Source: a virus. From it: a stretch of DNA of 20,250 bases. The stretch is taken from positions 1 to 20,250 of IMG/VR virus record IMGVR_UViG_3300046318_000106; one strand, given 5' to 3'. Position 1 is the stretch's first letter. Each line of letters begins with the position of its first letter. The notes beneath the pieces are model-generated. The model worked only from the letters and a program-made list of their open reading frames with translations. It made no database searches and was not told the DNA's origin. Position numbers and translations under genes: made by a program. Shown here one piece after another: positions 1-20,250 of the stretch.

Positions 1-648
1 ACCTTGACTGCCTTGAACACCTTGAACACCCTGACGTCCTTGCGCCCCCTGAACTCCTTGCACATTTGCATCAGATCCCTGAACGCCTTGTCGTCCTTGA
101 ACTCCTTGGACGCCCTGTACTCCTATAACACCCTGTACACCCTGAACGCCTTGACGTCCTTGAATACCTTGTACGTTTGCATCATTACCTTGAACACCTA
201 TTGCGCCTTGTACGCCTTGACTGCCTTGAGTGCCAGTAGTTCCCTGTGTACCAGTAGTTCCTTGTAATCCTATTACGCCCTGAGTTCCTTGGACTCCTTG
301 TACATTTGCATCAGATCCCTGAACGCCTTGCACTCCTTGAACACCCTGACGTCCTTGAACTCCTTGAGTTCCTTGAGTGGCTATTCCTGTAGTTCCTTGT
401 ACGCCTTGAACACCTATTACGCCTTGACTGCCTTGAACTCCTTGAATACCTTGTACGTTTGCATCAGATCCCTGAACGCCTTGACGTCCTTGAATACCTT
501 GTACATTTGCATCAGATCCCTGAACACCTTGAACTCCTTGAACACCCTGCCGCCCTTGAGCGCCTTGAGCGCCTTGAGCTCCTTGCGTGCCCTGCCGCCC
601 TTGAACGCCTTGAACTCCTTGCGTGCCCTGACGTCCTTGAACTCCTTG
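1..648 (-). repeat. Second collagen-like repeat tract (9-nt units, Gly-X-Gln)
   Basis: Degenerate 9-nt tandem units encode Gly-X-Gln on the minus strand. Five copies of a (S/N)DANVQ insert sit near 61-78, 169-186, 298-315, 451-468 and 505-522. Each insert breaks the Gly-X-Y rhythm. The tract continues past the window edge. The repeats also create long open frames on the other strand that are not genes. Confidence 0.9.
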
Positions 649-2010
649 AAGGCCGATCGGAGGTGGAGACCAACTAGGATCTTCGTCAATTCCGTTAGTA
701 GTGAGTACCCAGCCGCTGGTAGATGCTGCTAGCATAGCAGTGGTGCCTGTATTTGATTGATACGGAACACTGCCTTTAGCACCGCCTGCTAAATTGGTTG
801 CAGTAGTAATAGTACCTAATGCATTTCCACCAATGCTAATACTACCACCTATGTATAAGTCTCCGCCGAACCCTGCACCGCCTGCAACAATCAATGCACC
901 TGTTATAGTTGATGTAGCAGAAGTGGTATTATTGGTTTGGATGACATCATCAGTAACTACAAGTGTTGTAGTTATTGTTGTATACTCAATTGTTAATTTT
1001 TGAGCAATGATATCACCGCCTACATATAAATCGCCGCCGATACCCACGCCACCAGCAACTCTTAATGCACCAGTTATAGTTGAGGTAGCAGAAGTAGTAT
1101 TTGTTATAGTAGTAGCACCTGAAATACTAGCAACTCCTCCGACAAATATATTACCACCTATGCCCGCACCGCCGTTAACTCTTAATGCACCCGATGATGT
1201 TGATATAGATTGGGTTCCACTGGTTGCAGTTATTCCACCGCTAGTTAATATTTTGCTGTTTGTATCAAATTCTAAATTGCTTGATGCACCTGCAGATACA
1301 TAGCTATTAGGTCCTAACACCATTGTTAGGTATCTTGTTGGAGATATTTCACTAGATGTTAAACTAGTAACATATATATTGTCGCTGTTTACTGCGTGAT
1401 TTACACTGATAGTTGATGTATTTTGCCATGTAGCAGTAGATCCATTTGAACGAAGTATTGTTCCTGTAGATCCTATATTAATAAACGATGTAATATTTGG
1501 TGCGACTTGATAAGGAATATCACCTAATACTCCATTTGCAATATTTGTAGCGGTTGTAGGGCCAGGAACTCCTTGAACTCCTTGAACACCTATTACACCT
1601 TGAACGCCCTGAACGCCTTGACGTCCTTGGACGCCTTGAACTCCTTGAGCTCCAATTACGCCCTGTACACCTTGAACGCCCTGTACACCTTGAACGCCCT
1701 GTACACCTTGACTGCCTTGCACTCCTTGAACGCCCTGACTGCCTTGAACACCCTGACTGCCTTGAACACCTTGACGTCCTTGAACACCTTGACTGCCTTG
1801 AACACCTTGAACACCCTGACGTCCTTGCACTCCTTGACTACCTTGCCGTCCTTGTATTCCAGGAGGGCCGGATGTAGCTAGCAGTTCTCTGGCCCTGGTA
1901 ACTGTAAGGGTCTGATTTACTGCCGAATCTTGAACAATAAACAATGTTGTATTTGCATCAGGTTCTTCTAGTGGAGGAAGAAATACAAGGTTTGGGCGTG
2001 AAGTAGTCAT
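1..2010 (-). CDS. Collagen-like phage tail fibre / virion structural protein (3' end outside window)
   Basis: An open minus-strand frame of 670 codons runs from ATG at 2010 to the window edge without a stop. The N-terminal ~47 residues (start [10 protein letters not shown]) are non-repetitive. Residues ~48-150 are a Gly-X-Gln collagen-like tract with units such as GVQG, GRQG and GSQG. Residues ~151-455 are a beta-rich, Thr/Ser/Gly-rich middle with three copies of a GAL-(R/I)V-x-GG-x-G-x-GG-x-(L/I)-(Y/F)-(V/I) motif (near residues 277, 316 and 371). A second collagen-like tract starts near residue 455 and continues off the window, interrupted by SDANVQ-type motifs. Collagen-like segments of this kind form trimeric stalks in phage fibres, so a fibre or adhesin role is likely but inferred. 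An AATAAATA late-promoter-like motif lies 22 nt upstream of the ATG. No clear Shine-Dalgarno is visible. Confidence 0.88.
1562..1868 (-). repeat. First collagen-like repeat tract (9-nt units, Gly-X-Gln)
   Basis: About 100 residues of almost uninterrupted Gly-X-Y coding repeat; Y is nearly always Gln and X is Val, Arg, Ser, Ile or Ala. Two GVIG units replace the Gln. The DNA is a near-identical 9-nt tandem repeat, a substrate for slippage and length variation. Confidence 0.9.
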
Positions 2011-2031
2011 GTTTTATTTGTTAATATATGC

Positions 2032-2039
2032 TATTTATT
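2032..2039 (-). promoter_or_regulatory. T4-type late promoter motif (AATAAATA) before fibre gene
   Basis: The minus strand reads AATAAATA, matching seven of eight bases of the T4 late consensus TATAAATA. It lies 22 nt upstream of the fibre ATG in the only gap between this gene and the preceding structural gene. A late promoter fits a structural gene. The motif is short and AT-rich, so it could occur by chance. Confidence 0.5.
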
Positions 2040-2050
2040 TGCATTGGAAT

Positions 2051-3070
2051 TTACACCAGTCCGGTATTCCTATTTAATAATAGATATTTAGTTCCTTCTG
2101 AATCTTGTGTATTTTGTATGTATAGTCGGTCTATCTCAAAATTTATATTATTAAAAGAGAATCCGCTATTTGTTATATTTCTTATTATTTTTTTACTTTT
2201 TCCCGGCAAAGTAAAGCAAATAGGAATAAATGCAATATATCCCAATGGAGTTGAATCTCCATCTTGCACTGTGTTTGTAAATGCCGGTTCGCTAATATCA
2301 GTGACATTAAAGCGGTCATTTATCCTAAATCTCATAGTTTGTATACTAGAAGGATAGTAAACAATTCCATTATGTACAAACCTATTAGGCATGCTAATAC
2401 CATCTGAATTTATATTATTATCTAAAATATCTAAATATATGATTTCGTATATTATTTTACCAGATGTGTCTTTTGATACTGCAACTTTAGGAGTGCTTAG
2501 AATGTATCTTCGTTTATAGAAATTATTGTAAATAGAATATGCATATTCTCGTATAATAGAAACTTCGGTACCGAAATCTAATACACATTGTAAATTTTTT
2601 ATAACGCCGAAGTTATTATCTGAATATCTATAGATAGAGTCTGGCTCAAATATTTTAGAATTATTAATAAAATTTTGATATTTTAATCTATTATCTTTTG
2701 TTAATAATGGTTTAAAATATAAATTCGTATATTCAGTCGAGGTTGATTGGTTAACATTTACCGAAAATAACCCAGTAGTTAACTGATTGTTATTATTATC
2801 TACTACTGATACACTAAAATTACTAGTTGTAATTAGTGTTGAAGTACCTGTATTTACTGTAGGAGTTCCTGTAATTAACCCAAAAGAATCTAATGATATG
2901 TTATTTGGTAAGGTTCCACCTGATAATTTATATTTTACATCTACTGTAGATGTTGATATGTATGCCTTGATATATAATTCGCTAGGCACGCCGGGAATTA
3001 ACGTGCCAACACTGCCAGTGTTAGCCCATCCTATAAAAATTCCAGAAGTGGATGTTGAATATATTGACAT
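2051..3070 (-). CDS. Putative virion structural protein with Ig-like (He_PIG-type) N-terminal domain
   Basis: 339 residues. Residues ~20-110 look like a putative Ig domain: the segment GGTLPNNISLDSFGLITGTP matches the 'LP-x-x-(L/I)-x-L-D-x-x-G-x-I-x-GTPT' signature of that family, flanked by Ser/Thr-rich beta strands. The rest (from about SVNVNQSTSTEYTNL) is a Tyr/Asn/Ile-rich region with no recognised motif. No signal peptide or membrane segment is visible. The position directly before the collagen-like fibre gene (40-nt gap) argues for a tail, neck or fibre-associated component. ATG at 3070 has AAGG about 9 nt upstream. The start codon lies inside the 3' arm of a 15-bp inverted repeat. Function beyond 'structural' is inference. 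Confidence 0.75.
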   Translation of the reverse strand: MSIYSTSTSGIFIGWANTGSVGTLIPGVPSELYIKAYISTSTVDVKYKLSGGTLPNNISLDSFGLITGTPTVNTGTSTLITTSNFSVSVVDNNNNQLTTGLFSVNVNQSTSTEYTNLYFKPLLTKDNRLKYQNFINNSKIFEPDSIYRYSDNNFGVIKNLQCVLDFGTEVSIIREYAYSIYNNFYKRRYILSTPKVAVSKDTSGKIIYEIIYLDILDNNINSDGISMPNRFVHNGIVYYPSSIQTMRFRINDRFNVTDISEPAFTNTVQDGDSTPLGYIAFIPICFTLPGKSKKIIRNITNSGFSFNNINFEIDRLYIQNTQDSEGTKYLLLNRNTGLV

Positions 3071-3111
3071 ATTAGATACCTTATATAGATATTTACCTAA
3101 TATGTCAATAT
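3061..3111 (-). promoter_or_regulatory. 15-bp hairpin burying the start codon of the 2051-3070 gene, with promoter-like motifs
   Basis: Arms 3061-3075 and 3097-3111 are perfectly complementary (15 bp, 21-nt loop). In the minus-strand RNA the ATG at 3070 is in the 3' arm and the AAGG ribosome-binding site is in the loop. The 5' arm and loop contain TTGACA (3108-3103), a 17-nt spacer, then TATAAG (3085-3080). GGTAAATA (3097-3090), a weak late-promoter-like motif, spans the arm/loop junction. A transcript starting in the loop would lack the 5' arm and leave the start codon free; a read-through transcript would not. The complementarity is seen directly; regulation is inferred. Confidence 0.55.
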
Positions 3112-3114
3112 GAT

Positions 3115-3321
3115 TTAGTGCAGAGTTCTGTCCTCTATTTGATGAATATCCTTAACTTTTAATAATTTAAGTATTTTCTTGATTACTTTTGGAGGATCGT
3201 CCATTAAATCTTCTGGAATCATCATGCTTTTTAATTCACCGTCGGGCCCTATGATGAATCCATAATCGCCATCGTCGAACTCGTAATCATCGAGCTCATC
3301 TTGCATATCGTCGTCGGCCAT
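3115..3321 (-). CDS. Small acidic conserved phage protein
   Basis: 68 residues and very acidic at the N-terminus (MADDDMQDELDDYEFDDGDY), followed by a GFIIGPDGELKS core and a basic C-terminal helix (KVIKKILKLLKVKD). It resembles a small protein often found beside structural genes in marine T4-like phages; I know no function for it. It heads the structural run. A late-type GATAAATA motif lies about 30 nt upstream, and AAAGGA precedes the ATG. It could be a chaperone-like or assembly factor, but that is speculation. Confidence 0.75.
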   Translation of the reverse strand: MADDDMQDELDDYEFDDGDYGFIIGPDGELKSMMIPEDLMDDPPKVIKKILKLLKVKDIHQIEDRTLH

Positions 3322-3351
3322 TACATGATCCTTTCAAATATAGACAATAGA

Positions 3352-3359
3352 TATTTATC
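3352..3359 (-). promoter_or_regulatory. T4-type late promoter motif (GATAAATA)
   Basis: The minus strand reads GATAAATA, seven of eight bases of the T4 late consensus, 30 nt upstream of the first gene of the structural run. It sits in the divergent gap (3322-3395) between minus-strand structural genes and the plus-strand gene at 3396. Confidence 0.5.
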
Positions 3360-3395
3360 GAATGTTAAATAAACTTATCTTAAAAAGGAATACAA

Positions 3396-3680
3396 ATGTT
3401 TAAAAAATTAAAAAAATTTTTCTTTGGTTCGCCAGCAGCAGAAGTAGTAGTAGAGGCACAATATAAAATAGAACCGCCAGTGACTGATGCAGTAGTTGTT
3501 GAAGTACCAAAAGAAACTACATCTACCGCTGAACAAATCCCTGCAAAGAAAACTCATAAACCTCGTGTTGCAAAACCCAAGGTAGAGGAATCTTCTACAA
3601 AAGCTACAGCCACAAAAAAAGCACCTGTTGCAAAAATAACAGGTGCTAAACGCGGACCAAAACCGAAAACTAAAGAATAA
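3396..3680 (+). CDS. Lys/Ala/Pro-rich histone-H1-like protein, putative DNA-binding
   Basis: 94 residues on the plus strand, one of only two plus-strand genes here. The N-terminus MFKKLKKFFFGSP is basic and amphipathic. Residues ~15-45 are Val/Glu-rich. The C-terminal half is rich in Lys, Ala, Thr and Pro (KKTHKPRVAKPKVEE...KKAPVAK) and ends AKRGPKPKTKE, resembling an AT-hook or histone-H1-like tail. Low-complexity basic tails of this sort bind nucleic acid in other proteins, so DNA condensation or virion packaging is possible but inferred. A good Shine-Dalgarno (AAAAAGGA) sits 7 nt before the ATG. It converges on uvsE with an 11-bp 3' overlap. Confidence 0.75.
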   Translation: MFKKLKKFFFGSPAAEVVVEAQYKIEPPVTDAVVVEVPKETTSTAEQIPAKKTHKPRVAKPKVEESSTKATATKKAPVAKITGAKRGPKPKTKE

Positions 3681-4686
3681 GTTTAGCCAGGGCTTGACTT
3701 GCAAGATTCTTGCCCTTGCTTTCGCACATAATGTCAAACTGTTTGTTAAACTCTAATGCCCATGCGTTAACAGCATCGTTCCAGTAGAAGTCGCTATGTG
3801 CACGGAGTTTTTGTTTGTTGTGACCTGCACTGATTAAGCTGTCGCGGCATGGCAAACTATTAACAGGATGACCAACAAGGCAATCTTCACGTGACACACT
3901 ATAATGTAAAGTAGGGCGAACGCCGCGCCAAGAATCAATAACATGCTGAACCCGCTCTTCGGTGACAGCCAAGTATTCTCCTTGTCGCACCCAATGATGA
4001 TGAATGTCCAAAACAATTGGAACAAGATCAGATAAGCTAAGGCAATCATCCAATCCATGTGTTATTTCTTCGTTTTCGATGGTAATACAATTTCGTGCTT
4101 CGGGGGTAAGTCTTTTGTAGGCACTGCGGATACCTTCTGGACCGGCTCGACCCGAGATGTGGACGTTGATTTTAAAATCCTGAAACTGTTTGCCGTAACC
4201 CATCCAGCGCGCCATATCCGCATGATATTCAAATTCTTCTATTGAGCGGTCTACAATATCCGGGTTATCACTTGCCAGAACAGTAAACTGGCCAGGGTGC
4301 ATAGACAGGCGAACACCCATCTTGCGAGCCAAATCTCCCACTTTTCCAAATTCTCTTTCACAATAGTTTCTAACGTCGGATAGCCCGTAAAAGAACTTCC
4401 AATCGCGCTGAGTGAACATAGGCAGTATATCGCTGCTGAGTCGTACCATTCTAAGATTTTCATCGAGTGCCCCTACTTTTTTAACAAGTAGTCGAGTAGC
4501 TTCGATGTTACCTTTTACAAGATCCCACAGTTTTTCTTCGGCTACTTGACTGCTTTGTCTATTTAACCAAGCAACGGTAGTAGAGCCGGTGTTAAATTTT
4601 TTAGCATCGTCGGTAGGTTTGATGCCATTAACTTGAGCAGGAGTATCGATCCACTTACAGCAAAACCCTATCCGTTTAACATTCAT
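3670..4686 (-). CDS. uvsE: UV DNA damage endonuclease UvsE/UvdE
   Basis: 338 residues, the usual length for the UvdE family (TIM-barrel endonucleases that nick DNA 5' of pyrimidine dimers and other lesions). It begins MNVKRIGFCCKWI, matching the family's 'R-x-G-Y/F-x' start. Family motifs are in order: RLSMHPGQF (~126-134), NVHISG (~174-179), IENEE (~203-207), LDIHHHW (~226-232), HYSVSRE (~261-267) and HSDFYW (~297-302). These supply the His/Glu/Asp metal ligands. A strong sigma70-like promoter (TTGACT, 17 nt, TATAAT) lies 34 nt upstream, suggesting early expression and a repair role during infection in sunlit water. The 3' end overlaps the convergent plus-strand gene by 11 bp. Product assignment is confident. 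Confidence 0.93.
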   Translation of the reverse strand: MNVKRIGFCCKWIDTPAQVNGIKPTDDAKKFNTGSTTVAWLNRQSSQVAEEKLWDLVKGNIEATRLLVKKVGALDENLRMVRLSSDILPMFTQRDWKFFYGLSDVRNYCEREFGKVGDLARKMGVRLSMHPGQFTVLASDNPDIVDRSIEEFEYHADMARWMGYGKQFQDFKINVHISGRAGPEGIRSAYKRLTPEARNCITIENEEITHGLDDCLSLSDLVPIVLDIHHHWVRQGEYLAVTEERVQHVIDSWRGVRPTLHYSVSREDCLVGHPVNSLPCRDSLISAGHNKQKLRAHSDFYWNDAVNAWALEFNKQFDIMCESKGKNLASQALAKLIL

Positions 4687-4710
4687 ATTTTATCCATTTA
4701 CAAGCAAACA

Positions 4711-4718
4711 CATAAATA
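4711..4718 (+). promoter_or_regulatory. T4-type late promoter motif (CATAAATA) before plus-strand endonuclease gene
   Basis: CATAAATA on the plus strand matches seven of eight bases of the late consensus. It lies 31 nt before the chosen ATG of the GIY-YIG gene and abuts the opposite-strand -10 of the uvsE promoter. Confidence 0.45.
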
Positions 4719-4719
4719 T

Positions 4720-4748
4720 ATTATACACTATTTTCTAATGAGAGTCAA
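4720..4748 (-). promoter_or_regulatory. Sigma70-like promoter for uvsE
   Basis: On the minus strand TTGACT (4748-4743) is followed by a 17-nt spacer and TATAAT (4725-4720). This is a near-consensus host-type promoter pointing at uvsE, whose ATG is 34 nt downstream of the -10. The -35 box ends one base from the start codon of the divergent endonuclease gene. Confidence 0.8.
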
Positions 4749-4749
4749 T

Positions 4750-5529
4750 ATGGCAAATATAAAGAAGCAATCTAAAAAACAATTTCATATTGTTTACCAA
4801 ACAACAAACAAAATAAACAATATGATTTATGTAGGAGCACACTCTACAGATATGTTAACTGACGGATATCTAGGATCCGGTCACCGACTTACCTTGGCTA
4901 TTGAAAAATATGGAATCAACTCTTTTGAAAGAGTTATATTACATACATTTAATACTCCCGAAGAAATGTTTACGAAAGAAGCAGAAATAGTTAATAAAGA
5001 TTTTCTTAAGAGACCTGATGTCTACAACATAGTCGAAGGCGGGTTTGGGGGGTACAATAAAGGAACAACAGGTCTTAAACATTTACACCATTCAGTTTCT
5101 GGTAAACGATGTGCAGTTCATCCTAACACTATTCCTAATATGCTACAGGAAGGATGGGCATTGGGAAGGAATATGTCTTCTACAACAGATACTATTTGGA
5201 TCTATAAAGATGCTGAGAAAAAGATGATATATCCTACTGATTTATCTATATATGTCAAAGAAGGGTGGCAGAAGGGACTTCCTAAATCTCCGACACATGG
5301 AAAAGTTTGGATTTATCATCCTAAGTTGAACGAGTATAGTTTGTGCGAAGAATCTGAACTTTCGATAAAGTTATCTACTGGTTGGATTAAAAAGAAGTGG
5401 GCTCCTGTTAAAAAAGGAGCCGCTTGGGTAAATAACGGTATTGATAATCTCCGAATCCCTAAAAATGAGATAGATAGTTATATTTCTAAAGGTTGGAAAA
5501 AGGGGATGATTACAAATCGGTGGAATTAA
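4750..5529 (+). CDS. GIY-YIG homing endonuclease (Seg-like) with C-terminal Trp/Gly repeats
   Basis: 260 residues from ATG 4750, preferred over upstream in-frame starts because GAGAG precedes it by 5 nt. Residues ~12-105 are a GIY-YIG nuclease: FHIVYQ...NNMIYVGAHST gives the degenerate GIY/YIG pair, followed by GYLGSG, AIEKYGINSFER and the catalytic-type Glu in EAEIVNKDF. The rest holds about four repeats ending in a (E/S)-x-GW-x-(K/L)-(G/K) motif (EGWALG, EGWQKG, TGWIKK, KGWKKG), several beginning with (I/V)W(I/V) or AWV; probably tandem DNA-binding modules. No conventional zinc finger is seen. It lies on the opposite strand to its neighbours and overlaps the next gene's 3' end by 20 bp, as expected for a mobile insertion. 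Confidence 0.88.
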   Translation: MANIKKQSKKQFHIVYQTTNKINNMIYVGAHSTDMLTDGYLGSGHRLTLAIEKYGINSFERVILHTFNTPEEMFTKEAEIVNKDFLKRPDVYNIVEGGFGGYNKGTTGLKHLHHSVSGKRCAVHPNTIPNMLQEGWALGRNMSSTTDTIWIYKDAEKKMIYPTDLSIYVKEGWQKGLPKSPTHGKVWIYHPKLNEYSLCEESELSIKLSTGWIKKKWAPVKKGAAWVNNGIDNLRIPKNEIDSYISKGWKKGMITNRWN

Positions 5530-5686
5530 CTTTTGTCAAAGTCCAAGAACCGTCATTATTATCTACCCATTCTAGTACATCGCCTTCTTTCCACTCCTGT
5601 ATTTTTAATAAATCTTCAGGTAACGGAAGTAGAAGATCGCCTGTGGCGTCGTCTTCTTCGATTTGTACAGTCCAAGTATTGCTCAT
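5510..5686 (-). CDS. AbrB/SpoVT-like small protein, putative
   Basis: 58 residues: MSNTWTVQIEEDDATGDLLL then PLPEDLLKIQEWKEGDVLEW and a GSWTLTK ending. The order 'LPLPEDLL-x(4)-WKEGDVLEW' resembles the swapped-hairpin AbrB fold of MazE/SpoVT-type transcription factors and of similar small phage proteins; the assignment is by eye. It is coupled to the upstream gene by an ATGA overlap at 5683-5686. The last 20 bp overlap the 3' end of the convergent GIY-YIG gene. It could act as a DNA-binding regulator, but in phages this family is mostly uncharacterised. Confidence 0.72.
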   Translation of the reverse strand: MSNTWTVQIEEDDATGDLLLPLPEDLLKIQEWKEGDVLEWVDNNDGSWTLTKVNSTDL

Positions 5687-5886
5687 TTCTTATTCATAAC
5701 TGTTTCGATAACTTTTGCAGCATCTTTGAGGCCTATCTTATCCATTTCTTTTTCAATAAGCTGTGCTTCTGTGTCGCATGCTAGGTTTTGCATTTTAATT
5801 AAACGTTGGGTCATTGCAGGCATGTTCCATGTATATGGACTTGAATTTTGTGTAAGTGTAATAGTATATTTAAATGGATATTTCAT
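5683..5886 (-). CDS. Hypothetical phage protein
   Basis: 67 residues, beginning MKYPFKYTITLTQNSSPYTW. The N-terminal half is beta-like and the C-terminal half is a charged helix (LIEKEMDKIGLKDAAKVIET). No known family was recognised. AGGAAG lies 7 nt before ATG 5886. A TTGACT/TAAAAT promoter is 18 nt upstream, so this gene appears to head a two-gene unit with the AbrB-like gene. Confidence 0.7.
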   Translation of the reverse strand: MKYPFKYTITLTQNSSPYTWNMPAMTQRLIKMQNLACDTEAQLIEKEMDKIGLKDAAKVIETVMNKK

Positions 5887-5904
5887 GTTTAACTTCCTGT
5901 ATAT

Positions 5905-5933
5905 ATTTTATATTGTTTTACGAAAATAGTCAA
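5905..5933 (-). promoter_or_regulatory. Sigma70-like promoter for the 5886 gene
   Basis: On the minus strand TTGACT (5933-5928), a 17-nt spacer, then TAAAAT (5910-5905). It overlaps the 3' end of the uxs gene and lies 18 nt upstream of the ATG at 5886. It shares the TTGACT -35 box with the promoters at 4748 and 14496. Confidence 0.65.
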
Positions 5934-6840
5934 TCGTTTTACTCAACCCCTGCTCTAGGGATATTGTAGATTCCCAATTTAATATTGTTTTAGCTCTATC
6001 AATATTCGGTTTACGCTGTTTTGGGTCATCTTGTGGCAGTTCTTGGTACACAATATTGCTAGAACTTTCAGTTAGTTGAATAACTTTTTTTGCCAATTCT
6101 AACATAGTAAATTCACCAGGGTTACCTATATTAATAGGATATGGATAATTTCCATCGTAATTCATCAGCGCCATCATTCCGTCTAATAGATCGTCTACGT
6201 AACAAAAACTTCGAGTTTGAGAACCGTTTCCGTAAATTGTAATATTTTTACCTTGAAGTGCTTGCACAATGAAATTACTAACAACTCTCCCATCGTTAGC
6301 ATTCATTCGAGGACCGTATGTATTAAATATTCTCATTATACGAGTGTTAACTTGATGTTTACGATGATAATCCATAAACAGTGTCTCAGCTGCTCGTTTC
6401 CCTTCATCATAACAGCTCCTGATACCTACTGGGTTTACATTTCCCCAATACTCTTCTGGTTGCGGGTGAACCGCAGGATCGCCGTAGCATTCACTAGTAC
6501 TTGCCTGCAAAATTTTTGCACCTGTGCGTTTGGCAATTCCTAGCATATTAAATGCTCCTATTACACTAGTTTTCATAGTTTGGATAGGATCTAATTGATA
6601 GTAATAAGGACTGGCAGGGCAAGCAAGATTGTAAATTTCATCAACTTCTATATATAAGGGTATGCAGATATCTTGCCTAATAATTTCAAAGTTTTTATAA
6701 TCAAGCAAATGCTCTACATTCTTTTTGCTGCCTGTAAAATAATTATCAACACATACTACATGATGCCCTTGGTTAACTAGTCTATCACATAAGTGACTGC
6801 CAAGGAATCCAGCGCCTCCGGTTACAAGAATTTTTTTCAT
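5908..6840 (-). CDS. uxs: UDP-glucuronate decarboxylase (UDP-xylose synthase), SDR family
   Basis: 310 residues. It makes UDP-xylose from UDP-glucuronate with bound NAD+. Visible motifs: Rossmann glycine loop GGAGFLG (8-14), VDN at 31-33, the signature [20 protein letters not shown] (72-91), catalytic-type STSE (114-117), and Y144-x3-K148 in [18 protein letters not shown] and RSFCYVDDL follow. The 'CPASP...YQ' and 'YDEGKR' segments separate UXS from dTDP-glucose 4,6-dehydratases and epimerases. Start ATG 6840 is chosen because MKKILVTGG is the canonical beginning and the upstream gene's TAA overlaps it (TAATG); an upstream TTG start is less likely. A UDP-glucose dehydrogenase gene at the right end of the window would supply its substrate. 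Confidence 0.92.
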
Positions 6841-6974
6841 TATAAGCTCTTTACAATTCCGTATTGTTTGTACAGCCAATCGATAAAATTCTCAATTGCT
6901 AGGTTAGGTCCAACTGTTGATACATATGCTTTGTATGCAATGCTCACTTTGTTTAAGAAGTCTTTGTCAGTCAT
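6840..6974 (-). CDS. Small conserved phage protein (44 aa)
   Basis: 44 residues: [20 protein letters not shown], then [20 protein letters not shown] and VKSL. It is tied into the operon on both sides: its ATG overlaps the last 8 nt of the MazG-like gene and its TAA overlaps the uxs ATG. It looks like a small helical phage protein seen in other marine phages. The '[16 protein letters not shown]' C-terminus suggests an amphipathic helix. Function unknown. Confidence 0.72.
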
Positions 6975-7239
6975 AAATTTTAGACCATTTCTTTAATTTT
7001 TCTATTTTAGCTGTCTTGGCAGTTTCTAGATGAACAGTAGATACGATGCCCTTTTCGATAAGGATATCAATCATGGCCAAAGTATCACCTAACTCTTCTT
7101 CCAAATGTTCAAGGTTAGTTTTAGGTTTACCTGGTTTAAAATTATTAATGCCAAATCTGCTGCATTTACTAACTGCCTGGATAACTTCTGCGCATTCCTC
7201 TTGCAGAATATCCATAATTTCTTTTTCTACAGTATTCAT
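6967..7239 (-). CDS. MazG-like nucleotide pyrophosphohydrolase
   Basis: 90 residues with the all-alpha NTP-pyrophosphatase signature: E14-E15-x-x-E18 in LQEECAEVIQAVSK and E48-E49-x-x-D52 in LEEELGDTLAMIDIL. These are the two halves of the Mg2+-binding EExxE...ExxD site. It would hydrolyse (d)NTPs to monophosphates; marine phage MazG proteins have been proposed to clean nucleotide pools or lower ppGpp, but the substrate cannot be read here. Short single-domain form. It lies in the uxs operon, 18 nt after the previous gene. Confidence 0.85.
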   Translation of the reverse strand: MNTVEKEIMDILQEECAEVIQAVSKCSRFGINNFKPGKPKTNLEHLEEELGDTLAMIDILIEKGIVSTVHLETAKTAKIEKLKKWSKIYD

Positions 7240-7257
7240 ACTTCCAATCCTAGTAAT

Positions 7258-7479
7258 TCAAGTTCCGTGTTGCTCGTTAATTCCAAAATGGCGTTTAATT
7301 TTATGTATGGCTCGGACACTGCCTCCCTCGCCACTGCCTTCATCTTCAATAATGTCAAGACATTGCATGACAATTAACTCTGCAAATTTCGCTAGACTGA
7401 ATCCGCGGGTATGTAATCCAGTTTGGCCTGGCACATGAACCATTGCCTCTTCTGCTAAGTTCTCAAATCTCTCATTCAT
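7258..7479 (-). CDS. Conserved phage hypothetical protein (MNER-type)
   Basis: 73 residues starting MNERFENLAEEAMVHVPG, with a central FAELIVMQCLDIIEDEG helix and a C-terminal AIHKIKRHFGI. Small phage proteins with the pattern MNER-x-LAE...FAELIV-x-(E/Q)C...IK-x-HFG are common in T4-like phages; none has a role I know. Translation is coupled to the upstream gene by ATGA at 7476-7479. Confidence 0.72.
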   Translation of the reverse strand: MNERFENLAEEAMVHVPGQTGLHTRGFSLAKFAELIVMQCLDIIEDEGSGEGGSVRAIHKIKRHFGINEQHGT

Positions 7480-7802
7480 TGCATTGACTTTCCAATTTCG
7501 GCAGCAGCCCTGACGATAGCTCGTCGAGTGGCGGCGTAGGGGTCTGGTTCCAAATCATCTTTCAACCTGTTCCAGAACCCAATGGCTTCATTTGGCGGCA
7601 TTGCGGAAACAGTACCTCCTGTGTTGTGCCATATCTGCATATTTAGCTTCACAGACAGCCGCAGCGCATCGCCGTCGTCGGTGAGCGGGTTCCAGTAATC
7701 AAATAATGACTCAGACCACATACCTTCAATCGGGCCATGAAAATCAGCATCTGTAATGCCCGCCGCCTTCGCAGACAGTTCCAATAGTTCTCTCACGGTC
7801 AC
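7476..7802 (-). CDS. Hypothetical protein, GC-richer, possible transfer
   Basis: 108 residues from a GTG start at 7802. This start is chosen because AGGAAGG sits 8 nt before it and the GTG overlaps the upstream TGA as GTGA (7799-7802). Translation begins (V)TVRELLELSAKAAGI; a DGDALRLSVKLNMQIW segment and the C-terminal DPYAATRRAIVRAAAEIGKS resemble small proteins of proteobacterial hosts and their phages. The gene is visibly richer in GC and in Ala/Arg codons than its neighbours, suggesting recent acquisition. Function unknown. Confidence 0.7.
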   Translation of the reverse strand: MTVRELLELSAKAAGITDADFHGPIEGMWSESLFDYWNPLTDDGDALRLSVKLNMQIWHNTGGTVSAMPPNEAIGFWNRLKDDLEPDPYAATRRAIVRAAAEIGKSMQ

Positions 7803-8083
7803 ACAGAACCTTCCTGCTGCCATCTTTTGCCGCAATCTGGACAGCTAAACTCTGTCCAATAACAGTCGTCACTAGGTGAGTAATTTCCAGTGTTGGCCTT
7901 GTGTGTTTTTACCACTGCAATATGTTGGCACTCATTTTGTAAATTGAGTTCTCGGTATTCTAACTTTTTTCTGGCACTAATCAAGTCATCTCTTGTTTCC
8001 TGTATATACCTTCGATGTTGATGCAATGCCACAATGTGGTCGCGTTCTTCTTCTGATAATTTAAAAAATTCATTAACATCCAT
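7799..8083 (-). CDS. Zinc-ribbon hypothetical protein
   Basis: 94 residues. The N-terminal ~55 residues are a charged helix, probably coiled coil (LSEEERDHIVALHQHRRYIQ...RKKLEYREL). The C-terminal half has C52-x-H, then C-P-x-C near the end (YWTEFSCPDCGKRW), a zinc-ribbon-like arrangement. AAGGA lies 9 nt before ATG 8083. Homologous small phage proteins with a helix plus 'CPxCGxxW' ending are common; role unknown, possibly nucleic-acid or protein binding. Confidence 0.75.
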   Translation of the reverse strand: MDVNEFFKLSEEERDHIVALHQHRRYIQETRDDLISARKKLEYRELNLQNECQHIAVVKTHKANTGNYSPSDDCYWTEFSCPDCGKRWQQEGSV

Positions 8084-8093
8084 GTTATATTCC

Positions 8094-8429
8094 TTATATT
8101 CCGTTAAGTTGATTCAGTAAATGCTCTTGATCGGCCCAGGCCTTTTCTTGGTCGATACGAATCTTTAAATAACGACGAATAGTGTCACGATTTTTCCAAA
8201 TAAAGTTTTCGTATTTTACTAACTTCTTTGAGCACCCTTCACAGTCAGTGACAAACAGTTGCCCGTCTAATTCAATATAATCAAAGCCTTGATAGTTTGA
8301 TTCTTCATATTCTTCTTCAGTCAAACTATGATCTTTGCCGCAACTACAGTGCACCCATGGTCCGCCGCCTCCTATGCCGGCGTCCCATATCATATCACTA
8401 GCTTTTTCAGATGGTTTAGTATATTGCAT
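8094..8429 (-). CDS. Conserved hypothetical protein with two Cys pairs
   Basis: 111 residues. A Gly-rich N-terminal segment (DAGIGGGGPWVHCSCGKDHS) supplies C-x-C, and TDCEGCSKK supplies C-x2-C about 35 residues later; together they look like a four-Cys zinc site. The C-terminal third is an amphipathic helix (TIRRYLKIRIDQEKAW). It resembles conserved phage proteins of unknown function. The ATG follows the TAA of the 8433-8603 gene by 3 nt. Confidence 0.75.
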   Translation of the reverse strand: MQYTKPSEKASDMIWDAGIGGGGPWVHCSCGKDHSLTEEEYEESNYQGFDYIELDGQLFVTDCEGCSKKLVKYENFIWKNRDTIRRYLKIRIDQEKAWADQEHLLNQLNGI

Positions 8430-8432
8430 AAA

Positions 8433-8603
8433 TTACCAGTGACGAATGACGCCAGCTATAATAAAACAGTTAGTTATGATATATGATAACACAATAATGG
8501 AACGAACACAAGCAATACGGTCGGCTTCTACGTCCGTATTGCCTGCTTTCTCGCCAAGGGCTTTCGCCCATAGTCTCCAAATTTTACGCAAAAAGATCCT
8601 CAT
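8433..8603 (-). CDS. Small phage membrane protein (56 aa)
   Basis: 56 residues from the internal ATG at 8603: basic start MRIFLRKIWRLWAKALGEKA, then TDVEADRIACVRS, then one hydrophobic segment (IIVLSYIITNCFIIAGVI) and RHW. Basic N-terminus plus one TM helix suggests an inner-membrane protein. Longer in-frame starts exist but run through the overlapping endonuclease gene. The first 20 nt overlap the 3' end of the GIY-YIG gene, so the insertion reaches right up to this gene. Function unknown. Confidence 0.75.
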   Translation of the reverse strand: MRIFLRKIWRLWAKALGEKAGNTDVEADRIACVRSIIVLSYIITNCFIIAGVIRHW

Positions 8604-9279
8604 TCCATTCACGGTGACCTTCACGGCATTTTTCACCGTGCCATCTTTTGTAATTTGGGTAAGATGAAACTTTACCGCAATGTTCACATGTTATTTTGTT
8701 AGCGTTCATTTTTAAAAAACTATGAGTTCCATCTTCTACCATTCTGCTTGCTGTTTCCTTAGAAACTTCTGATTTAGTTCTTCCGCCTTTGCGAAGTCGA
8801 TTAGACAATTCCCTTTGCTTTTCTGAATTTAGGAAAGGATGTGTACCACACTCCATTATTTTTTTTGTCGCGGCACTCATTCTTTCTTTAGCACCAGGTC
8901 TTTTACTTGGGTTGTCTTTTTTCATCCTTTCGGATAGATTCTTTTTAAAATCATCAGACCTAGGAACATGATTTATGTTTAATCCATTTTTGTTAATATA
9001 ATCAAAGCCACCGGTACCACCACGCCTTAAATTGTAAGTATCATCTCTTGATAGGAAGTCTTCATTTACGATTTCTTTTTCCCTATTAATCATAGCATCA
9101 CGGCTATCAAAATACTCAAGAATTGTTTTAACAAACATATCTTTTCCGTATTTTTCATACGCTTTGTTTATAACAGTTCCGCTTCCCATATACCCATCAT
9201 TTATATCTTTTGTCTGATGCACGCCTACATAAATCTTATTGTTTACGATATTTTTAATTTCATACAAGTAATAGAACAT
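8584..9279 (-). CDS. GIY-YIG homing endonuclease (Seg-like) with C-terminal zinc finger
   Basis: 231 residues. GIY-YIG nuclease at residues ~1-95: YYLYEIKN...NKIYVGVHQT, GYMGSG, AYEKYGKDMF and the catalytic-type Glu in NREKEIVNEDF. Residues ~110-185 have NUMOD3-like basic stretches (KKDNPSKRPGAKERMSAATK) probably wrapping DNA. A zinc finger follows, CEHCGKVSSYPNYKRWHGEKC. The last 13 residues, REGHREWNEDLFA, nearly copy the QueD C-terminus REGHRCWGEDLFE encoded just upstream. A perfect late motif TATAAATA is 20 nt upstream and AAGGGGAG precedes ATG 9279, so expression is probably late and efficient. It is inserted between queD and the small membrane gene. Confidence 0.88.
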   Translation of the reverse strand: MFYYLYEIKNIVNNKIYVGVHQTKDINDGYMGSGTVINKAYEKYGKDMFVKTILEYFDSRDAMINREKEIVNEDFLSRDDTYNLRRGGTGGFDYINKNGLNINHVPRSDDFKKNLSERMKKDNPSKRPGAKERMSAATKKIMECGTHPFLNSEKQRELSNRLRKGGRTKSEVSKETASRMVEDGTHSFLKMNANKITCEHCGKVSSYPNYKRWHGEKCREGHREWNEDLFA

Positions 9280-9299
9280 TTTTAATCTCCCCTTACCTG

Positions 9300-9307
9300 T
9301 ATTTATA
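9300..9307 (-). promoter_or_regulatory. Perfect T4-type late promoter TATAAATA before GIY-YIG gene
   Basis: An exact TATAAATA on the minus strand, 20 nt upstream of the endonuclease ATG and directly followed by its Shine-Dalgarno. It is the best late-promoter match in the window. Confidence 0.65.
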
Positions 9308-9343
9308 TAAAATGTGCGTTATGTTATGGATATAGTGATAGAT

Positions 9344-9847
9344 TTACTCAAAAAGGTCTTCTCCCCAACATCTATGCCCTTCCCTAAAGGCCATATTGCT
9401 TTGAGTTTCACGAACCTCTACACGATAACACCACAGGCGCTTTGCTTCACCTTCGCCCCACATGTCTGGAATATAGACACCATTAACATACTTGTAAAGT
9501 TGATCAGCAAGTGCTTCACACCCTAGCTTAGGAAGAATAGTAAGCTTTGCCAACTTACGTTTCTCCAGTTCCTTGTAAATCTCAAGTTCCGGATCATCTT
9601 CTGACACTAAAAGAGTATGATCGAATTGACTTTCTAATACTGCCTTCAGCTCTTTCAAGCCGCCATAGTCAGCGGCCCAGTTTCGTGCATCCAGATCATT
9701 TGTGCCAAAGTAAAACTTCATCGTAAAACTATATCCATGGATTAGATTACAATGACTGTCAGCACGCCATTGCCTGTATGCGCAAGGGAATTGCTGATGA
9801 TATTCTTTAGTACTGGTGTACTTGTATGCGATTGATTGATTTGCCAT
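9344..9847 (-). CDS. queD: 6-carboxytetrahydropterin synthase QueD / PTPS family
   Basis: 167 residues of the 6-pyruvoyltetrahydropterin synthase fold. QueD converts dihydroneopterin triphosphate to 6-carboxytetrahydropterin, the step after GTP cyclohydrolase I towards preQ0. Visible: the C33-x3-H37-G site (SHCNLIHGYSF), DYGGLKELK (60-68), FDHTLL with the catalytic-type D76-H77, and VEVRETQSNM with a conserved Glu. The usual zinc ligands appear altered: family 'AH' is AY (23-24) and 'HGH' is HGY (37-39), while H32 is extra. Shine-Dalgarno AAAAGGAG is 8 nt before ATG 9847. A leader with riboswitch-like structure and a 21-codon ORF precedes it. FolE at 19021-19704 would make its substrate. Confidence 0.88.
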   Translation of the reverse strand: MANQSIAYKYTSTKEYHQQFPCAYRQWRADSHCNLIHGYSFTMKFYFGTNDLDARNWAADYGGLKELKAVLESQFDHTLLVSEDDPELEIYKELEKRKLAKLTILPKLGCEALADQLYKYVNGVYIPDMWGEGEAKRLWCYRVEVRETQSNMAFREGHRCWGEDLFE

Positions 9848-9849
9848 CT

Positions 9850-9915
9850 CTAGTCTCCTTTTAAAAGTAGCAAGTTTGATAACACGCAGAGTTTTTTAAG
9901 AGGGTTGAGCGTCAT
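9850..9915 (-). CDS. Putative 21-residue leader peptide of queD
   Basis: ATG at 9915 opens MTLNPLKKLCVLSNLLLLKG-D, stopping with TAG two bases before the queD ATG and overlapping the queD ribosome-binding region. GAGGA lies 6 nt upstream, a good Shine-Dalgarno. It is Leu- and Lys-rich with no regulatory codon run of the amino-acid-attenuation type. Its start lies inside the riboswitch-like structure, so it may be a translational coupler or simply a chance frame in a structured leader. Confidence 0.35.
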   Translation of the reverse strand: MTLNPLKKLCVLSNLLLLKGD

Positions 9916-9926
9916 GTAAGTCCTCT
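9884..9926 (-). ncRNA. preQ1-I-like riboswitch candidate in the queD leader
   Basis: On the minus strand AGAGG (9926-9922) can pair with CCTCT (9903-9899). The 3' arm is preceded by an unpaired AC and followed by TTAAAAAACT, very like the preQ1-I aptamer of the Bacillus subtilis que operon (P1 AGAGG/CCUCU, C before the 3' arm, then an A-rich tail and CU). A pseudoknot of 4 bp between ACGC in the loop (9912-9909) and GCGT in the tail (9887-9884) is possible. Against: the loop is 18 rather than 12 nt, the U after the 5' arm is A, and P2 does not directly follow the A-tract. The gene context (queD) is exactly right. Confidence 0.35.
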
Positions 9927-9939
9927 ATATCTTAATAAT

Positions 9940-9968
9940 ATAGTACTATATTTAATATAATAATGCAA
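9940..9968 (-). promoter_or_regulatory. Sigma70-like promoter for the queD leader
   Basis: On the minus strand TTGCAT (9968-9963), a 17-nt spacer, then TACTAT (9945-9940); overlapping AT-rich -10 alternatives exist just downstream. A start about 7 nt on would place the riboswitch-like hairpin near the 5' end of the RNA. Matches to consensus are moderate. Confidence 0.4.
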
Positions 9969-9973
9969 CAGCT

Positions 9974-10279
9974 TTATTTTTTTATTTCGATTTTTATTTC
10001 TCTTATTTCAGAAATTATATCATCTAAAATTTGATATTCAAGCATCTTATGCGTTATTAATTTGCGAATAAGAATAAATGTCCAATACCACCAGCTAACT
10101 GCTAATATTAATCCAATCATTACGATCAACCAAATTAGTTGGTAAGATTCGATTTGATTCCATTCTATAATTATTAAAAGAATTGATAAGGCTACAAAAC
10201 CACTAAGTCGTAGCCATGCAATTCGTTGTCTTTCGAACTCTTTAAGAAAATGTATATGTTTTTTTATTAAATCAACCAT
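9974..10279 (-). CDS. Two-helix membrane protein, unknown
   Basis: 101 residues. Basic N-terminus (MVDLIKKHIHFLKEFERQRI), two hydrophobic segments at ~25-39 (GFVALSILLIIIEW) and ~47-71 (QLIWLIVMIGLILAVSWWYW), and a charged C-terminal helix (ISEIREIKIEIKK). The arrangement suggests an inner-membrane protein with both ends cytoplasmic. It could be a small lysis-related or host-modifying membrane protein, but no family was recognised. No good Shine-Dalgarno is visible and the ATG lies in the 3' arm of a 12-bp inverted repeat. It follows clpP by 44 nt. Confidence 0.65.
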   Translation of the reverse strand: MVDLIKKHIHFLKEFERQRIAWLRLSGFVALSILLIIIEWNQIESYQLIWLIVMIGLILAVSWWYWTFILIRKLITHKMLEYQILDDIISEIREIKIEIKK

Positions 10280-10312
10280 TGTATATTATTTACAATTATT
10301 AATGGTTGATTT
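10269..10312 (-). promoter_or_regulatory. 12-bp hairpin burying the start codon of the 9974-10279 gene
   Basis: Arms 10269-10280 and 10301-10312 are perfectly complementary (20-nt loop). In minus-strand RNA the ATG at 10279 is in the 3' arm. The loop contains TGTAAATA (10294-10287), a weak late-promoter-like motif. No U-tract follows, so it is not a standard terminator for clpP. It resembles the 3061-3111 hairpin in design. Confidence 0.5.
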
Positions 10313-10323
10313 TTATTACCAGT

Positions 10324-10914
10324 TTATGTAGGTCTACTCTCAACGATCTTGTCAATAAGTCCATAAGACAATGCTTCTTGTGCACTCATGAACGTATCTC
10401 GATCCATATCTTTTTCGAATTGCTCATATGTTTTACCTGCTGTATTATGCTTAACATACAAATTAGTAAGCATTTCTTTCATTTTGGTAATTTCTTGATA
10501 TTGAATAGCAATATCACTTTGCATACCGCGGGCACCACCGCTAGGTTGATGAATCATATGTCGAGAATGCGGTAACATGAATCGTTTACCGGGTGTGCCT
10601 GCTTGTGCAAGAAATGACCCCATTGAGCATGCCTGCCCCATGACATATGTACATACATCCGGTTTTACAAATTGCATGACATCATAAATTGCCATGCCAG
10701 ATGTAATAACACCACCTGGACTGTTAATGTAAAAGTGAATGTCTTTTTCGCTATCTACACTTTCAAGATGTAGAATTTGAGCTACTATTAGGTTTGAGCT
10801 GTGATCATCTACTGGTCCATTAAGAAATACAATCCTCTCATTTAACAGCCTGGAAAAAATATCAAAGGCCCGTTCACCCTGCCCAGTTTTCTCAATTACC
10901 ATTGGAACTAACAT
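10324..10914 (-). CDS. clpP: ATP-dependent Clp protease proteolytic subunit ClpP
   Basis: 196 residues, full length for a mature ClpP, the serine peptidase that forms two stacked heptamers and degrades proteins delivered by ClpX/ClpA. The catalytic triad is intact: S97 in [10 protein letters not shown]122 in [10 protein letters not shown] and D171 in [16 protein letters not shown] (62-68) and the C-terminal [10 protein letters not shown] are also canonical. There is no propeptide. No Clp ATPase is visible nearby, so it probably uses a host unfoldase or mixes with host subunits. The ATG overlaps the TAA of the preceding 56-aa gene (TAATG). ClpP occurs in other marine phages; whether it serves head maturation or host takeover cannot be told from sequence. 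Confidence 0.95.
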
Positions 10915-11084
10915 TACACTACTCCTTTTTTGTTGTTTGATTCTTTAATCAATTCGTTTTTCATTCTATCACGCCACTGAATTGCGTCTGCTTCATAATC
11001 AAAATGCGGACTAAGTTCAATGTCTTCATTTGAGTCGTCAACCCATATATAAACTTCCGAATAATCGTCACATATTAATTTCAT
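10914..11084 (-). CDS. Small acidic conserved phage protein (56 aa)
   Basis: 56 residues: [20 protein letters not shown], a [20 protein letters not shown] middle and a Lys-rich tail. It resembles the short 'CDDYSE...W' proteins of T4-like marine phages; function unknown. Its TAA overlaps the clpP ATG and its ATG follows the upstream TAG by 2 nt, so translation is coupled on both sides. Confidence 0.72.
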
Positions 11085-11086
11085 AA

Positions 11087-11509
11087 CTATTCTACTATAT
11101 CTTTATTACTTTGTCTATGGTGTGTATCACAAAGAGTACGGATCCACCCTCCACTACGCCTCTTGCCAACGGCACCACAAACTTCACAACTGGAGTCTGC
11201 CCAACATTCTGCCATACGGACCATTCCACTGATTGTATCATCACCGCCGGTGTAATAGAAACGTAGCCCGCCAAACTTTTCTTTAATTTGATTTATTTCA
11301 ACTTGTTCGCACCCTTCACCGCGTTCATACTTTTCTTTTTGCTCTTTCTTCCAGTTGATGTGGCTTTGAATATTACTGCACAAACTTTCTAAAATGGGCC
11401 ACCATCCTTCACTTACACAAATACCACCATAGGGTGCACTAAACATCTTTGGAAATCGTTCAGACATTTTTTTCTCAAAAGCATCGTACTTGTCAGCTTC
11501 GTCACTCAT
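11087..11509 (-). CDS. Conserved phage protein with Zn-finger-like C-terminus
   Basis: 140 residues from ATG 11509, chosen because AGGAGA lies just upstream and the frame then overlaps the preceding gene by 8 nt; the longer frame would run deep into that gene. Contains FPKMFSAPYGGICVSEGWWP, a conserved QIKEKFGGLRFYYTGGDD core, and C-EVCG plus LCDTHHR near the end, giving a C-x2-C...C-x2-H zinc-like site. This 'KEKFGGLRFYY' family is common in phages and has no established function. Confidence 0.8.
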   Translation of the reverse strand: MSDEADKYDAFEKKMSERFPKMFSAPYGGICVSEGWWPILESLCSNIQSHINWKKEQKEKYERGEGCEQVEINQIKEKFGGLRFYYTGGDDTISGMVRMAECWADSSCEVCGAVGKRRSGGWIRTLCDTHHRQSNKDIVE

Positions 11510-11753
11510 TACTATTCTCCTGTTCGTGTTGTTTAACCATTCTATACAGCGGTTCCATCTTTTCTGCAAATATATTAGGTACAGCAGTGGCTGCAAGTTT
11601 CAATTCATATTCACTTGGAAAATGTCGTAATACTCCTCTTGCTCTTTCACGTACATCTTTAGGAACTCTAGGAGTTTTAATCGATGAACATAAATCTTCT
11701 AAGAAATATTTTGCAGCCATTACAGCTCTGTATCGCTCATCAGGTAACGTCAT
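11502..11753 (-). CDS. BPSL0761-family protein
   Basis: 83 residues. The sequence MTLPDERYRAVMAAKYFLED, TPRVPKDVRERARGVLRHFP and SEYELKLAA matches what I recall of the BPSL0761 family, short helical proteins in proteobacteria and phages with an 'ERYRAV...FL-x-L...TPRVP-x-x-VR-x-x-A-x-x-LRH(Y/F)P' pattern. Function unknown. It overlaps the following gene by 8 nt. Confidence 0.8.
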   Translation of the reverse strand: MTLPDERYRAVMAAKYFLEDLCSSIKTPRVPKDVRERARGVLRHFPSEYELKLAATAVPNIFAEKMEPLYRMVKQHEQENSNE

Positions 11754-11756
11754 AAA

Positions 11757-12251
11757 TTAATAATTATTATTGGACATGTGTCTATCAATAGCTTCACGCA
11801 ACGCCATTTCAACAAAGTCGTTAAACTTCATGTCTCGATCATGCGCCATCTTCATGTATTTTAAAAGTTCTTCGTCAGTAAACTCAACAGGGATACTAAC
11901 ACGAGTATCGTAATCTTCGCCGGCAACAATTGCTTTAGCTTTTTCGACCCAGTCTTCCTCTACCTCTAAATCAATAAAGTTGACACCATCATATGCATTG
12001 GAATCAGTAAAGGCAGCAAGCTTTCTGAATTCAGGATTTACATATCGATATGAACGTTCGTTTTTATAATCATGCACTTCTACATTGTAGACAATTTGAG
12101 TGTTTGTATCAAAACCAATGAACAAACTATATCCATCTTGGTCCTGATTCCACGAGTCTAGTGAGTAAATTAGTAGACCGTCTGGAGTGTAGTCACCCCC
12201 TTCGGTGATTCGATAGTTACAAATTTCCATCCATTGCTTTAGTGTAATCAT
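11757..12251 (-). CDS. Conserved hypothetical protein with ribbon-helix-helix-like C-terminus
   Basis: 164 residues. Residues ~1-75 are beta-rich and aromatic (ICNYRITEGGDYTPDG, LFIGFDTNTQIVYNVEVHDY). The C-terminal ~50 residues (DTRVSIPVEFTDEELLKYMK, then FNDFVEMALREAIDRH) look like a strand followed by two helices, as in ribbon-helix-helix DNA-binding proteins. A modular phage protein, possibly an autoregulator. ATGA overlap with the upstream gene at 12248-12251. No function established. Confidence 0.75.
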   Translation of the reverse strand: MITLKQWMEICNYRITEGGDYTPDGLLIYSLDSWNQDQDGYSLFIGFDTNTQIVYNVEVHDYKNERSYRYVNPEFRKLAAFTDSNAYDGVNFIDLEVEEDWVEKAKAIVAGEDYDTRVSIPVEFTDEELLKYMKMAHDRDMKFNDFVEMALREAIDRHMSNNNY

Positions 12252-12703
12252 GTTGTTTCCTTAGTTAGTTCACACATTAACATAAAATGATCGTAAGCCT
12301 GCTTTACAGCAGGATATGTCATTAGTTTTTCTGATTCATCTTGCATTGCCTTAACACCTGCTTCAGCACAATCGCGGATACTTAGCCCTCGCAGTGTGCA
12401 AAGTTCATCGCCCATCTCTTTGGCAAGTTTTTTCCAAGCCTTTTTCTGCCCTTCTGTAATAGGAGTACGCTCCGGACGAAGTTCGCTTGCTTTGCTAATC
12501 GCCCGGCAGATAGCATCTTCTGCAACACGGCCAGCAGCAATCATGGCAGCGTAATTAGGATCGATATTATAACAGCGAGACTGCCCGCCAGGGTACACCA
12601 TGACTAGATGTGTACCTTTTGAAAAGCTGTCCAAATAGTCAGAATCATATTCAGAAACAGGAACATATTTTCTTCCTACTTTTTCATAGAAAATCTTCTT
12701 CAT
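12248..12703 (-). CDS. Conserved phage hypothetical protein (MKKIFYEKVGRKYVPV family)
   Basis: 151 residues. Begins MKKIFYEKVGRKYVPVSEYD, then HLVMVYPGGQSRCYNIDPNY, a Lys-rich TEGQKKAWKKLAKEMG helix and a C-terminal VKQAYDHFMLMCELTKE. I recognise this as a widely conserved phage protein; nothing visible (no metal, nucleotide or membrane motif) shows its activity. The first 20 nt overlap the upstream gene. Confidence 0.78.
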   Translation of the reverse strand: MKKIFYEKVGRKYVPVSEYDSDYLDSFSKGTHLVMVYPGGQSRCYNIDPNYAAMIAAGRVAEDAICRAISKASELRPERTPITEGQKKAWKKLAKEMGDELCTLRGLSIRDCAEAGVKAMQDESEKLMTYPAVKQAYDHFMLMCELTKETT

Positions 12704-12980
12704 CTATTAAACCTTTCTTAGGTTGATCTACATCTTGAAACAATCGTTTTTCTTGTGCAGTTAGCTTATCCTTGTGTACTTTTCTAGGATTGCCGCACAA
12801 CATACATCCAGGTTGCCCACAATCCAACGCATGATGCTTTGCCAATCTATGTGGTTCCTTAACTGATTTATCTTTTTCAGTTAGTCCATGTGCTTTGGCA
12901 ATTTTAACTTGCTTTTTTACAGCAGTAACATCGTTATGAATACGTTTGCTGTGATTAAATTTATCTAGTTCTGTGCTCAT
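12684..12980 (-). CDS. Conserved phage protein with Cys cluster
   Basis: 98 residues, basic. An N-terminal helical region precedes HRLAKHHALDCGQPGCMLCG, giving C-x4-C-x2-C with nearby His residues, a probable zinc knuckle, followed by NPRKVHKDKLTAQEKRLFQD. The 'AKHHALDCGxPxCxxCxNPRK' block is shared with small proteins of many T4-like phages. Nucleic-acid binding is plausible but unproven. ATGA overlap with the upstream gene at 12977-12980. Confidence 0.76.
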   Translation of the reverse strand: MSTELDKFNHSKRIHNDVTAVKKQVKIAKAHGLTEKDKSVKEPHRLAKHHALDCGQPGCMLCGNPRKVHKDKLTAQEKRLFQDVDQPKKGLIDEEDFL

Positions 12981-13243
12981 GTAATCTCTACCTTATCTAA
13001 AATAAAAGATTTTGCATCAATGTTATTAATGATTTCATCTAGTATAACATTATCTGTGGTGTATTGTACACCGGAAAGAGTTTTTAAGTTTTCGCTAATT
13101 TTTATACTACGTGCAATGTCCGGAAACCATTGCACGAACATACTGCCCATTCTGCGAGTTGAATCTTGCATTAGTGCCAACGAGAAGAATGTTTGAAAAT
13201 CGTCCCATTCTTCTGCAGAAATACCGGTCGAAGTCTCAGTCAT
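12977..13243 (-). CDS. Hypothetical protein
   Basis: 88 residues, acidic (MTETSTGISAEEWDDFQTFF), with Met-rich LALMQDSTRRMGSMFVQWFP and a C-terminal ILDEIINNIDAKSFILDKVE. No family recognised. It follows the 396-residue gene by only 2 nt and overlaps the next ATG, so it is part of the same operon. Confidence 0.68.
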   Translation of the reverse strand: MTETSTGISAEEWDDFQTFFSLALMQDSTRRMGSMFVQWFPDIARSIKISENLKTLSGVQYTTDNVILDEIINNIDAKSFILDKVEIT

Positions 13244-13245
13244 TA

Positions 13246-14436
13246 TTATTTGTACACCTTTAAAATTACAAAATCTTCGCTGAATCTACCATTGAGAAGT
13301 GTTTCTGTAGTCTTTACATTTTTAATAAACCATGTTTCGAATCTTTTTTGCGTATTCTGTTCTTTAAATTCTTTGAGTTGTTCTGCGGGCTTGCGCAATG
13401 TTTTTTGTACACTCTTTGAAGTAAAATTAGTCAAGGTAGTTCCTTTAACGCCAAACCCTTCTGCATTTGTTGCAATATAATATCCAATTTTACGAGTTTT
13501 GATATTATAGACTACTACTCCTTGCGCCTTAATAAGTTGAGCAGGAGGAACTGACACAATGTTTAGTTTATCATCGCTAGTTTTAAACTTTAATTTTTTA
13601 ACCAAATCTTCTGCAGGTTTAACCTTCGTTGTTCTTGGTTTTTTTAGTACCTTAGCTTCTTGTGCAATTTGATCACATGCAACCATTATACTTTCATAAA
13701 ATTCAAGAAGCTTCTTAACGTTTTTTCGACTGTTGTGTTTATATGCCTCTCGCAATTGTTCATCCGCTTTTCCTGAAGCAAGTTCAACGAGTTCTTCGTA
13801 TCCCCTAGTAAAAAAAGATTTAATATATCTGCCCTGCGCCGCTTTTGCACCTTTGCCTCTCAAAAGACTTAGCATTTTAAATGCCTTAGGATCAAATGAT
13901 TCGGGATCCATGATCCAAGAATCGATAGCAGCATCAATCTCTTCGCTCATCTGGGATGCTTGTTCTCGAATTCGTTCTTGAATGTTTAAAACAGGTGCAG
14001 TAGTCTTAATTTGTTTAATTTCGTCTGCAGGCGCCTCATCATTTTCACCTGCTGCAATCACTTTGGCAATTTCTGTTCCTAGCCAAAGTGCTGTATTTTT
14101 ACCGTTATTAAATCCTTCGTGGGCAACAGGCATTCCGCGGATAAGACATGCAGCAATCGCGCCCATAGTTAGTCCACATCTACTATCTTTTGTAGCTTTA
14201 AGTGCAGCTATGGTCTTTTTATCGTACCCATTACGACCCATCCAGTCGATAATTTTAGGCTTTAGATCTTTACCGCTGTGATTAAGATTATAATATGTCA
14301 TTGCACTACGAAAATAACTGGTGAATTCTTCACCAGTCCATGACTCTGCATTATCCCATTTTGGACTAAGATCTCGTTTAGCATGCTCTCTAATAGATTG
14401 GGAAGTGATTCTTTTAGATGTTTTTTCAGTAGTCAT
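13246..14436 (-). CDS. Large conserved phage protein of unknown function (396 aa)
   Basis: 396 residues, Lys-rich and mainly helical. N-terminal region SKRITSQSIREHAKRDLSPK, then a middle rich in charged helices (NSRKNVKKLLEFYESIMVAC) and a C-terminal beta-like domain (QGVVVYNIKTRKIGYYIATN, then EGFGVKGTTLTNF). No nuclease, helicase or signal motif was recognised. It is the first gene after a near-consensus promoter and so probably the most strongly expressed early gene of this run. AAGGA lies 9 nt before the ATG. Basic charge and early position would fit a nucleic-acid-associated or virion role, but this is inference. Confidence 0.75.
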   Translation of the reverse strand: MTTEKTSKRITSQSIREHAKRDLSPKWDNAESWTGEEFTSYFRSAMTYYNLNHSGKDLKPKIIDWMGRNGYDKKTIAALKATKDSRCGLTMGAIAACLIRGMPVAHEGFNNGKNTALWLGTEIAKVIAAGENDEAPADEIKQIKTTAPVLNIQERIREQASQMSEEIDAAIDSWIMDPESFDPKAFKMLSLLRGKGAKAAQGRYIKSFFTRGYEELVELASGKADEQLREAYKHNSRKNVKKLLEFYESIMVACDQIAQEAKVLKKPRTTKVKPAEDLVKKLKFKTSDDKLNIVSVPPAQLIKAQGVVVYNIKTRKIGYYIATNAEGFGVKGTTLTNFTSKSVQKTLRKPAEQLKEFKEQNTQKRFETWFIKNVKTTETLLNGRFSEDFVILKVYK

Positions 14437-14468
14437 GTAATAAATCCTTAACGTGTTGTGCTGTAGTT

Positions 14469-14496
14469 ATTATATAGCAAAAATTTTATAAGTCAA
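14469..14496 (-). promoter_or_regulatory. Sigma70-like promoter for the 14436 operon
   Basis: On the minus strand TTGACT (14496-14491), a 16-nt spacer, then TATAAT (14474-14469). The -35 box overlaps the TGA stop of the upstream gene. The gap 14437-14492 holds nothing else. The ATG is 33 nt downstream of the -10. Confidence 0.75.
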
Positions 14497-14780
14497 GAGA
14501 TGGTAATACCAGTTTGATTTAAAAAATCACTATATTTGAGTAAAAATAAAGTACGTTTTGGTTCACTGTAAAAATCTAGTCTAACTGTAGTTAGAGTATG
14601 AGGATACTGAGTAACAATATCTGACGGTATGTATTCTCGATGATGCCTTACTGAAAACCCTAGTGCATCCTTCATTTTACTTTTTAACAAAAATATACTA
14701 GGATTACCTGCATGATCTTTCTTTATTTGTAACCAAAGTTTTTCCCACCGGGGTTCTGATAAAATTACAGGTTTGCTCAT
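14493..14780 (-). CDS. Hypothetical protein
   Basis: 95 residues: MSKPVILSEPRWEKLWLQIK, FSVRHHREYIPSDIVTQYPH and a C-terminal TVRLDFYSEPKRTLFLLKYS. Mixed alpha/beta, moderately basic, no family recognised. It follows the preceding gene by 2 nt and ends inside the -35 box of the next promoter, so it closes an upstream operon. Confidence 0.7.
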   Translation of the reverse strand: MSKPVILSEPRWEKLWLQIKKDHAGNPSIFLLKSKMKDALGFSVRHHREYIPSDIVTQYPHTLTTVRLDFYSEPKRTLFLLKYSDFLNQTGITIS

Positions 14781-14782
14781 AT

Positions 14783-15292
14783 CTAGAATAAATCATTTTG
14801 CGTTACTACTGCCCACCCAAGCCTGCCGAGATCTGCTTTGATTTCATCAGTGACACACATTTCAGCTACGTATTCAGGATCTACTGCTCCTATTCCGCTA
14901 CAATACCAATTAATGTAATCGCCCTCTTGCCTCATGTCTGCAATGATACCACCGGCGTACCTCCATGAGCAACTCCAGGTCTGATTTGATAATATTGGAA
15001 TAACCTCCAATTTTTGAAAATCATTATTACACATTGCTGCATAAAGATTTTGTGCGTATGAATCACTATGCCTGACCTTTTCCAAGATCCAGTCAGTACT
15101 ACGCAAGTCGTATTCTAAATTGTCTTTTTGCCAATCTAGATCAGCCTCACGTTCAAGATCTTTTTGTTTCCAGTTCTCGTACCATTCCACCATGGCAGCA
15201 GCTTCCTTGTTAGAAGGATCTTCTTCTAACTTCTTTTTGTAAGATGCTGCCTGAAATGTGTGTCTTTCGGGACTATTTGACATTTTTGACAT
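14783..15292 (-). CDS. Conserved phage hypothetical protein (CSWRYAGGIIADMR family)
   Basis: 169 residues. The N-terminal half is highly charged and helical (KKKLEEDPSNKEAAAMVEWY and more). The C-terminal half has the conserved block WSCSWRYAGGIIADMRQEGD, YINWYCSGIG and VTDEIKADLGRLGW, which I recognise from many T4-like phages. No catalytic motif is evident. MSKM allows a start at residue 1 or 4. It lies 3 nt after the stop of the acidic 81-aa gene. Confidence 0.78.
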   Translation of the reverse strand: MSKMSNSPERHTFQAASYKKKLEEDPSNKEAAAMVEWYENWKQKDLEREADLDWQKDNLEYDLRSTDWILEKVRHSDSYAQNLYAAMCNNDFQKLEVIPILSNQTWSCSWRYAGGIIADMRQEGDYINWYCSGIGAVDPEYVAEMCVTDEIKADLGRLGWAVVTQNDLF

Positions 15293-15295
15293 ATG

Positions 15296-15541
15296 TCATT
15301 GCAAATTTCTAGGAACATCGTTGTCGATAGCTCGAAGTATTTGTTCAGCAAACTCAGGATCTTCGTCTATTAATTCATCAAGATCTATCTTATCTGATAG
15401 GTCAATTAGTTCACCGCTTTCAGCTAGTCGCATAATTTCAGCAATCATTTCATCTAGTTCTTCTTGAGTTCCGTCAAAATGATCAAATGCACCGGGTGCA
15501 AATTCAACAGTAATTTTTTTATCTTCCATGTTTACGTCCAT
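15296..15541 (-). CDS. Small acidic conserved phage protein
   Basis: 81 residues from ATG 15541, or 77 from ATG 15529. The shorter form begins MEDKKITVEFAPGAFDHFDG, which is how related phage proteins begin, and starts 2 nt after the upstream stop, so it may be the real one. The rest is acidic and helical (TQEELDEMIAEIMRLAESGE...). The 'ITVEFAPGxFDxFxGTQEELDE' pattern is conserved in T4-like phages. Function unknown. Confidence 0.75.
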   Translation of the reverse strand: MDVNMEDKKITVEFAPGAFDHFDGTQEELDEMIAEIMRLAESGELIDLSDKIDLDELIDEDPEFAEQILRAIDNDVPRNLQ

Positions 15542-16374
15542 AATGATTTTCTTACTTTGATTAACCTAACTAACATTTCTGTGTCTTCTTTTTCATAAGC
15601 ATCTTCGATTTCATACAGTAGTTTATGTGCTTTGTCGCCTTGCTTCTTAAGCGCAGGGCTCTTTGCATCATTAAGCATTGACATCACGCCACCACCGAGC
15701 TCATCTCTGCAAGCATTGCAATACGCACTCCAGCCACTAGCATCCATAGGCTCAGGTCTATTCCTGTAAGTTTCAGTCCACCATTTATAAAGAGATAAAA
15801 TCTCCATTGCGTTTAATGCCTGCGGTGTTGGTTGTCCGTAAACAGGATCATTTTTATCCATCCATTGATCGTCAAATTTTAACGACGCTTCCCAGTTTAA
15901 TCTATCTAAACCAGCTTGTGGGCAACGCCACGTTCTCCACCTGAACCAACCAGATGCATAAAAAGGAGCATTATATTTTTTAACTGCTTCATTGTCCCAT
16001 ACGATATGGATCCATGCTTTTTCTATCTCAACAAAATCTTGTAATTCGTTGAATAAGCAAGGCAGGAATCTACGCCCTACATCACACCAATTGCCTGGCT
16101 TAATATCTTTACCATGTGCAGTAAGAGCATGAGTTTTTGTAATATACCGGTTATTGATATAGTACTTTACAGAATATAGTACATCAGGAATGTAATATAC
16201 TATTTTCTGTAAATAATCTAGCCCTTCTTCTGCTAACCAGTAACGAAAGTTATGTTTTATTTTAGCTGAAGTGGTCCACTCGTTCCATTCCTCGCTGGTT
16301 CCTGCACTAAGTTTTTTAGTGCCTCTAACCCAGTCGGCAAACTTACTACAGGTCCAATAATGTGTTCTTGACAT
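15532..16374 (-). CDS. Conserved phage protein of unknown function (280 aa)
   Basis: 280 residues, unusually rich in Trp and Tyr. Begins MSRTHYWTCSKFADWVRGTK; later blocks are YWLAEEGLDYLQ, YYINNRYITKTHALTAHGKD, FLPCLFNELQDFVE, GWFRWRTWRCPQAGLDRLNW and LSLYKWWTETYRNRPEPMDA. I recognise it as a conserved protein of large marine phages. CxxC-type sites are sparse, so no clear metal centre is seen. The ATG at 16374 directly follows a T-run below a hairpin whose 3' arm contains the AGGA ribosome-binding site, and a near-perfect promoter lies in the same 50 bp. Confidence 0.8.
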   Translation of the reverse strand: MSRTHYWTCSKFADWVRGTKKLSAGTSEEWNEWTTSAKIKHNFRYWLAEEGLDYLQKIVYYIPDVLYSVKYYINNRYITKTHALTAHGKDIKPGNWCDVGRRFLPCLFNELQDFVEIEKAWIHIVWDNEAVKKYNAPFYASGWFRWRTWRCPQAGLDRLNWEASLKFDDQWMDKNDPVYGQPTPQALNAMEILSLYKWWTETYRNRPEPMDASGWSAYCNACRDELGGGVMSMLNDAKSPALKKQGDKAHKLLYEIEDAYEKEDTEMLVRLIKVRKSLWT

Positions 16375-16414
16375 AAAAAATCCTATCTATAGCATAGTAT
16401 AGCATAGATAGGAT
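16375..16414 (-). terminator. Hairpin plus T-tract: terminator after MazG-like gene, also burying next gene's RBS
   Basis: Arms 16380-16390 and 16404-16414 are perfectly complementary (11 bp, 13-nt loop). On the minus strand the stem is followed by TTTTTT, giving an intrinsic-terminator shape 10 nt after the stop of the MazG-like gene. The AGGA Shine-Dalgarno of the 16374 gene is inside the 3' arm and the T-tract abuts its ATG. A tandem 10-nt direct repeat (TATAGCATAG on plus, 16388-16407) overlaps the loop and the edges of both arms. Confidence 0.65.
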
Positions 16415-16424
16415 AGTATGTCAA
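16396..16424 (-). promoter_or_regulatory. Sigma70-like promoter embedded in the hairpin before the 16374 gene
   Basis: On the minus strand TTGACA (16424-16419), a 17-nt spacer, then TATACT (16401-16396). The predicted start point, about 7 nt on, is near 16389, at the beginning of the 3' arm. RNA made from this promoter would lack the 5' arm and expose the ribosome-binding site. Confidence 0.7.
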
Positions 16425-16796
16425 TTATTTTTTATTAACAAACGGCGTTAAATCTGGGGCCACCCAGCCAACTGGTTTTAGCACCTTGCCGTCTTCACGC
16501 TTGCGAACTTTTCCAGTTTCATCATCGACCTTCTTGAAGTTGGTCTTCATAACTTCTTTCCAACCGCCCTCACCGTCAAAGCCAGCACTATGAATAGCAC
16601 CAGTTGTTACAACAATGAAATCAAGTAAGGCATCTAACTGCTCTACAGGATCTTCATTGTCTAATGCTAGTTGCAGTTCTTTCCATTCCTCTTCCATAAG
16701 ATCGAGGTAAAGTTTATACTGCGCTTCATTATATTCGCCTACACTTTGATCGCAGGCCTTCATAAATTTTGATTGATCTCTAAAAACATTTGTCAT
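16425..16796 (-). CDS. MazG-like / PRA-PH-type nucleotide pyrophosphohydrolase
   Basis: 123 residues from ATG 16796, chosen because AGGAAG lies 6 nt upstream and the preceding gene ends just before it. A longer frame would overlap that gene. Motifs: E35-E36-E37-W-K-E40-L (MEEEWKELQLAL) and E52-x2-D55-x3-D59 (PVEQLDALLDFIVVTTGAIH), the metal site of all-alpha NTP pyrophosphatases. FDGEGGWKEVMKTNFKKV is also conserved. The C-terminal KREDGKVLKPVGWVAPDLTP resembles phage members of the phosphoribosyl-ATP-pyrophosphatase-like group. Different in sequence and length from the MazG-like gene at 6967-7239. Confidence 0.85.
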   Translation of the reverse strand: MTNVFRDQSKFMKACDQSVGEYNEAQYKLYLDLMEEEWKELQLALDNEDPVEQLDALLDFIVVTTGAIHSAGFDGEGGWKEVMKTNFKKVDDETGKVRKREDGKVLKPVGWVAPDLTPFVNKK

Positions 16797-16797
16797 A

Positions 16798-17028
16798 TTA
16801 TCTTCCTGTTGTTGCTCTGTTAATTGTTGGTCCGACACTGGTAAAGTCAATTCCTGCCATTCTTCCTTCGTATAACTTTCCGTTCCACGTCATCGGAAGT
16901 TTAACACTTTTGTTTAAAACTACAATGAGAGTTTTATTTTCTTTGAAATCATAAATTTCTGCCTCTACTATTTTACTGCTGTTTGCCTGTTTGACCATGC
17001 AAGTATTGCTATATCGTACTACTTCCAT
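16798..17028 (-). CDS. Small basic hypothetical protein
   Basis: 76 residues, mostly beta-strand (MEVVRYSNTCMVKQANSSKI, KTLIVVLNKSVKLPMTWNGK, LYEGRMAGIDFTSVGP). No family recognised. Its ATG overlaps the upstream stop (TAATG at 17026-17030), and its TAA is next to the MazG-like ATG, so it is translated in series with both. Confidence 0.72.
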   Translation of the reverse strand: MEVVRYSNTCMVKQANSSKIVEAEIYDFKENKTLIVVLNKSVKLPMTWNGKLYEGRMAGIDFTSVGPTINRATTGR

Positions 17029-17321
17029 TATGGTTTACCCCATTTTAGATAAAACTCTGTTAATTTTTTTGATGGTAATTCTGCTGTTATTACAAATTCA
17101 TAAGTTAACTCACGATAGTTAAGTTGTTTATGAAAGGTTGGCGTGCCTACCGCACAATCCTTTATAAATTTTCCTTGTTCGCTATTTTCCCATTCCCACA
17201 TAGGTTGAGCAGCATAGATATCAGGATCTTCGCACTCTGCTACAAAAAACCTATGGACTACTACATTGTGCAGTTCTGTTACATTGTGATTTTGGTCGAC
17301 TACATGTCTTATTGAGGCCAT
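17028..17321 (-). CDS. Conserved phage hypothetical protein (EDPDIYAAQP family)
   Basis: 97 residues. Contains VVVHRFFVAECEDPDIYAAQ, PMWEWENSEQGKFIKDCAVG and TYEFVITAELPSKKLTEFYL-KW. The pattern 'EDPD-x-YAA-x-P-x-W-x-W-x-x-SE-x-G' with an 'ITAEL...LKW' ending is widespread in T4-like phages; no function is known to me. Overlaps the preceding gene by 13 nt. Confidence 0.78.
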   Translation of the reverse strand: MASIRHVVDQNHNVTELHNVVVHRFFVAECEDPDIYAAQPMWEWENSEQGKFIKDCAVGTPTFHKQLNYRELTYEFVITAELPSKKLTEFYLKWGKP

Positions 17322-17638
17322 ACTATATTAAACATTGTTACAAACTTTTCAGCATCTTTTTTTGATGAGAATTGCCATTTATCGTAAGATGTCCTTTTGC
17401 AGGTCTTCCATGAAGATAGTTGTGATTGACTCCAGTCTATACATTTTTTTAAATCATTATGATTAAATGGTATAAATGCCAATGGCTCACTCCATATTTC
17501 CTTTATATGAACTACCCATGATTTTTTTATTTTATGGATATCAATTTTAATTTTAGGACCATTCTCGAGTGCCGTCTTTAACAACGGGGTGGATGGCTCA
17601 AATGCATTGATTGCTTGCAACCAAGGATCTTTACTCAC
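17309..17638 (-). CDS. Hypothetical protein with GTG start
   Basis: 109 residues, starting at GTG 17638, which overlaps the upstream TGA as GTGA. Lys- and Trp-rich (KIKIDIHKIKKSWVVHIKEI, IDWSQSQLSSWKTCKRTSYD, KWQFSSKKDAEKFVTMFNIV). The final 'W-x-F-x-x-x-x-DA-x-x-F' suggests a small alpha/beta fold. No family recognised. Confidence 0.72.
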   Translation of the reverse strand: MSKDPWLQAINAFEPSTPLLKTALENGPKIKIDIHKIKKSWVVHIKEIWSEPLAFIPFNHNDLKKCIDWSQSQLSSWKTCKRTSYDKWQFSSKKDAEKFVTMFNIVWPQ

Positions 17639-18084
17639 GCCTTTTTCTTCCGTGTATAATGTTTTCTTCTAGGTTTAATTTCTTTGATAACTAACGGAGT
17701 ATGCATTGTTGCTTTTTGAGATTTTTCAATTGCTGCATTAATCTCATCCGGAGTAGGATCAGAAGGATCTGCTACGCTATCATCGAACCCAAACCCAAGT
17801 TGAACAGCACGTTTGATTGTTGGCTCAATATTATTAATATTTCTCAATGCGCCCACTGGCCCATGTTCGTCTTGACTTATATTATGCCACGACCTCAATT
17901 CCAATAATGGATCAATATGTGTGCTAATTTCAATAACATAATGATTTCCAAGGCTGTCAGAATAGCCTGCATCCGTTAAATCTACAATTTTAATAACTTT
18001 GCCTTTTACAGGCTTGAGATTCGATCTAGATATACCGTAGATCCATGCATCGTCGCCGACCTTATATTCTGTTTTTACTGTCAT
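17635..18084 (-). CDS. Hypothetical protein with KOW/SH3-like N-terminus
   Basis: 149 residues. The N-terminus TEYKVGDDAWIYG...VKGKVIKIVDL looks like an SH3-like/KOW barrel start, often seen in small phage and ribosomal proteins. A middle acidic region (DDSVADPSDPTPDEINAAIE) leads to a strongly basic tail (KPRRKHYTRKKKA), suggesting nucleic-acid contact. Fold assignment is by eye and uncertain. The start ATG 18084 follows the 58-aa gene by 7 nt. Confidence 0.72.
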   Translation of the reverse strand: MTVKTEYKVGDDAWIYGISRSNLKPVKGKVIKIVDLTDAGYSDSLGNHYVIEISTHIDPLLELRSWHNISQDEHGPVGALRNINNIEPTIKRAVQLGFGFDDSVADPSDPTPDEINAAIEKSQKATMHTPLVIKEIKPRRKHYTRKKKA

Positions 18085-18091
18085 ATTTTAA

Positions 18092-18268
18092 TTACCCTAT
18101 GAGGGTTTTTTCTCGAGTAGTTACACTACCTTTAGATTCTAACATGTCTTTAACAAACTTGATAGCTTTTCTATCGGTATCGTAAACATACTCTTCGTCT
18201 TCGTCAGCTGTTCGTAAAGTAACAACGACTCCGTTTTTTACCTTGCGAATTTCTATTGACTCGTACAT
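18092..18268 (-). CDS. Small conserved phage protein (58 aa)
   Basis: 58 residues: MYESIEIRKVKNGVVVTLRT, ADEDEEYVYDTDRKAIKFVK and a DMLESKGSVT tail. Beta hairpin, acidic turn, then a helix. The 'EIRKVKNG-x-VVT-x-RT...EYV(Y/F)DT-x-RKA-x-x-F(V/I)' pattern is common in marine T4-like phages. Function unknown. AAAGG lies about 10 nt before ATG 18268. It follows the glycosyltransferase gene by 14 nt. Confidence 0.72.
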   Translation of the reverse strand: MYESIEIRKVKNGVVVTLRTADEDEEYVYDTDRKAIKFVKDMLESKGSVTTREKTLIG

Positions 18269-18282
18269 ATATTTGTTGCCTT

Positions 18283-19002
18283 TTATTTAGGTACGCTTAG
18301 ATCATAATTGAAGTGAAAAATACCAATGTGTGCAACTTCTTTACTTAGATCTTGATCGCACCAAATTTCAAAACCTGCTTTTTGTGCCTGTTGGCAAAAG
18401 AAAATATCTTCTCCAATTTCTAGATTTAGCTCAGGTATAAATTCTTGCAAGTAATGCGGTTGCGGAATTTTTTCATATACTTCTCGTTTACATAGTACCA
18501 TACCATGAGGAAGTACATCAATCAATTCCATCGATGGACTGTTATTTGTTGTTTGAAATTCGGTGTATTGTCCTGCACTACCCATCATTCCTGTAAAGTT
18601 AGGATTTGGGAATCTACGTCGACGATAATTTGCTCCAACAATTGCCTTATTTCGTTGTAGCATCCTAAGTGGTGCATCGATAGGAAATTTCATATCGCTG
18701 TCAACCCACCAAATGTAATCAAAGTCTGACTTCAAAAAGATATCAACAAGATTACGACGTGCAATAGTGATAACACTACCGATGTTAAATGCACAATTAA
18801 TTTTGATACCGTGCGCAACTAGATTTGCTGCTGCCATTGCAAGGTGTTGTGCAAATTCTGCATTAACCATTTCCATTGCAGGAACTGCAATCATAATGCT
18901 TGGAGCTTTTCCAGGTTGACCCGGTGCAGATTGTTTTTGTGGTGCAGTTGTTGCGCCACTTGGTGCCAACTTTGAAGGGATATTAAGTTTGCCTTTTTTC
19001 AT
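18283..19002 (-). CDS. GT-A type glycosyltransferase
   Basis: 239 residues. After a Pro/Gln/Ala-rich N-terminal segment (residues ~8-34, probably a linker), a nucleotide-sugar-binding fold begins with IMIAVPAMEM. The metal-binding DxD is DSD at 101-103 in DYIWWVDSDMKF. A later acidic site ED (198-199, LEIGEDIFFCQQAQKAGFEI) and a His in EVAHIG (H225) complete the layout of family-2-like phage glycosyltransferases. Donor and acceptor cannot be read from sequence. Its position beside folE and near the UDP-glucose dehydrogenase gene makes UDP-glucuronate or UDP-xylose plausible donors. GTAGGA precedes ATG 19002 by 6 nt. 18 nt separate it from folE. Confidence 0.85.
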   Translation of the reverse strand: MKKGKLNIPSKLAPSGATTAPQKQSAPGQPGKAPSIMIAVPAMEMVNAEFAQHLAMAAANLVAHGIKINCAFNIGSVITIARRNLVDIFLKSDFDYIWWVDSDMKFPIDAPLRMLQRNKAIVGANYRRRRFPNPNFTGMMGSAGQYTEFQTTNNSPSMELIDVLPHGMVLCKREVYEKIPQPHYLQEFIPELNLEIGEDIFFCQQAQKAGFEIWCDQDLSKEVAHIGIFHFNYDLSVPK

Positions 19003-19020
19003 TTTTTCCTACTTTTAAAA

Positions 19021-19704
19021 TTATTTTTTTTGGCATGAGTTTACGATATTCATAAACTCAGCTCTTACTGCTACATCGGATTTAAAACATCCGCCGAGTT
19101 TGGAAGTTACTGTTGAACTACCTGCATCTTCGACTCCTCTAGACTTAACACAATAATGTTGAGCGTTAATAACAACTGCAACATCATCAGTTTCTAAAAT
19201 GTATTGTAGAGAATGATAGATTTGTTCTGTTAAACGTTCCTGTATTTGAGGACGTTTGCTAAAATATTCAACGATTCTATTAATTTTGCTAAGACCTAGA
19301 ACCTTTTGCTTTGGGATATACCCAACTGTAGCCAATCCGTCAATTACTACAAAATGGTGTTCGCAGTTACTTTGAACATTAACATCTCGTTCAATTACCA
19401 TTTCGTCGTAGTTCATTTTGTTGTCAACTGTAGTACATTTTGGAAAGGCATCATAATCTAGCCCCCAGAAGATTTCATTGACATACATCTTAGCAACACG
19501 TTTTGGAGTGTCTGTTAGGCTATCATCTTCTAAATTAAGACCTAATGCTTCCATGATATTCTTGAAGTTGCGTTCAATGATATCAATCTTTTCTTTTCTA
19601 TCTAACAGATTGGGCATGGTAGGAGTTTCTACACCCATTTTAATCAGATGCTCGTGAACTCTTTGACCTAGCTCTGGATCAGTTTTTGTTTTATTATATG
19701 ACAT
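19021..19704 (-). CDS. folE: GTP cyclohydrolase I FolE
   Basis: 227 residues, normal length. Converts GTP to 7,8-dihydroneopterin triphosphate, the entry step to folate and to 7-deazaguanines. Zinc ligands are all present: C114 and H117 in QSNCEHHF, and C185 in HYCVKSRGVED. Other family blocks are LTDTPKRVAKMYVNE (64-77), LGLSKINRIVEYFSKRPQIQ (136-155), LTEQI (158-162) and the C-terminal FMNIV. AAGGAAGGA lies about 8 nt before ATG 19704. With QueD it would feed preQ0 synthesis; QueE, QueC and a DNA transglycosylase were not seen in this window. Confidence 0.95.
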   Translation of the reverse strand: MSYNKTKTDPELGQRVHEHLIKMGVETPTMPNLLDRKEKIDIIERNFKNIMEALGLNLEDDSLTDTPKRVAKMYVNEIFWGLDYDAFPKCTTVDNKMNYDEMVIERDVNVQSNCEHHFVVIDGLATVGYIPKQKVLGLSKINRIVEYFSKRPQIQERLTEQIYHSLQYILETDDVAVVINAQHYCVKSRGVEDAGSSTVTSKLGGCFKSDVAVRAEFMNIVNSCQKK

Positions 19705-19763
19705 TTTTGTTCCTTCCTTACACGGAAAATAGTTTGAATTTTGCTACCATTGTGTAGCGTGAA

Positions 19764-19771
19764 TATTTATT
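19764..19771 (-). promoter_or_regulatory. Late-promoter-like AATAAATA overlapping the ugd stop, in a small palindrome
   Basis: The minus strand reads AATAAATA, containing the TAA stop of the dehydrogenase gene and 60 nt upstream of the folE ATG. It lies inside GTGAAT-x4-ATTCAC (19759-19774), a 6-bp inverted repeat. It may be a late promoter, a small hairpin or chance; folE is not an obvious late gene. Confidence 0.3.
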
Positions 19772-20250
19772 CACCAGTTAACCTTACCAATAAATTTTTC
19801 TTTACTGCTGCATCTAGTACATTTAACTGAACATCTTGTTCCTCTGCAAATTTTAGAAGAGCAGATGTATCTTTTGGAAAACATGCACCGCCAAACCCAA
19901 ATTGTCCATCTGGACCTGGAACTCGCATGTGCGAAGGACCTATTCTATAATCTAAACTAATTGCATTTTCGATAACGTTATAATCCAATCCTAGCTTTGT
20001 TGCTAACTGATAAAGTTCATTCATAAAAGTAACTTTAGTTGCTAAGAAACTATTAATAGCATACTTTGCTAACGAAGCTTCTCCTATGGTACAAAATTTT
20101 GTGCTTTCAATAGATGATTGCCCAATTTTGATTATGCGTTCGGCATCGCGCATATACGCCATAACACTGCCGCCGATAATAGAAAACTGTCCATTTGCGT
20201 AATCTTGCACTGCATTTTTAGCTGTTAAGAACTCTGGAGCATGTACCAAG
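19767..20250 (-). CDS. ugd: UDP-glucose 6-dehydrogenase, C-terminal part (start outside window)
   Basis: About 161 C-terminal residues; the frame continues past the right edge. It oxidises UDP-glucose twice with NAD+ to UDP-glucuronate. Visible: EFLTAKNAVQDY and IIGG of the end of the NAD domain, the central helix GEASLAKYAINSFLATKVTF with the family Lys and Asn, and the catalytic cysteine in GFGGACFPKDTSAL. Only 37 residues follow that Cys, so the usual UDP-binding C-terminal domain is missing; the gene ends in TAA after LVRLTGE without sign of a frameshift. The truncated form may be a phage version or may use another dimer arrangement. The product would be the substrate of the UXS at 5908-6840. 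Confidence 0.88.
   Translation of the reverse strand, partial: LVHAPEFLTAKNAVQDYANGQFSIIGGSVMAYMRDAERIIKIGQSSIESTKFCTIGEASLAKYAINSFLATKVTFMNELYQLATKLGLDYNVIENAISLDYRIGPSHMRVPGPDGQFGFGGACFPKDTSALLKFAEEQDVQLNVLDAAVKKNLLVRLTGE

Follow-up and report, generated by a model that had tools for sequence, protein, structure and literature searches.

The described RNAs closest to the element reported here are the preQ1-I riboswitches (RF00522), which share with it a 5-bp P1 helix, an H-type pseudoknot, an A-rich L3 and a gene of the 7-deazaguanine pathway downstream. In preQ1-I the specificity cytosine lies directly 5′ of the 3′ strand of P1; the consensus at that place is UC in type I and AC in types II and III, with an A-rich tail (PMC11625349). 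Types I and III have UU after the 5′ strand of P1 (PMC11625349), and 4-5 adenines stand directly before the 3′ strand of P2 (PMC10622847). The preQ1-II and preQ1-III riboswitches fold into HLout or multibranch pseudoknots of 4-5 helices and are about twice as large or larger (PMC11625349). What makes these two classes (RF01054 and RF02680) comparable to the element is that they are pseudoknots that sense preQ1 and control access to the Shine-Dalgarno sequence.

In T4-like phages autoregulation by mRNA pseudoknots is known, and T4 gp32 represses via its own mRNA. The autoregulatory pseudoknot of T4 gene 32 is likewise a 5′ leader structure of a T4-like phage mRNA, but its ligand is a protein and the gene is another one. 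The pathway to preQ0 consists of FolE, QueD, QueE and QueC. Some phages put 7-deazaguanines into their DNA to escape restriction (PMC6884629).

Here we analyze a 20,250-nt stretch of viral DNA (positions 1 to 20,250 of IMG/VR record IMGVR_UViG_3300046318_000106; hereafter the window) in which queD is preceded by a small conserved element. We read this element as a cis-acting H-type pseudoknot with which the queD mRNA of T4-like phages begins, and as a candidate riboswitch acting on queD translation, a reading to which we give a probability of about two in three.

Results

A pseudoknot in the queD leader of the window

The features of the locus are listed in Table 1. An earlier note on this DNA had drawn attention to the 126-nt gap before queD (9848-9973, minus strand) and proposed that it holds a preQ1-I-like aptamer. 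The gap is present as described, and so are the hairpin formed by AGAGG (9926-9922) and CCTCT (9903-9899), the C preceding its 3′ arm, the A-rich stretch TAAAAAACT and, as sequence, an RBS-like AGAGG and a 21-codon ORF (9915-9850). The promoter-like pair reported in the gap is a weak match, not better than those in shuffled sequences, and no terminator was found in the window region. For the proposed pseudoknot ACGC/GCGT a pairing partner does exist, but the register was off by one step: the conserved helix, P2, is formed by ATGACGC (9915-9909) and GTGTTAT (9885-9879), which gives seven pairs in the RNA (AUGACGC/GUGUUAU). The minimum-energy fold of the window leader includes this helix. The folding energy of the leader is ordinary (z 0.00) and would not flag the element by itself.

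Table 1. Features of the queD leader and of related genes in the window.
Feature	Position	Strand	Remarks
folE (GTP cyclohydrolase I)	19021-19704	-	PF01227, E 3.4e-63; first enzyme of the pathway
Whole conserved element	9878-9926	-	Covariance model match, 34.2 bits, E 3.4e-10; window excluded from the model
P1 5′ arm AGAGG	9922-9926	-	Pairs with 9899-9903
L1 ACTTAC	9916-9921	-	Second base C invariant; third base T with a single exception among 187 distinct elements
P2 5′ strand ATGACGC	9909-9915	-	Pairs with 9879-9885; compensatory changes; minimum-energy fold
L2 TCAAC	9904-9908	-	Last base C, adjoining the P1 3′ arm, invariant (187/187 distinct elements)
P1 3′ arm CCTCT	9899-9903	-	Covariation with the 5′ arm
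L3 TAAAAAACTCTGC	9886-9898	-	13 nt; consensus about WUANANAYUCUGC
P2 3′ strand GTGTTAT	9879-9885	-	Covariation and minimum-energy fold
21-codon ORF MTLNPLKKLCVLSNLLLLKGD	9850-9915	-	Judged coincidental; not conserved in relatives
queD Shine-Dalgarno AAGGAG	9855-9860	-	7 nt ahead of the start codon; from sequence
queD	9344-9847	-	167 aa; 6-pyruvoyl tetrahydropterin synthase family (QueD); PF01242 (Pfam PTPS), E 3.4e-15

The element is found before queD in related phages

A queD-anchored search of IMG/VR yielded 80 loci whose QueD proteins are 83-90% identical. A covariance model was built from a segment-based alignment of 33 relatives with identical L1 and P2 lengths, the window being left out, and with this model the element was detected upstream of queD in 72 of the 80 loci. 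Among the eight others, one (L039) breaks off immediately ahead of queD, and seven lack the element.

Two DNA patterns, neither of which holds gene information, were also used. The first, which consists of the P1 3′ arm and L3, gave 80 listed loci, 74 of which have a 5-bp P1 in place; nearly all of those listed lie about 50 nt before a QueD homolog. When one extra base was placed in the spacing of this pattern, P1 was present in only one of 74 loci, which is chance level. The second pattern, based on the CCCTCT form of the window, produced 119 matches, and in 116 of these P1 and/or a QueD homolog just downstream was found, with QueD identities to that of the window going down to 25%.

A model search of 26 large phage records returned a single strong match (34-68 bits) for each of 25 records; G012 had none, and the next best match reached 14.8 bits. 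This single strong match per record indicates that the RNA is tied to queD and not to the other pathway genes, folE and queE, that these phages carry. The window itself has one strong match only; its folE is on the same strand as queD, about 9 kb upstream, and is without the element. The apparent exceptions agree with this link to queD. Two of them (L208 and L219) have another gene or a spacer between element and queD. In another locus (L218, 6234-7172, minus strand) two different QueD-family genes stand in tandem behind one element, a canonical-looking QueD of 141 aa and a window-type QueD of 171 aa.

Searching 50,697 isolated-phage records by blastn with the leader or with the element of a relative gave nothing convincing. 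In eight cultured phages, queD follows directly after or closely abuts another gene, or is without a strong model match. A set of genomes from 84,980 species contained a single match to the strict pattern (L309, 5787-5832); the 5.9-kb contig that carries it belongs to an uncultured Bacteroidetes MAG and is possibly a phage contig binned with its host, in which case it could hint at the host. Judged by the sequences searched, the element is essentially restricted to phage contigs and widespread in environmental T4-like phages.

Both helices covary

Alignment of the related phage queD leaders, which the earlier note had suggested, revealed that the leader is conserved and that compensatory changes occur in both P1 and P2. 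In the set of 33 sequences, 91.5% of the P1 and P2 cells are paired; shuffling lowers this to 70.8% (0/500) and sliding one strand to 35-52%. Both sides have changed in eight of the ten pairs, including all five P2 pairs. The 187 distinct elements of the larger set contain 64 distinct combinations of P2 strands, in which 257/320 positions are paired versus 159 ± 10 after shuffling (maximum 204 in 5000 shuffles); pairing amounts to 0.85 in register versus 0.28-0.44 out of register. As the shuffles keep sequence kinship, it is safer to rely on the slid controls and on how many different compensated combinations there are. Fully compensated P2 helices include GGCAU/AUGCC, GACAA/UUGUC, GACUU/AAGUC and CAACG/CGUUG, and the AGAGG/CCTCT of P1 in the window is replaced in relatives by AGCGG/CCGCT, TGCGG/CCGCA, ACCGG/CCGGT or ATCGG/CCGAT.

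Unpaired bases of the element are nearly invariant

The element has the topology of an H-type pseudoknot with two helices and a length of about 46-50 nt. In the 80-locus set the order is a 5-bp P1, NCUU, the P2 5′ strand, UCAUC, the P1 3′ arm, about WUAYAAAYUCUGC (13 nt), the P2 3′ strand and then the Shine-Dalgarno region. More generally, L1 reads NCU(U) with a further 0-6 nt, P2 has 4-7 bp, and the 13-nt L3 ends in a conserved UCUGC. The base ahead of the invariant C of L2 is U in 149, A in 23 and C in 15 of the 187 distinct elements.

Invariance in the larger set is partly imposed, since both DNA patterns prescribe part of L3 and part of the P1 3′ arm, and the L1 C and L2 C were part of the scan descriptor. 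Only the queD-anchored set, which was found without any DNA pattern, is thus free of such bias. The same bases occur there with few variants: L3 is nearly invariant in it as in the larger set, and both cytosines hold in it as well. The invariant C before the P1 3′ arm, the C of L1 and the UCUGC of L3 lie outside both helices, as would be expected for a binding site.

The element lies at the predicted 5′ end of the transcript

Sigma70-like promoters with at least 10 of 12 consensus bases are present in 18 loci, with a -10 box that ends 7-11 nt (mostly 7) before P1; their frequency is 15.8%, against 1.1% in shuffles. In other loci a T4-late-like TAAATA box is found, typically 5-11 nt before P1. 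Near-perfect sigma70 promoters, whose placement would let transcripts begin at roughly the first P1 base, are seen upstream of the element in L044, L049, L071, L218, L255, L261 and others. The presence of two promoter types at the same placement indicates that, whatever the promoter, the mRNA is predicted to have this RNA at or close to its 5′ end. Two observations led us to reject an element acting at the DNA level, as a promoter or protein site: the covariation of P1 and P2 is that of an RNA, and the type of promoter varies while the RNA stays.

Predicted competition with a Shine-Dalgarno hairpin

Of 114 leaders, 75 have a hairpin in which the Shine-Dalgarno sequence is paired and whose 5′ arm shares bases with the 3′ strand of P2; its commonest form is CCUAUG/CAUAGG. 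One locus (L210) has CCUAUA/UAUAGG, a compensated change in this hairpin. The computed accessibility of the Shine-Dalgarno sequence rises from 0.31 to 0.53 when the P2 3′ strand alone is blocked (controls 0.35-0.37), and reaches 0.76 with the full pseudoknot. For the window the computed value goes only from 0.65 to 0.78, and in its subgroup the competition is weak. A clear competition is confined to one subgroup (CCUAUG), and the computed effect is modest; in this commonest subgroup it favors an ON switch.

Pathway genes of the same phages

The window carries both folE and queD. Among 20 phage records, FolE is encoded in 19, QueD in all 20 and a QueE-like radical SAM protein in 19 (16 of them strong matches). 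In the same records no match to the TGT family was found, and matches to QueC were few and weak. The presence of FolE, QueD and the QueE-like protein indicates that these phages can make carboxy-deazaguanine, and preQ0 with a QueC of the host or a divergent one. Two QueE-like proteins (L208, 1391-2275, minus strand; L219, 5653-6510, plus strand) have an apparent long insertion in the iron-sulfur motif, between the CxxxC part and the next Cys (GCNFKC ... STGCDSY), which is unusual for QueE.

Discussion

The covariation and conservation of sequence described above make it almost certain that a conserved structured regulatory RNA precedes queD in these phages. It is probably a metabolite riboswitch: a conserved structured leader is linked to genes of one metabolic pathway, which is one of the marks of a riboswitch. 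That its ligand belongs to the 7-deazaguanine branch has about an even chance. The claim of a metabolite-sensing leader on a phage queD gene stands in part: a conserved leader with P1 and a pseudoknot, tied to queD, is what such a claim would lead one to expect, but the identity with preQ1-I was not borne out. It is odd for a simple feedback on the whole pathway that folE and queE of the same phages are without the element. No earlier description was found in the collection of papers searched, and the element looks like a previously undescribed candidate riboswitch that is absent from Rfam.

The alternative that survives best, though we consider it unlikely, is a protein-binding translational operator, in which QueD itself or a phage RNA-binding protein would bind the pseudoknot and repress queD. 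A T4-type gp23 capsid protein is encoded in 12 of 22 records, which places these among the T4-like phages, where autoregulation through mRNA pseudoknots is known; moreover, the element accompanies QueD only, and folE is without it. However, the QueD proteins encoded downstream are as low as 25-40% identical while the loop bases are nearly invariant, and for this combination a constant small ligand is the easier explanation. The other genes of the records, furthermore, are without the element.

Still less probable is that the element is a genuine preQ1-I riboswitch, whether of type I, II or III or as a copy that has drifted slightly, with preQ1 sensed as usual. The topology is the same, a C lies 5′ of the P1 3′ arm (in 187/187 distinct elements, after U, A or C), L3 is A-rich and a gene of the preQ1 pathway follows. 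Yet no Rfam preQ1 model matched at E≤10 when the window gap and 11 relatives were scanned, so that the check proposed in the earlier note, with the preQ1-I, II and III models, gave no match even at permissive thresholds. RF00522, whose gathering threshold is 39 bits, misses the element in 20 of 20 phage records; more generally, Rfam 15 at gathering thresholds returned nothing for the window, and none of its families matched in the loci tested. The element also differs in its details, the lengths of L1, P2 and L3 included. Instead of the UU after the P1 5′ strand it has N, an invariant C and U; the adenines of its 13-nt L3 do not abut P2, as a conserved YUCUGC intervenes; and it is linked to queD alone and essentially found on phage contigs only. 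Owing to the failure of the Rfam models, the lack of the UU motif and the distance between A-tract and P2, we do not file the element as preQ1-I, although it plausibly works like a preQ1-type switch. Membership of preQ1-II or preQ1-III was rejected, with no match at E≤10 in the same scans and only two helices in the element.

Very improbable, in our view, is a constitutive structural element, stabilizing the 5′ end of the mRNA or enhancing translation, that has no ligand. The predicted location, at the very start of the transcript, and the ability of P2 to free the Shine-Dalgarno sequence would suit such a function, but a general stabilizer would be expected before other highly expressed phage genes as well, whereas there is one copy per record, before queD, and stability alone does not call for invariant unpaired bases. 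Finally, a leader peptide coupled to queD translation, which the good ribosome-binding site and the stop codon beside the queD Shine-Dalgarno sequence in the window had suggested, can be dismissed as the conserved feature, as an ATG in the loop (that of the window lies inside the P2 strand ATGACGC) occurs in just 5 of 116 distinct elements, one of them in the window, and opens ORFs of 20-45 codons encoding unrelated peptides.

On the reading of the element as a candidate riboswitch, the invariant loops may make up the binding pocket of a ligand, which could be a guanine-like compound from the 7-deazaguanine pathway (preQ0, preQ1 or carboxy-deazaguanine) or a related pterin. Such a ligand would stabilize the pseudoknot, and formation of P2 would alter how accessible the Shine-Dalgarno sequence is. 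For the commonest subgroup, where a hairpin is predicted to bury the Shine-Dalgarno sequence, P2 favored by the ligand would release it and so turn queD on. We tentatively extend this, as a possible though less than even prospect, to a new phage-restricted class of riboswitches that switch queD ON, the pseudoknot pulling the P2 3′ strand out of the Shine-Dalgarno hairpin. If this were true, the phage would commit itself to 7-deazaguanine synthesis on sensing a metabolite of the pathway, for example the product of FolE or a deazaguanine.

Riboswitches that evolved in phages have rarely been described, and this candidate is bound to a single enzyme of the 7-deazaguanine pathway. A functional switch would show how a phage times its DNA-modification chemistry during infection, and would provide a second pseudoknot solution beside preQ1-I, useful for structural work on RNA-ligand recognition. 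The element is very small (about 50 nt) and widespread, and it lends itself to direct tests with a short list of ligands.

Other features of the window

A gene for a phage ClpP protease lies upstream of queD in the window (10324-10914, minus strand), and the same neighbor is present in three of the relatives (L031, L044 and L060). Directly downstream of queD is a GIY-YIG endonuclease-like gene (8584-9279, minus strand), which a second ORF (4633-5529, plus strand) resembles. Positions 1-1900 consist of low-complexity repeat coding sequence (LNTLNSLTSL-type repeats and their reverse-strand counterparts), open on both strands, which is possibly a tail-fibre or collagen-like repeat region.
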